From assembly GCF_000219535.2 (NCBI RefSeq), contig NZ_CP007806.1, positions 4,464,501-4,528,500 on the forward strand: a stretch of 64,000 nucleotides of DNA, given 5' to 3'. The notes under the pieces were generated by a model. The model had not been told where the DNA came from and did not search any database. It was given only the letters and a program-made list of their open reading frames with translations. A program made the position numbers and the translations under genes. Shown in pieces: positions 1 to 64,000 of this stretch (its first letter is position 1; every line of letters begins with the position of its first letter). This DNA comes from Brevibacillus laterosporus LMG 15441. GTDB lineage: Bacteria; Bacillota; Bacilli; Brevibacillales; Brevibacillaceae.

Positions 1-470
1 CAAAAGTAAAGATGCGGGATAACAAATCGAAGCGGATATCCGTGGTCAGGTGTCAAATCCTCACCATTATGCTTAAACGCAAATAAGTTCCCTTTTGCCA
101 TAAAATCCTCCAATGGCATATTGGTTGTCCAGCCTTCTTCTGCATGGAGCATCACATATTTGGCTTCTGGCTTAATGGTAACCAACTTCACTACTTCCTC
201 TACCGGAACACCCTCCCAGACATTATCTAGCTTGGACCAGCCTGTCACGCAGTGGATGTCATTGCGTACTTCTCCGACTGACAGCCCTTTAAACTCAGAG
301 AAACTTAGCGTCTTCTCCTCCTCTACTGCTCCAAAAATTCGAAAATCCCACTGACTCAAGTCTTTGTACTCTGGCACATTACCATAATGAAGCACAGGAA
401 AGCCTGTCGTTACCTTTTGATTAGGTGGAACGCGATCATCTTTTGATCCGCGGCTTAATCCATAAAACAC
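1..470 (-). CDS. yuiH: Sulfite oxidase-like molybdopterin oxidoreductase YuiH (3' end cut by window)
   Basis: The visible N-terminal 156 residues begin FYGLSRGSKDDRVPPNQ and contain the Mo-cofactor region DIHCVTGWSKLDN, where the Cys is the expected molybdenum ligand of the sulfite oxidase fold. The frame stays open to base 1, so the C-terminus lies outside the window. I place the start at a GTG at 470 because an AGGAG lies 9 bases upstream and an in-frame TGA precedes it. It is the last visible gene of a pepA-yneT-yuiH run; the yneT stop sits next to its ribosome binding site, so translation may be coupled. Substrate is unknown; the homologue in B. subtilis is YuiH. Confidence 0.85.
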   Translation of the reverse strand, partial: MFYGLSRGSKDDRVPPNQKVTTGFPVLHYGNVPEYKDLSQWDFRIFGAVEEEKTLSFSEFKGLSVGEVRNDIHCVTGWSKLDNVWEGVPVEEVVKLVTIKPEAKYVMLHAEEGWTTNMPLEDFMAKGNLFAFKHNGEDLTPDHGYPLRFVIPHLYF

Positions 471-484
471 ATCTCATCGCTCCT

Positions 485-916
485 TTATTTGCGTACCAAA
501 ATGGCATGGTCTACCTTGATGCAATGGTCCATAACCGCTGTTATCCCTTGCTCTTCTACTAGCTGAGCTGCTTCTTCGTTATAAATTCCTTGCTGTAGCC
601 AAAAGACCTTAGGCTTATGAGCCATCTTGATGGTATCTTCTGCAACAGGCAGAGTATCTTCACTGCGACGGAACACATTTACAATGTCAACCGGAGTTTT
701 AATATCAGCAAGGGACGCAATCACTTTCTCACCCAATACCGTTTCCCCTGCAATAATCGGGTTAACGGGGATTACGTGATATCCTGCATGCTGTAAAGCC
801 TCGGCAATCATATAGCTCGTGCGATCTGGCCGATTAGAGCAGCCTACTACTGCAATCGTTTTTGCCTCTTCTAAAATTGTTCTGCGCTCGTCATTGGTTG
901 GATTTGTAAATGCCAT
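485..916 (-). CDS. yneT: CoA-binding domain protein, YneT family
   Basis: A 143-residue protein with one Rossmann-type CoA-binding domain (CoA_binding_2). The glycine-containing strand-turn AVVGCSNRPDRTSY near residues 22-35 and the HVIPVNP strand that follows are typical. These proteins bind CoA in crystal structures but have no settled cellular role. The ATG at 916 follows GAGGTG at suitable spacing. It lies 31 bases after pepA and 14 bases before the yuiH start, so all three are probably one transcript. Length matches the family (about 135-145 residues). Confidence 0.88.
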   Translation of the reverse strand: MAFTNPTNDERRTILEEAKTIAVVGCSNRPDRTSYMIAEALQHAGYHVIPVNPIIAGETVLGEKVIASLADIKTPVDIVNVFRRSEDTLPVAEDTIKMAHKPKVFWLQQGIYNEEAAQLVEEQGITAVMDHCIKVDHAILVRK

Positions 917-947
917 CTTTTTTCACCTCGTTTATATTATGAACACC

Positions 948-2444
948 TTAATTGGCGCGTTGTAACAAAAATTGAGCAATAGAGCGAACCATTGCACCCG
1001 TAGCACCTATTGGGCCTAACGGAGTCGTTTTACTCTGAGAAGCAGTCCCAGCAATATCTACATGCACCCATGGAGTCTCTTCAGCGAACTCTTGTAAAAA
1101 TACGCCAGCGATAATTGCATGACCATATCTTCCACCCGAATTTTTTAGATCAGCAACATGGCTTTTATTTAATTCACGATACTCTGGGAATGTTGGTAAT
1201 TGCCACAAACGCTCTCCGCAGTACTGAGCAGCTTGGAGCATTTCATTAGCTAATTGCTGATTATTCGTCATCAAACCTGTCGCAACGTGCCCTAGCGCCA
1301 CTACAATTCCACCTGTTAACGTAGCGCAATCCACTAGGCAGGATACCCCTTGCTGCTTGGCATACGTGATACAATCTGCTAATACCAAACGTCCTTCAGC
1401 ATCCGTGGTGATAATCTCCACAGTTTTACCGCTCATCGTTGTTATGACATCGCCAGGCTTATATGCCGTTCCAGATGGCATATTTTCCACGCAGCCAATT
1501 ACCATCATGATATTAACGGCTGGTTGCAAGCGACCGATTGCTTCCATAGCACCAATCATCGCTGCGCTTCCACCCATATCTGTTTTCATTTCTTCCATTC
1601 CAGCTACCGGTTTAATCGAAATACCACCTGTGTCAAAGGTTACCCCTTTTCCAATTAAACCAATGACATCTTCCCACTGCTCTTTCCCTTGGTATTTGAT
1701 GACAACCACATACGGCAATTCGGCACTGCCCTGCGCGACAGATAAGACACCGCCCATGTTTAGCTCTTCCAGCTTATCTTTTGCCAGAAGCTCATAGCTC
1801 ATTCCATAACGTTTTGCTACCTCAATCGCTCTATTTGCTAATTCATGTGGAGGCAAATAATTTCCAGGCTCATTCACTAACGTACGCGCTAGATTCGTTC
1901 CTGTACTAAATGCTTGAGCGAGCTGTAATCCTGTTTCTGCTTTCGCTTCTTGCTCCTCATGGACTACAATTTCCACTGTTTGAAAAGAAGGCTTGTGTTT
2001 CGGAATCGCTCGATAGCCCTCATATGCATAGGTTCCAAGTAAAAAGGCCTCACCTACAGCTTGAGTCAAGCGCTCTGGGCCTAGATTGGTTTGTTCTGTC
2101 AAGAGAATGGCAAGGCTTTTCTCAGATGCTTCCGTTTTGAGCTGCTGCACAGCTTTGGCAAACGCATCTCTTGCAGAGATAAAATCTAATTCAGCCATTT
2201 CTCCCATCCCGAGAAATACTAGTCGAGTGGCTGTCAATTGTCCTAGTGTATGCAGGATGGTTACTTTGCCCTTCTGATCACTAATCTCGCCTGTTTGTAG
2301 CATCTGTGACAGTTGCTGATGGAAGGTTGCATCTAGCTCGCTCCATTCCTGGGTATGTAGAGTCTGATTCCGATATACGGGCAGGATGAAATAATCTATT
2401 CGTTTTTCTAAATAAGAAGGATTTTTTGCTTCAATATGTATCAA
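948..2444 (-). CDS. pepA: Leucyl aminopeptidase, M17 family
   Basis: 498 residues, the normal length for a cytosolic M17 leucine aminopeptidase, a two-metal enzyme that removes N-terminal residues from peptides. The C-terminal catalytic half shows GKGVTFDTGG near residues 268-277 (metal-binding Asp and catalytic Lys region) and the M17 signature TTDAEGRLVLAD near 345-356. The N-terminal half is the variable macro-like domain. The start is a TTG at 2444 with GAGGGAA upstream. In B. subtilis the orthologue yuiE sits in the same neighbourhood. It heads the pepA-yneT-yuiH set. Confidence 0.93.
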   Translation of the reverse strand: MIHIEAKNPSYLEKRIDYFILPVYRNQTLHTQEWSELDATFHQQLSQMLQTGEISDQKGKVTILHTLGQLTATRLVFLGMGEMAELDFISARDAFAKAVQQLKTEASEKSLAILLTEQTNLGPERLTQAVGEAFLLGTYAYEGYRAIPKHKPSFQTVEIVVHEEQEAKAETGLQLAQAFSTGTNLARTLVNEPGNYLPPHELANRAIEVAKRYGMSYELLAKDKLEELNMGGVLSVAQGSAELPYVVVIKYQGKEQWEDVIGLIGKGVTFDTGGISIKPVAGMEEMKTDMGGSAAMIGAMEAIGRLQPAVNIMMVIGCVENMPSGTAYKPGDVITTMSGKTVEIITTDAEGRLVLADCITYAKQQGVSCLVDCATLTGGIVVALGHVATGLMTNNQQLANEMLQAAQYCGERLWQLPTFPEYRELNKSHVADLKNSGGRYGHAIIAGVFLQEFAEETPWVHVDIAGTASQSKTTPLGPIGATGAMVRSIAQFLLQRAN

Positions 2445-2527
2445 TGTTGTTCCCTCGTTTCTTGAATGTACACCCTATATCTTCTTATCACTTAGACTTG
2501 ATATACGTGCCATTTTATTTTCTATTT

Positions 2528-2926
2528 CTATTGTCCCTCGTCTGTATTCCCCTCCGTAATCAATTGAAATGTCTGATAGGGAAAGTCCAGTTTTTCTACT
2601 TCATCATACGGAATCTTTTCAGAAGATGGCAAGGCTTGCAGACACTTCTCTAAATAGCTAAGCACCTCATCCACCGACAAATCCCAATATTGTGGTGAAT
2701 ATGCTCTTAGATATTTGTGGGCATTTGTAAACATCCACCGTGCCCCTTTTATATTTCCACATTCCAAATGATACAAGCCTACAGCCATTTGGAGCAAACC
2801 CTGTAAAAACTTATTGGTTTTTTGCTCCATCCAAATGTCCTCCAGCAGATCATGACAATCGTAAAATTCTCGTTGATTAAATTTCTTAAGGAATTGAAGA
2901 TATTGCTCGGGATATCGCTCTTGCAT
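2528..2926 (-). CDS. DUF309 family protein (YpuF-like)
   Basis: 132 residues, mostly helical. The family pattern is visible as the pair FYDCHDLLEDIWMEQ (residues about 21-35) and LQGLLQMAVGLYHLECGNIKGA, which form the helical core of DUF309. Acidic residues and His in the first motif resemble a metal site but no activity is established for the family. ATG at 2926 is preceded by GGGAGGGAG. It is 83 bases upstream of pepA on the same strand with no visible terminator between, so co-transcription is possible. Confidence 0.85.
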   Translation of the reverse strand: MQERYPEQYLQFLKKFNQREFYDCHDLLEDIWMEQKTNKFLQGLLQMAVGLYHLECGNIKGARWMFTNAHKYLRAYSPQYWDLSVDEVLSYLEKCLQALPSSEKIPYDEVEKLDFPYQTFQLITEGNTDEGQ

Positions 2927-3166
2927 CGTGCTCCCTCCCGTACCTTTTCCTTAAATCATATCATATATCGAGATATCCACATTGGCCCCTCTCCCTTATT
3001 GAGCAAGAATCTTCCTCTAGTTAGAGGTTATGAAGTTGTAAATAATATTTACAGGATAGATGCGCAATCTTTATCATCTATAAGAAAAAGTTAAGGAAGT
3101 ATATATTCAGTTTCTGTTACAATAACATGTAGGATTAAGTCTATACGAAAGGAACGGAATATCTGC

Positions 3167-3640
3167 ATGACCATCTTAGACAATTTCCCTTTGTGGTCGG
3201 CGCTTTTGGCGATTGGGTTGGCCCAATTCATCAAAATCCCCCTGAATTATCTGGCGACCCGCGAATGGAGTTGGCCACTGATGTTCAGCACGGGGGGCAT
3301 GCCCAGTTCCCATTCCGCCGCCGTCACCGCACTTTCTACTGCTGTAGCCCTTGAAGAGGGTTTATCCAGCAATGCCTTTGCTATCTCAGCAATCATCGGC
3401 GTCATCGTGATGTTTGATGCAACTGGTGTTCGTCGCCATGCTGGTATGCAAGCTGTTGTGTTAAATAAGCTCGTAGAGGAATTTAACCATTTGCTTGAGG
3501 GTATGAAAACCTTCAAAGTACATCCGCGCACAGAAAAAACGAAAAAGCTAAAAGAGCTTCTGGGTCATCAGCCAATCGAAGTGTTTATGGGTGGCTGGTT
3601 AGGTATTATTGTCTCACTGTGCCTACATCCATTCTGGTAA
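3167..3640 (+). CDS. yuiD: Divergent PAP2 family membrane protein YuiD
   Basis: 157 residues with hydrophobic segments at both ends and the DUF212 (divergent PAP2/acid phosphatase-haloperoxidase related) core: GGMPSSHSA at residues 43-51 and GVRRHAGMQ near 86-94. The SSHS and RRHAG elements correspond to the phosphate-binding residues of PAP2 enzymes, so a membrane phosphatase role is plausible but unproven. The ATG follows AAAGGAACGG. It is read divergently from the DUF309 gene and lies 27 bases before the next plus-strand gene. Confidence 0.9.
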   Translation: MTILDNFPLWSALLAIGLAQFIKIPLNYLATREWSWPLMFSTGGMPSSHSAAVTALSTAVALEEGLSSNAFAISAIIGVIVMFDATGVRRHAGMQAVVLNKLVEEFNHLLEGMKTFKVHPRTEKTKKLKELLGHQPIEVFMGGWLGIIVSLCLHPFW

Positions 3641-3667
3641 ACATACTCACATGGGGAGGAAGTAGAT

Positions 3668-4492
3668 GTGAGAATTATCTCGATTTGCCCAAGTAATACT
3701 GAAATTTTGTATGCTTTGGATGCAGGTGAACACGTTATCGCACTTGATGATCATTCCGATTGGCCTTTGGAATGGCAACACCTTCCGAAAGTCGGTCCAG
3801 ACCTGAGCATTGATATGGATAAAGTCGAAGCTCTCCAACCTGATCTGGTAATAGCATCACTCAGTGTCCCTGGTATGGAGAAGAATATCGAAGAGTTAAA
3901 GAAACGCAATCTTCCTTATATTATCCTTAATCCTGCTCACATCTTTGATATCGCAGATAATATTCGTGAGGTGGGTAGATCAATTCATCGGGTAGAAAAA
4001 GCAGAACAGGTAGCTACACATTTTATGAAACGTATCGAGCAAATCCGCTTGCTAACCCAAAATATAAGCGAGCGCCCCAAACTTTATTGGGAATGGTGGC
4101 CCAATCCAATTTATACACCTGGTCGTACAAACTGGCTAACCGATGTAAGTGAATTAGCAGGAGCCACAAATGTGTTTGCTGATTACAATACTGATAATGT
4201 AAAATCCACCCATGAGCAAGTAGCAGAGAGAAACCCTGATCATGTCATGGTGGTATGGTGTGGAATTGAAATCAAAAGAATAAAGACTTCTATGATTACA
4301 GATCGTCCAGAGTGGCAACAGATGACAGCCATCCGTAATAATAACGTACATATTTTAGAAGAAGGACTATATTGTCGCCCCTCTCCGCGATTATTGGAAG
4401 GATTGGAACAACTAGTAAACATCCTCTATCCTTCTCTAGGCGCTTCATTAGACTCGCAGATAACTACATCTTCTGCTCCACCAAAGCTATAG
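3668..4492 (+). CDS. BtuF-like cobalamin/metal-chelate binding protein without signal peptide
   Basis: 274 residues with the class III periplasmic-binding fold seen in BtuF/FepB proteins: it opens RIISICPSNTEILYALDAG, continues with VGPDLSIDMDKVEALQPDLVIA, and has the VSELAGATNVFADY segment. There is no signal peptide or lipobox, unlike a transporter-bound receptor, so it probably acts in the cytoplasm; such soluble forms are annotated as cobalamin-binding proteins. The start is GTG at 3668, 9 bases after GGGGAGGA. It lies 27 bases after yuiD on the same strand. The ligand is inferred only. Confidence 0.75.
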   Translation: MRIISICPSNTEILYALDAGEHVIALDDHSDWPLEWQHLPKVGPDLSIDMDKVEALQPDLVIASLSVPGMEKNIEELKKRNLPYIILNPAHIFDIADNIREVGRSIHRVEKAEQVATHFMKRIEQIRLLTQNISERPKLYWEWWPNPIYTPGRTNWLTDVSELAGATNVFADYNTDNVKSTHEQVAERNPDHVMVVWCGIEIKRIKTSMITDRPEWQQMTAIRNNNVHILEEGLYCRPSPRLLEGLEQLVNILYPSLGASLDSQITTSSAPPKL

Positions 4493-4527
4493 CTATCCTA
4501 ATACAATGAAACAACCTTTATTACATG

Positions 4528-4570
4528 AGAAAAAGACCTGGCACAATGAACTGCCTCAGGTCTTTTTCTT
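4528..4570. terminator. Bidirectional terminator between the BtuF-like gene and yuiC
   Basis: A long inverted repeat (arms 4528-4540 and 4557-4569, AGAAAAAGACCTG and its complement) gives T-rich tails on both strands and lies between two convergent genes. Confidence 0.8.
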
Positions 4571-4571
4571 G

Positions 4572-5249
4572 TTAATTCGTAATTCTTGCAAATGCTTCTA
4601 CACCATCTTTATTCAAGGCCTTCATCATTTCCTCGTTTACAAAACCTTTTCCACGATGGATAACAAAGACCTCTACTTCACGCTTACCCCACTGGCTGTA
4701 TACGTCATTTTTTGTATCGAAATACAAATCGAGCTTCTTACCACGGATCGCTCCACCCTTATCTGCAACTACGCCATACCCATAGCCGGGAACGTACAAT
4801 ACCGTCCCAAGCGGGAAAACTTGCAGATCAGCAGCAATCGTGGAGTATGTCCCGCGATGTACCTTTATACCTGAATACGTGATGCCATACGAGGGATGTC
4901 CCGGGCTTTTTCCAGTTGATTCTACACCTGCATAATAACCAGTAGCCACCACCCGTACCTTAGGATATTGGTTTAAAATAGCTGTTTCATCTGATTTATT
5001 TATTCTGTTTCCTAATTTTCTGTTCTGCGGTTGATCGTTTTTTTGGGTGTCCATATTTGTTTCTGTCATGGAGCTAGAAAGCACATATCTTTTTTTAATC
5101 ATTTTATAGCCTTCTTTTTTCTCGTGCAAACCAAGTGAACTGGTGGTGCCTCCTGCATCAATGATGGTAGAAGAATAACCGTATGACGTAAAATTAAGCA
5201 GGAATGCCATACTAATCGTGAGTGAACTCACAAAACGTACCCATTTCAT
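4572..5249 (-). CDS. yuiC: 3D-domain cell-wall protein YuiC
   Basis: 225 residues. An N-terminal hydrophobic signal/anchor (about residues 5-25) precedes a linker and a C-terminal 3D domain, named for its three aspartates: ATGYYAGVESTGKSPG, IAADLQVFPLGTVLYVPG and VVADKGGAIRGKKLDLYFD. The domain is a double-psi beta-barrel related to MltA and Rpf-type lytic transglycosylases, so it probably cleaves or binds peptidoglycan, perhaps in sporulation or germination (inferred from the family). The ATG at 5249 follows AGGAGG 10 bases upstream. It is separated from yuiB by a terminator, so it has its own promoter. Confidence 0.88.
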   Translation of the reverse strand: MKWVRFVSSLTISMAFLLNFTSYGYSSTIIDAGGTTSSLGLHEKKEGYKMIKKRYVLSSSMTETNMDTQKNDQPQNRKLGNRINKSDETAILNQYPKVRVVATGYYAGVESTGKSPGHPSYGITYSGIKVHRGTYSTIAADLQVFPLGTVLYVPGYGYGVVADKGGAIRGKKLDLYFDTKNDVYSQWGKREVEVFVIHRGKGFVNEEMMKALNKDGVEAFARITN

Positions 5250-5321
5250 CTTCTATTTGCCTCCTCTCATCATCTAGTCATTTCCAATAGTGAGAGAGGA
5301 TATACATTATTTACTAGGACA

Positions 5322-5352
5322 CAAAAACACCCCCTGATTACTCAAGGGGTGC
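5322..5352 (-). terminator. Terminator after yuiB
   Basis: On the minus strand CACCCC pairs with GGGGTG (arms 5346-5351 and 5328-5334) followed by a T-rich tail, 8 bases after the yuiB stop. Confidence 0.75.
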
Positions 5353-5359
5353 TAACCAA

Positions 5360-5641
5360 TTAAAACATCCGATATCCTTTTCTACGTAAGGTCTGAATCG
5401 TCCAGCCACTGGCAAAAGTCCCTACGATTCCAGCATACAATACAACATAATCCCAAATAGATGGGGGTGTATCTTTTACAATAAGGGAAATGACTACATA
5501 ACCAATTAGTCCAATCGTAAGAGCAAAAGGAAGCCATGTCGTTCTTAAAAGCATATTTAAAATAAAACCGATGCCAAAGCCTAAAATACTAAATAACACA
5601 ATAGAGATGATAAGTGTTATTGGATTTAATGCCATAAACAT
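5360..5641 (-). CDS. yuiB: Small membrane protein YuiB
   Basis: 93 residues with three hydrophobic segments; the stretch FGIGFILNMLLR is characteristic of YuiB. The frame is open for another 28 codons upstream, but I choose the ATG at 5641 because GGAGGT lies 10 bases before it and because the B. subtilis protein likewise starts just before the first membrane segment. Function is unknown. It sits between yuiC and yuiA as in B. subtilis, but terminators on both sides suggest it is transcribed alone. Confidence 0.8.
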   Translation of the reverse strand: MFMALNPITLIISIVLFSILGFGIGFILNMLLRTTWLPFALTIGLIGYVVISLIVKDTPPSIWDYVVLYAGIVGTFASGWTIQTLRRKGYRMF

Positions 5642-5793
5642 AGCAGGAGATACCTCCGAATTTGGTTTATATTCTGACTTTAGTGTATCCAAAAGTGCTT
5701 TAGCGGTCAATTGAACAACTTCCAAAGAAAATGCTTATCAAGGCTCCCAGCTTCTTATGTCCCGAAGAGGAGTAAATAGAAATGATAGAAACG

Positions 5794-5832
5794 AAAAAAG
5801 TAGCCCTGCATCCTCTGATGTAGTGGGCTACT
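5794..5832 (-). terminator. Terminator after yuiA
   Basis: Minus-strand hairpin with arms GTAGCCC (complement of 5825-5831) and GGGCTAC (complement of 5800-5806) followed by TTTTTCG. It separates yuiA from yuiB. Confidence 0.7.
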
Positions 5833-5904
5833 TCAAAATATGTTCCATTCAAATTCCATTCATACTCTCTTCCATTCTATCTCCTATTTTTTGCTCTAAT
5901 GCTC

Positions 5905-6054
5905 TTATGATTGGAGCGGTTGAAGTTCCTTATACAATTCGCTATTCATCCCATTGCCCTTGCAGCTTGGACAATTTTCTGTTCCGCCAACCGCTACATG
6001 AAAGTAGCCCTGACCGTTACAATATGGACATGCTTCTTCAGTATGTTTCCTCAT
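5905..6054 (-). CDS. yuiA: Small zinc-finger protein YuiA
   Basis: A 49-residue protein beginning MRKHTEEACPYCNGQG and containing ENCPSCKGNG. The two CxxCxGxG repeats match the zinc-binding motif of the DnaJ cysteine-rich type, and this is the known form of YuiA. The ATG at 6054 is preceded by GAGAGG. Two longer frames cross this region on the plus strand but lack ribosome binding sites and family motifs. Role is unknown; small zinc proteins of this type often accompany folding or redox functions. Confidence 0.85.
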   Translation of the reverse strand: MRKHTEEACPYCNGQGYFHVAVGGTENCPSCKGNGMNSELYKELQPLQS

Positions 6055-6161
6055 TGTTCCTCTCTCCATTTCGCATTCTTTTATTTTCAGATAATTTAGT
6101 TTTTAAAATAATAACAGCATTTCTACGTAATTTCCACCTTTATTTCCTTGGAAAAAGAATC

Positions 6162-6197
6162 AAAAAACCTGATGTAAGCGGAATCATCAGGTTTTTT
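6162..6197. terminator. Terminator after the Nudix gene
   Basis: Near-perfect inverted repeat AAAAAACCTGATG with its complement, flanked by A and T runs; it follows the minus-strand Nudix gene by about 50 bases. Confidence 0.75.
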
Positions 6198-6247
6198 CTG
6201 ATTATTTCAGAGCGTATTTCAATAAAGCTCGGCATCTTGTACAGCAT

Positions 6248-6724
6248 TTAGGTAAAAATTTTATAACTTGAGTAACCAAATATAGGATCAGGTACATATG
6301 ATTCTCCCACGAGATAGGATGACATCGTAGGAATATGAGGCAAGATAATCTGAATATACTCTGTCGCAAGCGGATCTGTAAGCAAGTCATTAATGGGCAT
6401 AAAGGTAGCGATTTCAATCTCACCTTCCTGAGGCTGTGGATCACCTTCAACATAATCCATCAGAAATACAATCATGTTATCGCTAATCTCCTTACGAATT
6501 ACGCCTGTGCGCAGGGCTGCAACCTGACGTACACGTGCAACTATACCTGTCTCCTCCAACACTTCTCGCACCGCGGCTTCGTCAACTGTTTCATTCGGTT
6601 CTACAAAACCAGCAGGAAAAGACCACTTCCCCTTTAATCCACCATATGTTTTCTTTACAACCAAAACTTCATTGCCTTTAACTACGATGCCGCCAGCAGC
6701 AAGCCATACCTTAGATTCTCGCAT
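6248..6724 (-). CDS. Nudix hydrolase
   Basis: 158 residues with a complete Nudix box at residues 39-61: GFVEPNET, then REVLEETGI, giving the GX5EX7REUXEEXGU pattern with both metal-binding glutamates. Members hydrolyse nucleoside diphosphates linked to another group; the substrate cannot be told from the sequence. The ATG at 6724 is preceded by AGGAGGATACA. It has its own terminator, with no gene immediately downstream on its strand before yuiA. Confidence 0.88.
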   Translation of the reverse strand: MRESKVWLAAGGIVVKGNEVLVVKKTYGGLKGKWSFPAGFVEPNETVDEAAVREVLEETGIVARVRQVAALRTGVIRKEISDNMIVFLMDYVEGDPQPQEGEIEIATFMPINDLLTDPLATEYIQIILPHIPTMSSYLVGESYVPDPIFGYSSYKIFT

Positions 6725-6774
6725 TGTATCCTCCTATCTACTTCTTTCATGTAGTATACGCTATCCGTACAGCA

Positions 6775-6820
6775 CAAAAAAACCCTCCTATCTCTAACAA
6801 ATCCCTAGAGACAGGAGGGC
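6775..6820 (-). terminator. Terminator after yumB and the 84-residue gene
   Basis: Fourteen-base arms (6783-6796 and 6806-6819, core CCCTCCT/AGGAGGG) with a T-run on the minus strand. Confidence 0.85.
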
Positions 6821-6848
6821 TTACCGTCTTTTCTATTACGAGCTAAGG

Positions 6849-7103
6849 TTATTCTTCCTCATGAATATCCAATAAACCATGGTCAATCATGTACCGCAAA
6901 TTCTCCTGATCACGCTCTCGACCTTTTTCTTTTAAGCGTTCAATGGCCGGCATTATCAGACGATCCACTTCACTTTGAATGTGGTAGGACAAATCATAAC
7001 GTTCTTGTTGCTCCAGATATGCCCCAATTTCCATAAGCGCATTATATCGGTCTAACTCTTCGCGTGTAAGAAGTCCTCTTACCTGTACACTAGCATGGCG
7101 CAT
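6849..7103 (-). CDS. Conserved hypothetical protein, 84 residues
   Basis: I do not recognise a named family. The protein is predicted all-helical and charged, with LTREELDRYNALMEIG near the N-terminus and an acidic tail. The ATG at 7103 has AGGAGA upstream. It begins 11 bases after yumB and ends at a strong terminator, so it is translated from the same transcript as the NADH dehydrogenase and may be a small partner; that is inference from position only. Confidence 0.7.
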   Translation of the reverse strand: MRHASVQVRGLLTREELDRYNALMEIGAYLEQQERYDLSYHIQSEVDRLIMPAIERLKEKGRERDQENLRYMIDHGLLDIHEEE

Positions 7104-7114
7104 TCGCTACTCTC

Positions 7115-8314
7115 CTAGAGACGAATTTTTTTCATGACCATTCCAATACCGCCGATTTTGTAAAGGTAACGAACATCACTACCTTTTTTCATCAATGCGG
7201 CAGATAAACCAAATAATTTTTTCTTATTAAAGATGATACCCATTCCCTCACCTTTACCAAGTGAAGCAAGAGTACCTTGTAAATTCGGTACAAAAGGTGC
7301 CATTGTTAGTTTTTCGCCACGAACCAAAGCTTTTAGGTTGCGAGCTACGTTCTCGCCCTCTTGAATTGAAATTTGAGCTGTTGGAGGATATGGACGACCT
7401 TCAGCATTAAATATCAATGCGCAGTCACCCACGACAAATACATTCTCATAACCAGGAGCACGCATGAATTCATCTACTTTAACACGTCCGCGCATTACTT
7501 CAAAACCAGATTGTTCAACTACAGCATTTCCGCGAACTCCACCTGTCCAAATAACAGTTTTCGATTTAATTTCTTCTCCTGTAGCCAAGATTACACCGTC
7601 TGGCGTGCATTGTTTGATAGGTGTATTGATCTTGAATTCTACACCTTTGCTACTCAATAGATTCATTGCATAGTCAACTAGATCCTTATCAAATCCAGGC
7701 AATGCGGTTGGAGCTGCTTCAATGCTATATACTTTCACCAATGATGGATCAATGTTATATTCACGGCAAAGCTCAGGGATGCGGTTTACCAATTCACCTG
7801 AGAACTCAATTCCAGTGAACCCTGCTCCGCCAACTACAAATGTCAAATAATCTGTACGTTCCGGTTCACTATTATAAGAAGCAAACATATATTCAATGTG
7901 TTCTTTAATCTTTTGAACTGCATTGATGCTGCGGATTGTAAGTGCATTTTCTTTAAGACCTTCGATACCAAATGTTTCTGGATCGCTACCAAGACCAATA
8001 ACCAAATAGTCGTATTCTAGCTCTGTTCCGTCTTCAAGCGTTACTTTTTGTTGTTCGCCAGAAATGTTAGAAACGGTACCTTTAATTACATTTACTTTAT
8101 TTTTATCAATGATTTCATTTAAGAAAATTTGAGCTCGACTAGCTGGCATTGTACCTGCTGCCGGCTCATGAAGCCATGTAGTTAAATAGTGATAATCATG
8201 CTTGCTGACTAGAGTCACTTCTGCTTCATTATGATTTAATTTTTTTTGCAATTCACAAGCGGTGGTAACCCCGCCATAACCTGCGCCCAGGATTAGAATC
8301 TTTGGTGTGCTCAT
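7115..8314 (-). CDS. yumB: Type II NADH:quinone dehydrogenase (YumB/Ndh family)
   Basis: 399 residues with two dinucleotide folds: GAGYGGVTTA at residues 9-18 (FAD) and VVGGAGFTGIEF near 160-171 (NAD), plus the C-terminal FAD contact VFVVGDCAL. Type II enzymes pass electrons from NADH to menaquinone at the inner membrane face without pumping protons. The ATG at 8314 follows GGAAGGAG. It is divergent from yumC across a 387-base region with phased GTGAAAA repeats, and is followed by an 84-residue gene. Of the B. subtilis paralogues, YumB fits best by position. Confidence 0.9.
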   Translation of the reverse strand: MSTPKILILGAGYGGVTTACELQKKLNHNEAEVTLVSKHDYHYLTTWLHEPAAGTMPASRAQIFLNEIIDKNKVNVIKGTVSNISGEQQKVTLEDGTELEYDYLVIGLGSDPETFGIEGLKENALTIRSINAVQKIKEHIEYMFASYNSEPERTDYLTFVVGGAGFTGIEFSGELVNRIPELCREYNIDPSLVKVYSIEAAPTALPGFDKDLVDYAMNLLSSKGVEFKINTPIKQCTPDGVILATGEEIKSKTVIWTGGVRGNAVVEQSGFEVMRGRVKVDEFMRAPGYENVFVVGDCALIFNAEGRPYPPTAQISIQEGENVARNLKALVRGEKLTMAPFVPNLQGTLASLGKGEGMGIIFNKKKLFGLSAALMKKGSDVRYLYKIGGIGMVMKKIRL

Positions 8315-8701
8315 GGATAAACTCCTTCCATCTCTCGTTACAAATTTTAAAAAATCATCTTACATCATGTGTTTTTTTTCACGATAAAAGATAGTATTTA
8401 TACTGTTCCCTGCATCATAGAAAATAATTGCAATAGTGGTTATCTAAAATAATTACAGTGAAAATTAAGCATGTCACAGTGAAAAAGATCAAATATCTGT
8501 GAAAAATTGCACATATTTCACCAACACAAACTAATAATAGAGACATTTTTCATGGTTTGCAAGTAGTTTTTGACACAAAATTGCCGAATTTGACTCTAAA
8601 TTGTTGTTGATTCATACTTTCTCTTTTTTTTCAGGTGTTCGGCTGTATATAATAGAAAGTGGCTTAGCATTTTTATAGTGAATATGGAGGTGTATGGGAC
8701 T
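8315..8701. other. Divergent yumB/yumC regulatory region
   Basis: No gene is visible in these 387 bases. The region is AT-rich and holds three GTGAAAA elements starting at 8455, 8476 and 8496, about two helical turns apart, followed by an inverted TTTCAC at 8516. The spacing and TGTGA/TCACA elements recall redox regulators of the Rex or Crp/Fnr type, but no full consensus operator is present. Confidence 0.45.
8648..8653 (+). promoter_or_regulatory. Probable yumC -10 element
   Basis: A perfect TATAAT 48 bases before the yumC TTG. The -35 position (8625-8630) reads TTTTTT and is poor, so the promoter may need an activator or a different spacing. Confidence 0.4.
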
Positions 8702-9706
8702 TTGAGTTCATTAAAAAGAGATGAGCAGGTATACGATCTAACAATTATTGGTGGAGGTCCCGCTGGTTTGTTTACGGCTTTTTACGGCGGTATGCGTCAA
8801 GCGAGCGTGAAAATCATCGAAAGCATGCCACAATTAGGCGGACAATTAAGTGCGTTATACCCCGAAAAGTATATTTATGATGTAGCAGGATTTCCAAAAG
8901 TGCGGGCGCAAGAATTGGTAGATGGCCTAAAGCAACAAATCTCTCATTTTACCCCTACCATTTGCTTAGAGGAAAAGGTTGAAGATGTAGCAAAGCAAGC
9001 AGATGGAAGCTTACAAATTACTACAGACAAAGGGATGCATTACTCAAAAGCTGTTATTATTACGGCTGGAGTCGGTGCGTTTGAACCTCGTCGTCTGGAG
9101 CATCCCGACTCCATGAGCTTTGAAAAAACAAATCTGCATTATTTTGTTACTGATTTAAACACCTTTAAAGATAAACGTGTTGTTCTATTTGGTGGTGGAG
9201 ATTCCGCTGTTGACTGGGCAATGATGCTGGAGCCGATTGCGAAAGAAGTACATATCGTTCATCGTCGCGATAAATTCCGCGCACATGAGCATAGTGTAGA
9301 GAAAATGATGGCTTCTCGGGTGAATGTACTCACTCCTTATGAACTATCCTCCATTAAATCAGACCAAGGCAGAATCACGAGCCTTACGATTGAGCATAAC
9401 ATCAGCAAAGAGTTAACTGAAATCGAAGTAGATGATGTCATTGTGAACTTCGGCTTCATTTCATCCCTAGGACCTATTAAAAATTGGGGAATTCAGCTAG
9501 AGAAAAATTCCATTGTTGTTAACTCAAAAATGGAGACTAGTGTTCCAGGCATTTATGCGGCAGGCGATATTGCTACCTATCCAGGCAAAGTTAAGCTGAT
9601 TGCAGTTGGGTTTGGTGAGGCTCCTACGGCTGTTAACAATGCGATTGCCTATATCAATCCAAATGCCAAGCTACAACCAGGCCACTCCTCCAGCATGAAT
9701 TTATAA
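8702..9706 (+). CDS. yumC: Ferredoxin/flavodoxin-NADP reductase YumC (thioredoxin reductase-like)
   Basis: 334 residues. FAD fold at [16 protein letters not shown], then [20 protein letters not shown], and the NADPH fold [14 protein letters not shown]. The CxxC of true thioredoxin reductases is absent, which is the mark of the TrxR-like ferredoxin-NADP reductases such as B. subtilis YumC. The frame opens at a GTG at 8678, but GGAGG at 8686-8690 points to the TTG at 8702, and this gives the usual family N-terminus. It supplies reduced ferredoxin or flavodoxin from NADPH. Confidence 0.92.
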
Positions 9707-9768
9707 AACAGCTTCAAAAACCGCTTACCGATATAGACAGAACATTGTCAATTCACAAACTTCTTTTC

Positions 9769-9804
9769 AACCCCCTTCCCTTTTCATTAAGAAGGGGGTT
9801 TTTT
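9769..9804 (+). terminator. Terminator after yumC
   Basis: AACCCCCTTC (9769-9778) pairs with GAAGGGGGTT (9791-9800), followed by TTTT. Confidence 0.9.
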
Positions 9805-9851
9805 GCATAACGTTTCTTCAGCTCGCACACTCTATTTCTAGGAGGTGCGAT

Positions 9852-10124
9852 ATGAATAGCTCCATATGCCCCATTTGCAATGGATTTCGGGAATTATTAG
9901 AACGCTGTCCCAATTGCCGTAGCTATTTTCAAGACAAAGGAAAACTCTCCGATTATCAAGGCGATTACAGTCCGTATGTCTCCATTGACGGTAGTAAGAG
10001 ATCAAACGGCTATGCTGATTTAATTCCTCAGCTCTGTTTACATATATGTAGCTGTACAGAGTGTGGATGCTCGAAAATAGTACCCGTGCAGGAGCAAAGC
10101 TTAGCTTCCATTCACTTAGAGTAG
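9852..10124 (+). CDS. Small cysteine-rich zinc-ribbon protein
   Basis: 90 residues with paired knuckles CPIC and CPNC (residues 6-9 and 19-22) and a C-terminal cluster CSCTECGC. The first pair forms a plausible zinc ribbon. No named family recognised. GGAGGTG precedes the ATG at the right distance, and a terminator overlaps the stop codon, so it is a single-gene transcript between yumC and the pspA module. Confidence 0.75.
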   Translation: MNSSICPICNGFRELLERCPNCRSYFQDKGKLSDYQGDYSPYVSIDGSKRSNGYADLIPQLCLHICSCTECGCSKIVPVQEQSLASIHLE

Positions 10125-10155
10125 GCACACTCATATTGAGTTTGTGCCTTTTTTT
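10123..10155 (+). terminator. Terminator overlapping the zinc-ribbon stop codon
   Basis: AGGCACACTCA pairs with TGAG plus TGTGCCT (10137-10149) and is followed by seven T residues. Confidence 0.85.
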
Positions 10156-10280
10156 ATGTTCTGCACTTCTTTTTTACCTTCCATTTCGAGTAAAATAAGA
10201 AAGGAACAGCGTGTAAGGGGCTTTTTGTAAACGTCTCATCAGGCTTTGAGCAAATGAGAAATAATTTCTTGTTTCCTAAA

Positions 10281-10306
10281 TGAAACTTCTCTCGACTACA
10301 GACGTA
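10281..10306 (+). promoter_or_regulatory. Sigma-W promoter of the pspA operon
   Basis: TGAAAC at 10281-10286 and CGTA at 10303-10306 are separated by exactly 16 bases, a perfect match to the sigma-W consensus. The pspA GTG lies about 80 bases downstream. In B. subtilis pspA is a known sigma-W target. The promoter lies inside the longer open frame upstream of pspA, which argues that this extension is not translated. Confidence 0.85.
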
Positions 10307-10384
10307 ATACAGAGTATAAGCGCTAAAATGCTAGGGCCTATGGGCCTAACTAATATGTTTGCTACTAACAAGGAGGAATGCTTT

Positions 10385-11050
10385 GTGTCATTCTTTAAAC
10401 GTCTACGTGATTTAACCATGTCTAACTTGTATGCTCTAATTGAAAAAGCAGAAGATCCAATTAAAATGACTGACCAATATCTACGTGATATGCAGCAGGA
10501 TTTAGAGGATGCTGAGAAAGCTGTAGCTGCTCAAATCGCTCTTGAAAAAAAATTCAAGCTGCTGTATGAGGAACAAGAAGCATTGGTTCAAAAGCGTGAG
10601 GAGCAAGCACACATTGCCGCTCAAGCTCAAAACATTGATCTTGCTCGTCGTGCATTAGAAGAGAAAAAATCAGCTACTGCAAAAATGGAAGAATACAAAG
10701 CGAGCTATGCAAAAAATAAAGAAGCCGCCGACAACCTGCGCTTGAAGCTAGAAGAAATGCGTAAGCAAGTGGTGGAATTGAAAAATAAACGTGAAACACT
10801 AGTGGCTCGCGTGAATGCAGCAAATGCGCAAAAAAATATCAACAAAAGCATGGCTGGATTTAACAGTGATACAGCGATGGCTGGCCTTAAGCGTATGGAA
10901 GATCGTGCCCTTCAACTAGAAGCTGAAGCAGAGGCAAGCGGTGAAATTTACAAAAAACAAACCTCGCTAGATGATGAAATTGCCCAATTGCATAAAGATA
11001 AAGTAGTAGAGGATGAACTAGCTGCGCTACTAAAAAAATATCAGGGGTAA
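10385..11050 (+). CDS. pspA: Phage shock protein A (PspA/IM30 family)
   Basis: 221 residues, almost entirely coiled coil, opening SFFKRLRDLTMSNLYALIEK and continuing DPIKMTDQYLRDMQQDLEDA, the typical PspA/Vipp1 start with the amphipathic helix that binds stressed membranes. The frame is open 35 codons further upstream, but AGGAGG at 10371-10376 selects the GTG at 10385 and a sigma-W promoter lies in the extension. Downstream in the same direction are DUF350, DUF4178 and DUF4247 genes. Its role is to coat and stabilise damaged cytoplasmic membrane. Confidence 0.93.
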   Translation: MSFFKRLRDLTMSNLYALIEKAEDPIKMTDQYLRDMQQDLEDAEKAVAAQIALEKKFKLLYEEQEALVQKREEQAHIAAQAQNIDLARRALEEKKSATAKMEEYKASYAKNKEAADNLRLKLEEMRKQVVELKNKRETLVARVNAANAQKNINKSMAGFNSDTAMAGLKRMEDRALQLEAEAEASGEIYKKQTSLDDEIAQLHKDKVVEDELAALLKKYQG

Positions 11051-11152
11051 ACCGCTTTATGCGGCCCCCCTTTCTTCTTTCTGTTACTTATTCCACGTTT
11101 TTTCACTGGATATTACACGCATCATGCGTCAAAATGATAAAGGAGGTTTCGT

Positions 11153-11563
11153 ATGCTTGGAGATTTGAATATTTTACGAATGATCGTCTGGACTGCCTCA
11201 GGCGCTCTCTTGCTATGCCTCTTGATGTGGATCGACACTCTATTCACCAAGTATAAGGACATGGAAGAGATTAAGCGAGGAAATGTAGCCGTCTCCACTC
11301 GCTTTATTATGAAACTGCTTGCTCAGGGCTATATATTATCGCAATCATTATCTTTATCTAACGATTTAATTCAGGGACTACTCGTTTCAGTCGTATCTTT
11401 CGTGTTATTATTTGTTCTCGAAAAAATCATTCAATTTAGCGTATACCAGATAGCAGGTCTTGACTTGAATAAAGGAACACAGGAAGGAAAAGTAGCCCAT
11501 GCGCTCTTTTCTGGCTCTCTTCATGTTACCGGCGCCTTTATTATTACCGCTTGCCTGCTGTAG
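11153..11563 (+). CDS. DUF350 membrane protein (YjfL-like)
   Basis: 136 residues with four hydrophobic segments arranged as two repeats, the DUF350 layout; charged loops DTLFTKYKDMEEIKRGN and LDLNKGTQEG separate them. E. coli YjfL, of the same family, lies with a PspA paralogue in the yjf operon. The ATG follows AAAGGAGG. It begins 102 bases after pspA with no clear terminator, and 12 bases before the DUF4178 gene, so it belongs to the sigma-W unit. Function unknown. Confidence 0.85.
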   Translation: MLGDLNILRMIVWTASGALLLCLLMWIDTLFTKYKDMEEIKRGNVAVSTRFIMKLLAQGYILSQSLSLSNDLIQGLLVSVVSFVLLFVLEKIIQFSVYQIAGLDLNKGTQEGKVAHALFSGSLHVTGAFIITACLL

Positions 11564-11575
11564 GAGGAAATGCAT

Positions 11576-12082
11576 ATGAGTTTTTTTCAACGTGTTAAAA
11601 ATATCCTAAAAAAGCCTGAGCCTCCCCTTGTTGAAAAAAGTATCCTGACTGTAGGATCAGGCGATATTGTGGAAGTCTCGTTCGTTACCTACCAAGTTGT
11701 AGGGCGCACTCGTAATCCGAAACGAAACGCCATTATGCTAACCTTACAGGATGGTAACACCCTGCGTTATTTAAAAATTGAAGAACGCGAGAAAACCAGC
11801 TATGAATTGTATACCCCAATTGACGGTCGACTTGACTCTCCTGATGAGGTTCCTACTATTATCGAGTTAGATGACATTGAGTATCATTTGGAAGAGCAAT
11901 TCGATGGAAGAATGACGGCACAAGGAAAAACACCATTTTCTTCGGATGGTGAACAATATGTCTGGGAATTCCAATCCGATAACCGCAAGCTATTGCGCAT
12001 TGAATGGCAAGACGGACGCTTTATGTTGTATGAAGGAGAATTTATCATCCCCGCTGATGTAAAAGTACTCCGGGGAGTGTAG
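11576..12082 (+). CDS. DUF4178 domain protein
   Basis: 168 residues. A short basic N-terminus (SFFQRVKNILKK) precedes a beta-rich DUF4178 domain with VGSGDIVEVSFVTYQVVGRT and FQSDNRKLLRIEWQDGRF. No signal peptide or membrane segment, so probably a cytoplasmic or membrane-associated partner. I choose the ATG at 11576 over that at 11570 because TAGGAGG is then 8 bases upstream. It is placed between DUF350 and DUF4247, a grouping that recurs with PspA in other bacteria; biochemical role unknown. Confidence 0.82.
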   Translation: MSFFQRVKNILKKPEPPLVEKSILTVGSGDIVEVSFVTYQVVGRTRNPKRNAIMLTLQDGNTLRYLKIEEREKTSYELYTPIDGRLDSPDEVPTIIELDDIEYHLEEQFDGRMTAQGKTPFSSDGEQYVWEFQSDNRKLLRIEWQDGRFMLYEGEFIIPADVKVLRGV

Positions 12083-12094
12083 GAGGGAGGCCTC

Positions 12095-12889
12095 ATGTGG
12101 CAAGCATTGTCAAAATTCTTAAAGACAACCCTCGTCCTCTCTCTGGTCGCCGGACTCTTAACTGGTTGCGCCGATCAGTCGGTTGGATCATCTTATCCAC
12201 TAGAGAAGATTACGAAAAACGGGGCCGAATCATCGCGCATTTATCGCGCGACAGACAAAACGGTTCCTGAGGTTGCCAAGGAGCTGGCTGAAAAGCGACA
12301 GCCCAAGGAAATTTCCAAGGAAGATTTAGACCACATGTTTCTTATCTATTCCGATGAATGGTATCATCTGCAAAAGGATGAAGCTAATCCGAGCGATACC
12401 ATCATTGAAGTAGATAGTAAGGAATTCGTTCAAAAAAATTATAATATGTCTTTCCTAGAAGGTTACTTCTTTGCCTCTGTTTTAGGTGATCTGTTTGATT
12501 CGATGAAATCCAAGGGTCAAGGTAACTATCGTGGCTATTCTAGTCGAGATATCTATAAATCAGGGTCCGATTACCAAACCCCCACAAAAGAGGACAAAAA
12601 GACATTTGCACCTATTACTACAGAAGGCAAGGGCTCAATTCTGCGCCGTTCCTCTGATAATAGTGGAAAATCGTCTTCCTCTGACGGTAGTATTTTTAAG
12701 AAATCTGATGCTGACACAACGAAATCTAAGGGTAAAATCATCCGAGATTCTCAAAGCGACAGCGGAGGCAGTTCATGGTTTGGCAGCTCTTCGTCCTCCA
12801 AAAAGGACTCCTCCATGTTTGACCGCCCACGCACCAATTCTCCACCAAAGGTTAAAAAGGGATTTGGCAGCATTAAGCGGCGTCGATGA
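12095..12889 (+). CDS. DUF4247 lipoprotein
   Basis: 264 residues. A signal peptide ends in the lipobox LLTGC, with Cys25 the lipidation site. The DUF4247 region follows (about residues 45-145, with NMSFLEGYFFASVLGDLFD), then a Ser/Lys-rich low-complexity tail rich in SSSS and KKD and ending KRRR. GGAGGGAGG precedes the ATG. It closes the pspA-DUF350-DUF4178-DUF4247 unit and would place that system's outermost part on the outer face of the membrane. The tail resembles a cell-wall-interacting linker; function unknown. Confidence 0.83.
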   Translation: MWQALSKFLKTTLVLSLVAGLLTGCADQSVGSSYPLEKITKNGAESSRIYRATDKTVPEVAKELAEKRQPKEISKEDLDHMFLIYSDEWYHLQKDEANPSDTIIEVDSKEFVQKNYNMSFLEGYFFASVLGDLFDSMKSKGQGNYRGYSSRDIYKSGSDYQTPTKEDKKTFAPITTEGKGSILRRSSDNSGKSSSSDGSIFKKSDADTTKSKGKIIRDSQSDSGGSSWFGSSSSSKKDSSMFDRPRTNSPPKVKKGFGSIKRRR

Positions 12890-12922
12890 TTTGTCATCGC
12901 GGACAATAGATAGCTATAGCTT

Positions 12923-12961
12923 AAAAGGACCCAAAGAGACATCCTCTCCCGGGTCCTTTTG
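12923..12961. terminator. Bidirectional terminator after the pspA module
   Basis: AAAAGGACCC (12923-12932) pairs with GGGTCCTTTT (12951-12960) between convergent genes. Confidence 0.85.
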
Positions 12962-13705
12962 TTATTCATCTGGTAATCCTCTGTAACGTGCCGTGCGCAA
13001 TTCTTTTTTGTAAGCCGCTAGTTCATCTGCTGGAAGCCCCTCATCAATCGCTACTTGAATAGCGAATTCTACATCATACGGAACACGTACAATTGACATT
13101 GAGAAACTACTTGGTTGTCGCTTATGTAGTTCGCCCTCCAATACCATATAAGAAGGCTGTGTCATATCCAATGGATTTCCAACACTTCCCGTATTACATA
13201 ACGATTTTGCTTTTAATCCTTGAATAAATGCATGATGCACATCTCCATAGATGACTACATCAGGTGTATGTTCTCCTTTTCCCGTTGCTTCCGTGTTATC
13301 GAACATAGCCAGACGCTCCTCCAACGGGGCAGTGAAGCGAACACGATGGAAGACACTATCTGCAGAAGCGTGAAACAATCGAATCAATCTGCCACTCATC
13401 CAAAAATCATATGAAAAAGGCAGGGTATTCAGATAACGAATCCGCTCTTCTCCTAAGCGTTGTTGTTGCCAGACAAACGCCTCATCCTCTGTAGGATTTC
13501 CGATGAAGTCATCCCAGTTACCACGCACTGTAACGGAACACTTTTCTCTTATCATGTCGACCGCTTTTTCTGGTTCAGGTCCTTTTCCAGCCAAATCTCC
13601 TAAGCAATAAATCTCTTTAATTCCGCGCTTCTCTATGTCGTTTAGCACAGCTTCCAATGCTGGTATGTTTCCATGAATATCAGAGATTACGGCTATCCTT
13701 TCCAC
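12962..13705 (-). CDS. Calcineurin-type metallophosphoesterase
   Basis: 247 residues with the metallophosphoesterase motifs in order: SDIHGNIPAL at the N-terminus, YCLGDLAGKGP, TVRGNWDD (GNHD equivalent, with W for H), and IYGDVHHAF late. It resembles the YfcE/ApaH-related single-domain phosphodiesterases with unknown substrate. The ATG frame starts at 13726 but GGGAGGAG points to the GTG at 13705, giving MERIAVISDIHGN as expected. It converges on the pspA unit and does not appear part of it. Confidence 0.85.
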   Translation of the reverse strand: MERIAVISDIHGNIPALEAVLNDIEKRGIKEIYCLGDLAGKGPEPEKAVDMIREKCSVTVRGNWDDFIGNPTEDEAFVWQQQRLGEERIRYLNTLPFSYDFWMSGRLIRLFHASADSVFHRVRFTAPLEERLAMFDNTEATGKGEHTPDVVIYGDVHHAFIQGLKAKSLCNTGSVGNPLDMTQPSYMVLEGELHKRQPSSFSMSIVRVPYDVEFAIQVAIDEGLPADELAAYKKELRTARYRGLPDE

Positions 13706-13763
13706 GTATTCTCCTCCCTCTCTCACTCAAGTAACAGCTTCTTGATTCCATTCTCTCGTGTAG

Positions 13764-13832
13764 TAAAAAAATAAAGAGAAGCCTCTTGCTCATGTATGAA
13801 TTCCCCTACACAAGGCAAGAAGGCCTTCTCTC
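13764..13832 (-). terminator. Terminator after yutM
   Basis: Long imperfect hairpin (arms about 13775-13788 and 13814-13831, GAGAAGCC with GGCCTTCTC) followed by a T-run on the minus strand. Confidence 0.8.
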
Positions 13833-13865
13833 TGATTGCGGAGCTCGCTTGTTAGTACAAAGCAC

Positions 13866-14222
13866 TTACTCGCATTTTTCAGCTTTTCCCTCGTAATCAC
13901 GCGTACGGAATGAAGCACCACATCCACAAGAAGCAACGGCATTCGGATTCTCCATCGTAAATCCGCCGCCCATCATGGATTCCTTATAATCAATTACGAG
14001 TCCTTCAATATATTTATAGCTCTCGGCATCAACCGCTACTTTAAAACCCTCATACGTAAAAATCTGATCGCTCTCGCTCGTTGATTCATCCGTTCCCATG
14101 CCATACGAGAAGCCGCTGCATCCACCTTCTCTTACGCCAACGCGCAAAAGGATATTGGGATTATTCTCCGCTTCCAGCAATTCACGAATTTTAGCACTTG
14201 CTTGAGGTGTGAAGTTGATCAT
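13866..14222 (-). CDS. yutM: A-type iron-sulfur carrier YutM (HesB/IscA family)
   Basis: 118 residues with the three conserved cysteines of A-type carriers: GGCSGFSYGM and, near the C-terminus, SCGCGASF. These bind an Fe-S cluster for delivery to apoproteins. The frame extends eight codons upstream, but GAGGAGGGG selects the ATG at 14222 and yields the standard MINFTPQASAKIRELL start. It is transcribed alone, with a terminator 34 bases after the stop. Other Fe-S biogenesis genes in the window are yutI and a SufR-like regulator. Confidence 0.93.
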   Translation of the reverse strand: MINFTPQASAKIRELLEAENNPNILLRVGVREGGCSGFSYGMGTDESTSESDQIFTYEGFKVAVDAESYKYIEGLVIDYKESMMGGGFTMENPNAVASCGCGASFRTRDYEGKAEKCE

Positions 14223-14415
14223 TCTATTCCCCTCCTCGATCAACAATTATAAAATCCTGTTTTTTTATTATAAAACAGCTTCCCTTAAGTATACAAAGAA
14301 TTATATAGTGCAACAAGGTAACGATGCACTTCTCTAAGTAAGAATTTTCGAAAACAAAGTGAAATAAAAAGACAACGCCTGTAAGACGCCGTCCATAAAG
14401 TATATAGAGCAAACC

Positions 14416-14631
14416 TCAAGCGAAATGGGTTCGATTCTCAAATATATGAAGGTGGAAAGGCTTATCATTGCAGAAGGTTACTTCTTTTTCCATTTGTAAA
14501 AGCTGATTGTGTAACAAATCAATTTCCCGGCTACAACGTAATACCTCTGGGTGATGTAACCCATATTGGGTCCCAATTTCTACCATCTGTTGGCGAAGGA
14601 GTTCCATTTTCTCGAGTAATTGTTCCCGCAT
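14416..14631 (-). CDS. Spo0E-like sporulation regulatory phosphatase
   Basis: 71 residues, two helices, with the Spo0E-family core RCSREIDLLHNQLL near residues 32-45; the SREID segment matches the SQxLD signature in which the Asp is needed to dephosphorylate Spo0A~P. Length fits the small Spo0E/YnzD/YisI proteins. The ATG is preceded by GGGGGAGA. It is divergent from mqnE. Activity toward Spo0A is inferred from the family. Confidence 0.78.
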   Translation of the reverse strand: MREQLLEKMELLRQQMVEIGTQYGLHHPEVLRCSREIDLLHNQLLQMEKEVTFCNDKPFHLHIFENRTHFA

Positions 14632-14744
14632 TTTCTCTCCCCCCTCATGTAGCTATATCTCACATTTTACTTTAGAATAAAACCCTCTGCAAACAAAAGT
14701 CACTATTTGTTCTGTATATTTTGTACAATTTTGTGTGTTGTTGT

Positions 14745-14759
14745 CAAGTTTTTAACTTG
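14745..14759. repeat. Inverted repeat CAAGTT-TTT-AACTTG upstream of mqnE
   Basis: A perfect 6-3-6 palindrome 21 bases before the mqnE -35 element. Its size and place suit a transcription factor operator; the factor is unknown. Confidence 0.5.
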
Positions 14760-14780
14760 TCACAGTAAAAACTTAGAAGG

Positions 14781-14809
14781 TTGTTGCATTTATCAAAGAA
14801 GCTTATAAT
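14781..14809 (+). promoter_or_regulatory. Sigma-A promoter of mqnE
   Basis: TTGTTG (14781-14786), a 17-base spacer and a perfect TATAAT (14804-14809); the mqnE ATG is 67 bases downstream. Confidence 0.7.
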
Positions 14810-14876
14810 AGAGATACTTTAATTGATGGAACGATCATTGGATTGTGTATTATATAACTATTCAGGAGTTGAAAAT

Positions 14877-15980
14877 ATGTCCTTGCTTACAATAGCTTCG
14901 CAAGATAAAACGCTGGCATCGATTGCTGAAAAAGTCTTACATCGCGAGCGTCTTACCATAGAAGATGGGCTAGCCCTTTATGAATCAGACGATGTGTTTA
15001 GTATTGCTCAACTAGCTAATTTAGTGAACGAGCGTATAAATGGAAATAGAGTTTACTTTGTTCAAAATATGTATATTAATCCGACCAATGTATGTGAAGC
15101 TAAATGCCGCTTTTGTGGTTTCCGCCGCGATCAGGATCAAGAGGGCGCTTACACGATGAGTTCAGAAGAATTGCTTCACTATGTAGGAACGCGTTTTAAC
15201 GATGGCATTCGTGAGTTCCACATCGTTGGCGGTCATAACAATCATGTTCCTTTTGACTACTATGTCGACACCCTTCGCACCTTAAAGAAGGCTTATCCAG
15301 ATGTAGCACTCAAAGCTTACACCGGAGCAGAAATCGAATTTTTTAGCCGTATAGCTGGCATCAGCATGGAAGAAGTGCTAAAAGAATTGATGAATGCAGG
15401 TCTTGAGAGTTTGACAGGTGGCGGTGCCGAAATTTTAACGGAACGATACCGTCTTAAAATGAGTCCCGAAAAAGCAAGCACAGACGATTGGTTGCTTGCA
15501 CACCGTACAGCTCACGGACTGGGTATGCTGACCCCATGTACAATGCTATACGGCTCCATCGAAACGAAAGAAGAGCGTTTAATTCATATGTCGCGTATCC
15601 GTGAATTACAGGACGAGACAAATGGATTCCAGGTCTTCATTCCTTTAGCTGTCCAACCAATGAAAGCTACAGCAGGTATTAGACGCCGTACTTCTGCGAT
15701 GGACGACATCAAGACAATTGCGATTAGCCGCCTCATGGTCGATAATGTAGATCATATTAAAGCCTACTTTATTAATATCGGTACACAATTAACCCAGCTA
15801 GCTTTACGTGCTGGTGCATCAGACGCCCACGGTACCCTAGTAGAAGAACGTATCAGTCATGCTGCTGGTGCTTTATCTGACCAAGGGATCACCAAGGAAG
15901 ACCTGATCTGGTTAATTAAAGGTGCAGGTAAAATTGCTGTAGAACGCGACACGCACTATAACGTGATTAAAGAGTACTAA
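14877..15980 (+). CDS. mqnE: Aminofutalosine synthase MqnE (radical SAM)
   Basis: 367 residues. The radical SAM cluster motif CEAKCRFC places Cys at residues 73, 77 and 80, followed by GFRRDQDQEGAYTMSSEE, and the later HIVGGHNNHVPFDYYVD and GAEIEFF segments are typical of MqnE. It joins chorismate-derived enolpyruvyl benzoate and adenosine in the futalosine route to menaquinone. The frame is open 18 codons upstream, but AGGAG selects the ATG at 14877. No other mqn gene is in the window, so the pathway genes are dispersed or elsewhere. Confidence 0.92.
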   Translation: MSLLTIASQDKTLASIAEKVLHRERLTIEDGLALYESDDVFSIAQLANLVNERINGNRVYFVQNMYINPTNVCEAKCRFCGFRRDQDQEGAYTMSSEELLHYVGTRFNDGIREFHIVGGHNNHVPFDYYVDTLRTLKKAYPDVALKAYTGAEIEFFSRIAGISMEEVLKELMNAGLESLTGGGAEILTERYRLKMSPEKASTDDWLLAHRTAHGLGMLTPCTMLYGSIETKEERLIHMSRIRELQDETNGFQVFIPLAVQPMKATAGIRRRTSAMDDIKTIAISRLMVDNVDHIKAYFINIGTQLTQLALRAGASDAHGTLVEERISHAAGALSDQGITKEDLIWLIKGAGKIAVERDTHYNVIKEY

Positions 15981-15985
15981 TAACA

Positions 15986-16046
15986 AAGAACGCTTGATTG
16001 AAGATGACCACTGAAGTGGACTTTTCAACAAGCGTTCTTCTTTTTA
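15986..16046 (+). terminator. Terminator after mqnE
   Basis: AAGAACGCTTG (15986-15996) pairs with CAAGCGTTCTT (16029-16039), followed by CTTTTT. Confidence 0.85.
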
Positions 16047-16065
16047 ATGAACATCCCTCGGCCGA

Positions 16066-16314
16066 TTATTGCCATTCCTGAACAAATTCCTGTATTTTTT
16101 CTTTAATTAATGTCAAAAGCGAATCCGTCGTTTCCGCTGTGATGAAATCTCCATTAACTAGCGCAAATGGTTGCATGTAGCATTCGCCACAGTGTCCTAA
16201 ACAGCCATATTCCACTACATCCACATCCAAGTCAGGATCATTTTCTAGTGCATCCATGACTGTTTTGGTATAAGAAATGACATTGCTTGAACAAAATTCC
16301 ACTAAAGCTTTCAT
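16066..16314 (-). CDS. yuzB: DUF1450 protein YuzB
   Basis: 82 residues. The family pattern is clear: EFCSSN at the start, then VEYGCLGHCGECYMQPFALVNG, with cysteines at residues 8, 39, 42 and 45. The layout resembles a thioredoxin-like [2Fe-2S] ferredoxin fold, though metal binding is not established. It is divergent from yutJ, the same pairing seen in B. subtilis, which suggests a linked redox role. The ATG follows AGGAGGGGCCC. Confidence 0.88.
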   Translation of the reverse strand: MKALVEFCSSNVISYTKTVMDALENDPDLDVDVVEYGCLGHCGECYMQPFALVNGDFITAETTDSLLTLIKEKIQEFVQEWQ

Positions 16315-16507
16315 GGGCCCCTCCTATTCAAAAATTATTGCAGTTATGTGAATATTGGAACTCGACCTAAACAGACGGTAGAGTTATAATGATTGGGGAC
16401 GACTTCAAATTATATCATTTTCCTTATGCGTTTAAAAGTTTCTGTTGCACTTCCATTGTTTAAAATGGAACCGTTTTAAATATGGCATAGAAAGGATAAG
16501 ACTTCCT

Positions 16508-17575
16508 ATGAGACGACTAGTTATCTTAGGTGGTGGCTATGGGGGCCTACGCATCATCGAACACATACTTACCCCAGACTTGCCGGCAGATGTTTCGGTG
16601 ACGCTAGTAGATCGTATGCCTTTTCACGGTTTAAAAACCGAATACTACGCGTTAGCAGCCGGAACAGAACCAGAAAGTAAAGTGCGCGTGCCCTTTCCAA
16701 GCGACCCACGCTTACAGATTAAACACGGAGAAGTTATTGACATCAACCTAACTGAGCGCTTGATCCATTTTGAAAATGAAGAAAAATTAGAATACGATTG
16801 GCTCATTCTTGGATTGGGCTGTGAGGATCGTTATCATAATATTCCGGGAGCCGATCTATACACACACTCTATTCAAACATTGGGCTCTACTCGTCGCGCT
16901 TATGCAGCGATCAATAATATTAACCCCTATGGTTCAGTTACTGTTGTCGGCGGTGGTTTAAGCGGTGTAGAAATAGCTGCTGAATTACGCGAGAGCCGTC
17001 CAGATCTGACCATTCGTTTATTGGATCGTGGGCCAAGCATTTTAAGCCCTTTTCCGAAAAAATTGCAGGATTATGCTTCTGAATGGTTTATTAAAAATGA
17101 CGTTGAACTTATTAATATGGCTAATGTAACCTGTGTTGAGGATGGTGTGGTTTATAACAACAATCAACCTATAGAAAGCAATGTCATCGTCTGGACAGCA
17201 GGTATTCAAGCCAACCGCATTGTACGTAATCTGCCTATTGAGCATGATAATAGCGGACGAGCAATCCTCAATCCTTATCACCAGATACCTGATTATACCA
17301 ATGTGTACGTCGTGGGTGACAGTGCCAGCTTACCTTATGCCCCAAGCGCCCAGCTTGCTGAGATGCAAGGAGAACAAATCGCCATGGTATTAAAAAGTGA
17401 GATGAAGGGCGAGGGTTATCCTAGCGTAATGCCTGCTATTAAGCTTAAAGGGACACTAGGCTCTCTTGGCAAAAAAGAAGGTTTTGGCGTAATGGGCAAA
17501 ATGTCGCTTGTAGGTCAAATGCCGCGTGTAATGAAAAGCGGTGTCCTTTGGATGTATAAAAACCATTTAGGTTAA
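16508..17575 (+). CDS. yutJ: NADH dehydrogenase-like flavoprotein YutJ
   Basis: 355 residues with FAD fold LVILGGGYGGLRI at the N-terminus, second nucleotide fold VVGGGLSGVEIAAELRES, and VYVVGDSA late. It is a paralogue of the type II NADH dehydrogenase at 7.1-8.3 kb, and the LKTEYYALAAGT segment is typical of YutJ. The frame is open 21 codons upstream; I take the ATG at 16508, preceded by AAAGGA, since it begins directly with the FAD motif. Electron acceptor unknown. Divergent from yuzB. Confidence 0.9.
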   Translation: MRRLVILGGGYGGLRIIEHILTPDLPADVSVTLVDRMPFHGLKTEYYALAAGTEPESKVRVPFPSDPRLQIKHGEVIDINLTERLIHFENEEKLEYDWLILGLGCEDRYHNIPGADLYTHSIQTLGSTRRAYAAINNINPYGSVTVVGGGLSGVEIAAELRESRPDLTIRLLDRGPSILSPFPKKLQDYASEWFIKNDVELINMANVTCVEDGVVYNNNQPIESNVIVWTAGIQANRIVRNLPIEHDNSGRAILNPYHQIPDYTNVYVVGDSASLPYAPSAQLAEMQGEQIAMVLKSEMKGEGYPSVMPAIKLKGTLGSLGKKEGFGVMGKMSLVGQMPRVMKSGVLWMYKNHLG

Positions 17576-17598
17576 CTTAATTGAATGAATTTTGATAC

Positions 17599-17640
17599 AA
17601 CGACCGTTCTGACTTTTTAAAGGAGCGGTTGTTTGTTTCT
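17599..17640 (+). terminator. Probable terminator after yutJ
   Basis: AACGACCGTTCT pairs with AGGAGCGGTTGTT, allowing G-U pairs, followed by TGTTT. Imperfect. Confidence 0.55.
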
Positions 17641-17734
17641 CTGCTCAGCTATAACTCCATATTATAATATCAAAATATTTATACTATTACATTATATTAA
17701 ATCGGCAAATTGCATCTTGAGGAAGTGAAAAAAG

Positions 17735-17762
17735 AAAACCCGGATTATATACCGGGTTTTTT
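17735..17762 (-). terminator. Terminator after the GGDEF-EAL gene
   Basis: AAAACCCGG (17735-17743) pairs with CCGGGTTTT (17752-17760); the T-run lies on both strands. Confidence 0.85.
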
Positions 17763-17780
17763 GTCTATTATGATGCCTTG

Positions 17781-20700
17781 TTATTTGCTTACATTCTCCA
17801 ATAAATTAGCAAATTCATTTGTATGAAGCGGAGGACTAAAATAAAACCCCTGCATCTCATAGCATTGCTTTTCCGTTAAGAAGCTCTTCTGTTCTTCTGT
17901 CTCTACTCCTTCCGCAATTACATTCAGCTTTAAACTCCTAGCTAAGGCAATAATATAGGAAACAATCTCTGCATCATCAGGATCAACTGTAATGTCACGA
18001 ATAAAGGAACGATCTATTTTAAGAGTATCCACGGGAAATTTCTTCAGATAGCTAAGGGAGGAATACCCCGTCCCAAAATCATCAATAGATAAATGAATGC
18101 CTAATTCCTTGAGCTCATGCAAGGTAGTAATAGCCGTCTCTACCTTATGCATAGTGACACCCTCTGTAATCTCCACCTCTAAATATTCCGGAGCAAGATT
18201 GGTTTCTTGCAAAACTTTGGCAATGGTTGCAACGAGGTTACGCTGTTGAAACTCAACAGGAGAAATATTAACAGCTACGCGTACTGGCTTTAATCCAGCT
18301 TGCTGCCATTTTTTATTCTGAATACATGCTGCTTTGAGAACATATTCATCCAACGTGACGATGAATCCCATCTCTTCGGCTAATGGAATAAAATCACCTG
18401 GTGAGATCAATCCTAGCTTAGGATGCTGCCATCGCACTAATGCCTCCATCCCAATTAACTCTCCTGAGCTTAAATCAAAACGGGGCTGGTATTGTAAAAA
18501 AAGCTCATTACGATCGATTGCATAACGTAAATCCTGCATGAGAGTCAGCTTCTGAAAAGCACTTTGCGTCATAGCAGGCGTATATAATTGATAAATATTT
18601 CCGCCCTTTTCTTTTGATCGGTATAAAGCTGCCTTGGCATTTTTCACCAATTCTAGCTGTGTGGTTCCGTCATTTGGGTACAAGCTAATGCCAATGCTGC
18701 AAGTCATTGTTAAACTTTGACCCTCCATCTCAAAAGGAAGCGCAATCTTATCTAGTAGCTCTTGTGAGAGTTGAGCGACATCCTGAAGGCTAGATATTTC
18801 CGGGAAAATGAATTGGAACTCGTCTCCTACCAAGCGGCAAAGGGTATCCCCCTCACGCATATGATCAGCCAAACGTGCGGCGACTAATTGCAGTAGACGA
18901 TCTCCTGCCGCATGCCCCAATGTATCATTAAATACCTTAAAGCAATCCAAATCTAAAATGACCACAGCTAGCATACTCTCCGTGCGCTTTGCCTGAGAAA
19001 TAGCTAGGAGTAGACGATCATCAAACAATACCCGATTTGGCAACCCTGTCAGCGAGTCGTAAAAAAGCTTTTGGCTCATCATCTCTTCGTGTTTTTTCCG
19101 ATCTGTTAAATCCTTGAATATCCAAATTCTCCCGTAATCATGCTGTTGAGATGAATCAATCGGTCCTGAGTAGACCTCGTATACTCGTCCATCATAAAAG
19201 CTTATCTCCACTGTGTCAGGTTGTAGCCTGTTCACTTGAGCAAGATCAAAAAGGGCTGTTGCCTGATGATTATTCTTAATTTGCGACAACATGTACATAA
19301 GCCAATGATTGGCATTATTTTGTTGCTCCACATGTTCAGGTATCTTCCACATTTCCCTACATTTTCGATTGTAATGTACAATTTGATTCCATTCATTAAC
19401 AATCAGCATACCGTCCATCATCGATTCGTGTGTCGCTCGCAAAATAGCATTATTTTTAATGAGCTGCTCTTCTGCCAATTTGCGTTCTAGCTCAGCAGTG
19501 GCTCTGGACGTAAATAAATGTAACATGGAATCAATTAATCCTGGATTGGTGATTGGCTTGCGGCTCATAACAGCAAGAATCCCCATTGGACTGCCATTAG
19601 AATCATATAAAAGCTGTCCCATTAGGGCTTCCGCTTTAAAGAAACGAAGCGATTGATCGAGCGGATATATCTGCTGTACACCTTCTACCACACAGATTTC
19701 CCCAGATTTGATCACCTCTTCAGTAGGAGAATGAGCAATATCGTACTCGATGTTCTCTAAATAAGCTTGCTTATCACTTATGGATATCGTAACTGCACGA
19801 CCTGGTTTACCCTTATGTAATGCTGCAATAAATGCGTAATCCACTTCCAAAACATCTATCAATGAGCGACTTAGATAGTGAAAAAACTCTTCCCCCATCT
19901 TATTTGTAATCCCCTGAGTCACTACGTGTAGCATTTCTTCAACTTGCTTTTGCTCAGTCACATCGGTTAAAAAACCAACAATTTCTGTTACTTTTCGATT
20001 ATTTGTATCACAATTCTGAATGATTACGGGTTTTAGATGTCCATAATACAGCCTGTTATCAAGTGAAATCTGAAAATCAACTGTTTCTTGCAAAAAGGCA
20101 CGCTCTACATGACTTTTTATTATTTTTACCATGTTCGGTAGCATTACATCTTCAAGGGACCCCTCTTTTATGCCCACTCCAAAACGCTTAGTAAGTGCTC
20201 CCTCAAATAATGTAACGGTAATTTGGTTATCTTCTCGTTTTTCAAAGGAAAACAGGACGTGAGGCAGAATCGATAAACTAGTTTTACATTTTTGTGCATA
20301 CAGTTTCTTTTTCTGCTCCACACGCTTTGACTGCGTAATATCTAACACTGTACCGACAATCTCGGTTACTTTATCGCCTTCCAAAAGGGGGGAGATTTGC
20401 GTAATATAAAAGCGTTCATTCTGCTCAAACTCAAACCATACACAGCATCCAGAGAATGCTTCTTCAAATTTTTGCTGAGCAAAGGGAGCTATATCAGTAC
20501 GGAAAATTTCAATAACAGTTTTCCCCTCTACATCCTTTGTTGTAACTCCTAAATCCTCTGCAACCTTACCTTCCGAAAAGGTGAGAACAAAAGAGCCGTC
20601 CTCTTGTCGTTTACCTGCAAAAATTTGAGTTTGTAGTGTTTCAAAGATTCTTCTATGCTGCTGTGTTAGTTCTAGTAGCTTATTTTCCATTTGAGCTATA

Positions 20701-20801
20701 CTTCTTTGTAAATTAGCAATTTGACTCTCCTGCTCTCCAATGGTGTGAAGACGCTCGTAGTTCCTCAATTGTTGCGGGGAATCATAATCTCTGTCAGACA
20801 T
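17781..20801 (-). CDS. PAS-PAS-GAF-PAS-GGDEF-EAL cyclic di-GMP protein
   Basis: 1006 residues, no membrane segment. After a short coiled coil come two PAS domains (about 45-160 and 165-290), a GAF domain (about 300-445), a third PAS (about 455-570), a GGDEF domain (about 575-735) and an EAL domain (about 750-1000). The diguanylate cyclase signature reads VGDEF near residue 658, so its first Gly is lost, while the EAL side keeps MEALVRWQHP, DDFGTGYSS and AEGVET. It most likely acts as a cyclic di-GMP phosphodiesterase, with the GGDEF part regulatory. The ATG follows GGTAGGAGG. Confidence 0.9.
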   Translation of the reverse strand: MSDRDYDSPQQLRNYERLHTIGEQESQIANLQRSIAQMENKLLELTQQHRRIFETLQTQIFAGKRQEDGSFVLTFSEGKVAEDLGVTTKDVEGKTVIEIFRTDIAPFAQQKFEEAFSGCCVWFEFEQNERFYITQISPLLEGDKVTEIVGTVLDITQSKRVEQKKKLYAQKCKTSLSILPHVLFSFEKREDNQITVTLFEGALTKRFGVGIKEGSLEDVMLPNMVKIIKSHVERAFLQETVDFQISLDNRLYYGHLKPVIIQNCDTNNRKVTEIVGFLTDVTEQKQVEEMLHVVTQGITNKMGEEFFHYLSRSLIDVLEVDYAFIAALHKGKPGRAVTISISDKQAYLENIEYDIAHSPTEEVIKSGEICVVEGVQQIYPLDQSLRFFKAEALMGQLLYDSNGSPMGILAVMSRKPITNPGLIDSMLHLFTSRATAELERKLAEEQLIKNNAILRATHESMMDGMLIVNEWNQIVHYNRKCREMWKIPEHVEQQNNANHWLMYMLSQIKNNHQATALFDLAQVNRLQPDTVEISFYDGRVYEVYSGPIDSSQQHDYGRIWIFKDLTDRKKHEEMMSQKLFYDSLTGLPNRVLFDDRLLLAISQAKRTESMLAVVILDLDCFKVFNDTLGHAAGDRLLQLVAARLADHMREGDTLCRLVGDEFQFIFPEISSLQDVAQLSQELLDKIALPFEMEGQSLTMTCSIGISLYPNDGTTQLELVKNAKAALYRSKEKGGNIYQLYTPAMTQSAFQKLTLMQDLRYAIDRNELFLQYQPRFDLSSGELIGMEALVRWQHPKLGLISPGDFIPLAEEMGFIVTLDEYVLKAACIQNKKWQQAGLKPVRVAVNISPVEFQQRNLVATIAKVLQETNLAPEYLEVEITEGVTMHKVETAITTLHELKELGIHLSIDDFGTGYSSLSYLKKFPVDTLKIDRSFIRDITVDPDDAEIVSYIIALARSLKLNVIAEGVETEEQKSFLTEKQCYEMQGFYFSPPLHTNEFANLLENVSK

Positions 20802-21289
20802 GAGCTACCTCCTACCCTTACACCTTTTCCTATGAATGTGGATGTTATTCTATCCACTCAAATACTCCTCATTACCATTCAAACTATCTGTTTGATCTAG
20901 AGTAGACTTGCTTTATACATGCTGAAGGCTAGTAAAGATCGCATCAATAGCACTTTGATATTCGACTTTTTTCATATTAATTCCTGCCTTGTGTCCCAAA
21001 AAAACGGGTTTTTCTTCCTATATATTTATAAGTAAATGATATATTCTTTATTACGTATATATTCTATTATAATGTTCTTTTCAAAAATATTTTACCCTTA
21101 TGCCCACTTATCTAGCAAAGGCAAGATTTTTGTTATCTCTGTCATCTTTACAACGTAAACAAAGCTACAGATGCCACCTACTGTTCTCACAATAAGTAGA
21201 CTCCTGTAGCTAAATGACTTTTGAGCAGTTATCCCGTTCATTTTGCATTCTGGCTTCTTCGTTCGTTTTGCTTCCGGTAACGTAATTTT
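20802..21289. other. AT-rich 488-base gap
   Basis: No convincing gene. A 20-codon minus-strand frame (20913-20975, MKKVEYQSAIDAIFTSLQHV) has a modest ribosome binding site and could be a leader or fragment. GCTACAG at 21164-21170 pairs with CTGTAGC at 21204-21210, a hairpin without a T-run. The promoter of the GGDEF-EAL gene must lie in the left part, but I see no strong consensus. Confidence 0.4.
21164..21210. repeat. Inverted repeat downstream of the ATP-grasp gene
   Basis: Seven-base perfect arms GCTACAG/CTGTAGC around a 33-base interior that can pair partly again. No T-run, so it is not a typical terminator. Confidence 0.35.
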
Positions 21290-22387
21290 TTACTTATCAT
21301 TTCTCAGAATTTTTTCCTTGTCAGCAAGCCACATGGCATAGGCTAAGGGATTACGAACTGCCTTTTTATACAGCTTAGCTTTTCCCATTCCTAAAAAGAT
21401 ATCGCGGCCCGGTTTTGGATTTACCTCTATTAGCCAAATTTGCCCTGCCGTATCTATCCCGATATCCAAACCAAATTCTAACATTCGACCATACTTTTCC
21501 TCTAATTTCTGGACTGTGTAATAAGCTAATTCATGACATTCCTGTAAGATTTTTTTACCTTTATCTTCACCAAATCTGTTGTTCATGAAGCTGGTAAAGT
21601 CAGTGGCCTTACCACCGTTATGCAGATTAGAGGTAGCACTGTTCAACAGTCCAACCCTTACTCCTAAACCCGTAACACTCCACTGTCCCTGTTGATTTTT
21701 CTGAATTAATAAGCGCGTATCACTTGGCCTGTTGGGCAGTAATTCTAAATCTAGACCTTGTTGAACCATAAAATGACCGTTACGAATTCGTTCCTGATCC
21801 ACCCATAGATTGACCCGCTCGACCAAAGCATCTCTAGATGTTACCTGCCATGTTTTACGTTGCAAATTCCGATTCCTGCCAACTAGTAAAAAACCACCGT
21901 TTCCTTTAGAAATTTTAAGAACACTGCGGCCACCTGTACCGTTACCCGGTTTTACATAAACAATCGCAAAATTCTCTACATATTCCTGTAAGGCCTCTTT
22001 TGAATACATTTCGGTTTGCGGCATCCATTTTCTCATGGTTTTATTTGTCCATAGATATTTTGTTATATTCCATTTGTTAGAGAAAATGCTGTTTGCATAT
22101 AAAAAATGCTGTTTACGGCGAAAGGATAAGTATCCGGGTTGCCTAGTTCGGCAACGATCTATGACCGCGTCTGGCCATCTAAACCACTTACTTCTCCAGC
22201 CGCCATGTTTATCCGGTACATATCCCCTGACTCGTTGTTTTTTGACCAATACATCACGATGGGAAAATAGAAATACTGATGCGCCTAGCTTTTTCCCCTG
22301 ATGGATCAAATTCCGAAAGTATTTGGGTTCCTTAAACGTCGTTCCTTCTCTGCTTGTTAAAATTCCAATCAGTTTTTTATTAGCCAT
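21290..22387 (-). CDS. YheC/YheD-type spore coat-associated ATP-grasp protein
   Basis: 365 residues. The N-terminal half has WPDAVIDRCR and FSNKWNITKYLW; the ATP-grasp core shows VYVKPGNGTGGRSVLKI, and EFGLDIGID then WLIEVNPKPGRD supply the late metal- and ATP-binding residues. YheC/YheD proteins are found with the endospore coat in Bacillus. The reaction is unknown, but the fold predicts ATP-dependent carboxylate-amine ligation. The ATG at 22387 is 7 bases after AGGTGG, better placed than that at 22393. Single gene on its strand. Confidence 0.88.
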   Translation of the reverse strand: MANKKLIGILTSREGTTFKEPKYFRNLIHQGKKLGASVFLFSHRDVLVKKQRVRGYVPDKHGGWRSKWFRWPDAVIDRCRTRQPGYLSFRRKQHFLYANSIFSNKWNITKYLWTNKTMRKWMPQTEMYSKEALQEYVENFAIVYVKPGNGTGGRSVLKISKGNGGFLLVGRNRNLQRKTWQVTSRDALVERVNLWVDQERIRNGHFMVQQGLDLELLPNRPSDTRLLIQKNQQGQWSVTGLGVRVGLLNSATSNLHNGGKATDFTSFMNNRFGEDKGKKILQECHELAYYTVQKLEEKYGRMLEFGLDIGIDTAGQIWLIEVNPKPGRDIFLGMGKAKLYKKAVRNPLAYAMWLADKEKILRNDK

Positions 22388-22495
22388 TCTCATCCACCTT
22401 TTTTATCCTTGCTATCTCCAGATTATGAATAGGCCGACACTGAAGTGAATTGAAACATAACACGATTTTGTCTACTGACAAAAGCTCCGTGAATA

Positions 22496-22543
22496 CAAAA
22501 AAACCTACCTTGTTCCCAAAAGTAGACGGGAAAGGTAGGTTTA
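22496..22543 (-). terminator. Terminator after the 213-residue lipoprotein gene
   Basis: AAACCTACCT (22501-22510) pairs with AGGTAGGTTT (22533-22542); T-run on the minus strand. Confidence 0.85.
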
Positions 22544-22569
22544 CTGTTGCTCATTCATTGATCAATTCT

Positions 22570-23211
22570 TTACCGGGTGGGAAAGATGTAAATCTCCGTA
22601 TAAGTGTCAAAATACTGTAGGTCAAATGTTGCCGTTTCTGTTTTCCAATGAGCAGAGTACGAGGAAGGTGCGCCTATTTCTTTACGTTGTTCTCCCTCGC
22701 CAAGAAGACTTGATATCTGTTTAATTAGATCATGCACCTTTGTACTTTTCTCATAGGTTAAGGTAATTTGCATTACTTTGTTATTATTGATAATATATTG
22801 AGCTCTCGCTGGCTCTTTCCATTGAAACCACGTTTCCTTGTATTCAATAGCCGATAGGAATTTTCCATCCGCATTATAACCATAATCCTTTTTCCCTTCA
22901 CCTTTTTCTGCAAATAATTGCTGTATTGTCATTCCAATTACTTTACTAGGATCAATTGGCATTATATCTTTTTCCCATTGTTTTTCGATTCCTTCTTGTT
23001 TCACAATAGGTGAGGGATTGCTTATGGATTGCGGTTTATCAGGCTGCTCTGGCTTTGCAGGTTCATTTGGCATTTGGTTCGACATCTCTAAAGTTGTATT
23101 CTCTGCACTAGCATTCGATAGCAACGCGGGATTGGTTAACGCCCGATCACTACATCCAGTGACAAGCAAAAGGCCAAGGGTTAAAAGCCCTATCCATTTA
23201 TGGTTTTTCAT
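22570..23211 (-). CDS. Hypothetical lipoprotein with Pro-rich linker
   Basis: 213 residues. The signal peptide ends in the lipobox LVTGC (Cys20), followed by an Asn/Pro-rich linker with repeated Pro-Glu/Lys steps and a C-terminal domain from about residue 85 (GMTIQQLFAEKGEGKKDYGYN through AHWKTETATFDLQYFDTYTE). The C-terminal part resembles small beta-lactamase-inhibitor-like or SmpA-type folds in its pattern of short strands, but I cannot name the family. It stands alone between yuzD and the ATP-grasp gene with its own terminator. Confidence 0.75.
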   Translation of the reverse strand: MKNHKWIGLLTLGLLLVTGCSDRALTNPALLSNASAENTTLEMSNQMPNEPAKPEQPDKPQSISNPSPIVKQEGIEKQWEKDIMPIDPSKVIGMTIQQLFAEKGEGKKDYGYNADGKFLSAIEYKETWFQWKEPARAQYIINNNKVMQITLTYEKSTKVHDLIKQISSLLGEGEQRKEIGAPSSYSAHWKTETATFDLQYFDTYTEIYIFPTR

Positions 23212-23309
23212 TCATCATCTTCTCTTTCTGTTATGATTGCATCTTCATCATAACGTTTTCCCTGTGAGGAAGTCTTTACAAAAAGGTTACACCTTATTTT
23301 TTCCATTTC

Positions 23310-23633
23310 CTAAACGCTTTCGATCGGTTGAACGCCTGCTTTTTCTAAAGCTTCATACACCTGCTTTAGCTTTGGATTTCCTTCTCCGACAATTTCCCCG
23401 GAAATTACGACAAGTGGATACCACAAATCTTCCTCTTCAATTCTTTTTGCCCATAATTTATCCACTTCTGTCGTTGGGTGTAAGAAATCACAGTAGCGTA
23501 CGACAAATTGATCCTGTACAAACTTTCTTCCAGCAGCCGCTTCTAGCCATACTGCTGTTTCTTTAGCTGAAGGTAGATTCACACAGCTTGCGCATAATTG
23601 CTCCGTTCCATATACCAGGATTTCTACGTTCAT
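23310..23633 (-). CDS. yuzD: DUF1462 disulfide-type protein YuzD
   Basis: 107 residues with a thioredoxin-like start VEILVYGTEQLCASCVNLPS in which C14 and C17 form a CxxC pair, followed by VRYCDF and the late VGEGNPKLKQVYEALEKAG motif typical of YuzD. A redox role is inferred from the CxxC. In B. subtilis it neighbours yutI; here mccAB lies between them. The ATG is preceded by GGAGGCGGAGGGG. Confidence 0.9.
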   Translation of the reverse strand: MNVEILVYGTEQLCASCVNLPSAKETAVWLEAAAGRKFVQDQFVVRYCDFLHPTTEVDKLWAKRIEEEDLWYPLVVISGEIVGEGNPKLKQVYEALEKAGVQPIESV

Positions 23634-23933
23634 TTGAACCCCTCCGCCTCCCTGTTTGTCTTCATTATATTGTTTTTGGTTTACAGCCGTCTATGTCGAT
23701 TGAACATTCAAATCTTTCTCAAAAAATAACATTTCTAGGTTAATACAAGCATGTACGACAGAGTGTATTATTTACATACTTATATTTTTGCAGCATCTCT
23801 TAGAGTTTACTCGAACAAATACGATACCATGCATCTAGCCAAAGTAAGAATAGTGTATATGCGAAAAAAGCCAACCCAACATTTTTCGCTGTTTGGGTTG
23901 GCTTCTTGATTTTATCACTAACAACTATTTTTT
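23634..23933. other. Intergenic region upstream of yuzD
   Basis: About 300 bases. The right end holds the mccB terminator (23863-23904); the rest must hold the yuzD promoter, for which no strong match is visible. Confidence 0.4.
23863..23904 (-). terminator. Terminator after mccB
   Basis: GCCAACCCAA (23870-23879) pairs with TTGGGTTGGC (23892-23901), T-run on the minus strand. Confidence 0.9.
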
Positions 23934-25067
23934 TTACGATAAAGCTTGTTCCAGATCTTCCATTAAATCTTCTACATCCTCAATACCTACAGAGATACGA
24001 AGCAATCCATCTGTTATCCCTAGCTCTGCACGTCGTTCGGCAGGAATCGAGGCATGCGTCATACGAGCAGGTAATCCGATTAAGCTTTCAACTGCTCCTA
24101 AGGATTCAGCAAGAGTGAAGTACTTTAATTTAGATAATACTTCTTCTGCACGTTTATCGCTGCCTACATCAAAAGAAATCATGCCGCCAAAGCCTCGTGC
24201 TTGTTTTTTCATTTGCTCATGGCCTGGGTGAGATGCAAGGCCTGGATAAAGCACACGGCTGATCGAAGCTTGTTCTTGGAGCCACTTCGCTAATTGATTT
24301 GCGTTCTTCTCATGCTCCTCCATGCGGAGTCCCAGAGTCTTAGCTCCACGTAGCAATAACCATGAATCCTGAGGACCTAAAATCGCCCCAATGGCATTTT
24401 GCTGGAAGTGCAACTGTTCACCAAGCTCGGCTTCCTTCGTAACAACGATACCAGCTACTACGTCACTATGCCCGCCTAAATATTTTGTTGCGCTATGGAA
24501 GACAATATCGGCACCCAAATCCAATGGGTTCTGCCAATAAGGAGTCATAAAGGTATTGTCTACTACAAGTAAAACTCCTTTAGATTTTGCAATAGCGGCT
24601 ACCGCTCTTACATCTGTTACGTTTAACAAAGGATTGGTAGGTGTTTCCATAATAATCATTCGAGTATTAGGACGTAATGCCTTTTCGACAGCAGCGAGGT
24701 CAGTCGTATCGACGTAGGTAGCCTCCAAGCCCAATTTTGAGAAAACGCGAGTAATTACGCGATAAGTACCACCGTAAACATCATCTCCTACAACAAGATG
24801 ATCCCCTTGACTGCATAGGGACAGAATAGTGGATAGAGCTGCCATTCCCGAACCAAACGCTAATCCGCGTGCTCCACCTTCTATATCAGCCATGTAGGTT
24901 TCTAGTGCGTGGCGTGTCGGATTACCTGTACGAGAATATTCATAGCCTTTATGAACGCCAATTCCTTCTTGTTTATAGGTACTCACCTGATAAATCGGTG
25001 TAGATACTGCTCCTGTATGAATATCTCCCTCAATACCACCGTGAATTAATCGAGTTTTCATTCTCAT
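23934..25067 (-). CDS. mccB: Cystathionine gamma-lyase/homocysteine gamma-lyase MccB
   Basis: 377 residues, a Cys/Met metabolism PLP enzyme: the PLP lysine lies in SATKYLGGHSDVVAG near residue 195, with EYSRTGNPTRHALE early and ESLIGLPARMTHASIP late. With MccA upstream it converts cystathionine to cysteine in reverse transsulfuration. I take the ATG at 25067 (MRMKTRLIHGG), 1 base after the mccA TGA and following a GGGGGG; the open frame further upstream is antiparallel overlap with mccA coding sequence. The pair lacks the mtnN and yrrT partners seen in B. subtilis. Confidence 0.9.
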   Translation of the reverse strand: MRMKTRLIHGGIEGDIHTGAVSTPIYQVSTYKQEGIGVHKGYEYSRTGNPTRHALETYMADIEGGARGLAFGSGMAALSTILSLCSQGDHLVVGDDVYGGTYRVITRVFSKLGLEATYVDTTDLAAVEKALRPNTRMIIMETPTNPLLNVTDVRAVAAIAKSKGVLLVVDNTFMTPYWQNPLDLGADIVFHSATKYLGGHSDVVAGIVVTKEAELGEQLHFQQNAIGAILGPQDSWLLLRGAKTLGLRMEEHEKNANQLAKWLQEQASISRVLYPGLASHPGHEQMKKQARGFGGMISFDVGSDKRAEEVLSKLKYFTLAESLGAVESLIGLPARMTHASIPAERRAELGITDGLLRISVGIEDVEDLMEDLEQALS

Positions 25068-25068
25068 G

Positions 25069-25992
25069 TCATAGACCCCCCTGATAGATTTGTTTCGATA
25101 AATATCGCTCACTACTATCTGCAAATAGTACAACAATATTCGTTCCTGGAACAGATTTTTCTGCTTCCTGCAAAGCCGCATGTAAAGCTGCACCCGCTGA
25201 GCTACCAGCCAAAATACCTTCTTTACGCGCTAATTCTTTTACAAGAGAGAAAGCTTCCTCGTCCAAAACGGTATATATGGCATCAAAATAAGAAGTATCC
25301 ATAAAATCTGGGATAAACTCCATCCCAATTCCCTCTGTTTTATGTGGACCAGATTCTCCACCGTTTAAGATAGATCCCTCTGGTTCAACTATAACAGTTC
25401 TGATCGATGCACGCTGTTCTTTTAAATAACGTGCCACTCCCATAAAGGTACCACCAGACCCTGCACCAGCCACAAAGGTATGCACTTGGCCATCCATTTG
25501 ATCCCAAATCTCGGGACCTGTTGTTTTATAGTGAGCGTCTGGGTTTGCTGGGTTGGCAAATTGCTGCGGCACAAATGCTCCTGGAATGGACTCAGCTAAT
25601 TCCTTTGCCTTAGCTATTGCTCCCTTGATTCCTAATTCCGTTGGTGTATTTATCACTTCCGCCCCCAAGGCGCGCATAAGCTCTTGCTTTTCCATTGAAA
25701 ATTTTTCAGGTACACAAAAGATTACACGATAAGAGGTATTAACTGCGGCCAGCGCTACACCAACCCCTGTGTTCCCTGCTGTTGGTTCAATAATAGTCCC
25801 GCCAGGCTGCAAAAGACCACGTTCTTCTGCATCTCGTATTAATTCTACTCCGAGACGATCTTTTACACTACCCCCTGGATTATAGGACTCCAATTTAGCA
25901 AACAGACGAACTCCTTCTGGTAAAGCAAATTGCGTCAGTTCAACAATAGGTGTATTTCCGATTAATTCCTTTATGTTGCGATAAACCTTCAC
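25069..25992 (-). CDS. mccA: O-acetylserine-dependent cystathionine beta-synthase MccA
   Basis: 307 residues of the CysK family: PLP lysine in YNPGGSVKDRLG (K44), EPTAGNTGVGVALAA substrate loop and GAGSGGTFMGVARYL phosphate-binding loop. The start is a GTG at 25992, 7 bases after GGAGGAAG; seven further codons upstream have no ribosome binding site. It joins O-acetylserine and homocysteine to give cystathionine. The stop lies 1 base from the mccB ATG, so translation is coupled. CysK itself cannot be excluded by motif alone, but the pairing with mccB supports MccA. Confidence 0.88.
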   Translation of the reverse strand: MKVYRNIKELIGNTPIVELTQFALPEGVRLFAKLESYNPGGSVKDRLGVELIRDAEERGLLQPGGTIIEPTAGNTGVGVALAAVNTSYRVIFCVPEKFSMEKQELMRALGAEVINTPTELGIKGAIAKAKELAESIPGAFVPQQFANPANPDAHYKTTGPEIWDQMDGQVHTFVAGAGSGGTFMGVARYLKEQRASIRTVIVEPEGSILNGGESGPHKTEGIGMEFIPDFMDTSYFDAIYTVLDEEAFSLVKELARKEGILAGSSAGAALHAALQEAEKSVPGTNIVVLFADSSERYLSKQIYQGGL

Positions 25993-26217
25993 GTAGATCT
26001 TCCTCCGATCCAATGTTTATATGCAGGAATATATAAGTACAAGTAGGAACGCCATTAGTATACCATGCTTTCAACAAACTTTTTGCATTTATCTTAATAT
26101 TGTCCGCTCAGGAAGGACTTTCTCATGAACCAGCAACACTTGTGCATTTCTCCCCTATTTTTGATAAAGGAATGATAATAAGTATAGAAACTCATGGATT
26201 TTCGTAAGTAGGGGGAT

Positions 26218-26223
26218 TATAAT
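26218..26223 (+). promoter_or_regulatory. Probable yutI -10 element
   Basis: Perfect TATAAT 29 bases before the yutI ATG; the -35 (TGGATT, 26195-26200) is poor. Confidence 0.4.
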
Positions 26224-26252
26224 AGAATGGAGTTGAAAAGGAGTGATTATCC

Positions 26253-26474
26253 ATGAAAGAACAAGTACAAGAAGTACTAGAAAAGCTTCGTCCGTACCTT
26301 CAACGCGATGGCGGTGACGTTGAGCTTGTTGACGTTGAAGATGGCATCGTTAAACTACGTTTGATGGGTGCTTGCGGTAGCTGCCCTTCTTCTACCATCA
26401 CCCTAAAAGCCGGTATTGAACGCGCATTAGTTGAAGAAGTACCTGGTGTTGTAGAAGTTCAACAAGTATTTTAA
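26253..26474 (+). CDS. yutI: NifU-like iron-sulfur scaffold YutI
   Basis: 73 residues, one NifU C-terminal (Nfu) domain with the cluster-binding [14 protein letters not shown] (C41, C44) and the [14 protein letters not shown] start. It carries Fe-S clusters to target enzymes; lipoyl synthase LipA and MqnE in this window are possible clients (inference). AAAGGAGTG precedes the ATG. It is a single-gene transcript ended by a strong terminator, divergent from mccA. Confidence 0.94.
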
Positions 26475-26491
26475 GATTATTATACGATTGA

Positions 26492-26528
26492 AAGCATTCA
26501 TGTGCCTATGCCTTGAATGCTTTTTTTG
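26492..26528 (+). terminator. Terminator after yutI
   Basis: AAGCATTCA pairs with TGAATGCTT, followed by TTTTTT. Confidence 0.85.
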
Positions 26529-26551
26529 TGTAAAAACCGATGCAGCATATA

Positions 26552-26586
26552 GGAAAAGTCCGTTTTACTTATTCGGACTTTTCCCC
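26552..26586 (-). terminator. Possible terminator overlapping the alpha/beta hydrolase stop codon
   Basis: GGAAAAGTCCG (26553-26563) pairs with CGGACTTTTCC (26575-26585). One arm covers the last codons of the minus-strand gene; the T-run is weak. Confidence 0.45.
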
Positions 26587-27557
26587 ACAAAGCGATCAAA
26601 AAACTGAATTACTCGACGAGAATATAATGCTCTATCTCTTGTATAACACCGCACATGATCTGCTTCTGGAACTAGCCATAATTCTGCTTCGGGGTGCATG
26701 GCTGCTTCATATAATTTTTCGCTTTCCTTATAAGGAATCGTCTTATCCTCTCTGCCATGAATAAGAAGCAACGGTCTAGAGCCGTATCGTTTGACTGCCT
26801 CTATAGGCTTCACCTGCTTTGGGCTTGCCCCCACCAGGATCGGTATGACAGTTAGGATAATCGATGTAAACGGAAAGGAAGGGAGTCTTGTCCACACTGG
26901 CAAATTGTTAGAAAGATAATCAGATAGCAAAGCAAAGGGACAATCCGCAACCACTGCATTCACGCGTTCATCTTCCCCTGCAACCAGCAGAGCGGTAGCC
27001 GCCCCCATAGAAAAACCAATCAAACCAATAGAATGATCTGGAGCGTAGTTTGTAGCAAAATCAATTGCTCCTAACAAATCCTTCTGCTCTTCTAATCCAA
27101 TTGTAGTCAAATTCCCTTCTGATTCCCCAGCATTTCGAAAATCAAAAAGGAGTGTATCATACCCAGCTTCTACAAAGGATTTAGCAAGCGTTAACGCCGG
27201 TAAATGCTGTTCTAAGCGATTCTGGCTATAGCCATGGGCAACAATAATCGTAGCATTTCTAAGTGGTTGTACAGAATTGTTTTCCTGTTTAGCCTCTGCT
27301 GTTCCTTTATCTATTTGATTCAAAAGTGCTTCTCGGTGCTTCGCAGCAGAAAAATACCAGCCCTTCATCTGCAACTGATCACGACTTGGAAATGTAATAC
27401 AGTCATATGCAGGTAAACCGTAATCCTCAGGATGAACATTAATCGGCTTACGTCTTGGATGCAGTAATTTATGGCCAACATACATGCTAATTACCACTAG
27501 GAACACTATCACTAGGAAGACGAAACAGACCAAAGACATCAAAAAGGTTGGGTTCAT
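26565..27557 (-). CDS. Membrane-anchored alpha/beta hydrolase
   Basis: 330 residues. An N-terminal transmembrane segment (about 8-28) precedes an alpha/beta hydrolase domain with IVAHGYSQNR (oxyanion region), the nucleophile elbow GLIGFSMGAATALL (Ser near 183), the acid in IHGREDKTIPY and the catalytic His in VPEADHVRCYT. Similar to B. subtilis YqkD-type enzymes; substrate unknown. The ATG overlaps the gyaR stop (ATGA), so it is translationally coupled to gyaR. Confidence 0.85.
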   Translation of the reverse strand: MNPTFLMSLVCFVFLVIVFLVVISMYVGHKLLHPRRKPINVHPEDYGLPAYDCITFPSRDQLQMKGWYFSAAKHREALLNQIDKGTAEAKQENNSVQPLRNATIIVAHGYSQNRLEQHLPALTLAKSFVEAGYDTLLFDFRNAGESEGNLTTIGLEEQKDLLGAIDFATNYAPDHSIGLIGFSMGAATALLVAGEDERVNAVVADCPFALLSDYLSNNLPVWTRLPSFPFTSIILTVIPILVGASPKQVKPIEAVKRYGSRPLLLIHGREDKTIPYKESEKLYEAAMHPEAELWLVPEADHVRCYTRDRALYSRRVIQFFDRFVGKSPNK

Positions 27558-28516
27558 ACAGGAGTAATCGCCTCGCCTTTCGAAAGTACAGCCACTAGAT
27601 TTTCAGAGACAAGCATCGCCATACGATCTCGCGTTTCATAAGTAGCACTACCGATATGTGGAAGAGCCACTACATTTGGAAGGGATAGAAGGGGATGATT
27701 TGTTGGGATCGGCTCCTGCCCGAAAACATCTAAACCAGCCGCCCAAATCGTTCCCTGTTTCAAAGCTTGGTATAGAGCCTCTTCATCTACCGTAGCTCCA
27801 CGCGAGGCATTAATGAAGACTGCCGTAGACTTCATCATTGCAAATTCCTCTGCACCCATTAGACCTTTCGTTGCCTCCGTTAATGGTGTTAATAGCACGA
27901 CATAATCAGATTCACACAATAAATCAGGTAATGAGCAATATGTAGCCCCATAGGTCTGTTCTGCCTCTACTCTGCGGCTCCGATTATGGTATAAGATTCG
28001 CATATCAAAGCCAGCTGCTCTTTTGGCAACAGCTTCACCAATCCGCCCCATCCCTATGATTCCAATCGTTGCACCATGAATGCGCTGGCCCGCCATGAAA
28101 TAAGGACTCCATGTTTTCCATTCTCCATTCATCAGCACTCTGTTTGCTTCTATAAAACGTCTCCCCGCCGCCATTAACAATCCAAAAGTCAGATCAGCAG
28201 TAGCATCTGTTAGCACATCTGGTGTATTCGTTACAACAATACCTTTCTCTTTGCAAGCTTCTAAATCAATATTGTCATATCCAACAGCGAGGGTAGAAAT
28301 TACTTTTAAATGAGGGGCAGCATCAATGATTTCACGATCGATCCGGTCGGACAGCATAACATATAAGCCGTCCGAGCGTTTCGCTTTTTCTAATAAAATA
28401 TCACGGGGGACAGGGTATTCCTGATCCCATACCTCAACAGTCGCTATAGTCGCTAAAAGATTCATAGCTTCCTCCGCTACTTTCCGTGTCACATATACAA
28501 ATGGTTTTGTTGTCAT
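27554..28516 (-). CDS. gyaR: D-isomer 2-hydroxyacid dehydrogenase (glyoxylate/hydroxypyruvate reductase type)
   Basis: 320 residues. NAD(P) fold at IGIIGMGRIGEAVAKR near residues 150-165; catalytic Arg in NASRGATVDEEAL, Glu in GLDVFGQEPIP and His in LPHIGSATYETR. It reduces glyoxylate or hydroxypyruvate to the D-hydroxyacid. The frame is open 38 codons upstream, but GGAGGT followed by 9 bases selects the ATG at 28516. That start lies 83 bases inside the 3' end of yutH. It overlaps the downstream hydrolase by 4 bases. Confidence 0.88.
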   Translation of the reverse strand: MTTKPFVYVTRKVAEEAMNLLATIATVEVWDQEYPVPRDILLEKAKRSDGLYVMLSDRIDREIIDAAPHLKVISTLAVGYDNIDLEACKEKGIVVTNTPDVLTDATADLTFGLLMAAGRRFIEANRVLMNGEWKTWSPYFMAGQRIHGATIGIIGMGRIGEAVAKRAAGFDMRILYHNRSRRVEAEQTYGATYCSLPDLLCESDYVVLLTPLTEATKGLMGAEEFAMMKSTAVFINASRGATVDEEALYQALKQGTIWAAGLDVFGQEPIPTNHPLLSLPNVVALPHIGSATYETRDRMAMLVSENLVAVLSKGEAITPV

Positions 28517-29558
28517 CTTCAGGTAACCTCCATAGCCAATGTATCTCGGGAATTTCAACGCCGAAGTACTGACGAATTGCTTCTGGATATTGCCCAAGCA
28601 CTTGTTCCATGGTAGCAAGCTCTTCATCAAGCGGGGTTTGCCAATCCTCTCCCACTAATGCGCGCTCCTCATCGCCCATGAGGCTATAAATCTCCACTGT
28701 TTTTAAAAAGCGAGAGGGGTACAGCAGCATTGCAAAAATAAAGGAATATTCCTCAGGGTAGAGCTGTGCTATACATTGATAACCCACTAAAAATTCTATT
28801 ACTTTATCTTCTTGCCATCCATTTTTGCGAACAATCCATTTAATACCTTGCCCAATATCACGCGTACGCATATCCAGTACCCAGCTATATTGTCCCGCGA
28901 TGTATCTTTTTCCACTTTCATGAAACAAAATATGACCATCTTGAAAATTCTGAAAAGCTATCTTTCCTTGCTTACTTATCGCATTGGTTAATCGTTTATA
29001 ACCACTACCTTTTAAATAATCAATAGCGGTGGATGAAGATACTTGTATATACGTAAACATTGTAAATAAATAAACCTCAAAGGGGTTGAATGCTTTCGAT
29101 TTTTCCAAACTATCGAGTAAACTTTCATAGGTTTTACATTTCTTTTCCCACATCTCTGGCCATGTACCTATGGAGCGGTATGGTAAATAGAGCTTATCCC
29201 ATGAAAGCGTGCGAGTCGCTTGGTGAAACTCCGCCAGTGACCTACCCAGATTAAAATAATGACGCTCCCACGTTGTCTCCCTCATGCCCTCTTGCAGATA
29301 GTACAGAACTTCTCCATCTTTCATATGATAATTATCATCATTAGCTTTACAAATGGGTAAGACTTTTAGATCACAATTTTTATGGATCACATCCATTGCC
29401 TTCTCAACTAAAAAGCCCTTTGCCCGGTACGATGTGGGACAAGTGTGGATGTAGTGTAATCCTCGATCCGTATACAGCAGCTTGCGTCCATTCTCCTCTT
29501 TCCACTCTGCATCTACAAAAGAGTACTCCTCACAAAACCTGCCCAATAGTTCTTCCAT
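28434..29558 (-). CDS. yutH: Spore coat-associated protein YutH (CotS-like kinase fold)
   Basis: 374 residues. The N-terminal and middle parts match YutH, a CotS/aminoglycoside-phosphotransferase-like protein of the spore coat: YYLQEGMRETTWERHYFNLG, SLAEFHQATRTLSWDKLYLP, and FQDGHILFHESGKRYIAG in the catalytic-loop position. The expected end is near IHWLWR; a further 30 residues (rich in D, S, E, ending SDYSDC) run through the start of gyaR. ATG at 29558 is preferred over GTG at 29561 on spacing to GGAGGT. First gene of yutH-gyaR-hydrolase. Confidence 0.85.
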   Translation of the reverse strand: MEELLGRFCEEYSFVDAEWKEENGRKLLYTDRGLHYIHTCPTSYRAKGFLVEKAMDVIHKNCDLKVLPICKANDDNYHMKDGEVLYYLQEGMRETTWERHYFNLGRSLAEFHQATRTLSWDKLYLPYRSIGTWPEMWEKKCKTYESLLDSLEKSKAFNPFEVYLFTMFTYIQVSSSTAIDYLKGSGYKRLTNAISKQGKIAFQNFQDGHILFHESGKRYIAGQYSWVLDMRTRDIGQGIKWIVRKNGWQEDKVIEFLVGYQCIAQLYPEEYSFIFAMLLYPSRFLKTVEIYSLMGDEERALVGEDWQTPLDEELATMEQVLGQYPEAIRQYFGVEIPEIHWLWRLPEDDNKTICICDTESSGGSYESFSDYSDC

Positions 29559-29679
29559 CACCTAGACCTCCTGCCCTGAATCTGTTGAAATAGCTTATGA
29601 CATTTCATGGGCATAGGTGAGTATAGCCTACCTAAAAAAGACAAATGCTATCTGTATCTAGGCTAGAAAGAGGCGATAT

Positions 29680-30228
29680 TTGTTGAATCAACAGCAGCAT
29701 ATTTGGAGTGAACAAGTCTACTCTAAAGCAATTGAACTTTTGCATGAGCGAGGAGTGCGCCTTGAAGATATTGGGGAGATCGTAAAATTTCTTCAAGAAA
29801 AATATATACCCGACCTACAAATGGAACAATGTATAGAAAGCGTAAATGCCGTCCTACAAAAGCGTGAGGTACAAAATGCACTCTTAACAGGCATTCAGTT
29901 AGACATACTAGCTGAACAGAATAAGCTATTATCCCCTTTGCAAGAGATGCTTGCGACTGATGAATCTCTCTTTGGAGTAGACGAGGTTTTGGCGCTCGCA
30001 ATTGTCAATATTTACGGAAGTATTGGATTTACCAATTATGGGTATGCCGACAAGCTAAAATACGGTGTGCTAGAAAAATTAAACGATAAAAAGTACGGTG
30101 TACATACCTTTTTAGACGACCTGGTAGGCGCAATTGCAGCCGCAGCATCCAGCCGATTGGCCCACCGGCGTCGTCGTCAGGAAGAAGAAGAGCTTAAAGC
30201 TAAGAGCGTATCTTATCCATCCAAGTAA
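29680..30228 (+). CDS. yutG: Phosphatidylglycerophosphatase A-type protein YutG
   Basis: 182 residues. The PgpA-like region includes ALAIVNIYGSIGFTNYGYADK and the C-terminal FLDDLVGAIAAAASSRLAHRRR. The N-terminal part has amphipathic helices. Consecutive TTG codons at 29680 and 29683 both could start; AAAGAGG lies 8-11 bases upstream. It is divergent from yutH, and its last 29 bases overlap the 3' end of yutF on the other strand. Enzymatic role is taken from the family name; the acidic D-x-x-x-D pattern is present but activity is unproven. Confidence 0.82.
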   Translation: MLNQQQHIWSEQVYSKAIELLHERGVRLEDIGEIVKFLQEKYIPDLQMEQCIESVNAVLQKREVQNALLTGIQLDILAEQNKLLSPLQEMLATDESLFGVDEVLALAIVNIYGSIGFTNYGYADKLKYGVLEKLNDKKYGVHTFLDDLVGAIAAAASSRLAHRRRRQEEEELKAKSVSYPSK

Positions 30229-30979
30229 GCAGACTGTGTTCTACATACGTAGGTGGTTCATCATGTTTATCTGCATCCTCCAGCGTGGAATATCCTGAGA
30301 GCACAAGCAGGGTGTCAATGCCACTATTGATGCCCGCTTGAATATCTGTGTGTAGGTTATCCCCCACAATGATGGTCTCCTCTGGTTTGGTTCCCAGCTT
30401 TTCTAATGCGTACGTAATAATAATGGATTCTGGTTTTCCAATAATAGTAGGACGCTCGGCTGATGCAGTCGCTACAGCAGCTACTAATGCTCCATTTCCA
30501 GGCATGAGACCGTGTTCTGTTGGTAGTGCAGGATCTGCATTGGTAGCAATAAAGGTGGCTCCATTTCGAATGGCACGCATAGCTGTTGTTAATTTTTCAT
30601 AGGTAATGTCTCGATCAATACCGATGATGACATAGGAGGGATTTTCTTCTGTAAATGAAAATCCTACCTCCTCCATGGCTGTCTGTAGACCCTCTTCCCC
30701 TAAAGCAAAATACGTTTTGGGCCGTTCTTTTTGTTCTGTTAAATATTTTGCTGTAGCCATGCTAGTTGTATAAACCTGATCGGGCGTGGTAGGTAAGCCC
30801 ATGTTGCTTAGACGTTCTGCCACCTTTTCAGGAGTGGTTGATGAATTGTTTGTAACATATAGATAGGGAGTATTTGTTTCCTGAAGATATGTTATAAAAG
30901 TGACAGCTTCAGGTATAACACGGTTCCCATGATAGATGGTACCATCTAAATCAAGCAGATATCCTTTATATGTTTTCAT
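30200..30979 (-). CDS. yutF: HAD-family phosphatase YutF (NagD subfamily)
   Basis: 259 residues with all HAD motifs: LLDLDGTIYHGN (D10, D12), VTNNSSTTPE, the Lys in GKPESIIITYAL and VGDNLHTDIQAG. It belongs to the p-nitrophenylphosphatase/NagD-like sugar or nucleotide phosphatases. The frame extends 26 codons upstream, but GGAGAG selects the ATG at 30979 giving MKTYKGYLLDLDGT. It converges with yutG, sharing 29 bases at the 3' ends. Confidence 0.92.
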   Translation of the reverse strand: MKTYKGYLLDLDGTIYHGNRVIPEAVTFITYLQETNTPYLYVTNNSSTTPEKVAERLSNMGLPTTPDQVYTTSMATAKYLTEQKERPKTYFALGEEGLQTAMEEVGFSFTEENPSYVIIGIDRDITYEKLTTAMRAIRNGATFIATNADPALPTEHGLMPGNGALVAAVATASAERPTIIGKPESIIITYALEKLGTKPEETIIVGDNLHTDIQAGINSGIDTLLVLSGYSTLEDADKHDEPPTYVEHSLLTWMDKIRS

Positions 30980-31057
30980 GTAGTCTCTCCCTTCACCTAG
31001 CCTTACTCTATTGTACTTGCTTGATTTGAGCCTGACAAATGACATCCTCTTGTACAA

Positions 31058-31088
31058 AACAAAAAACCACCCGCAGATGAGTGGTTTG
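31058..31088 (-). terminator. Terminator after the SufR-like gene
   Basis: AAACCAC (31064-31070) pairs with GTGGTTT (31081-31087) with a T-rich tail on the minus strand. Confidence 0.8.
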
Positions 31089-31096
31089 TTAGCTCT

Positions 31097-31729
31097 TTAT
31101 TCAGCCTTTTGTTTAATTTTGTACAGGCATTTGTCTCCACCTTTGGCCATACAGGAGGCCTGTTCTACCTCTGTACCTAATACGCGTTTAAATAATGACA
31201 ATTCACAACTACATGCCTGATTAAACTGGCGAGCTACCTGAGAGATTGGACAGTTAAACTCTTTAATAAAATAGTCCCCTGTCTCCTCGTCTCTACCCCA
31301 TTCCACCATGTAGCCCTTCTGATTTTGTATATCCGCTAATGCAGCTACCTTTTCTTCCAATTCGCCTTGAATATAGGGACGATACGTTTCTTCGAGTCGA
31401 TCTTCTCGTCTACGAAACAAGGTTGCTACCTTGTCCGCTCCGTCTATATCAACTAAATCTTGAAGGAAGTCTAGCGTAAGATCATGATAGTTACGCGGAA
31501 ATAATTCATCCGCTTGCTGTGATAAGGAGTATACATTAGTCGGACGACCCATCGCTTGACGTACCAGCGAGGACTTGATCAGATTGTCACGCTCCAACGT
31601 GTTCAAATGGCGACGTACTGCCATCTCCGTGATGCCCAAATCCAACGCAATATCGCTAACCGAAAGGGAACCTTTAACTTTTAACATATGCAGAATTTGA
31701 TCACGTGTGGAAGTCTGTTCCTTTGACAT
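31097..31729 (-). CDS. SufR/DeoR-like winged-helix regulator with C-terminal cysteines
   Basis: 210 residues. N-terminal winged helix: RDQILHMLKVKGSLSVSDIA then GITEMAVRRHLNTLERDNLI. The C-terminal part carries NCPI, ACSCEL and ASCMAKGGDKCLY, a cysteine arrangement like that of SufR-type regulators, which sense an Fe-S cluster. With yutM, yutI and lipA nearby, control of Fe-S genes is a fair guess. The ATG at 31729 is taken because the family starts close to the HTH; a GTG at 31738 is possible. It lies about 117 bases after yutE on the same strand. Confidence 0.75.
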   Translation of the reverse strand: MSKEQTSTRDQILHMLKVKGSLSVSDIALDLGITEMAVRRHLNTLERDNLIKSSLVRQAMGRPTNVYSLSQQADELFPRNYHDLTLDFLQDLVDIDGADKVATLFRRREDRLEETYRPYIQGELEEKVAALADIQNQKGYMVEWGRDEETGDYFIKEFNCPISQVARQFNQACSCELSLFKRVLGTEVEQASCMAKGGDKCLYKIKQKAE

Positions 31730-31845
31730 AACAATCACCGTCCTTTCTCTCCTATTCTACAGGAAGGAATAACATTAGTAAACTAATGAAAGGTTTTTGT
31801 TTAAAAAATCCACTTTTGTTACTAACCTATTTGCCTTGTTTATTC

Positions 31846-32277
31846 CTAAAATAATTCCTTTTGAATGTATGTCCGAACAGAGGGTGCAAATGTTGTTAAT
31901 ATTGGTAGAGCTTCTCTAACTAATGCACTCATATCCAAGACAGAAATCTCTGAATAGGTAACAAGTGGTTTGCGAAATTCCATAACACGATGTAGAACTG
32001 TAGCCTGCTCGTCTGTCAGAACAGTTTCGTCACGAAGGATTTCTACGATATCGGTATAGCTACCAGGGTCACGCATGATAAATCCATCTATAAGAGCGTT
32101 TCCTACATCAGCAATTCCTTCTATACATATATGCAAAGCGCGTTCGATTGCTAATTGTTTGATTTGGTCACAAGCCAGTTCTTCATCAGAATAAGTAATA
32201 TTTTGAGATAAAAGCGTTAGCATGCGTTCCATATAAGTAAGAACCTGCTCGACTTTTGCTGTATTTACATCGTACAT
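31846..32277 (-). CDS. yutE: DUF86/HepT-like protein YutE
   Basis: 143 residues, four-helix bundle. The DUF86 core is visible: LAIERALHICIEGIADVGNALIDGFIMRDPGSYTDIVEIL. HepT toxins carry RX4-6HxY here; this protein has EFRKPLVTYSEI, so the active-site His position holds Thr. It is therefore unlikely to be an active HepT RNase, and no MntA-type antitoxin lies next to it. The ATG is preceded by GGGGGAAG. It follows a tiny membrane-protein frame by 23 bases. Confidence 0.87.
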   Translation of the reverse strand: MYDVNTAKVEQVLTYMERMLTLLSQNITYSDEELACDQIKQLAIERALHICIEGIADVGNALIDGFIMRDPGSYTDIVEILRDETVLTDEQATVLHRVMEFRKPLVTYSEISVLDMSALVREALPILTTFAPSVRTYIQKELF

Positions 32278-32300
32278 GTTGTCTTCCCCCGCTTAATCAT

Positions 32301-32411
32301 CTATTTTTTGCGTTTTTTAGAAGCAAGCCTTGCCCAAAGTACAGTTCCAAAAAACGTGAATACAACCATCAGCAATACAAGTAAGCTCATCCCAAGGTCT
32401 TCCGTCAACAA
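32301..32411 (-). CDS. Possible 36-residue single-pass membrane protein
   Basis: The frame reads TEDLGMSLLVLLMVVFTFFG and continues to a basic tail SKKRKK. One hydrophobic segment with a positive C-terminus fits a small N-out, C-in membrane protein. GAGGTGAG precedes two TTG codons at 32411 and 32408. It ends 23 bases before yutE. I do not recognise a family; small subunits of oxidases have this shape, but nothing else supports that. Confidence 0.5.
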   Translation of the reverse strand: MLTEDLGMSLLVLLMVVFTFFGTVLWARLASKKRKK

Positions 32412-32603
32412 ACTCACCTCATTTCCTTGTCCCATTATAACAAAAATACTGAATGAAATAACTTATCTAATAGCTCAGAGGTGATTTCCGTACATTATCT
32501 TCCCTATCCAAACATTTCTTTCGCTTTTCATCAGGAGAACACCTGTTGTTTTTCAGATGATATGATAAAATGAAGTCGATAAAGCACGTTTTAGAGAAAA
32601 CGA

Positions 32604-32618
32604 TAACAACGATTGTTA
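32604..32618. repeat. Palindrome TAACAA-CGA-TTGTTA upstream of glpX
   Basis: A perfect 6-3-6 inverted repeat ending 2 bases before the AGGAGG of glpX. It could be an operator or an RNA hairpin next to the ribosome binding site. Confidence 0.45.
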
Positions 32619-32630
32619 CAGGAGGATCAG

Positions 32631-33608
32631 ATGGAAAGAGAATTAGCGTTAGAGGTTGTTCGTGTTACAGAGGCAGCAGCGCTCTCTTCTGCACGCTGGA
32701 TGGGGCGTGGCAAAAAAAATGAAGCTGACGACGCTGCGACATCAGCAATGCGCGCCGTATTTGACACAATTTCCATTCGCGGTACGGTTGTCATCGGTGA
32801 AGGAGAGCTTGATGAAGCACCGATGCTGTATATTGGAGAAAAACTAGGTAATCAATCAGAGGATTCTCCAGAGGTTGACGTTGCCGTAGATCCTTTGGAA
32901 GGAACAACGATTCTTGCGAAGGGCCACAATAACGCCATGGCAGTTCTTGCAATTGGAGATCGTGGCACTATGCTGCATGCACCAGATATGTACATGCAAA
33001 AATTAGTAGTAGGACCTGCCGCAGCCGGCTTAATCAATCTAGATGATCCAATCGAAAAAATGATAGAAACAGTTGCAAAAGCAAATCAAAAACGCATAGA
33101 AGACGTCACTGTGATTGTTCAGGAACGGGAGCGCCATCAGGATATCATTAACGCGATTCTAGAAGCTGGGGCTCGTGTCAAGCTATTTGGAGATGGTGAC
33201 GTAGGTGCTGCTATTGCTGCTTCTATGCCAGAAGAATCGGGAATTGATTTGTTTGTAGGCATTGGCGGTGCTCCTGAGGGCGTCATTAGTGCTGCTGCTA
33301 TCAAATGCTTAGGCGGAGATATGCAGGCACGATTAAAGCCACAAAACGATGAAGAACGCGAACGCTGCCGCCAAATGGGACTCGATGACCCTGAGCAGCT
33401 CTTGACAATTAATGATTTGGTTTCCGGTGATGATGCCATTTTTGCCGCAACTGGAGTTTCAGACGGTGAACTATTGCAAGGGGTTAAGTTTCTAAGCAAT
33501 AATATAGCTAAGACTCATTCCCTAGTCATGAGAGCAAAAACGAGAACGATTCGTTTCGTAGAGGCTAGACACAGTCTAGATCATAAACCAAACTTAGTAT
33601 GGAAGTAG
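32631..33608 (+). CDS. glpX: Class II fructose-1,6-bisphosphatase GlpX
   Basis: 325 residues. The lithium-sensitive phosphatase signature is present: [15 protein letters not shown], then [13 protein letters not shown] (metal-binding Asp and Glu), and [15 protein letters not shown] and [16 protein letters not shown] further on. It carries out the gluconeogenic removal of the 1-phosphate of fructose 1,6-bisphosphate. The ATG at 32631 follows AGGAGG. A DUF3055 gene follows 10 bases later, so the two are probably one transcript. Confidence 0.95.
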
Positions 33609-33618
33609 GGTAATATAA

Positions 33619-33891
33619 ATGTCCCACGAGCCTTTCTATCTGTATGATGAAACGGAAGAAACAACTACTCGATTTGTGAGTTTTATGGGCGATTCCACAC
33701 GTTTTGATCTGGCAATTATCAAAACAAGTCGTTTTTATGGCAAAAAGCTGGTTGTCAATATTCAGAACGGTCGTAGTGCGATTATCGGCCCAGATGATTT
33801 AGAAGAAGAAGGATACCTAGAGTATGCCTATCAAATCACTGAGGCAGAAGCGGAAGAATTAAAAGAGTTTTTAGTTCGAGTCATTGGGTAA
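33619..33891 (+). CDS. DUF3055 family protein
   Basis: 90 residues: FYLYDETEETTTRFVSFMG then FDLAIIKTSRFYGKKLVVNI and an acidic C-terminal helix (EAEAEELKEFLVRVIG). This is the pattern of DUF3055, a small cytoplasmic Firmicute protein with known fold but unknown function. The ribosome binding site (AGGGTAA) is weak, so translation may depend on coupling to glpX, 10 bases upstream. A terminator follows. Confidence 0.82.
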   Translation: MSHEPFYLYDETEETTTRFVSFMGDSTRFDLAIIKTSRFYGKKLVVNIQNGRSAIIGPDDLEEEGYLEYAYQITEAEAEELKEFLVRVIG

Positions 33892-33898
33892 TAACACT

Positions 33899-33930
33899 GA
33901 GTCCTCTGCAATGCCAGAGGGCTTTTTTCT
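33899..33930 (+). terminator. Terminator after the glpX unit
   Basis: CCTCTG (33903-33908) pairs with CAGAGG (33915-33920), followed by six T residues. Confidence 0.85.
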
Positions 33931-34032
33931 TTGCCTTTAGTGCCCATTTTACATATGGACATACGCCAAATGCCTATTTTCCTCGTATACTGCTCCCATA
34001 AATAGAAAATAGAAAATGTGAGGAGTGTATCG

Positions 34033-34419
34033 TTGATTATGGAAAGTCAATTCGAAAGCCAACCAATCCAAGGTCATTGTCCCCAACAGCCTGAGCCCAG
34101 AGATCAGATTCAACATTCAGAGTACAATGTAGGAAATACTTGCAACTATGCAGGTAGTTATCCTCATTATTATTCCCCAGCCAACACACCCTATATGATT
34201 CCTGAGTATTCACCTTATCAATACGTTCCTGTACAAAGACACGATTGGCATCACGATAGTTCACATCATCATCATAGACATCACCACCACCCGCATTATT
34301 TCAGCCCATATCCACCCTTTTATCCGTCCTTTTACCAACCCCTTTATTCACCGTTTACCTACAGTAGTGTCGATGGACCAGTGTATGGGGAAGAAGGATT
34401 TGGATATGAGTCCGTATAA
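34033..34419 (+). CDS. His/Pro/Tyr-rich small protein, probable spore coat or metal-binding
   Basis: 128 residues, low complexity. The first half is rich in Q, P and Y; the middle holds a histidine cluster SSHHHHRHHHHPH, and the C-terminal part is Tyr/Pro/Phe-rich (YPPFYPSFYQPLYSPF). Such composition is common in Bacillus coat proteins of the CotD type and in metal-binding proteins. GAGGAG lies 7 bases before the TTG at 34033, which I take over the ATG at 34039. Single gene with its own terminator. No enzyme domain. Confidence 0.75.
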   Translation: MIMESQFESQPIQGHCPQQPEPRDQIQHSEYNVGNTCNYAGSYPHYYSPANTPYMIPEYSPYQYVPVQRHDWHHDSSHHHHRHHHHPHYFSPYPPFYPSFYQPLYSPFTYSSVDGPVYGEEGFGYESV

Positions 34420-34425
34420 CTAACC

Positions 34426-34473
34426 AAAAAAACACCTGCTGAGAATCCTTTTTATCTCATCAGGTGTTTTTTG
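34426..34473. terminator. Bidirectional terminator between the His-rich gene and yutD
   Basis: AAAAAACACCTG (34427-34438) pairs with CAGGTGTTTTT (34461-34471) with A and T runs on both sides. Confidence 0.85.
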
Positions 34474-34478
34474 TATCG

Positions 34479-35132
34479 TTATTTTTCCGTTTGAATGACT
34501 TTTTTAGTAGGTGGAGCCGCTGGTTTGACCCGTGGTCCTTTTGGAGCTTGATTGTTAGCACGCTTCTCTTTGCTTATTTGTTCGGTTCGATTGGCTTTCG
34601 AATTCCCTCGATCCTTCCCATCTTTCCCCTCTTTATTCGGACGCTCCCGATCTTGTCGAGGAAAACGAGACGGCTTATCATTCTTGTCCGATCGACGTTT
34701 AAAGGGACGTTCATAATTTCGAGGTCGGGTAGGAGTTTGGGTCGCTTGAGAAGATGATTCTTTATCTAGGCTTTCCAGATCAATCAGGGTTTGGTCTGTT
34801 TCGTCTTCTAGCTCAGATTCATTTAAACGTTTGGTGCGCTTTAGAACAAAATAAGCACAGCCGAAATTGCAATATTCCTGAAGATACTCATCTAAGGCAG
34901 CAATTTTTTGCTCAAAAGGCACTTTACGATTTGTATTTTCAAAGAATCCGCGTAAACGAAGCTGGCCATAGCCCCAGTCACCTACGATGTAATCGTATTT
35001 ATCCAATACATCGCTGTAGCGTTCTTTGCAGACCTCCAGATTCCAGCCATCACGATTTTCTTCCAATAATTCATACACACCTGCTTGCAAGCGAATCAAG
35101 AGTACTTCCTCCTCTTCTAAAACCTCAAACAT
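34479..35132 (-). CDS. yutD: YutD (DUF1027) with long basic tail
   Basis: 217 residues. The first hundred match YutD closely: YELLEENRDGWNLE, YDYIVGDWGYGQLRLRGFF and YLQEYCNFGCAYFVLKR. From about residue 115 the protein is a Lys/Arg/Pro/Asp-rich disordered tail (short runs such as RPFKRRSDKNDKPSR). Such a basic tail could bind RNA or acidic surfaces. Two ATG codons lie at 35138 and 35132; GGAG is 9 bases before the second. It is divergent from yutC with 84 bases between starts. Confidence 0.88.
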   Translation of the reverse strand: MFEVLEEEEVLLIRLQAGVYELLEENRDGWNLEVCKERYSDVLDKYDYIVGDWGYGQLRLRGFFENTNRKVPFEQKIAALDEYLQEYCNFGCAYFVLKRTKRLNESELEDETDQTLIDLESLDKESSSQATQTPTRPRNYERPFKRRSDKNDKPSRFPRQDRERPNKEGKDGKDRGNSKANRTEQISKEKRANNQAPKGPRVKPAAPPTKKVIQTEK

Positions 35133-35216
35133 GACCATCTTCTCCAATCTTACCACATTTTTTACGGAAAAACATATCCTTAAAGAGGGCAATCTATTCT
35201 CAGGAGGTGTCCATCT

Positions 35217-36215
35217 ATGCAAAAGAAATGGATTTTTGCTACTGTAGCCAGCTTAGCATTACTAACATCTGCTTGTGGAACCACCCCTGGTGGCGGAACA
35301 GCTAAAACAAAATCCTATACCAGCTCTGCTTACACAAACCGTAATTATGGTACAAACATCAATAACTATGATTACGATGGGTTTGGTTACCGTAACAATG
35401 TTGGACGTCCATCTTTTTTCTATGGCAGCCAGCCTAATTACAATGATTACCTAAGACATGGTGGAACCTCTGCGTATCGAACAACCCCTGATGGTACAGC
35501 TACTCCGAATTCTATGTATAGAGCAAACACCTACAACAGGAGTGGTTCCCCCTATTCTGGACGAACTTTGACTAAAGGAGCCAGCCTATACTCCAATGAA
35601 AGCTATGGACAAAGCTATCGGATGAATGGGGTAGGAATCTACAATGCATATGGCAGACCTAACAGTACGCATTCTTATCCGTATTACAATGCAATGAGTG
35701 GGACAGGTGCACCAAGCATATATAGCACCTATAACACCTCCTATGGCCAAAATGCAAATACAACAGGATATGCTGTTGTACATCGCAATCAATTGCGCGG
35801 GTACGAAAAAACATCGCGCGTCTATATTGACCGTGATGCATTGGCACAAGCAGTAGGTCAAGTTGTTTGTAGTGTTCCTGGAATTGATAATGCTACCGTT
35901 CTAGTAACGGATGAAGAAATTTTTGTCGGTGTCAAAACATCTGATAAAGATGATCGCTCTGCTACCGTAAAGGCTCGGAACAGCGCTTTGTCCATTGCAC
36001 CACGGTATTACAAGGTGTATTTGACCGATGATCCAAATATGACTAAGGAATTGTCTCATGTAGCGAATTCCTCGGCAAAAACAGCAAGTACGCAAAGCAC
36101 AACGGGAGCAGCTCATGTTCAAACAGTCGATCGTCTTGTGAAAAGCTTTGGGGGCATGACCGATTCCGAAAAAACCAAAAGCATGATGAACAAGACACCA
36201 AGCATGACGCGCTAA
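35217..36215 (+). CDS. yutC: YhcN/YlaJ family sporulation lipoprotein YutC
   Basis: 332 residues. Signal peptide with lipobox LTSAC (Cys20); residues about 25-195 are a Gly/Asn/Tyr/Ser/Thr-rich low-complexity region with NYGT- and YNxY-type repeats; the YhcN/YlaJ domain follows (about 200-285: VYIDRDALAQAVGQVVCSVPG, then TVLVTDEEIFVGVK). These lipoproteins sit in the forespore or spore inner membrane and affect germination or outgrowth. AGGAGGTG precedes the ATG. Divergent from yutD. Confidence 0.88.
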   Translation: MQKKWIFATVASLALLTSACGTTPGGGTAKTKSYTSSAYTNRNYGTNINNYDYDGFGYRNNVGRPSFFYGSQPNYNDYLRHGGTSAYRTTPDGTATPNSMYRANTYNRSGSPYSGRTLTKGASLYSNESYGQSYRMNGVGIYNAYGRPNSTHSYPYYNAMSGTGAPSIYSTYNTSYGQNANTTGYAVVHRNQLRGYEKTSRVYIDRDALAQAVGQVVCSVPGIDNATVLVTDEEIFVGVKTSDKDDRSATVKARNSALSIAPRYYKVYLTDDPNMTKELSHVANSSAKTASTQSTTGAAHVQTVDRLVKSFGGMTDSEKTKSMMNKTPSMTR

Positions 36216-36221
36216 ACGACA

Positions 36222-36268
36222 ACAAAGCACCCTTTGCCATAAAGCTTATGGTTTGAGGGTGCTTTTCC
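36222..36268. terminator. Terminator between yutC and lipA
   Basis: AAAGCACCCT (36224-36233) pairs with AGGGTGCTTT (36256-36265), followed by TT. Confidence 0.8.
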
Positions 36269-36323
36269 ATTAAAATGATAGGTTTGTAGGAAACGTATTA
36301 TTGCTTATCTAATCTATTGTCAA

Positions 36324-37214
36324 TTACGCGTTAGCAGCCGCAATGGTATCCTTTGCTGCATTCGCTTGCTCGTGCGCGTGATAAGAGCTTCGTACCAACG
36401 GACCTGATTCTACGTGACTAAAACCACGCTTCATTCCTTCTTCTTTCATCATACGGAATTCGTCCGGATGGTAATACTTGGTTACAGCAATGTGTTTTTT
36501 CGTTGGTTGCAGGTATTGTCCTATCGTCATGATATTAACGTCAACCGCGCGCAAGTCATCCATGGTTTCCAAAATATCCTCAATTTCTTCACCCACACCA
36601 ATCATCAGACTTGATTTGGTTGGAATGGTTGGTTGCATCGCTTTTGCACGACGTAATAACTCCAACGTACGATCATATTTAGCACGAGCACGTACACGAT
36701 CGGATAAGCGGCGCACTGCTTCAATATTATGATTCAATACATCAGGGCGGGCATCCATAACTAATTTCAATGCATCCCAGTTCCCCATAAAGTCAGGGAT
36801 AAGAACCTCGATCGTAGCAAGAGGAAGTCGTTTGCGAATAGCCTTGATCGTAGCTGCAAAGATACTTGCTCCCCCATCAGCTAAATCGTCACGTGCTACA
36901 GAAGTTACAACAACATGCTTCAAGCCCATTTGTTCAGATGCTTCTGCTACACGTTCTGGCTCTGCCAAATCCAACTCGGTTGGAAGACCTGTTTTTATTG
37001 CACAAAAACGACAAGCACGTGTGCAAATATCGCCTAAAATCATAAAAGTGGCGGTTCGATTCACCCAGCATTCATGTATATTGGGACATTTTGCTTCCTC
37101 GCAAACCGTATGCAGGGTTTTCCCACGCATCATCTGCTTAATTTCACGGAAGTTGTCCAAATCTTGTCCAGATGCGAGATTTATTTTTAGCCAATCTGGT
37201 TTGCGTTGTGCCAT
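36324..37214 (-). CDS. lipA: Lipoyl synthase LipA
   Basis: 296 residues. Both clusters are present: the auxiliary cluster motif [12 protein letters not shown] and the radical SAM motif CTRACRFC, plus the C-terminal RSSYHA, where the Ser is the third-type ligand of the auxiliary cluster. It inserts two sulfurs into protein-bound octanoyl groups to make lipoate for pyruvate and 2-oxoacid dehydrogenases and the glycine cleavage system. Single gene; TTAGGAGTG lies upstream of the ATG at 37214. yutC is convergent. Confidence 0.96.
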
Positions 37215-37282
37215 CTACCGTCACACTCCTAACATTTTTCAGTGTCTCAATTATAATTAGAATGATTATTATCTGCAACCTA

Positions 37283-40117
37283 TTAGGTGTTACTGTTTGC
37301 TTCTTTATTGTACCAGTTATGAAGCTGATGACGTGGATGATTTTTCATTTGTTCACTTAATAATAACATTTCTCTCTGTTGACAAGAAAATAAAAAAATT
37401 TGATGGGTCTGGGCTAATGTAAGTAAGTATGCTAATGTGCTCTGTAAACGTTGTTCGTCGTAATGGACAAAATGATCGTCTAAAAAAATGGGAAGCGGTT
37501 CTTTGGCCTTACTAATTTGTAAAATGAAGGCGATTCGTTGGGCAAAGTATAACTGATCCTGCATGCCATTAGACAGCTTCTCCTGAGGAAGAACCCTGTG
37601 CAAATTAGGTTCTATTACTTTTATCGAAAATTGATTGGTAGGATCAATTCGCACATCTTGATATCGCCCCTCAGTTATCTGACGGGTCACTTCTGAAGCA
37701 ATCTGACTAACATCTGGGGAAACCTCTCTATGCCATACCTTCATGGCTTCCTGAAGCGTATCCCTCGCAAGCTGTAAGCTATCTCGTCGTACTTGCACCT
37801 CTTCTAATGCTAGCTCAGCCTCCTCAAAAGCCGTCTTGGCTCTGGCCAAAGAGCTTTGATCTTGCTGTCCAAGCTCTCCCCTTGCCCTCGCAATACGCTC
37901 CCTTACATGGGTAAGCTGCTGCTTCAGCTTCTTTGCCTCCTCTAGACTTGTAGCCTGTTCAAGCTCCTTTTTCTCTTTAGAGCTAAGCATTGCCTCTCGT
38001 GTTTTTTCCGCCCAATTCAACAGAAGTGCTTGTCGGTCCTTTTCTTTTTGTTCTATGAATGCTGACTGTTCTGCTCGTAATCTTTCCGCCTGCAATTCTC
38101 CCTCTAATCGTTCGATCGCTTGTAATTGTCCTTGATTAGCGGATAACACATGAAGCTCTACCAATAAGGCTTCCCGTTTATCGGTAAATTCTTCCCAATT
38201 ATCTACCTGATGGACAGAAAAAATAGCTGTGAGCCGCTCACTTTGAATCTGCTCCTGCTCAATTAGCTGCTGTAGTGTTTGTTGCGCTTGCTCGATTTCT
38301 TGCTGTAGCTCGCTTATTTCTACATGTAGCTTACTTATTAGAGTAGCTTGGTCCTCATTCTCCTGCGTAAAAGTCTCCAGCTCCTGCTTGCAATGCTGTA
38401 ATCTGACATATTTCTCGCGTAACGTCCGCACTTGCTCTGCCGAGTCAATATTCATCCGAGAAATCCACTGCGAAACAGATTCAGGAATCTGGGATACTTG
38501 TGCTGTCTGAATGCTCGCTTCTTTTCTTTTTCTGCTTAGCTTGTTCTTATAGAGAAAATAAAAAATGAAGCTGAGTAAGCCTGCAATCAAGGTTATTCCA
38601 CTGCCAATTCTCACTAAATCCCAGCGTTGTTCAATCATCATCCACATACTCCAAATGGCAGTTACCAGTGCGATCTCACCACTTATCCAAATATGCAGGG
38701 GAATTTTGGAAGAGGCTCGTGCTGTCTCTTGCTTCGATTGTTCCAGCTTTTGCTTTCTGCTCTTGGCTCTTCGACTACTCATTGAGGCAAACAGCTCTAC
38801 CTCATCCACCTTATTTTGCCGCAGATAATTTTCTGCTTGCATAGCTACAGCCTCATCATAATAAGCCAGTTGAGGTGCTTCTTGTAAAAGATGAGTAAGC
38901 TCCTTACTTACCGCATAAACACTTTTCTTATTTTGTAGCGCGGCCTTTAGTTGAGCAAGCAAGACCTCCTGCTGATAGCGTTGTTGGCGTGCATCCTCTA
39001 GATTCTTATTCATCGTACGTGCTATTTGGTAATCATGGTTTACTTGCTCTAGCTGAGTATCCTTGTGTAACTCATTTTGTTTGTTCCATTCTGCAAGAGG
39101 ATTTGTTGCTTCCACTGACTCTTCCTGAACCCCTGCTTCTTTAGGAGATTGTCCAATGACATCACCATCCTCCGTATACTGTCCTATCTCCAACTCAAGC
39201 CGAGCAAGCTGCTGCTGGGTCGATTGGTGGCATTCGATCAGCTCTGGCGCCTCACTGTATATGATGTGCAGTGTATGTATAGATTCGGTTAACCAGCGAG
39301 CAACATGGTCACTACGAGTGGTTTCATACGTGTAAGTCCACCAGTGTTGCCAAACCTCCATAAATTGCCGATGCTCGGTAAGCAGTCTAGCTAGCATGTC
39401 ATATCTTTTCTGGATTTGTTCTTCTTCCTTTAGCCATTCCGTCAAAGATTGGTGGAGATGCTTGTTTACCAGCCAGATTTCTTCTGCTTGTTGAAGAGCT
39501 TGACGAGCCAGCTGCCATTGTCGGTTAACTCTGCCCCACCGTGTGTTCTCAGCATTATCTTTTTTCCCTATCGCACTATACTCTTGTTCCAACGCAGCTA
39601 ATACACCCTGAACAGCAGGGTCAATCACACCTTCTTGGGTAAGGTTTGGTAATAAATGCTCTGGGGCCTGTAACCCCTCTCTCTTGATCCAAGTTATATC
39701 GGTAAATAAACTGCGGTTTAGACCTAGATGCTTCTCGATAAAATTGTATTCCCGCCGACGATCCTCTTTATATAAGGCTAAAGCCTCTGTCAGCTCTGGC
39801 TCTAAAAACAACTTCATTTGCTCACGCTCTTTATCAAGAACCCGATGTAAGCGAAATTGTTGATCTGCCAATGTATACCGTACGATGGTTTCATAGGTGG
39901 AATGGTTCCAAGGATAATAGCGATCGTATTCGTCTACATAACGGGATACTTTGATAAAATCCTTCTTCATCCCATACAAGCTAGCCACTAGTGCCTGTAA
40001 TAAGGTAGACTTTCCAGCCTCATTTGGGGCATAAAATAGGTTTAATCCCGGCGCAAAGGTAAAGGTTCTTTCCTGCCATTTACCAAACCCTTTAATATGT
40101 ATATCCTCAATGATCAA
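37283..40117 (-). CDS. yhaN: SbcC-like ATPase YhaN
   Basis: 944 residues. Walker A in FYAPNEAGKSTLLQAL near residues 29-44; two long coiled-coil stretches (about 180-470 and 540-790) separated by two transmembrane segments near residues 480-530 (GEIALVTAIWSMWM and GITLIAGLLSFIFYFLY); then LSNGMQDQLYFAQRIAF as signature motif and PIFLDDHF as Walker B. The membrane segments are a known feature of YhaN. With YhaO it forms an Mre11-Rad50/SbcCD-like DNA processing pair. Its ATG overlaps the yhaO stop. Confidence 0.92.
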   Translation of the reverse strand: MIIEDIHIKGFGKWQERTFTFAPGLNLFYAPNEAGKSTLLQALVASLYGMKKDFIKVSRYVDEYDRYYPWNHSTYETIVRYTLADQQFRLHRVLDKEREQMKLFLEPELTEALALYKEDRRREYNFIEKHLGLNRSLFTDITWIKREGLQAPEHLLPNLTQEGVIDPAVQGVLAALEQEYSAIGKKDNAENTRWGRVNRQWQLARQALQQAEEIWLVNKHLHQSLTEWLKEEEQIQKRYDMLARLLTEHRQFMEVWQHWWTYTYETTRSDHVARWLTESIHTLHIIYSEAPELIECHQSTQQQLARLELEIGQYTEDGDVIGQSPKEAGVQEESVEATNPLAEWNKQNELHKDTQLEQVNHDYQIARTMNKNLEDARQQRYQQEVLLAQLKAALQNKKSVYAVSKELTHLLQEAPQLAYYDEAVAMQAENYLRQNKVDEVELFASMSSRRAKSRKQKLEQSKQETARASSKIPLHIWISGEIALVTAIWSMWMMIEQRWDLVRIGSGITLIAGLLSFIFYFLYKNKLSRKRKEASIQTAQVSQIPESVSQWISRMNIDSAEQVRTLREKYVRLQHCKQELETFTQENEDQATLISKLHVEISELQQEIEQAQQTLQQLIEQEQIQSERLTAIFSVHQVDNWEEFTDKREALLVELHVLSANQGQLQAIERLEGELQAERLRAEQSAFIEQKEKDRQALLLNWAEKTREAMLSSKEKKELEQATSLEEAKKLKQQLTHVRERIARARGELGQQDQSSLARAKTAFEEAELALEEVQVRRDSLQLARDTLQEAMKVWHREVSPDVSQIASEVTRQITEGRYQDVRIDPTNQFSIKVIEPNLHRVLPQEKLSNGMQDQLYFAQRIAFILQISKAKEPLPIFLDDHFVHYDEQRLQSTLAYLLTLAQTHQIFLFSCQQREMLLLSEQMKNHPRHQLHNWYNKEANSNT

Positions 40118-41238
40118 CGAAATACACTCCCAATCTGCTGTAAAGCCTCTCGTTTCGCAAGTTGGATTACTGCCTTCTCTCGTTCATTTGTTGCGGCCTG
40201 TTCCAGATCATCTAGCTTTTCTAGCCATTTTCCTAAAACGCCGCCCTTTTCCTTCACCTGCTGCTCATCTATGTCTGGATAGGTTTGATCTGTAAATTGA
40301 ATAAAGAAATACTCCTTGCAACGTGATTTGATTATCTCTACGGGAACCTGCAAATAGCTAGCTCGTTCCCCCTCAAACGTCACATAGAGCAATTCCTCCT
40401 TATTTACGTGAGATAGCTCCTGCTCGACTCGCTCTACGATTGCATCAATTGTCTCCAGTCCTTTCAATGAAATCGTCAGTTTTCTACTGATTCTGCTTTG
40501 TACAGAAATAGGCTCTACTGTTACGTCCCCATTGCCAGAAATAGTTCCTAGAATGGCATACCGCTCTCCATTTTCCTTCATTGACAGCCCTTCAGGAGAA
40601 CCTGGATATACTGCGAAAACCTGTTGAGTCTGTGGATGCAGAAATTGCATCGGCTTATGGATATGTCCGAGTGCCACATAATTTACCCCTGTATCTGCAA
40701 GTCCGCCAATTGTCATCGGTGCATAGACAGAATGCTCGTTATGCTCACCAGTAATCACTGAACCATGAATCACCATGATATGATAACGATAATCAGGTAA
40801 TGTTCCTGGAAAGGAATCTAGTGGAGATGTAGTAACATGCGCTTGAGGGAACCCCCATCCATATAACACACACGATTTTTCCGGATATTCATAAACGCCC
40901 CATTCATCTGTGAAAATATGAACATGCCCAGGCCATTCCATTGTTTGATAAAAGGAACTTTCTTGCCAAGGATCATGATTGCCTGGCGAGATAAATATAG
41001 GTATGGGCGCTATGCTATCAAATAACTCTCGTAAAAATAAAGCAGTAGCTCTTGTGCCTCCATGGTATTCTAATAAATCACCAGCGATCAGCCAAAAGTC
41101 GACTTGATTATTTATTGCTACATCGCGTATTCGGCGCATTGTACGTCGGAAATCTTCCTGTCTGATTTCATAGATGGAAGATAGGTTCGTCAAAGGTGCG
41201 TCCAGATGGACATCCGCAGTATGAATAAATCTGATCAT
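40114..41238 (-). CDS. yhaO: SbcD/Mre11-like exonuclease YhaO
   Basis: 374 residues. Metallophosphoesterase motifs: FIHTADVHLDAPL at the N-terminus, WLIAGDLLEYHG, SPGNHDPW, VIHGSV and ALGHIHKP, then a C-terminal capping domain. Expected to cut DNA ends in cooperation with YhaN. ATG at 41238 follows GGGGAGGGCG. It is the first gene of the yhaO-yhaN pair (4-base ATGA overlap); the LarC-like gene further upstream has its own terminator. Confidence 0.93.
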   Translation of the reverse strand: MIRFIHTADVHLDAPLTNLSSIYEIRQEDFRRTMRRIRDVAINNQVDFWLIAGDLLEYHGGTRATALFLRELFDSIAPIPIFISPGNHDPWQESSFYQTMEWPGHVHIFTDEWGVYEYPEKSCVLYGWGFPQAHVTTSPLDSFPGTLPDYRYHIMVIHGSVITGEHNEHSVYAPMTIGGLADTGVNYVALGHIHKPMQFLHPQTQQVFAVYPGSPEGLSMKENGERYAILGTISGNGDVTVEPISVQSRISRKLTISLKGLETIDAIVERVEQELSHVNKEELLYVTFEGERASYLQVPVEIIKSRCKEYFFIQFTDQTYPDIDEQQVKEKGGVLGKWLEKLDDLEQAATNEREKAVIQLAKREALQQIGSVFR

Positions 41239-41331
41239 GTTCGCCCTCCCCGTCTATGAGCTAATTTCTTCATATTACCGCTATGTTCCTGCTAAGATTA
41301 CGAACATATCTTCCCTTTGTGAGCATCCATA

Positions 41332-41358
41332 TAAAAAAGCACGCCTTATAAGCGTGCC
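41332..41358 (-). terminator. Terminator overlapping the LarC-like stop codon
   Basis: GCACGC pairs with GCGTGC (41339-41344, 41352-41357), T-run on the minus strand. The stem includes the last codons. Confidence 0.75.
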
Positions 41359-42290
41359 TTAGCCAGCATCATTGCCTTTTGATAAATTTTCCGCAAAGGA
41401 ACATCATGATCTTCCGCTAGCCTGGAGCATATTTCAAAATCAGGAGCAATCTGCACGCAATCCCCATGATAAAATCCCAGCTTTACTTGTACTTCTCCCC
41501 ACTTTGTTTTTACACCCAAAATTTGTTCTGTTAAACGATGACAAGCAACGGGAAAATAACGAATGCCAAAGGTAGTCGTCTCCTGAAACATGATGCTTTT
41601 CATGATCTCCTGTTGGCTTTCGTAGCACATCACCTGTAGCATGAGACCCGGCCGATTCTTCTTCATCGTGAGTGAAAAATAGGAAACATCTTTGGCCCCA
41701 GCCGCATACAAGCTTTGCATGGTATATCCCAGCCATTCTTGAGGGGTATCTTCTAAAGTGGCTTGTAAAAGAATCATCGGCTCATTTATATAAGAAGCAT
41801 GCTTATTTTCCACAGTGTGGTCTTGAGGTTCTTTTACACCTTCCTTTTCAGGGGTGATAAAAGCTATATATATGCCCTTGCCACTCCACACCCTTTGGAT
41901 TTTACCAGGAGGTGGGCTTGCTGCCGAAAGTACCCCCATCCTTTGTAGCCAGCTAAGAAATGAGGTGCTACAAGCTCCCCCTTCCTCTTTTTTCCTCCAT
42001 TTTTTAATATATTGACCTACTGCTAGTTGGAGAAGAGAGTCCTCCATCATCTCCTCCTCAGGAAGAATCAAATGACTCACCATAATCTGACAATTCTCAG
42101 GCATTCCCATTTCAAGCAGAGAATCCCAGGCGCCTGCCTCCTCTATATTCCATTCACTCGTATCAATGGACGAATCAACTACCTGTGAAAAAAACAGACC
42201 TTCCTCTCTGTAAAGCTGCTGCCAAAGTGGCAATAACGTCGTCAATTGAAAAGCTCCTTCTCCCCCGATAAAAACGTATTGTTTGGTCAT
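41346..42290 (-). CDS. Protein with LarC C-terminal (DUF111) half and unrelated N-terminus
   Basis: 314 residues. From about residue 175 the sequence follows the second half of LarC, the enzyme that inserts nickel into the pincer cofactor: LQATLEDTPQEWLGYTMQSL, SLTMKKNRPG, ETTTFGIRYFPV, KWGEVQVKLG and LAEDHDVPLRKIYQ. The first 170 residues (starting TKQYVFIGGEGAFQ) lack the usual LarC opening motif DCFSGISGDM. No larA, larB or larE is in the window. GAGAGGAGG selects the ATG at 42290. Function cannot be taken as nickel insertion. Confidence 0.72.
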   Translation of the reverse strand: MTKQYVFIGGEGAFQLTTLLPLWQQLYREEGLFFSQVVDSSIDTSEWNIEEAGAWDSLLEMGMPENCQIMVSHLILPEEEMMEDSLLQLAVGQYIKKWRKKEEGGACSTSFLSWLQRMGVLSAASPPPGKIQRVWSGKGIYIAFITPEKEGVKEPQDHTVENKHASYINEPMILLQATLEDTPQEWLGYTMQSLYAAGAKDVSYFSLTMKKNRPGLMLQVMCYESQQEIMKSIMFQETTTFGIRYFPVACHRLTEQILGVKTKWGEVQVKLGFYHGDCVQIAPDFEICSRLAEDHDVPLRKIYQKAMMLAKARL

Positions 42291-42422
42291 ATATAACACC
42301 TCCTCTCCTTTTATTTCTACAGGCTCTAAAGCCATTTTATTTTTCATCCAAAATTTGTAAGAATAGTTTATAAGCGTATCGGTCATTCTACTATAAGGAG
42401 ACTAATGGCTGGAGGGAGACGT

Positions 42423-43457
42423 ATGCGTTTTCTACGCCTTTATTCATGTTTGATTATCGCTATTATCCTAATGGTTCCATCTCAAGGATTAGCGGCATCA
42501 ATATCAACTAAGGCACCATCAACTTCCCCTGCTAAGTCAGAGTGGGATGAGCGTATGGAATTATTCATTGAATACGAAGCATTATATGGAATTCCATGGA
42601 AATATGTAGCAGCTATTGATCAGTACGAACGAACCATTAAAAAGAAATCAAAAAACAAGGAAGCAGAGTCTGCGAACAAACGACTCACTGCTATCAAGGT
42701 TCCTACTGAATTGTGGTGCGGCGTTTTTAATCCTGATTCGGAAGACAATCATCTAACATCCATTACCTTCTTTCATGGAATTGGATTAGATGGTTCAGGA
42801 GATGGTGTTGCCGATCAGGATAATGATCGTGACGTATTAACTAGTCTTGTTCGTTTTTTAGGTACCTATGGTTTTAATTCCGATGATTTCAAGATTGGTC
42901 TATGGAACTATTATAAGCGTGATTCAGCCGTAAGAACCATCATGCACTTCTCACGAATCTATGAGAAATTCCAAACACTTGAATTAAATAAGCATGCTTT
43001 TCCTATTCCCAAACGCTTCTCTTATAGCTATCGCAGTACGTGGGGAGACCCACGTGGTTGGGGAGGACGGCGCATTCATGAAGGAGTCGATATTTTTGCC
43101 GGATACTCTACCCCGGTGATGAGCACAGGCTATGGTGTGGTTGAGGTATTAGGCTGGAACCGCTATGGTGGGTGGCGCGTAGGTATCCGCGATATCGACA
43201 ACATTTATCATTACTTTGCTCATCTGTCTTCCTTTAAAAAGGGATTAAAAGAGGGGGATATCGTCGTCCCTGGTGAAGTGATTGGTTATGTAGGAAGTTC
43301 TGGCTATGGAAAGCCTGGTACCTCAGGGAAGTTCCCGCCTCATCTTCATTACGGAACATATCGGGACACCGGAAATAATGAATGGGCATTTGATCCTTAT
43401 CCACTGTTAAAACGCTGGGAAAATCAGAAAAAGCAGCCTAAGCCTATTTACAAATAA
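42423..43457 (+). CDS. lytH: Sporulation L-Ala-D-Glu endopeptidase LytH (M23 family)
   Basis: 344 residues. Signal peptide (about 3-25), a middle region with GIPWKYVAAIDQYERT and DRDVLTSLVRFLGTYGFNSDD, and a C-terminal M23 domain: zinc ligands in RRIHEGVDIFAG (HxxxD) and FPPHLHYGTY (HxH). The YunA/LytH family trims spore cortex peptides, giving single L-Ala side chains. GGAGGG is 6-7 bases before the ATG at 42423; the in-frame ATG at 42405 lies too far upstream. Divergent from the LarC-like gene. Confidence 0.9.
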   Translation: MRFLRLYSCLIIAIILMVPSQGLAASISTKAPSTSPAKSEWDERMELFIEYEALYGIPWKYVAAIDQYERTIKKKSKNKEAESANKRLTAIKVPTELWCGVFNPDSEDNHLTSITFFHGIGLDGSGDGVADQDNDRDVLTSLVRFLGTYGFNSDDFKIGLWNYYKRDSAVRTIMHFSRIYEKFQTLELNKHAFPIPKRFSYSYRSTWGDPRGWGGRRIHEGVDIFAGYSTPVMSTGYGVVEVLGWNRYGGWRVGIRDIDNIYHYFAHLSSFKKGLKEGDIVVPGEVIGYVGSSGYGKPGTSGKFPPHLHYGTYRDTGNNEWAFDPYPLLKRWENQKKQPKPIYK

Positions 43458-43483
43458 CCTTTTATAACATCTTACGTAAAAAG

Positions 43484-43524
43484 AAAAGCTCCTGCTTCTT
43501 GTAACATAAGCAGGAGCTTTGTTA
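43484..43524. terminator. Terminator after lytH
   Basis: AAAGCTCCTGCTT (43485-43497) pairs with AAGCAGGAGCTTT (43508-43520). Confidence 0.8.
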
Positions 43525-43615
43525 TGGCTATTTCTTTTTCGAATTTCGTCCTAATCGAGTCAGACTGGATCTATCCACGGACAGGTCATAACATTATGAA
43601 TAGTAGTGTAGATGA

Positions 43616-43780
43616 CTAGATATGCCCCTTCGTTTCATACGAGCTCACTAAATAATTGGTATAGATTCCGCCTTCTGGACTTGCCATATGCTTTTGGGTG
43701 AAGGAAAACAATTTTTGTTCTGCTACATTGCTGAAAGTCGTGGGCTCGGCAAGTGTGATCGGCACGCTAGGCTCGTCTTT
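43616..43780 (-). pseudogene. Remnant of a secreted-enzyme gene, 54 codons
   Basis: The minus strand reads between two stops with a coding-like segment: VAEQKLFSFTQKHMASPEGG then IYTNYLVSSYETKGHI. The pattern of a helix followed by GGIYTNYL faintly recalls the N-terminus of family 8-type glycoside hydrolases. There is no start codon with a ribosome binding site, and stops follow, so it would be a decayed fragment. Family assignment is a guess. Confidence 0.3.
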
Positions 43781-43891
43781 CTATTTAATTAAGAGTAAAT
43801 GTTGGTAATAAATTTAGTAAATCAAGGTTATTTAACATACGGGATATACTAGTGGTATCTGTGAGAATAGAAGATCGAGGAGGGGTATACG

Positions 43892-44827
43892 TTGAAAATC
43901 TATTTAATTGAGAATGGAACCATGACTCCAGTTGAAGACATAGAAATAACAATACGCCCACCTGCTAACGGTTTCTATTGGATACAAGCACGTTTATTTG
44001 ATTTGGACATCTTGCAGCATTTGTTTCATTTGCATCCATTAGCTATTGAGGATTGCATTGATGAAGAGGAACAGCGCCCTAAACTTGAGGTCTACCATGA
44101 CCATTACTTTATCGTAAGCAATAGCATTCAGTTTCAGAATGAGGATATATTTCTGCGAGAAGTGAATATCTTTCTCGGAGGGCATTATGTCATTACGGTC
44201 AGTAAATTTGATATAGATGAGATTCGTATTTTTCCCTCCATTATTCGTGAAGAAGAAATTCATTCGTCCGACTTCTTCCTGTATTTTTTTATGGATCAGC
44301 TCATTGAAAGCTACTTTGATGTAATGGAAGAAATTCAAGACCTGATTGAAAATTTAGAGGAGCAGGTGTTACTCAAAGCAAAAAACACTCATCTTTCTCA
44401 AATTGTTGGGTTACGCCGAGAAATTCTGTATGCCAAAAAGATGATGGCGCCACAGCGCGATCTCATTCATGCACTGCAAACGAAGGAGCTATCTCTGATA
44501 TCTCTTAACCTACGTAAATATTTTGTTGATATTCATGAGAATGCCGTAAAGATTGTGGAGAATTTTGAAACATTTCGAGAGCTAATTGGCAACGTCCGCG
44601 AAGCTTATCAGTCTTCCGTTTCCAATCGAACCAATGAGATTATGCGCATTTTTACAGCATTGACCACCATTTTCATGCCTTTAACGGTTGTGACAGGCAT
44701 TTATGGAATGAACTTTGATGTAATGCCAGAACTACATACCAACTACGGCTATTTTATTGTCTTGATTATCATGTTCACATTGGCAACTACAATGTATGTT
44801 ATTTTTAAAAAAAGGGATTGGTTATGA
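43892..44827 (+). CDS. corA: CorA-family magnesium/divalent cation channel
   Basis: 311 residues. Long cytoplasmic N-terminal domain ending in helices, then two C-terminal membrane segments with the pore signature YGMNFDVMPEL near residue 270 between them and a short basic tail FKKRDWL. A pentameric Mg2+ channel is expected. The start is TTG at 43892 with GGAGGGG 7 bases upstream. Single gene. Confidence 0.92.
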   Translation: MKIYLIENGTMTPVEDIEITIRPPANGFYWIQARLFDLDILQHLFHLHPLAIEDCIDEEEQRPKLEVYHDHYFIVSNSIQFQNEDIFLREVNIFLGGHYVITVSKFDIDEIRIFPSIIREEEIHSSDFFLYFFMDQLIESYFDVMEEIQDLIENLEEQVLLKAKNTHLSQIVGLRREILYAKKMMAPQRDLIHALQTKELSLISLNLRKYFVDIHENAVKIVENFETFRELIGNVREAYQSSVSNRTNEIMRIFTALTTIFMPLTVVTGIYGMNFDVMPELHTNYGYFIVLIIMFTLATTMYVIFKKRDWL

Positions 44828-44989
44828 ATGGAAAAAGGTCTATAATTTAGAATAAGAGGTATCTTTAACAAAAGAGCCTACTTACATATCTCCTAGTAAA
44901 TGAAAGGGTTTTCCTTTCTTTTTGACATTTTTTCTTTCTTCACCTTACTTGCGATTGATAGTTTTTATATGTCTGAAAGGGGAATGGAG

Positions 44990-46189
44990 ATGTCAAGTAT
45001 CCGCAAGTTTTGTGTTGCCATTGTAGGTGGAGGTAGCGCCGGCATTATGGTTGCAGCTCGATTATTGCGCGCACGCCCCTCTCTTCGCGGAAGTATTGCA
45101 ATCATTGACCCTGCTGATAAACACTACTATCAGCCCTTGTGGACGCTGGTAGGAGCAGGTGTTGTATCAAAGGAAAAGACAGAACGTGAGGAAGCCTCCC
45201 TAATTCCCAAGGGAGCGACTTGGATCAAGGAGTCTATCGAATCCTTTTTTCCAGAAATGAATCAAGTCTGTACAGCACAAGGTGAAAAGATTCAATATGA
45301 CTATTTGGTTGTATCCGCCGGGATTGAGATAGGCTGGGACAAAATTAAAGGGCTCCCAGAGGCAATTGGAAAAGGCGGAGTATGTAGTAATTATTCTTAT
45401 GAGCATGTTTCGTATACGTGGGAATGTCTGCGTACTTTTTCAGGAGGAACTGCTATTTTTACTCACCCAAATACACCGATTAAATGCGGGGGTGCTCCCC
45501 AAAAAATCATGTATTTAGCGGACGATCATATGCGGAAGGCAAAGGTGCGCTCCCATTCGCAGATCATTTTTGCTTCAGCTAATGCGAGTATTTTTGCCGT
45601 CAAAAAATATGCAGATTCCTTACAGAATGTTATTAACAGAAAAAATATTCACACCAATTTCAGATGGAACTTGATAGAGATTCTTTCAAAAAAGAAAGAA
45701 GCTTTATTTGTTCATCTAGATACAAAAGAGTTACATACCCTTTCCTATGACATGCTGCACGTGGTGCCCCCTATGTTTCCCCCCCGTTTTATTCGAGAAA
45801 GCCCTTTAGCAGACGAAGCTGGATGGGTAGAAATTGATGCAGCTACACTACAGCATAGACGCTACCCAAACATTTTTTCTCTAGGAGATTGTAGTAACCT
45901 TCCTACTTCTAAGACTGGGGCTGCTATTCGAAAACAAGCGCCTGTGCTCGTGGCCAATCTATTGGCTGTCATGGATCAGCAAACCTTATCCGCTCGATAT
46001 GATGGATATACGTCTTGCCCATTAGTAACAGGCTATAATCGCTTGATCCTAGCAGAATTTGATTACAAGCTAGAACCCCGCGAAACGTTTCCCTTTGATC
46101 AAGCAAAAGAAAGATATAGCATGTATCGAGTAAAAAAGGATTTGCTTCCTCTCCTTTACTGGCGAGCAATGATGAAAGGGCGAATGTAA
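44990..46189 (+). CDS. Sulfide:quinone oxidoreductase-like flavoprotein
   Basis: 399 residues. FAD fold at VAIVGGGSAGIMVAARLL, then DKHYYQPLWTLVGAGV, a segment conserved in SQR; Cys-containing GVCSNYSYE and IKCGGAPQKIMYLAD provide the two redox cysteines; the late IFSLGDCSNLPTSKTGAA binds FAD. It oxidises sulfide to a persulfide at the membrane and reduces menaquinone. GGGGA lies 6 bases before the ATG at 44990; the frame is open to 44900 without a better site. A CstB-like gene follows 53 bases later. Confidence 0.87.
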   Translation: MSSIRKFCVAIVGGGSAGIMVAARLLRARPSLRGSIAIIDPADKHYYQPLWTLVGAGVVSKEKTEREEASLIPKGATWIKESIESFFPEMNQVCTAQGEKIQYDYLVVSAGIEIGWDKIKGLPEAIGKGGVCSNYSYEHVSYTWECLRTFSGGTAIFTHPNTPIKCGGAPQKIMYLADDHMRKAKVRSHSQIIFASANASIFAVKKYADSLQNVINRKNIHTNFRWNLIEILSKKKEALFVHLDTKELHTLSYDMLHVVPPMFPPRFIRESPLADEAGWVEIDAATLQHRRYPNIFSLGDCSNLPTSKTGAAIRKQAPVLVANLLAVMDQQTLSARYDGYTSCPLVTGYNRLILAEFDYKLEPRETFPFDQAKERYSMYRVKKDLLPLLYWRAMMKGRM

Positions 46190-46242
46190 CCCTTGTTCCA
46201 TCCATATTTCATATTAAAAAATAGAAGGAGGAACGATCATTC

Positions 46243-47688
46243 ATGTTATTACGTTACTTTTATCATGAACCATTAGCTCAAGCTTCCTATCTTGTAGGCT
46301 GTCAACGAACTGGTGAAGCCGTCGTCATTGATCCGCAAAGGGACATTACAGCTTATTTGCGTATTGCCCAGCAGGAGGGTCTGCGTATCGTAGGTGCATT
46401 GGAAACTCATATCCATGCCGACTTTGTATCCGGAGCAAGAGAGATCGCCCATCGGACCCAGGCTACTCTTTATCTTTCAGGAGAAGGGGGACCTGACTGG
46501 CAATATGCGGGACTCGATGGTGTTGCCCATCAAATTATCCATGAGGGAGATACCTTGTCCGTAGGCAATCTCCGTTTAGAAGTTATGCACACGCCAGGAC
46601 ATACACCGGAGAGTCTGTCCTTTTTATTAAAGGACTATGGTTTAGCCGGGTCACAGCCCATCGGAGTATTCACAGGAGATTTTGTGTTTGTTGGTGACGT
46701 AGGACGTCCTGATCTGCTCGAAAAGGCCGCTGGTCAAATAGGTACTGCTGAGGTCGGAGCACGTCAAATGTATCAATCTCTTCAACGTTTTAAAGAATGG
46801 GAGGACTATCTGCAAATCTGGCCGGGTCATGGAGCGGGAAGTGCCTGCGGAAAGGCATTAGGTGCCGTCCCCTCTTCTACGGTAGGCTATGAAAAGCGCT
46901 ATAATCCTGCCCTAGCCTTCACAGAAGAAGAAAAATTCGTTACATGGCTGTTAAACGGTCAGCCAGAGCCCCCCCGCTATTTCTCTCGAATGAAACAGGT
47001 TAATAAACAAGGAGCAGCCTTGATAGCTGATATCCCTCTCCCCAAAGAAATACAGATGAATCAGGAAGTGCTACAGGATATTCTAGCTAGTGACGCAATC
47101 CTGCTCGATACACGTCTTGCCTCAGTATTTGCCCAAAGCCATTTGAGTGGCTCTCTATCTATCCCCCATCAGCGCAGCTTCTGTACCTGGGCTGGTTGGT
47201 TAATTGATGAACAAAGTCCCTTATATGTCCTTGGAAATAAAGAAGATCACCAACAAATATTATCCGATTTAAGAGCGGTTGGAATTGATCATGTCTTAGC
47301 GATGGGTGATAGTAATGAAATTCAAAAAAACATCGATCTGTCCCCCCTGCTTAAAGACATGAAGGAAATGGATGTCATGACAGCCACTTCCCTTGTCTAT
47401 CAGCAGGACGTCACCTTGATCGATGTTCGCAATTCATCTGAATGGCTTGAGGGCCATCTTCCACATGCTGTTCATATTCCGCTCGGCTCTCTACACAAGC
47501 GACTGGATGAGATTCCTAAAGATAAACCGATACTTGTCCAATGTCGTTCAGGCGCTCGCTCTGCCATAGCAGTCAGCCTTTTAGAATCGAAAGGCTTTGA
47601 GAATTTGATTAATTTAGAAGGTGGTATCCTCGCCTGGAATCAGGCTGGACTCGAAACAATAAACAATCCAGCTAATGTCACCATCTAA
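46243..47688 (+). CDS. cstB: Persulfide dioxygenase-rhodanese fusion, CstB-like
   Basis: 481 residues in three parts. The metallo-beta-lactamase domain (1-~235) shows THIHADFVSG, HTPGHTPES, TGDFVFVGDVGRPDL and GHGAGSACGKALG, the Fe-binding set of persulfide dioxygenases. A degenerate rhodanese lacking the catalytic Cys follows (about 265-360), then an active rhodanese (about 375-470) with VQCRSGARSA. This matches S. aureus CstB, which turns persulfide into thiosulfate. It pairs with the upstream SQR. GGAGGAACG precedes the ATG. Confidence 0.9.
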   Translation: MLLRYFYHEPLAQASYLVGCQRTGEAVVIDPQRDITAYLRIAQQEGLRIVGALETHIHADFVSGAREIAHRTQATLYLSGEGGPDWQYAGLDGVAHQIIHEGDTLSVGNLRLEVMHTPGHTPESLSFLLKDYGLAGSQPIGVFTGDFVFVGDVGRPDLLEKAAGQIGTAEVGARQMYQSLQRFKEWEDYLQIWPGHGAGSACGKALGAVPSSTVGYEKRYNPALAFTEEEKFVTWLLNGQPEPPRYFSRMKQVNKQGAALIADIPLPKEIQMNQEVLQDILASDAILLDTRLASVFAQSHLSGSLSIPHQRSFCTWAGWLIDEQSPLYVLGNKEDHQQILSDLRAVGIDHVLAMGDSNEIQKNIDLSPLLKDMKEMDVMTATSLVYQQDVTLIDVRNSSEWLEGHLPHAVHIPLGSLHKRLDEIPKDKPILVQCRSGARSAIAVSLLESKGFENLINLEGGILAWNQAGLETINNPANVTI

Positions 47689-47714
47689 GGCTTGCTTTCT
47701 CAAAAATAAACCTA

Positions 47715-48818
47715 TTAGCTAAGCGGCTCACAATCAGAAATAACTAAACTTAACTCGGTAGTTAGATCAATTTCAAATGGCTTTACCTTTTCATGAGCCT
47801 CATTTTCTAAAATTCGTACAACCGGTCTGGAGGGAAATCCCGGATTATTTTTAATAATAACGCCGGAGATACCAGAGCTTAAGGTGACCCCTAGACCAAC
47901 TGGATAAATAGAGATCGCATTTCGAAATTGTTCCAAAACATTATTACAAAATTGCGTACCCGATCCTGCAAACAAAAGCTCCGTAGCATCATGCGGTAGC
48001 ATCGGCTTACGATAAACCCGATGACTTGTTAAAGCATCAAACACATCACATACGGCTAAAATTTTCGCATATGGATGAATTTCCGCTTCTTTTAATTGAC
48101 GGGGGTAGCCACTCCCGTCAATTCTTTCATGATGCTGAAATGCGCAATGTGCAGCTAGTAACGGAACTCCTATTTGTTTTCGTAATAATTCAAATCCGAT
48201 TACGGTATGCTGCTTGACAATTTCATACTCCTCATCAGTCAAACGCCCCGGCTTATTCAATATTTCAGGCGGTATCATCATTTTACCTACATCATGTAAA
48301 ATAGCCCCTATGGCTAAATCAGCAATTTCCTTATCATTTAACCCCATTTTTAATCCGACTGATACAGTATAAATTGTTACGTTAAAGGAATGGACAAACA
48401 CGTAGGAATCGATACCACACACCGTTCCTAGTAAATTCATTGCTGAATGATTGTTTTTTAATTCATGAATAAGATTCATGAGCACGCCTCGAACACGCAG
48501 TCCCATTTTTTCTGCCGCAAACACTTGTCTAAATTTTTTAGGATCTTCACGAAAGGTTTCAAACGACTTGTGGATAAATCCCATCGCTTCCCGTCGCGTC
48601 TCATCGGATATAATATCATCTATAAGAATATCAGCGGTATCCTCATCCTCAATATAAATGGAATGAATATTCATTACTGCTAAACGTGCGATCATTCTCT
48701 GAGTGAGTGTAACGCCGTTTCCCACTAAGATTGTACCATTACTATTGTAGATACTTCGTGCAAGCTTCATGCCCGTTTCACAGCGGGTGATGGACAATAA
48801 TCGCATTAATTTTTCCAA
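47715..48818 (-). CDS. HD-GYP cyclic di-GMP phosphodiesterase
   Basis: 367 residues. The N-terminal part is a small sensor-like region; the HD-GYP domain shows AIGAILHDVGKMMIPPEILN with the HD pair near residue 176 and QHHERIDGSGYPRQL with the GYP near 230. Metal-binding His residues are intact, so hydrolysis of cyclic di-GMP is expected. The start is TTG at 48818 close after AGGAAAGG; an ATG at 48806 is the alternative. It converges with cstB without a clear terminator. Confidence 0.88.
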   Translation of the reverse strand: MEKLMRLLSITRCETGMKLARSIYNSNGTILVGNGVTLTQRMIARLAVMNIHSIYIEDEDTADILIDDIISDETRREAMGFIHKSFETFREDPKKFRQVFAAEKMGLRVRGVLMNLIHELKNNHSAMNLLGTVCGIDSYVFVHSFNVTIYTVSVGLKMGLNDKEIADLAIGAILHDVGKMMIPPEILNKPGRLTDEEYEIVKQHTVIGFELLRKQIGVPLLAAHCAFQHHERIDGSGYPRQLKEAEIHPYAKILAVCDVFDALTSHRVYRKPMLPHDATELLFAGSGTQFCNNVLEQFRNAISIYPVGLGVTLSSGISGVIIKNNPGFPSRPVVRILENEAHEKVKPFEIDLTTELSLVISDCEPLS

Positions 48819-48940
48819 GCCTTTCCTAGTACTAGTACCATTATACCTACTAGTAATTTCGTCAAAAAGAAGGATTGATTTTACTATTGTTATCTAATAA
48901 AGAGAAGTTTGGCTAAGGCTGTTGAGCTTGTCCACCATCG

Positions 48941-48977
48941 CAAACCTCCTATTCCGTGAGGTATTAGGAGGCTTTTA
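48941..48977 (-). terminator. Probable terminator after yunC
   Basis: CCTCCTAAT pairs with ATTCCGTGAGG-flanked AGGAGG (arms about 48944-48953 and 48963-48972); T-run short on the minus strand. Confidence 0.5.
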
Positions 48978-48980
48978 CGC

Positions 48981-49301
48981 TTATGTTCGTTGTTCGTGAG
49001 AGAGCATGAATTCAATAGCATCGCTACCTTTTATACCTGTCTCTATCCCCAAAGCCTCCGAGCCATAAGTCACTGATTCTAAAGGAGCATCCAGCAGTTC
49101 TTGTATCGTTTTTACACCTGTTGCCCGACCTGCAATAATTTCTCGATGAGCTAACTTCTCATTTAATAATCCAACATCAAGTGCACCACACATGATATAT
49201 CCGATTTCCGTGGCCACCACCAGCAGCGTAGTTTTCGGCAAATGCACGGTAATGGCCTGTGCTACACCCGCGTTAAAATAAAGCGGCTTCATTTCAATCA
49301 T
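48981..49301 (-). CDS. yunC: DUF1805 protein YunC
   Basis: 106 residues with the family pattern KTTLLVVATEIGYIMCGALDVGLLNEK and REIIAGRATGVKTIQELLDAPL. The family has a known alpha/beta fold and no established function. The ATG at 49301 follows GGAGGGGT. Its place downstream of yunE fits the B. subtilis yunC-yunF cluster. Confidence 0.9.
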   Translation of the reverse strand: MIEMKPLYFNAGVAQAITVHLPKTTLLVVATEIGYIMCGALDVGLLNEKLAHREIIAGRATGVKTIQELLDAPLESVTYGSEALGIETGIKGSDAIEFMLSHEQRT

Positions 49302-49375
49302 CTGTACCCCTCCTTTCTTTTTACGATATGAGCAAAAGAGAGAAGGGGTGTTTTTTCGAATGAAAATACGGCATG

Positions 49376-50203
49376 CTAAGCTACAAAAGCTTTACAAATC
49401 ATTTGAACGGCAATCGCTAAGATCATGATTCTCAGCAGGAGTATTAAGGTCTTACCTTTTAATTTATTAGACACAATAGCTCCTATTGCTCCACCAATCC
49501 ATGCCCCTGGCGCTAGACCAAGCACATAGAACCAGTGGATATGTTCGTTTATAATATTCGTTGTGGAACCGACAACAGCCGACAAAAAGATAATGCACAT
49601 GGAGGTAGCCGTAGCCATATGGGCAGGGAAACGATATAGGACGATCAGTGCCGGCACCATCAGAATTCCTCCACCAACTCCAAACAAAGAAGAAATGATA
49701 CCGACAAAAAACGCAATGATGATAGCAGAGATACGGTTATAGCCATAAACTTGCTGCTCCCCCTGCTCATCCACATAGGTTTTAACAATCTTCCATTGGT
49801 TCGTTCTTGGCTTGAATTTATCTTTAATCATTAGCAAGATAAACATGGAGATTTGAAATAAACCAAACAAAAGATAAAATGAGTCACTATTTAACCATTT
49901 ATTTACATAAACTCCAACGATTGCTCCCGGAGCACTACCAATAAAAAATAGGACAGCCGCTTGCACTTCCACTTTTTTCTGTTTCCAAAAGCTAATACTT
50001 GAGGAGAGAGCTGTTATCGCAATGACCAATAAAGAGGTACCGCTCGCTATTTGCGGGGTAATACTACCTGGCTCATACATATTCCCGAAATAAAGTAAGG
50101 CAGGAACGAAAAACATTCCTCCGCCAATACCAACCAGACTCCCCATTACACCTGCGAATAGTCCAATAAACATAAACAATAAAATAAAGAGTGCAATTAC
50201 CAT
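49376..50203 (-). CDS. yunE: TauE/SafE (TSUP) family exporter YunE
   Basis: 275 residues, about eight membrane segments in two homologous halves. Each half opens with the family motif: GVMGSLVGIGGGMFFVPALL near residue 15 and GIISSLFGVGGGILMVPALI near 165. Members export sulfite, sulfoacetate or related anions. Its closeness to SQR and CstB genes makes a role in exporting sulfur oxidation products plausible, though the family is also part of the yun block in B. subtilis. The start lies 38 bases after yunF on the same strand. Confidence 0.9.
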   Translation of the reverse strand: MVIALFILLFMFIGLFAGVMGSLVGIGGGMFFVPALLYFGNMYEPGSITPQIASGTSLLVIAITALSSSISFWKQKKVEVQAAVLFFIGSAPGAIVGVYVNKWLNSDSFYLLFGLFQISMFILLMIKDKFKPRTNQWKIVKTYVDEQGEQQVYGYNRISAIIIAFFVGIISSLFGVGGGILMVPALIVLYRFPAHMATATSMCIIFLSAVVGSTTNIINEHIHWFYVLGLAPGAWIGGAIGAIVSNKLKGKTLILLLRIMILAIAVQMICKAFVA

Positions 50204-50241
50204 GATCAGCCTCTTCCTGGGCGTACAACGCCAAAATGTTG

Positions 50242-51099
50242 TTAGAAAAGCTCAAGTTGCCGAGGATTCAATCCATCCGGATCAATATCCAATAGTTGCA
50301 TCATTCGCTTGGCGTTTGCTACAGCATCGCCCCCTGAATTATTATTGAATAGCACAATAACACGTTCCGTTTGCTGACTTAATTCGAGCAGTCTAGGCTT
50401 CCATTCTTGTAACTCTTCTTCACTATATCTGTATAAATACCTAACATCTCGCCAATTTGGGGCGCCAGTGTCACGCCATCCCGCCCTATTTCTCCCATGA
50501 AAGCGAACCAATGCCTGTTTTGGAGAACTAACCGCCGTAACAATGGGGACAGAGCCAGACCCTACCTGCGGCTCATCACAGACAACATGAACAGCGCCCA
50601 GCTTTTGCAGAAAAGCTAATGTCTTTTCTCTCCAAGCAGACTCAAACCAGCTTTGGTGTCGAAATTCGACAGAGATAGAGTAATGGGAAAAATATTGTAC
50701 ACAGTACTGAACGTATTGAACATGCTCTCGCTTACAGTCAAACCAAGGTGGGAATTGAAACAATAATGTCTCCAATTTCCCTGCGTCAACAAGTGGCTGA
50801 ATGCTCTCTTCAAAACTCTTAAATAATTCTAGCTTTTCATCGCGTTCCATGTTACGTTGATGACCGGTCAGCCCTTGATGCGGTTTGACAATAAAACGGA
50901 ATGCATCAGGGGTTTCCTTTGCCCACGTCACATAATTTTTTTGTGGTAAAATAGCGTAAAAAGAGCTGTCCAGCTCTACAATAGGAAAATGACTGGCATA
51001 AACAGACAACTTATCTTTGGCTTTCACACCCTGCGTGTATAAATCATCATGATCTCCCCAGCCGCATACGCCAATTTGAATGTTTTGGTTTTTGCTCAA
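50242..51099 (-). CDS. yunF: DUF72 family protein YunF
   Basis: 285 residues, TIM-barrel DUF72. Typical features: IQIGVCGWGDHDDLYTQGV, FPIVELDSSFYAI, FRFIVKPHQGLTGH, VEFRHQSWF, and VRFHGRNRAGW late. Function is unknown; a nuclease-like or metal-dependent role has been proposed for the family. The start is TTG at 51099 with AGAAGG upstream; the frame continues further but overlaps the divergent JAMM gene. It heads yunF-yunE, probably with yunC. Confidence 0.85.
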   Translation of the reverse strand: MSKNQNIQIGVCGWGDHDDLYTQGVKAKDKLSVYASHFPIVELDSSFYAILPQKNYVTWAKETPDAFRFIVKPHQGLTGHQRNMERDEKLELFKSFEESIQPLVDAGKLETLLFQFPPWFDCKREHVQYVQYCVQYFSHYSISVEFRHQSWFESAWREKTLAFLQKLGAVHVVCDEPQVGSGSVPIVTAVSSPKQALVRFHGRNRAGWRDTGAPNWRDVRYLYRYSEEELQEWKPRLLELSQQTERVIVLFNNNSGGDAVANAKRMMQLLDIDPDGLNPRQLELF

Positions 51100-51144
51100 G
51101 AGAAAACCTTCTTTCACTTTAAACTTAAAGGAGAAATAGTAGCT

Positions 51145-51585
51145 ATGAACCACACCCTATTGGGTTCTCCCTTTTCTCATGCGGATCAGTCGATCCTTAT
51201 CTCAAAAACACTAGTGTCTCAACTACTCGTAGCAGCAAAACAGCAATTGCCTTACGAATTTACTGCATTACTAGGCGGTCATCAAAACATGATTACTTCA
51301 TCCTATCCTGCTTCTTCGGAAGTTGCCTCAACCGACACTTTTTTGATAAGTCCATCTATTTTTTTTCAAAGCATAGCCCAGATGAAAAAACAACAAGAAT
51401 GCTGGCTTGGCGTTTTGCACACTCATCCGCTCTCTCCTGCCGTTCCCTCTTCTCTAGATATACAGGGATGGCATTATCCCCAGCTTTGCTACTGGATTTT
51501 ATCATTTGCAACTGAGATACCTGATTTAGCTTTGTATCAAATTAGCCAAGGACATGTACAACGGCATTCATACGAGATAATCTAA
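51145..51585 (+). CDS. JAMM/MPN metallopeptidase-like protein
   Basis: 146 residues. The full JAMM zinc set is visible: Glu38 in QLPYEFTALLGG and LGVLHTHP then SLDIQGW, giving HxHx7Sx2D. Such proteins remove ubiquitin-like or amino-acid modifications or cut small sulfur-carrier fusions. No ThiS/MoaD-like carrier is in the neighbourhood. GGAGAAATAGTAGCT precedes the ATG at 51145; only 45 bases separate it from the divergent yunF start. Confidence 0.83.
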   Translation: MNHTLLGSPFSHADQSILISKTLVSQLLVAAKQQLPYEFTALLGGHQNMITSSYPASSEVASTDTFLISPSIFFQSIAQMKKQQECWLGVLHTHPLSPAVPSSLDIQGWHYPQLCYWILSFATEIPDLALYQISQGHVQRHSYEII

Positions 51586-51894
51586 CCGCTTCTGACCTGC
51601 CGCCAAGCTTTTTCCTTTTGTATAAACTTGTTTCATTGTCCCTGATATTCTTTCTCATCAGAAATCAACAGAAAATCTTTCCATAATTAGTTTACTCCTT
51701 TTTTCGACAATCCTCAAATGCTGGGACATTACATAACCCTGCTTGTAAATGAGCAGAATATCATTAGAATTTTGAAGCTGGATTCATTGCGTAAATAATC
51801 TGACAATTGACGTTTGTTTATTTGTCTGATAGAATTTCATCGTTTGCCCAATTTAAACAAAACGTAGCAGAGACAAAAGGGAGGATTTTTCATC
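51586..51894. other. 309-base region before the BMP lipoprotein genes
   Basis: AT-rich with no gene. The right end carries a strong sigma-A promoter. I see no purine-type riboswitch fold. Confidence 0.4.
51807..51835 (+). promoter_or_regulatory. Sigma-A promoter of the first BMP lipoprotein gene
   Basis: TTGACG (51807-51812), a 17-base spacer and TAGAAT (51830-51835), 59 bases before the ATG. Confidence 0.8.
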
Positions 51895-52920
51895 ATGAAA
51901 AAGCTTTATTCAATCCTCGGTGCTAGTCTTTTGACCTTCTCACTCGCTCTAAGCGGCTGTGGAACAAAAGCTCCTGAAACCGGGAACGCATCTGGAGAAG
52001 CAAAAAAACACATAAAAGTAGGAATGGTTACTGCTACTGGTACAGTTAACGATAATTCCTTTAACCAGATGACATGGGAAAGCTTGCAAAAGTTTGGAAA
52101 AGACACTGGTGCAGAGACTCAATACCTGCAATCTGCAAGTGATAGTGATATCATTCCAAACTTGAATCAATTTATTAAAGAGAAATGGGATCTAACTTTT
52201 GGTGTCGGCTTCTTAATGTCCGAACATGTACAAAAAGTAGCGAAAGAAAATCCAGAAGCTAAAATTGCTATCATTGACTCTGTTGTTGACGCACCAAACG
52301 TAACATCCATCGTGTTCAAAGAGCATGAAGGGGCTTACCTTGCTGGTGTAGCGGCTGCACTTAGTAGTAAAACGGGCAAAATTGGTTTCCTTGGCGGTAT
52401 TGAAATGCCTGTAATCAAACGTTTTGAAGCAGGCTTCACAGCAGGTGCAAAGGCAGCTAAACCAGATATTACAATCGTTCCCCTCTACACTGGGGCATTT
52501 GACAAACCTGATCTTGGTAAATCTACTGCTTCCTCTATGTTTAACCGCGGTGTTGACATTGTGTTCCATGCGGCAAGCTCTACAGGTGATGGTTTGTTTA
52601 ACGAAGCAAAAGACCGTCGCGCTAAAGGCGAAAACGTATGGGTTATCGGCGTAGATATGGATCAATCTAAAGTATTTGGCGAAGATATCACAATGACATC
52701 TATGATCAAACGTGTTGATGAAGCTGCATACCGAGTATCTACTGATCTTTTAAATGGTAAATTTGAAGGTGGTAAATCGGTATCTCTTGGTTTGAAAGAG
52801 AACGGTGTTGGACTAGCTGAATCCACAAAGAAAAACATCTCCGAGGATGTTTGGAAAAAGATCGAAGAGTTTAAACAAAAAATCATTAGTGGTGAAATTA
52901 CAGTACCAGACAAAATGTAA
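51895..52920 (+). CDS. BMP/PnrA family substrate-binding lipoprotein 1
   Basis: 341 residues. Signal peptide with lipobox ALSGC (Cys20), then a BMP-family domain: VGMVTATGTVNDNSFNQMTWE, LQSASDSDIIPNLNQFIKEKWD, GFLGGIEMPVIKRFEAGF, VFHAASSTGDGLFNEA and SMIKRVDEAAYRV. The family binds nucleosides (PnrA/TmpC, B. subtilis Med-like). GGAGG precedes the ATG. It is followed by a close paralogue and no permease or ATPase gene is nearby, so it either shares a distant ABC transporter or has a signalling role. Confidence 0.92.
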   Translation: MKKLYSILGASLLTFSLALSGCGTKAPETGNASGEAKKHIKVGMVTATGTVNDNSFNQMTWESLQKFGKDTGAETQYLQSASDSDIIPNLNQFIKEKWDLTFGVGFLMSEHVQKVAKENPEAKIAIIDSVVDAPNVTSIVFKEHEGAYLAGVAAALSSKTGKIGFLGGIEMPVIKRFEAGFTAGAKAAKPDITIVPLYTGAFDKPDLGKSTASSMFNRGVDIVFHAASSTGDGLFNEAKDRRAKGENVWVIGVDMDQSKVFGEDITMTSMIKRVDEAAYRVSTDLLNGKFEGGKSVSLGLKENGVGLAESTKKNISEDVWKKIEEFKQKIISGEITVPDKM

Positions 52921-52933
52921 CACTTTTTTATAA

Positions 52934-52979
52934 AAACGGCATTTCTGTTAGCTTTTGAGCTACGGCAATGCCGTTCTTT
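52934..52979 (+). terminator. Hairpin between the two BMP genes
   Basis: AACGGCAT (52935-52942) pairs with ATGCCGTT (52968-52975), followed by CTTTAC. It may be a weak terminator or attenuator. Confidence 0.5.
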
Positions 52980-53007
52980 ACTCATTTTCTTTGGAGGTAC
53001 AAACAAC

Positions 53008-54018
53008 ATGAAAAAAATGATTAGCCGTGTGCTACCACTTCTATTAGTACTACCTTTAGCATTAAGTGGATGCGGCAACCAAAAACAAGCAACACCTGCC
53101 TCAGATGCTAAAAGCAATGTAAAAATCGGGATGGTAACCTCTGTAGGTACCGTAAATGATAACTCCTTTAACCAAGGTACATGGGAAGGCTTGCAAAAGG
53201 TAAAAAACGATAAAGGTGCTGAGGTACAATACCTGCAATCCAGCTCCGATGCAGATATTATTCCAAACCTTAACCAATTTGTGAAAGAAAAATGGGACTT
53301 AACCTTTGGAATCGGCTTCCCAATCATGGAACACGTACAAAAGGTAGCAAAGGAAAATCCTGAAGCAAAGCTTGCGGTTATTGATACAGTCGTTGAAGCT
53401 CCAAACGTTACTTCAGTTGTATTTAAAGAAGAGGAAGGCTCCTTCCTAGCTGGGGTCGTGGCTGCATTAACATCAAAAACAAAGAAAGTCGGCTTTGTTG
53501 GTGGTATTGAGATCCCTGTTACAAAACGCTTTGAAAAAGGCTTCCTAGCTGGGGTAAAAGCGGCTGATCCTTCTGTACAAGTAAACACCATTTATACTGG
53601 TGCCTTTGATAAACCTGATGCTGGTAAATCCGCTGCATCCTCACTCTACAACCAAGGTGCTGATATTTTATATCACGCAGCAGGTGCGTCTGGAGACGGT
53701 GTCTTTAATGAAGCAAAAGCCCGTAAAGGCAAAGGTGAGAACGTGTGGGTTATTGGCGTAGACATGGATCAATCTCTTGTATTCGGGGATGACGTGACAC
53801 TTACATCCATGATGAAACGTGTAGACCAAGCAGCTTATCTAGTAGCTACCGATTACATGACTGGTAAATTTGAAGGTGGTAAAACACTTTCCCTTGGTTT
53901 AAAAGAAAATGGTGTCGGCTTATCTGAATCTTCCCGTAAAAATATCTCTGAGGATGTTTGGAAAAAAGTAGAGGAATTCCGCAACAAAATTATTAACGGT
54001 GAAATTAAGATTCAATAG
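53008..54018 (+). CDS. BMP/PnrA family substrate-binding lipoprotein 2
   Basis: 336 residues, aligned almost without gaps to the preceding gene and sharing about 70 percent of residues by eye. Lipobox ALSGC (Cys21), VGTVNDNSFNQGTWEGLQK, GGIEIPVTKRFEKGF and YHAAGASGDGVFNEA. The signal peptide and the first 30 mature residues differ most. GGAGGT precedes the ATG. Whether it has its own promoter depends on how leaky the intergenic hairpin is. Confidence 0.92.
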   Translation: MKKMISRVLPLLLVLPLALSGCGNQKQATPASDAKSNVKIGMVTSVGTVNDNSFNQGTWEGLQKVKNDKGAEVQYLQSSSDADIIPNLNQFVKEKWDLTFGIGFPIMEHVQKVAKENPEAKLAVIDTVVEAPNVTSVVFKEEEGSFLAGVVAALTSKTKKVGFVGGIEIPVTKRFEKGFLAGVKAADPSVQVNTIYTGAFDKPDAGKSAASSLYNQGADILYHAAGASGDGVFNEAKARKGKGENVWVIGVDMDQSLVFGDDVTLTSMMKRVDQAAYLVATDYMTGKFEGGKTLSLGLKENGVGLSESSRKNISEDVWKKVEEFRNKIINGEIKIQ

Positions 54019-54070
54019 TATAGGCTGATTATTCTTATACAACAGATTACTCGTTATACTGATTACTGAC

Positions 54071-54122
54071 AAAAAGCTCTCTTTTACGTGTTCACATATA
54101 CACACAAAAGAGAGCTTTTCTT
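54071..54122. terminator. Bidirectional terminator between the second BMP gene and csoR
   Basis: AAAGCTCTCTTTT (54073-54085) pairs with AAAAGAGAGCTTT (54106-54118), giving T-runs on both strands. Confidence 0.9.
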
Positions 54123-54148
54123 TAATTAGCAGGTATAATCCATACATG

Positions 54149-54484
54149 TTATTTCATTAGCTTTGCCACTGTTTTTAGCAACTCATCAATTACTTCCTGG
54201 TCGCCTTCCTGAATGCGTTCCACTACACAGCTTTTCATATGACCTTCCAGCAGAATCTTCCCTACGGAATTGAGCGCTGATTGAACAGCAGCTATCTGAT
54301 TTAGTACATCATCACAATAGACGTCCTTTTCAATCATACCCTTGATACCGCGAACCTGTCCCTCAATTCGATTCAATCGGGATTGCAAATTCCCCTTTAG
54401 CTTTTCGGAATGATGACTGGTTCGCTCCTGACAACATCCTTTTTCCTTTTCATCAGGTACAAGCTCTTGATAATCTCCCTCCAT
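54149..54484 (-). CDS. csoR: Copper-sensing repressor CsoR
   Basis: 111 residues, all helical. The Cu(I) site residues are C57 (DVYCDDV), H82 and C86 (LEGHMKSCV), with NRIEGQVRGIKGM before them. The His separates it from persulfide sensors of the CstR type, which lack it. An N-terminal extension adds GCCQERTSHHSE, a possible extra metal site. GGGGGG lies upstream of the ATG. It follows copZ on the same strand; no copA lies in the window. Confidence 0.9.
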   Translation of the reverse strand: MEGDYQELVPDEKEKGCCQERTSHHSEKLKGNLQSRLNRIEGQVRGIKGMIEKDVYCDDVLNQIAAVQSALNSVGKILLEGHMKSCVVERIQEGDQEVIDELLKTVAKLMK

Positions 54485-54537
54485 TTCATTCCCCCCTTTT
54501 TCTCATATTCTCTATATAGTGTATACGTTATTCTCTC

Positions 54538-54744
54538 TTATTCTACATCATATCCTTGGTCATCAATCGTTTCTTTAATTGCTTCTACTGTTACTTTCGT
54601 AGAATCATAAGCTACATCCACCTCTGCCTCAGACAATCTAACTTTGACTGAAGTAACTCCTTCTAAGTTACCTACAGCTTTTTCAATCGCTTGCACACAA
54701 TGATTGCACGACATACCTTGTACTTGTAATACGACGTTTTCCAT
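54538..54744 (-). CDS. copZ: Copper chaperone CopZ
   Basis: 68 residues, one heavy-metal-associated domain with QGMSCNHC (C13, C16) and a full beta-alpha-beta fold ending DDQGYDVE. It carries Cu(I) to a CopA-type ATPase and buffers it for CsoR. I choose the ATG at 54744 (spacing 9 to AAAGGGG) over the TTG at 54753. It precedes csoR by 54 bases, likely one transcript. Confidence 0.93.
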   Translation of the reverse strand: MENVVLQVQGMSCNHCVQAIEKAVGNLEGVTSVKVRLSEAEVDVAYDSTKVTVEAIKETIDDQGYDVE

Positions 54745-54795
54745 CTTGTTCAAACCCCTTTCGATTTATCATTTACATTATCGTTCTCTTATACT

Positions 54796-54818
54796 ACTAT
54801 ACCCCCCTAATGTATGTA
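54796..54818. promoter_or_regulatory. Candidate CsoR operator upstream of copZ
   Basis: The sequence ACTATACCCCCCTAATGTAT contains the TA-C-rich half typical of CsoR sites, but the G-rich second half is not present. It lies about 55-75 bases before the copZ ATG. Confidence 0.35.
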
Positions 54819-54851
54819 AAGTGTATTGATTCTTGTACAAATGATTATTCA

Positions 54852-54893
54852 TAAAAAACCCTCCTACCTCAATAAACCTCGGTAGAAGGGTTC
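54852..54893 (-). terminator. Terminator after floT
   Basis: AACCCTCCTACC (54857-54868) pairs with GGTAGAAGGGTT (54881-54892), T-run on the minus strand. Confidence 0.85.
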
Positions 54894-54955
54894 GTACAAC
54901 CAATCGATCTTTACAAAACTATGACAGCTCCAGTCAGTTATCAGTGCTCACGAGC

Positions 54956-56518
54956 CTATTTTTCTTGTGGAATCTGCTCAGTTAGCTTACTAACCTCAGA
55001 AGCTTCTTCCATGGCTTCAGCTTTAGCATGATTGATCTCTGCTGTTGCGGCTACCTGCCCCTTTTTCATGAAGCCCTCAATCATCTCATTCATATCTAAG
55101 CCAGAGACATCCTTTAGCATTTCTGGTAACTGCGTCATTAATTTAGTGACATTTGTACTTAAACGATTTACACCGTCTCCTTGACCACCACCAGTATCAA
55201 TAATTGTTACCTTGTCGATTGCTTTCATTGGTTCAGCAACCTTCTCGGCCAACTCAGGCAACATCTTGACCACAATATCTAATACAGCCGCCTGACCAAA
55301 CCTTTCGTATGCTTCAGCCAGCTTACGCTTCCCTTCGGCTTCTGCTTCCAGTTTGAGCTGAGTTACCTCCGCTTCTGCTGTACCGCGTGCTCTTTCTGCA
55401 TCAGCATAAGCAAGACCCTCTAAGCGCTTTTGTTCTGATTGTGCCTTCGCTTCTGCCTCGATACTATATTTTTTAGCATCCGCTTCACGCATTTTCTTCG
55501 CTTTCTCCGCTTCAGCCGCCTGCTCTACAGCATAGCGATCGGCATCCGCCTTTTTCTTTACTTCCGCATCGTACTGACGCTCTCTACGCAGAATTTCTTT
55601 TTCTTCTAGCTCAATCTCTTTCTCACGGCGTACGATGTCTACTTTCATTTCCTCTTGAGTAACCTGTTGTTTCATCTTCGCCTGTTGTAATGAATACGCC
55701 TGGTCGGCTGAAGCACGCGCTCTGTCTTGCTCCTGCTTAAACTCTGAAATTTTGAGTTCCTTTTCTTTTTCTGCTTCAGCTATGTTGGTTTCTTTCAATA
55801 ATTCAGCCTTTTTAGCGTGCTCTTCGGCTTGGGCCTGCTTGATGCGCGACTCTTTATCAGCCTCTGCTTGGGAGATGCTAGCATCCCTTTTCACCGCAGC
55901 AATTTGCGGAATACCTAACGCAGCCAAATAACCGTTTTTATCTCGAACATCTTTGATGGTAAAGCTTACAACAGACAGCCCCATCTTTTTCAAATCTTTG
56001 GCAGCTACTGCCTGCACTTCCTGAGCAAAGCGCTCCCGATTCTTATAAATTTCCTCTACTGTCATGCTTCCAAGGATGGCACGTAGATACCCCTCCAGAA
56101 CCTCCTGAGCTTCAGCACGTAGCGACTCATCTGGTTTCCCCATAAATTGTTCCGCCGCTGTAGCAATGTCTTCTATAGAACCGCCAACTTTAATAATTGC
56201 CACACCGTCAGCCATCACAGGCACACCATGCTCTGTGTAAACCTCTGGGGTAGATACATCCAATTTATGTGATAATAAGCTTAAAAAGTTCGCTTGCTGG
56301 AAAATTGGTAGAACAAACGTACCTCCACCTCGTACAATCTTAATTTTGTTGCCTGATTCGTCAGTTAGTACGTTCTTGGTACCAAGTGCACTCCCCGTTA
56401 CAATCATTGCTTCATCAGCACCTACTGTTTTGTATCTAGCCCAAAACGCAATACCAAGGATTACAAAAACAGCGATTACAGCAATAATAGGTCCAAGCAC
56501 AATGATGTCAAAATCCAT
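54956..56518 (-). CDS. floT: Flotillin FloT (YuaG)
   Basis: 520 residues. N-terminal membrane segment (IIAVIAVFVILGIAFW), SPFH/band 7 domain (about 30-200: ADEAMIVTGSALGTKN, VVSFTIKDVRDKNGYLAALG), then a long Glu/Ala/Lys-rich coiled coil (about 215-420) and a C-terminal oligomerisation region. Flotillins organise fluid membrane microdomains. The ATG at 56518 is preceded by AAGGATG. It lies 36 bases after yuaF; both are under a sigma-W promoter. Confidence 0.94.
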   Translation of the reverse strand: MDFDIIVLGPIIAVIAVFVILGIAFWARYKTVGADEAMIVTGSALGTKNVLTDESGNKIKIVRGGGTFVLPIFQQANFLSLLSHKLDVSTPEVYTEHGVPVMADGVAIIKVGGSIEDIATAAEQFMGKPDESLRAEAQEVLEGYLRAILGSMTVEEIYKNRERFAQEVQAVAAKDLKKMGLSVVSFTIKDVRDKNGYLAALGIPQIAAVKRDASISQAEADKESRIKQAQAEEHAKKAELLKETNIAEAEKEKELKISEFKQEQDRARASADQAYSLQQAKMKQQVTQEEMKVDIVRREKEIELEEKEILRRERQYDAEVKKKADADRYAVEQAAEAEKAKKMREADAKKYSIEAEAKAQSEQKRLEGLAYADAERARGTAEAEVTQLKLEAEAEGKRKLAEAYERFGQAAVLDIVVKMLPELAEKVAEPMKAIDKVTIIDTGGGQGDGVNRLSTNVTKLMTQLPEMLKDVSGLDMNEMIEGFMKKGQVAATAEINHAKAEAMEEASEVSKLTEQIPQEK

Positions 56519-56554
56519 TAGCAAACATCCTTCCTTTATGTATTCATCTAGCAT

Positions 56555-57064
56555 TTATTCAAAGGGAATCACTTGTAGAACATGATCCTCTACTTTGACA
56601 ACTATGACACGAGAACCCTGAGGAATCATAACCTGATCTTGGCTAGAGGCAATTTGGTTACTAGTCCCACTCAGCATTGTAATGATAATTTCTCCATATC
56701 CCTTGGCAGGAATGGTGGTAACAACTTCCCCCAATTGCCCTTCCAATTGGGTAAGCGAATAGCCTGTAGAATTTTCAGCGTTTTTCATGGGGCGAATCCA
56801 GATAAAATACCCCACTGCAGCAAGTAGTAGACCACTACCAGCCGAAAGTAACACGACACTTGTGATGGAAAGTAATGTGAACCGATGCAGAAGAAAGCCG
56901 CAAGCACCAAAGGCTGTAATAGCACTCACAACACAAACAGGTTGTAATACAGGGCTTTCTACACCACCTGTAAGGGCATGACTATGATCAACAAACATCA
57001 ACACAATAGCAAACAAGAATCCAAGTCCTATACAGCTAAGAAAAATAATATCCCATGTCCCCAT
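56555..57064 (-). CDS. yuaF: NfeD-family membrane protein YuaF
   Basis: 169 residues. Three to four hydrophobic segments in the first 100 residues, then a soluble beta-barrel (OB-like NfeD domain) with LEGQLGEVVTTIPAKGYGEI and SRVIVVKVEDHVLQVIPFE. NfeD proteins partner flotillins. GGATGAGGTG precedes the ATG at 57064. First gene of yuaF-floT. Confidence 0.93.
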   Translation of the reverse strand: MGTWDIIFLSCIGLGFLFAIVLMFVDHSHALTGGVESPVLQPVCVVSAITAFGACGFLLHRFTLLSITSVVLLSAGSGLLLAAVGYFIWIRPMKNAENSTGYSLTQLEGQLGEVVTTIPAKGYGEIIITMLSGTSNQIASSQDQVMIPQGSRVIVVKVEDHVLQVIPFE

Positions 57065-57134
57065 GTAAACACCTCATCCTAGAATTAAGTCAAGTGCGTA
57101 AAAGGGTGCAATCATTTTATCTTGCACTTGTTTA

Positions 57135-57160
57135 TACGTTTCGATTTGCATACGGTTTCA
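57135..57160 (-). promoter_or_regulatory. Sigma-W promoter of yuaF-floT
   Basis: On the minus strand TGAAAC (complement of 57155-57160), 16 bases, then CGTA (complement of 57135-57138): a perfect match. It lies about 70 bases before the yuaF ATG. The same operon is sigma-W dependent in B. subtilis. Confidence 0.88.
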
Positions 57161-57293
57161 AAATTTCCAGATAATTTCCATGATTTTTTTGTCCTTTCCC
57201 TATTCTTTCAATGGGACTGTCTTCATGCTTTGATAATATCAATTTTATTTTATACTTTATCCCCATATAAAAGAAACCTCCGAATCATCTAAT

Positions 57294-58055
57294 TTAGATG
57301 ACAGAGGCTCGATTCCATTCTAAAGTATTTACATCATTTTCTATGAAGATCGCTTCTAATTCAGACCAACCATTTTGTGTCACAAACTCAGCCTCTGTGC
57401 GCCATAAAGGAACTAGCATGTATATACTCACAAGTTCTTTTCCATCGGTAAAATGGGTAAACCCTTCTGGTTCAAAAACAGGAGGCAGGCAAATGACATG
57501 TGTAAAACCATGATGTGTCCCAAATGGTTGACCGCTCGAAAAGAGCTGCTCATTAGTAGAACTGTCTATTTCTACAGCCTGTTGTATAATGTGTTCAATC
57601 AGTATAGGCAATTCCTGATGTTTTTCATAAGTGCTAATGATATATTCTGTGCCATTCTTTATTGCGCAGCCACAAGTCGCATACGTAAACCATCCTCGAC
57701 TGCGGTTACACGGATATAGAAGCACTGCAATCTCCTCTGTTTCCTGCTGAATCGAAACCTGATCAATGGGTTGGTCATGAAAGAATGCTTGATAATGCGA
57801 CTTGATCCACTTTTGCCAAGTCACATCTGTTTGCTTATTTTTTGGTTCATCATGATAAATATCTGGGGGCTCTTGTTTCTGAGAATGCTGTATAGAGCGA
57901 GATCCTGCTTCAGTAACCGCCTGCTCGACCACACCCAGCCAGACCTTTAGCATTTCCGGCTGTTTCGTACACTCCTTCTTCTTAGATATGAGATAGAGGA
58001 AGAAAAGCAGGAAAAGAAACGCGATCATCAGTAGCATTATTTTAAGCAGATACAT
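57294..58055 (-). CDS. Membrane-anchored SUFU-like domain protein
   Basis: 253 residues. An N-terminal anchor (LKIMLLMIAFLFLLFFLYLI) is followed by a linker and, from about residue 95, a region resembling the suppressor-of-fused (SUFU) domain: GKELVSIYMLVPLWRTEAEF then NGWSELEAIFIENDVNTL ending in WNRASVI. SUFU proteins in bacteria are often immunity proteins for secreted toxins, usually soluble; the anchor is unusual. GAGGGGGAGA precedes the ATG at 58055. It lies 134 bases upstream of the yuaF promoter on the same strand. Confidence 0.6.
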   Translation of the reverse strand: MYLLKIMLLMIAFLFLLFFLYLISKKKECTKQPEMLKVWLGVVEQAVTEAGSRSIQHSQKQEPPDIYHDEPKNKQTDVTWQKWIKSHYQAFFHDQPIDQVSIQQETEEIAVLLYPCNRSRGWFTYATCGCAIKNGTEYIISTYEKHQELPILIEHIIQQAVEIDSSTNEQLFSSGQPFGTHHGFTHVICLPPVFEPEGFTHFTDGKELVSIYMLVPLWRTEAEFVTQNGWSELEAIFIENDVNTLEWNRASVI

Positions 58056-58139
58056 CTGTCTCCCCCTCACTTGAAAATTCTCCATATATAAGCCTATGCT
58101 ACATCATACATACGGTTCCATCAAATGCCCGAATTCGTC

Positions 58140-58186
58140 AAAAAACCCCTTGTCTTCAAGTCTCCTTGAACAACAAAGGGGTTTTA
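58140..58186 (-). terminator. Terminator after the tRNA genes
   Basis: AACCCCTTGT pairs with ACAAAGGGGTT around a second short stem; T-run on the minus strand. Confidence 0.8.
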
Positions 58187-58217
58187 ATCGTAGCAGTTAT
58201 ATGTCTTTAAAATAAGA

Positions 58218-58294
58218 TGGGGCGATCGATGGGAATCGAACCCACGAGTGTCGGAGCCACAATCCGATGCGTTAACCACTTCGCCACGACCGCC
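58218..58294 (-). tRNA. tRNA-His (GTG anticodon)
   Basis: The minus strand folds as a tRNA with acceptor arm GCGGTCG/CGATCGC, an encoded extra G at position -1 opposite discriminator C, the histidine identity feature, anticodon loop ATTGTGGC, T loop GGTTCGATTCC, and an encoded CCA. It is the second tRNA of a Ser-His pair. Confidence 0.95.
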
Positions 58295-58322
58295 ATGTAT
58301 GAAAATAAAAGATAAAGTAAAA

Positions 58323-58415
58323 TGGCGGACAGAGTGGGATTTGAACCCACGAGACGGGTCGACCCCGCCTACACGATTTCCAATCGTGCTCCTTCGGCCA
58401 CTCGGACACCTGTCC
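58323..58415 (-). tRNA. tRNA-Ser (GGA anticodon)
   Basis: 93 bases on the minus strand with acceptor GGACAGG/TCTGTCC, discriminator G, anticodon loop ATTGGAAA, a long class II variable arm (GGCGGGGTCGACCCGTC) and encoded CCA. Confidence 0.95.
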
Positions 58416-58435
58416 ATATGTTTCATACAAGAACT

Positions 58436-58464
58436 AATATAGCAGATTTATTTTAAAAATACAA
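58436..58464 (-). promoter_or_regulatory. Sigma-A promoter of the tRNA-Ser/tRNA-His pair
   Basis: Minus strand TTGTAT, 17-base spacer, TATATT (complement of 58436-58441); the first tRNA base is 20 bases downstream. Confidence 0.65.
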
Positions 58465-58497
58465 GGGTTTTTAATCAATTTCTAAAAAAAGTAGTGT

Positions 58498-58537
58498 AAG
58501 CGGTTACTGATGAATCGACTGTAACCGCTTTTTTTTA
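58498..58537. terminator. Terminator downstream of the 117-residue membrane protein gene
   Basis: AGCGGTTAC (58499-58507) pairs with GTAACCGCT (58521-58529) with T-runs on both strands. Confidence 0.85.
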
Positions 58538-58539
58538 TT

Positions 58540-58893
58540 TTATTCTGACCTTTCTTTCTGAAAAGCAAGTTTAATTACCTGATATATCAGCAATTGTGGA
58601 AAAGCGTACAGCCCGGAAAGAATTAGTGCGACCAGCTCTGCTGTCAATGGCTCAAAGTAAGCATCGCTTCCACCCATAAAATAGTGTGCAAGAGCTATGG
58701 TTAGAACCATTGAAATAGCAATGCCCCCCAGCATATATCTGAATTGATTCACACACAAGGGCAATAAGATCATGGACAATAAATACATCCATGCGCTACC
58801 TTGTTTGTAATCCATATACATGGTGAGAAATAGTAACGGAGAACAAAGAACGATTGCCAGTAAATTCCACGCGGAAGATTGGATGAATTTCAT
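58540..58893 (-). CDS. Hypothetical four-segment membrane protein
   Basis: 117 residues, almost wholly hydrophobic with about four membrane segments (for example LLAIVLCSPLLFLTMY, MYLLSMILLPLCV, GIAISMVLTIALAHYF, LVALILSGLYAFPQLLIY) and a short charged C-terminus. No family recognised. AAGGTG precedes the ATG at 58893. It lies 61 bases downstream of a MerR remnant on the same strand. Confidence 0.65.
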   Translation of the reverse strand: MKFIQSSAWNLLAIVLCSPLLFLTMYMDYKQGSAWMYLLSMILLPLCVNQFRYMLGGIAISMVLTIALAHYFMGGSDAYFEPLTAELVALILSGLYAFPQLLIYQVIKLAFQKERSE

Positions 58894-58954
58894 GTTAACC
58901 AACACCTTGCCATTAACACTTTTTCAATATTCTACCATATTCTTCCGGAATTCA

Positions 58955-59257
58955 CTAGCAGATTAACCGTTCAAATATGTTTACATGTCTACTTGACCAT
59001 TCTCCAAGGCCTGGTGCTTCGTATACAAAGTCAATGATAGCATCCCATTTCACGCTTTGCTCCTGCTTCACTGGCAGACTGGCATAATCCAACGTGGAAA
59101 TAACTTGATCAAGCTTCTCCCGCTTTTCCTCCAGCAATTTCTTTTGCATCTGTAATGATTCCTCTAAATCGACTGGCCAGATTGGCTGAAGAGCTTTAAT
59201 TTCCTCCAATGAAAAGCCTACATATTTTAGTGTCAAAATTTGTTGTAGTATCTGAAT
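58955..59257 (-). pseudogene. MerR-family regulator remnant without DNA-binding domain
   Basis: The minus strand encodes ILQQILTLKYVGFSLEEIKAL, a typical MerR helix after the HTH, then a coiled coil (LEESLQMQKKLLEEKREKLD) and the start of an effector domain (KWDAIIDFVYEAPGLGEW). An in-frame TAA at 59258 cuts off the HTH. The neighbouring frame just upstream ends RYNHLYK, which joins the MerR sequence if one base is added, so a frameshift is likely. Even then no recognisable HTH follows. Confidence 0.55.
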
Positions 59258-59594
59258 TTATAAAGATGATTGTATCGACATTTATTCAAAAAACAAGACT
59301 CTACAATTATTTGATTTCCGGGTGTTACGGTTGCGAGCATCTGTTTATAAATAGATACTGTATCATATAAAACAAATGCCATCTTAGACATTTTTAGCCT
59401 CTCCCTTCAATGAACAATTCCTATTAAGCTTTTCCGCCTTTTCTGCTTTCATTACCAATAAAAAAAGACTTTCCTTAGCAGAAAGTCGTCTTCTTCCTCT
59501 CTTGCTTTTTCCCATCTTACAGCATCTTACAGGGTGACGTAGCGTCATAGGCAAGCGTTTTTAGCTTTATTGTCGATGTAGTGTAGGCAATGAA
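59258..59594. other. Gap between the MerR remnant and gerAB
   Basis: A 51-codon minus-strand frame (59239-59394) starts MSKMAFVLYDTVSIYKQML behind GGGAGAGG and overlaps the MerR remnant; it may be the altered 5' part of that gene. The right part holds the gerAB terminator. Confidence 0.35.
59460..59495 (-). terminator. Terminator after gerAB
   Basis: GACTTTC (59467-59473) pairs with GAAAGTC (59481-59487), T-run on the minus strand. Confidence 0.75.
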
Positions 59595-60683
59595 TCAAGT
59601 GCCTTTTCTTTTTGGTACAAGCATCACGTATAGCCAAAAGAACACAGGAAAAGTAAAAGCTACGATATAAGAAAAAGGAGCTAAAAGGATATTCAACAAG
59701 TTTATGTTAGTAAAGTACGGCTGATAAAACAGATAGCTCACTATAAAAATCCCTAAAATGATATATAGCTGTGACCGCTCTCTTCTTTTCGTAAGCTCAG
59801 AGATACCTTCTGTAACAAAAAATAGATATGGGATAACGGATGATAAAAAAATGAGGATGTAAAAAGAGACGTAGACAATTTCAAAGCGCTCCAAAAATGC
59901 GAAATGTATCGGCTTGACCAATGTTAGGGTAGGCCAGATATACTTTGTAATCTCATCAGGACTAAAAACCATATAACATATAATAGTGATTTCCAAATAG
60001 ATCAGCAAAGTGATTGAATTGGCAATAATAATGCCTTTTGCGGCATGCTCTTTATTCTTTATGTATGGATAAAAAAGATAGGCCAATTCAAAGCCTAGGA
60101 AGGGAAACACGGCGATCCGTACACCTTGAATAACAGGCTCCCACCCCTCCTTTAGAATTGGCAGCAGAAACACGAAATGACTTTGATCTAAAGGGAAAAG
60201 GAGGACTAGTAATAACCATAAAGTTGAAAAAAACACAACAACCTGAAATCCGCTAAGCACTCGAATGCCACCGCGTATTGCCATGTAAATGGGAACAATA
60301 AATAGAACACTAATAAAATAATTGGGTGTATTTGGCAGTATCCATTCATTAATAATGAAGACGCTCGAAACAAAAATAGAGAATGCACTAATAAAGCTAT
60401 ATATAATCCAGATAACCATCATTACATTTCCTATTATAGAGGAGAAATAAAGATGGAGGATTTGTAGCATTGTCTTTCCTGGATGCTTTGACATGACCTT
60501 TATAATGCATAGGCTAACTATGGTGGACAGAACATACCCAATCAAAATGGAAATCCAGCCATCCGTTCCAGATGCCTGTGCAAGCTCTGCAGGAAGTGTC
60601 AAAATGCTTGTTCCAATTTCAATGCTAGTAATGGTTAAAATAAAATGTAGGAGAGAAATCTCTTTCTTCATGAATGTAGACAT
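59595..60683 (-). CDS. GerAB-type spore germination permease, orphan
   Basis: 362 residues with about ten membrane segments, APC-superfamily fold: ITSIEIGTSILTLPAELAQA at the first helix, GYVLSTIVSLCIIKVMSKHPG, and FPFLGFELAYLFYPYI. GerAB-type proteins form the nutrient-sensing part of germinant receptors with GerAA and GerAC. Neither partner is next to it here. GGGGGGACAAGGTA precedes the ATG at 60683. An amino acid carrier of the spore permease family is the alternative. Confidence 0.85.
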   Translation of the reverse strand: MSTFMKKEISLLHFILTITSIEIGTSILTLPAELAQASGTDGWISILIGYVLSTIVSLCIIKVMSKHPGKTMLQILHLYFSSIIGNVMMVIWIIYSFISAFSIFVSSVFIINEWILPNTPNYFISVLFIVPIYMAIRGGIRVLSGFQVVVFFSTLWLLLVLLFPLDQSHFVFLLPILKEGWEPVIQGVRIAVFPFLGFELAYLFYPYIKNKEHAAKGIIIANSITLLIYLEITIICYMVFSPDEITKYIWPTLTLVKPIHFAFLERFEIVYVSFYILIFLSSVIPYLFFVTEGISELTKRRERSQLYIILGIFIVSYLFYQPYFTNINLLNILLAPFSYIVAFTFPVFFWLYVMLVPKRKGT

Positions 60684-60840
60684 TACCTTGTCCCCCCTAT
60701 TCCTATACATCTTCTAAGTTTTTTGCTAGCAGGGAAGTCGGGAGTATCATCTGTATATAAAAGTAATATCTGCAAAAAAAGGACAGGATATTCCTATCGA
60801 CTAGACAGAAATATGCTTATTTCCTCAATCCTTGTTAAGA

Positions 60841-61374
60841 CTATGAATATAATTGGATAAGGGACAATAATCTTATTTTAACCTCCTCGGGCAACGGTTC
60901 TTGCAGTAATCGTTTACAAACTTCTAGATTGGTACCGTTCTTTTCAAGATATCCATATATTCTATCTGCTTTTTGAATACGGTCTATTAGGTGATAAGCT
61001 ACAGCCCATACCTCAGAAGCGCAGACCGGGATGCCTCTCCATTCGTAAGCTGGCAGGCAGGGAAGATGACATACACCCGTTTTTGTTTTCACAGAAAAAT
61101 TCCCCATAAAATCAATCTCTTTTCCATGTAGCTCCACCGATAAGCGATATTGAGTGTTGTATATACCATCACCCGAAATCTCTACTGTCACAGGATATTC
61201 CGTTAATGCTTCGCTTAGCTTATCTAATGATGCATCTGTAGTGATATCTATATCGCGAAAGGTAGTTTCTAATCCTAAGCTGTATAATAGAGTACTGCCA
61301 CCTAGGGCAAACGTTATATCTTTTTGATGCAATTGTTTTCCTAGTCTTGCTACCTGGTCTAAAATATCTTCCAT
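60841..61374 (-). CDS. Nucleotidyltransferase-fold protein
   Basis: 177 residues. The nucleotidyltransferase signature is visible: FALGGSTLLYSLGLETTFRDIDI, giving GGSx(n)DID with the two metal-binding aspartates, and a later Asp in LHGKEIDFMG. The C-terminal half is helical. It resembles the AbiEii/MNT-related group, but no AbiEi or HepT-type partner is adjacent. GAGGATTGTTAGCG precedes the ATG at 61374; the 50 codons upstream have no ribosome binding site. Substrate unknown. Confidence 0.72.
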   Translation of the reverse strand: MEDILDQVARLGKQLHQKDITFALGGSTLLYSLGLETTFRDIDITTDASLDKLSEALTEYPVTVEISGDGIYNTQYRLSVELHGKEIDFMGNFSVKTKTGVCHLPCLPAYEWRGIPVCASEVWAVAYHLIDRIQKADRIYGYLEKNGTNLEVCKRLLQEPLPEEVKIRLLSLIQLYS

Positions 61375-61549
61375 CGCTAACAATCCTCTCTTTTTATGCT
61401 TGTCCTTCCCATACTTCTTTCGTCTAGTTGTATGGCACTGACCGATTGTAGCCATTGTATGCTCTTCAAAATTTTTAATCAATACAAGCGATATTTTCCC
61501 TCCTGTGGTGAGGAGATTAATCAATGGGTAAAATTACATGTTTATCAAC

Positions 61550-61592
61550 AAAAATAGCCCTCAAACGGTTTAAATTCCGTCAGAGGGCTTTC
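61550..61592 (-). terminator. Orphan terminator
   Basis: AGCCCTC (61556-61562) pairs with GAGGGCT (61583-61589), extended by AAACGG/CCGT; the T-run (CTATTTTTG) is on the minus strand. Confidence 0.65.
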
Positions 61593-61750
61593 GCATTATC
61601 TTTGCCTCGCTAAACCAAAATAAAAAGGGAGTTACTATGAAGTTTGGTTGAAAAATTTCATGAAAATAAGAAAATGGTTGCAGAGATGCTTGTTAAGAAA
61701 AAATGGAACTTAATATTTTTAAAAATATTACTCTTATACTTTTATTTTTA

Positions 61751-61779
61751 TTTACAATATTATCTAATTAAAGTAAGAT
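61751..61779 (+). promoter_or_regulatory. Probable promoter of the RRNPP-type regulator
   Basis: TTTACA (61751-61756), 17-base spacer, TAAGAT (61774-61779); 53 bases before the ATG. The surroundings are very AT-rich, so chance matches are likely. Confidence 0.4.
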
Positions 61780-61831
61780 GTAATGGAATATTTTACTTAT
61801 TTTTCCAATATTAAAAAGGGTGATAGGTTTA

Positions 61832-63181
61832 ATGCACGTCTTAGATTACAATTATGAAGGTGCGCAGATAGAATTACGTCAACGTTTACAAGAAGCACTT
61901 GATCGTAAAGGCTGGAAACAAAAAGACCTTGTTTTAGCAACGGAAATTGAATCAGTCACCATCAGTCAAATACTTAACAATAGACAAAAAATAACACTTT
62001 CTCAATTAGTGGCTATTACGAAAGCTTTAGACTTACTAGAAGATACTTTTTATGAGGAATTTTTAGGGGATTGCTTTAATGAATCGGGAAAAATGTCCCC
62101 TATTAAAACAGCAGAATTTTTCATAAGTTGTATCAAAGCTGAACGATATGATCTTACAAAAAAGATCATGGCATTAATCAATGAGGACACTGATAGAAAA
62201 AGACTTCTTGAAAATACTTTTAAGATGGCAGAATTCATATTTTCCTCCGATCAAAGAAACTACAGTTTGCCCTTGTACGATATTGTGATCAAGAAAAGTA
62301 CAACACGTAACGAACGAGTAGCCATTTGTTATTTTAAACGATTTGTAATAGCTAGAGATGTAGACCTTACTGTCTCTGGTTATAAATCGCTACACCAACT
62401 TTTAGAATACCTTCCTCTACTTCCAAAAGAATATAAACTAGAAGCGTATTATAAAATATTAACCTTTTATAATGCTGTAGAAAAATGGGGAGAACTATTA
62501 AAGTATGCCGCAGAATTAAAGGAATTAGCTATCACGTTAAACGATAGCAATTTCATAGCTGAAGCCTTACTATATGAATCCTTTAGTTATCGAGAAATGA
62601 AAGATTATGATAAGGCATTACTTATAACTAAAGAATATGCTAAGTATGAAGGATATCAGCAAATTTCGAAATTAAATGAATTATTATTTTCAATAGAAAT
62701 GGGCCATGTCGAATATATTGACAGCTTTGCTAGTTTAGCTACTGATGTTGAAATATTTATGTTATTGCCAGTTGCTATTGAAACATATTTACAGAAGAAA
62801 GATATTGAAAGTATTCAAAAACTGATTAGTACTTTTGAAATACAAATCCAAAAAATTGCTTGTCAAACAAGCATTCCTACAAAAAGACATAAGTTAAAAC
62901 TTTATCAAGCATTAGCCTCATATTATTTTATAATTGAGGATAGCAACAAAGGGTTTGAATACATCTTTGAGGCTCTGGAGCTAGCTATCATGTTTAAAAA
63001 TGTAGAGAGAGTCCGTAGCATTATTTTGAAGTATTATGAATATGATTATCTTGCGACATCTGAGCAAAAAGAAAAATTTGTCGAAGTTATGACAGAAAGA
63101 GATGGTGGTTTCCATGAAGCGAGGAATAATTTTCTTACTAGCGATTCTCTCCTTGTACGGCATTACAGAAACGAATTTTGA
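61832..63181 (+). CDS. HTH-TPR regulator of the RRNPP quorum-sensing type
   Basis: 449 residues. An N-terminal Cro/CI helix-turn-helix (about 10-70: LQEALDRKGWKQKDLVLATE, VTISQILNNRQKITLSQLVA) precedes an all-helical region of TPR-like repeats (about 110-440), for example AEALLYESFSYREMKDYDKA and YQALASYYFIIEDSNKGFEY. This is the NprR/AimR/Alo receptor layout, where an imported peptide binds the TPR part and changes DNA binding. A 40-codon secreted peptide gene overlaps its 3' end in the +1 frame. AAGGGTGA lies upstream of the ATG at 61832. AT-rich codon use differs from the core genes. Confidence 0.85.
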   Translation: MHVLDYNYEGAQIELRQRLQEALDRKGWKQKDLVLATEIESVTISQILNNRQKITLSQLVAITKALDLLEDTFYEEFLGDCFNESGKMSPIKTAEFFISCIKAERYDLTKKIMALINEDTDRKRLLENTFKMAEFIFSSDQRNYSLPLYDIVIKKSTTRNERVAICYFKRFVIARDVDLTVSGYKSLHQLLEYLPLLPKEYKLEAYYKILTFYNAVEKWGELLKYAAELKELAITLNDSNFIAEALLYESFSYREMKDYDKALLITKEYAKYEGYQQISKLNELLFSIEMGHVEYIDSFASLATDVEIFMLLPVAIETYLQKKDIESIQKLISTFEIQIQKIACQTSIPTKRHKLKLYQALASYYFIIEDSNKGFEYIFEALELAIMFKNVERVRSIILKYYEYDYLATSEQKEKFVEVMTERDGGFHEARNNFLTSDSLLVRHYRNEF

Positions 63182-63236
63182 GGCTAAAGAATTTGATACG
63201 GCAGTTTCTTCAAAAAGTGTAGGTGAAGGATGGTAG
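63114..63236 (+). CDS. Probable signalling propeptide paired with the HTH-TPR receptor
   Basis: 40 residues: a basic start MKRG, a hydrophobic stretch IIFLLAILSLYGI, and a polar C-terminus ending SSKSVGEGW. This is the Phr/NprX/AimP-type layout: export by a signal peptide, extracellular trimming, re-import of the last 5-8 residues. The frame overlaps the receptor gene by 68 bases in the +1 frame, as is usual for RRNPP pairs, and a strong terminator starts directly after its stop. A weak GGTGG lies 6 bases before the ATG. The mature peptide, perhaps SVGEGW, is inferred. Confidence 0.78.
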   Translation: MKRGIIFLLAILSLYGITETNFEAKEFDTAVSSKSVGEGW

Positions 63237-63263
63237 AAGAGAGGATAACCTCTCTTTTTTTTT
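63236..63263 (+). terminator. Terminator after the propeptide gene
   Basis: AGAGAGG (63238-63244) and CCTCTCT (63249-63255) form a tight hairpin with loop ATAA and a nine-T tail, overlapping the last base of the propeptide stop. Confidence 0.9.
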
Positions 63264-63766
63264 GGGAAAATTTGTTTATACTGATATATAATTAAGTAAA
63301 TAACTGGTAATCCATATATTTTTTAGAAAATTTCATTAGTTTTATCTTTTGTGGATACCAGAAGTAAGGAGGATAGCAAAGAAAGAATCTTCAAAGAAAG
63401 GAGTTGACTGATATTAGCATGGGGCGATTGCAGTGGTAGATGTCGAAAGAAAGATTTTAAACAGGTAATAAAATCGGGATGTTCCCAAATGCCCTACGAA
63501 AGCTTAGGAACACCCCAATAACCAGAGCATATTAATGATGCTCCATTCAAGTTTACCACGCCTTTACGTTTAAATGAAAAAAATATTTTTTTTCGAAAAA
63601 GTAGTTGTCTTTCATGTGAATAAGCTGTATGGAAAACCTTGTATAACAAAATAAAGCCGTGATTCAGCTATTCTTTGAAGACAGATAGAAGATATTGAAT
63701 GACTCTTAACCAAGATTTTGTTTATAAGCGAGGAGAAGGAATAACAAATAATTCGGAGGCTTAAAT
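63237..63766. other. 530-base gap before the YycO-like gene
   Basis: No gene seen. After the terminator come AT-rich sequence, ribosome-binding-like AGGAGG and AAGGAG at about 63367 and 63399 followed only by a tiny frame, a hairpin with arms GGGATGTTCC (63476-63485) and GGAACACCCC (63507-63516), and a GAGCAT/ATGATGCTC near-palindrome. It may hold decayed coding sequence. Confidence 0.4.
63475..63516. repeat. Inverted repeat in the gap before the YycO-like gene
   Basis: Ten-base arms with one G-T pair and a 21-base loop; no T-run. Confidence 0.4.
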
Positions 63767-64000
63767 ATGTTTAAAAAAGATTACTTATGTCGTTGATGTC
63801 AGTCTCACTAATATTTACTGAGGCTTTAGGTGTGTCAGCTTCTGAAATAGAAAGACAGAAAATCAATAAACCAGAGGATGTTCCAGTCGAAGCAACTTAT
63901 CCGAATTCAAGAGTTGAGATTAAGCCAGGGGATATTCTTATAACAAACAATACCATTTCAAAAGGACTTACTGGTCATGCTGCCATTGTTGTAGATACAG
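63767..64000 (+). pseudogene. YycO/YiiX-like secreted cysteine-amidase-type protein with frameshifted start; 3' end beyond window
   Basis: ATG at 63767 with a good CGGAGG starts MFKK, but the signal-peptide frame RLLMSLMSVSLIFTEALGVS begins one base out, at 63778. A run of six A residues (63773-63778) would need seven to join them. After the signal peptide the protein continues PGDILITNNTISKGLTGHAA, the N-terminal motif of the permuted papain-like YycO/YiiX group (conserved His in GHAAIVV). The frame runs off the window. If the shift is a sequence error the gene is intact; otherwise a shorter start at 63787 leaves a poor signal peptide. Confidence 0.65.

Follow-up and report, generated by a model that had tools for sequence, protein, structure and literature searches.

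What does a receptor gene with a 40-codon frame overlapping its 3' end sense, and what does it control? The question is raised by the window analyzed here, a 64,000-nt stretch of Brevibacillus laterosporus LMG 15441 (NZ_CP007806.1; all coordinates refer to the window, and features lie on its plus strand unless stated otherwise), in which the original prediction saw an RRNPP quorum-sensing pair within an AT-rich module. The parts claimed are all present. Specifically, a receptor ORF of 449 aa (61832-63181), whose homologues are 59-92% identical, is followed in the +1 frame, with a 68-nt overlap, by a propeptide ORF of 40 aa (63114-63236) with the tail SVGEGW, and the terminator expected at the propeptide stop was found at 63235-63258, with a T tail to about 63263. 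This is the sole terminator-like site on the plus strand of 61500-64000, a region that holds five such sites on its two strands versus a mean of 0.9 in shuffles. Ahead of the receptor, a sigma-A-like promoter (61751-61779; TTTACA, 17 nt, TAAGAT) is preceded by an AT-rich box, ACTTAATATTTTTAAAAATATTAC, at 61708-61731, a possible operator pointed to by conservation: ACTTAATATTT is kept in 9 of 9 aligned regions upstream of receptors, with a variant in L079. The chance expectation of such promoter matches is high, and the support for this one is its conservation, with a -10 of TAAGAT in the window versus TATGAT in most relatives. Base composition bears out the AT-rich module, as the cassette (61700-63760) has 31.3% G+C versus a mean of 41.4% in equal-size windows across 1-61500, 0 of 119 of which are as low. 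Past the window end (L009 8286-12381), the cassette is followed by two large ORFs that by eye resemble type I restriction-modification subunits.

The small frame has what is looked for in an RRNPP propeptide, that is, a position adjacent to the receptor, a length within 10-100 aa, and a basic start with a hydrophobic core, as judged by hydropathy; earlier in-frame starts are found at 63102 and 63105. Could it be incidental, with the receptor an orphan regulator and the overlapping ORF a by-product of receptor C-terminal coding? The weak Shine-Dalgarno ahead of 63114 in the window copy (GGGG-rich in 6 of 10 loci) is what one would expect on that account, as are the related receptors of genome G002 that have no propeptide. 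However, an overlapping propeptide with a GEGW end is present in all ten close relatives, the window copy included, and is thus beyond chance; GEGW lies past the receptor stop, and its four codons, compared pairwise, show 0 nonsynonymous versus 39 synonymous differences. With the joint exchange of propeptide and sensor in L079 and L067, documented below, a by-product frame becomes highly improbable. Measured back from the last base of the receptor stop codon, the propeptide start lies at 68 nt in eight loci; in L010 and L080, where the receptor ends later, the distance is 92 and 95 nt.

Comparing the tails of relatives, as had been proposed, gives five types among the ten loci: SVGEGW (window, L064, L079), SFGEGW (L074, L066), IYGEGW (L010, L080), GYGEGW (L065), and TYGEGW (L067, L011). 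The hexapeptide guessed as the mature signal (codons at 63216-63233) gains backing from four distant propeptides (phage Emery, L075; L109; L110; L111) in which the final hexapeptide is doubled, the first copy standing directly after an A-x-A-like, signal-peptidase-like site, as seen by eye. Because these relatives double their final hexapeptide, the signal is probably the six residues SVGEGW.

Three intact members of this GEGW clade are encoded in the host genome (G000; 5.15 Mb on three contigs), namely the window receptor and those at C1:766773 (63%) and C1:525958 (59%). Elsewhere, three members were found in genome G003, one in G004, one on the B. halotolerans plasmid CP139434.1 (L074), and two in IMG/VR contigs (L079, L080). 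A degraded fourth receptor copy near C1:1643826 of the host genome (L012) retains the upstream box and has no intact 3' end. A profile search across 39 genomes of the order gave matches in 19; a Bacillus methanolicus match was dropped, being only 64 residues long. Eight further loci were pattern matches, two of which (L084, L089) repeat L080 and L079, two (L083, L086) are real copies, and four (L082, L085, L087, L088) were dropped as chance matches. At the loci examined, the propeptides of more distant receptors end in GTGW, GGGW, GPGW, GERG, GDRG, and mostly HGxGG. The original prediction had staked the pair on homologues keeping a small frame at the receptor 3' end; the ten close relatives do so, whereas G002 has five full-length receptors, members of the larger clade to which the window receptor belongs, that have no propeptide. 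At three G002 loci (L069, L070, L073), a receptor that has a propeptide precedes another that lacks it, and in L069 the frame of the first receptor continues into a propeptide-like tail ending EDFGIGY. Two different RRNPP-like receptors also stand in series on plasmid C2 (L014 4894-7993) and in G004 (L176), the latter with a weak hairpin copy, of the kind described below, between them.

The receptor was described at the outset as an HTH followed by TPR-like repeats, and the two halves of that description fared differently. The HTH (residues 17-68) is matched by five Pfam models at E<=1, with HTH_26 alone passing its cut-off (E 9.9e-5, 23.0 bits versus 22); no TPR model matches the receptor in Pfam at E<=1. 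The TPR-like helical repeats that follow the HTH therefore rest on a structure model, computed from the window protein and four relatives (mean pLDDT 85.8), in which residues 424-449 fall below a pLDDT of 50, most of that stretch being overlapped by the propeptide frame. Two NCBIfam matches were sub-threshold, and HalA and HipB were rejected as identities for the receptor, their matches lying far under their cut-offs; PHROGs gave HTH-type matches nearly throughout (best E 2.4e-7). When the model was ranked with VIA-align, NprR-NprX (4gpk) came first (Z 19.2, rmsd 6.1, 285 aligned), and the next RRNPP proteins were apo NprR (18.4), Rap of phi3T (17.5), and AimR of SPbeta (16.8), with unrelated TPR proteins scoring similarly (4r7s 18.5, MalT 18.1). 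PlcR was not among the VIA-align matches listed, an absence that carries no weight. Plain Foldseek placed generic TPR proteins on top and Rap of phi3T at rank 33. The top match in the viral library was S5MC02 (425 aa, E 3.7e-15), which carries no name there; phage Emery gp60, the one phage protein returned by tblastn, is of equal length. At 449 aa and with an N-terminal HTH, the receptor lies within the 250-500 aa of RRNPP receptors, and its modelled C-terminal superhelix is TPR-like, though other TPR proteins score equally. The predicted fold thus fits an RRNPP receptor, short of proof.

Sensor and propeptide vary together. Across the ten loci, sensor identity (residues 220-449) is 0.894 within a tail type versus 0.530 between types, with 0 of 2000 label shuffles as high, while the HTH gives 0.780 versus 0.707 (107 of 2000) and residues 76-200 give 0.860 versus 0.799 (46 of 2000). 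Because loci and peptide types share descent, these shuffles overstate independence and are not strict probabilities. Two recombinants argue for joint exchange more directly. First, L079 is 92-100% identical to L066 over the HTH half (roughly nt -46 to 550 relative to the start codon), 84-99% identical to the window and L064 over about nt 650-1400 (others 44-71%), and again 94-96% identical to L066 around the downstream promoter, identities that mark it as a natural mosaic carrying the HTH and downstream promoter of L066 with a sensor and propeptide of the window type. Second, L067, from another B. laterosporus, occupies the same chromosomal site and has the same cargo gene as the window, with a different sensor and propeptide (TYGEGW). 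Its flanks match the window at 92.4% over 2181 nt upstream and at 91.5% over 2167 nt from the downstream block through the cargo gene; identity is 0.82-0.97 over 62065-62425 and 0.81-0.97 from 63346 on, versus 0.25-0.72 over about 62465-63260, and the HTH stretch is partly lowered (0.65 at 61945-62040). The contrast between flanks and core therefore gives one site and one cargo with two signal types. Read from these alignments, the variable sensor half (about residues 213-449; 62468-63178) is swapped between loci with the propeptide as one specificity module. This joint variation and exchange, with the ten small frames out of ten, supports the reading as an RRNPP quorum-sensing pair, and the two loci amount to natural experiments in signal specificity, one a chromosomal site with two signal alleles, the other an HTH/sensor mosaic.

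What the pair controls had been called open. That is no longer so, as directly behind it stand a block with a conserved promoter and a gene of secreted type. The block, or leader, of about 430 nt (63256-63690) follows all ten pairs; relative to the window copy it is 76.9-88.7% identical in seven loci, 75.9% in L079, and clearly alignable in L080. It contains a -10, a box just upstream, a hairpin, a Shine-Dalgarno, a small frame, and a second, imperfect hairpin. The operator-like box and the -10, TATATAAT at 63285, occupy 63264-63292 and occur in 10 of 10 loci; no consensus -35 accompanies this -10, which is absent from the sigma-70 sites with both hexamers. The box has two forms, for which 8 of 2000 shuffles were as good with the middle of the receptor, 99 with the HTH, and 560 with the sensor; this is suggestive only, with the grouping following the receptor middle more closely than the HTH, to which the link is weak, and not following the sensor.

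The first hairpin, CTGGTAATCCA ... TGTGGATACCAG (63304-63361), lacks real covariation support, and we do not claim the leader as a structured RNA: it folds only slightly better than shuffles (z -1.93 and -2.02, with 6 and 4 of 100 shuffles as good), and a compensatory change occurred in 1 of 82 predicted pairs. Rfam returned no match to the block up to E 1 in six loci. The small frame, of 61-64 codons, is a remnant in the window (63411-63604), with no usual start codon and an in-frame stop; it is open over most of its length in nine other copies, and it is broken in the window copy, L011, L067, L047, and L083. We do not claim it as a gene, since it shows no codon-level constraint (w 0.69 in frame versus 0.74 and 0.50 shifted). 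In the wider set of hairpin loci described below, genes that by eye are Spo0E-like often occupy the position that the small frame has in GEGW loci.

Behind the leader, the first larger gene has a signal-peptide-like start in 9 of 10 loci, the exception being the window copy. There, the start of a C92-family cargo gene (63767-64000; Peptidase_C92 E 1.5e-9) is frameshifted, since the Shine-Dalgarno-linked ATG at 63767 is out of frame with a reading frame open from 63787 and running beyond the window end; homologues are intact in L064 and L067. The closest NCBIfam model is LnsA (E 1.1e-18), far under its cut-off, and the L066 cargo has a weak C92 match in Pfam (E 6.1e-6, 26.8 bits versus a cut-off of 27). 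Cargo differs elsewhere: L079 carries an M23 peptidase (E 1.9e-21), L010, L080, and L074 (twice) a 170-aa protein paired with a membrane-type protein of 62-64 aa, and L065 and L011 proteins to which Pfam assigned no family. In L074 (8353-11183 of CP139434.1), the block and the gene pair for the 170-aa and small membrane-type proteins are present twice behind the pair, with a small frame between the two units that has a propeptide-like tail ending GEGC. Because the conserved promoter block and a secreted-type gene follow the pair, they can be named as its likely target, which points to genes possibly controlled in an insect-associated, antimicrobial-producing bacterium. The published control by AloR13 of the gene immediately following it (PMC7425212) argues in the same direction.

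The second, imperfect hairpin of the leader (63596-63690; covariance model E 1.9e-21) recurs well beyond this clade and has no match in Rfam. Its 5' arm contains the stop codon of the preceding small gene, and from its inverted arms we considered an attC-like recombination site. The covariance model, built from 14 sequences, finds 30 copies, some of which served in building it. Of the five genomes of the genus searched, three contain them (13 in the host, 9 in G003, 8 in G004), and G001 and G002 have none. An RRNPP-like HTH-TPR ORF lies within 4 kb upstream on the same strand of 22 of the 30, a count that has no random control, and the best reference for these receptors is the GEGW clade in 7 cases, the L047 type in 12, and AloR-like in 3. 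A secreted-type gene, by a home-made rule of a Shine-Dalgarno and a signal-peptide-like start within 750 nt, follows 24 of 30 hairpins, one of them scored on the small membrane-type protein and the window copy being among the six misses, versus 119 of 1352 random points (8.8%). Of the 13 hairpins in the host genome, 10 have a receptor and 12 a secreted-type gene. The hairpin is thereby a handle for listing the whole set from sequence.

These counts cut two ways. Since hairpins also stand behind other receptor families, no receptor was detected within 4 kb for 8 of the 30, and the window combines a damaged small frame and cargo start with an intact receptor and propeptide, the pair might be genuine and the downstream block and cargo independent, co-spreading neighbors rather than its target. 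We consider this unlikely, given that the block and a secreted-type gene are behind all 10 pairs and that in L079 the HTH and the downstream promoter share an origin despite the replaced sensor between them. A broader picture, which we offer tentatively and at somewhat less than even odds, is that each B. laterosporus genome contains roughly a dozen quorum-sensing cassettes that are interchangeable and form a network spread over chromosome, plasmids, and prophages. All would share one layout, in which a receptor and pheromone private to the cassette (drawn from three or more receptor families) are followed by a small gene, the shared hairpin, and a secreted protein that differs between cassettes and is sometimes accompanied by a small membrane partner. 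Shuffling of specificity modules and cargo would then yield a pheromone-gated, polymorphic secreted arsenal, and the hairpin, with its 3' arm ending close to the following ribosome site, could act with the stop in its 5' arm as a translational-coupling switch or as a recombination joint.

Several of the loci lie in prophages. The original statement that no phage genes are visible beside the pair was too strong, as 61600-61702 (minus strand), just ahead of the receptor, is a phage-derived remnant with 91.3% identity, over some 103 nt, to positions 22201-22304 of phages Abouo and Davies, where the matching stretch stands just 3' of the endolysin gene (endolysin end at 22165 in Abouo). In L064, the 92% relative, similarity to the window locus is confined to an interval that begins shortly ahead of the receptor and ends about 550 nt past the cargo gene. 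Phage endolysins lie near L079, L080, and L010, RecT near L079 and L080, a holin and an XRE repressor near L080, and an integrase near L011. Brevibacillus phages Abouo (L177 7405-8051) and Emery (L075 1754-2272) have genes annotated as AgrB-like, that of Abouo accompanied by a cyclic lactone autoinducer peptide, and so hold another type of peptide signalling.

In arbitrium systems the order aimR-aimP-aimX is receptor, propeptide, promoter, and short transcript, which the present gene order resembles. Together with the phage genes beside several loci and the remnant ahead of the window receptor, this resemblance could be taken to mean that the locus is a prophage lysis-lysogeny module, with the block in the role of aimX (an RNA or small frame regulated by the peptide) and the secreted-type gene as a passenger. 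Copies, however, also occur on a large plasmid, and some chromosomal sites that carry them have no recognizable complete phage; the block is tied to secreted-type genes and shows neither codon constraint nor covariation, and the second hairpin is also found behind other receptor families. An arbitrium-like module thus appears rather improbable.

We therefore favor, at a probability of roughly three in four, an RRNPP-type receptor with its own pheromone acting on the conserved promoter and secreted-type gene behind the pair. Anatomy, conservation, joint variation, module exchange, and the position before secreted-type genes are observed; from them we infer the steps of export, trimming, import, binding, and DNA target as follows. 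The propeptide would be exported and trimmed to about its last six residues, SVGEGW, which would be re-imported by an oligopeptide permease and bound in the TPR groove of the C-terminal sensor half of the receptor. The receptor HTH would act on the promoter at 63264-63292, thereby coupling cell density to the leader transcript and the secreted protein, here a C92-family hydrolase with a damaged start, and exchange of sensor half and propeptide between loci would yield the signal types. By analogy with AloR13, we lean slightly toward a free receptor that activates and a peptide that switches it off.

How does this compare with known systems? The layout had been likened to NprR-NprX, AimR-AimP, and AloR-AloP. 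Among the proteins compared, those related to the window receptor by sequence are AloR-like (20-25%) rather than NprR or AimR. In the profile searches that had been suggested against RRNPP families, HTH-type matches came up and no AimR or NprR match: neither NCBIfam nor PHROGs gave an AimR family match, PDB sequences gave no AimR chain at E<=1, and neither NprR nor PlcR is among 13 phmmer matches to PDB chain sequences at E<=1. The likeness to NprR-NprX and PlcR-PapR is a small peptide gene at the receptor 3' end, with NprR-NprX as top structural match; the signal is another, and no neutral protease gene stands beside the window pair. AimR-AimP-AimX shares an HTH-TPR receptor, an overlapping or adjacent propeptide, a promoter and short transcript behind, a phage setting in several loci, and a structural match (Z about 16.8), and differs from the present loci in their secreted-type cargo and other peptide tails.

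The Paenibacillaceae offer closer parallels. As described in the accessible part of PMC7425212, AloR receptors adjoin their propeptides, the signals are probably six residues long, and AloR13 activates the gene directly behind it, an activation that the peptide shuts off. Going by the same part of that paper, the present pair resembles AloR-AloP in its HTH receptor, a following or overlapping propeptide (32-50 aa), a glycine-rich six-residue signal, control of the next gene downstream, and many paralogues per genome. It differs in a GEGW tail versus HGxGG, and in a secreted-type gene, with no Spo0E-like gene in the clade. The window receptor is 20-25% identical to the AloR-like receptors compared (AloR13 not among them), below the threshold of at least 30% identity over 80% of the length given in the accessible text of PMC10075063. 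In a tree in which peptide type decided which proteins counted as AloR, the GEGW receptors form a single clade (100/100), separate from that of the AloR-like receptors (100/97). The portion of PMC9765709 available mentions AloR merely in passing.

An AloR pair and a "cluster 8" pair were predicted on a plasmid of B. laterosporus LMG 15441, according to the same accessible text of PMC10075063, which, like the present loci, has cluster 8 as predicted Paenibacillaceae receptor-propeptide pairs on chromosomes, plasmids, and phages. Because plasmid C2 of the host genome carries one AloR-like and one L047-type receptor, cluster 8 of RRNPP_detector is probably, as far as that text goes, the L047 type. 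The window receptor is 24% identical to the L047 receptor, and the probable cluster 8 representative on C2 gives no BLASTP match to it and about 21% in a forced global alignment. We found no description in the literature of GEGW pheromones or of the hairpin-plus-cargo format, loci of which may be listed in the supplementary tables of PMC7425212 and PMC10075063. Membership in AloR, AimR, or NprR was tested by sequence and rejected. The pair is thus RRNPP-like by anatomy and evolution and stands outside AloR, NprR, and AimR, adding to the RRNPP-like systems a clade that goes unnamed in the profile libraries used.
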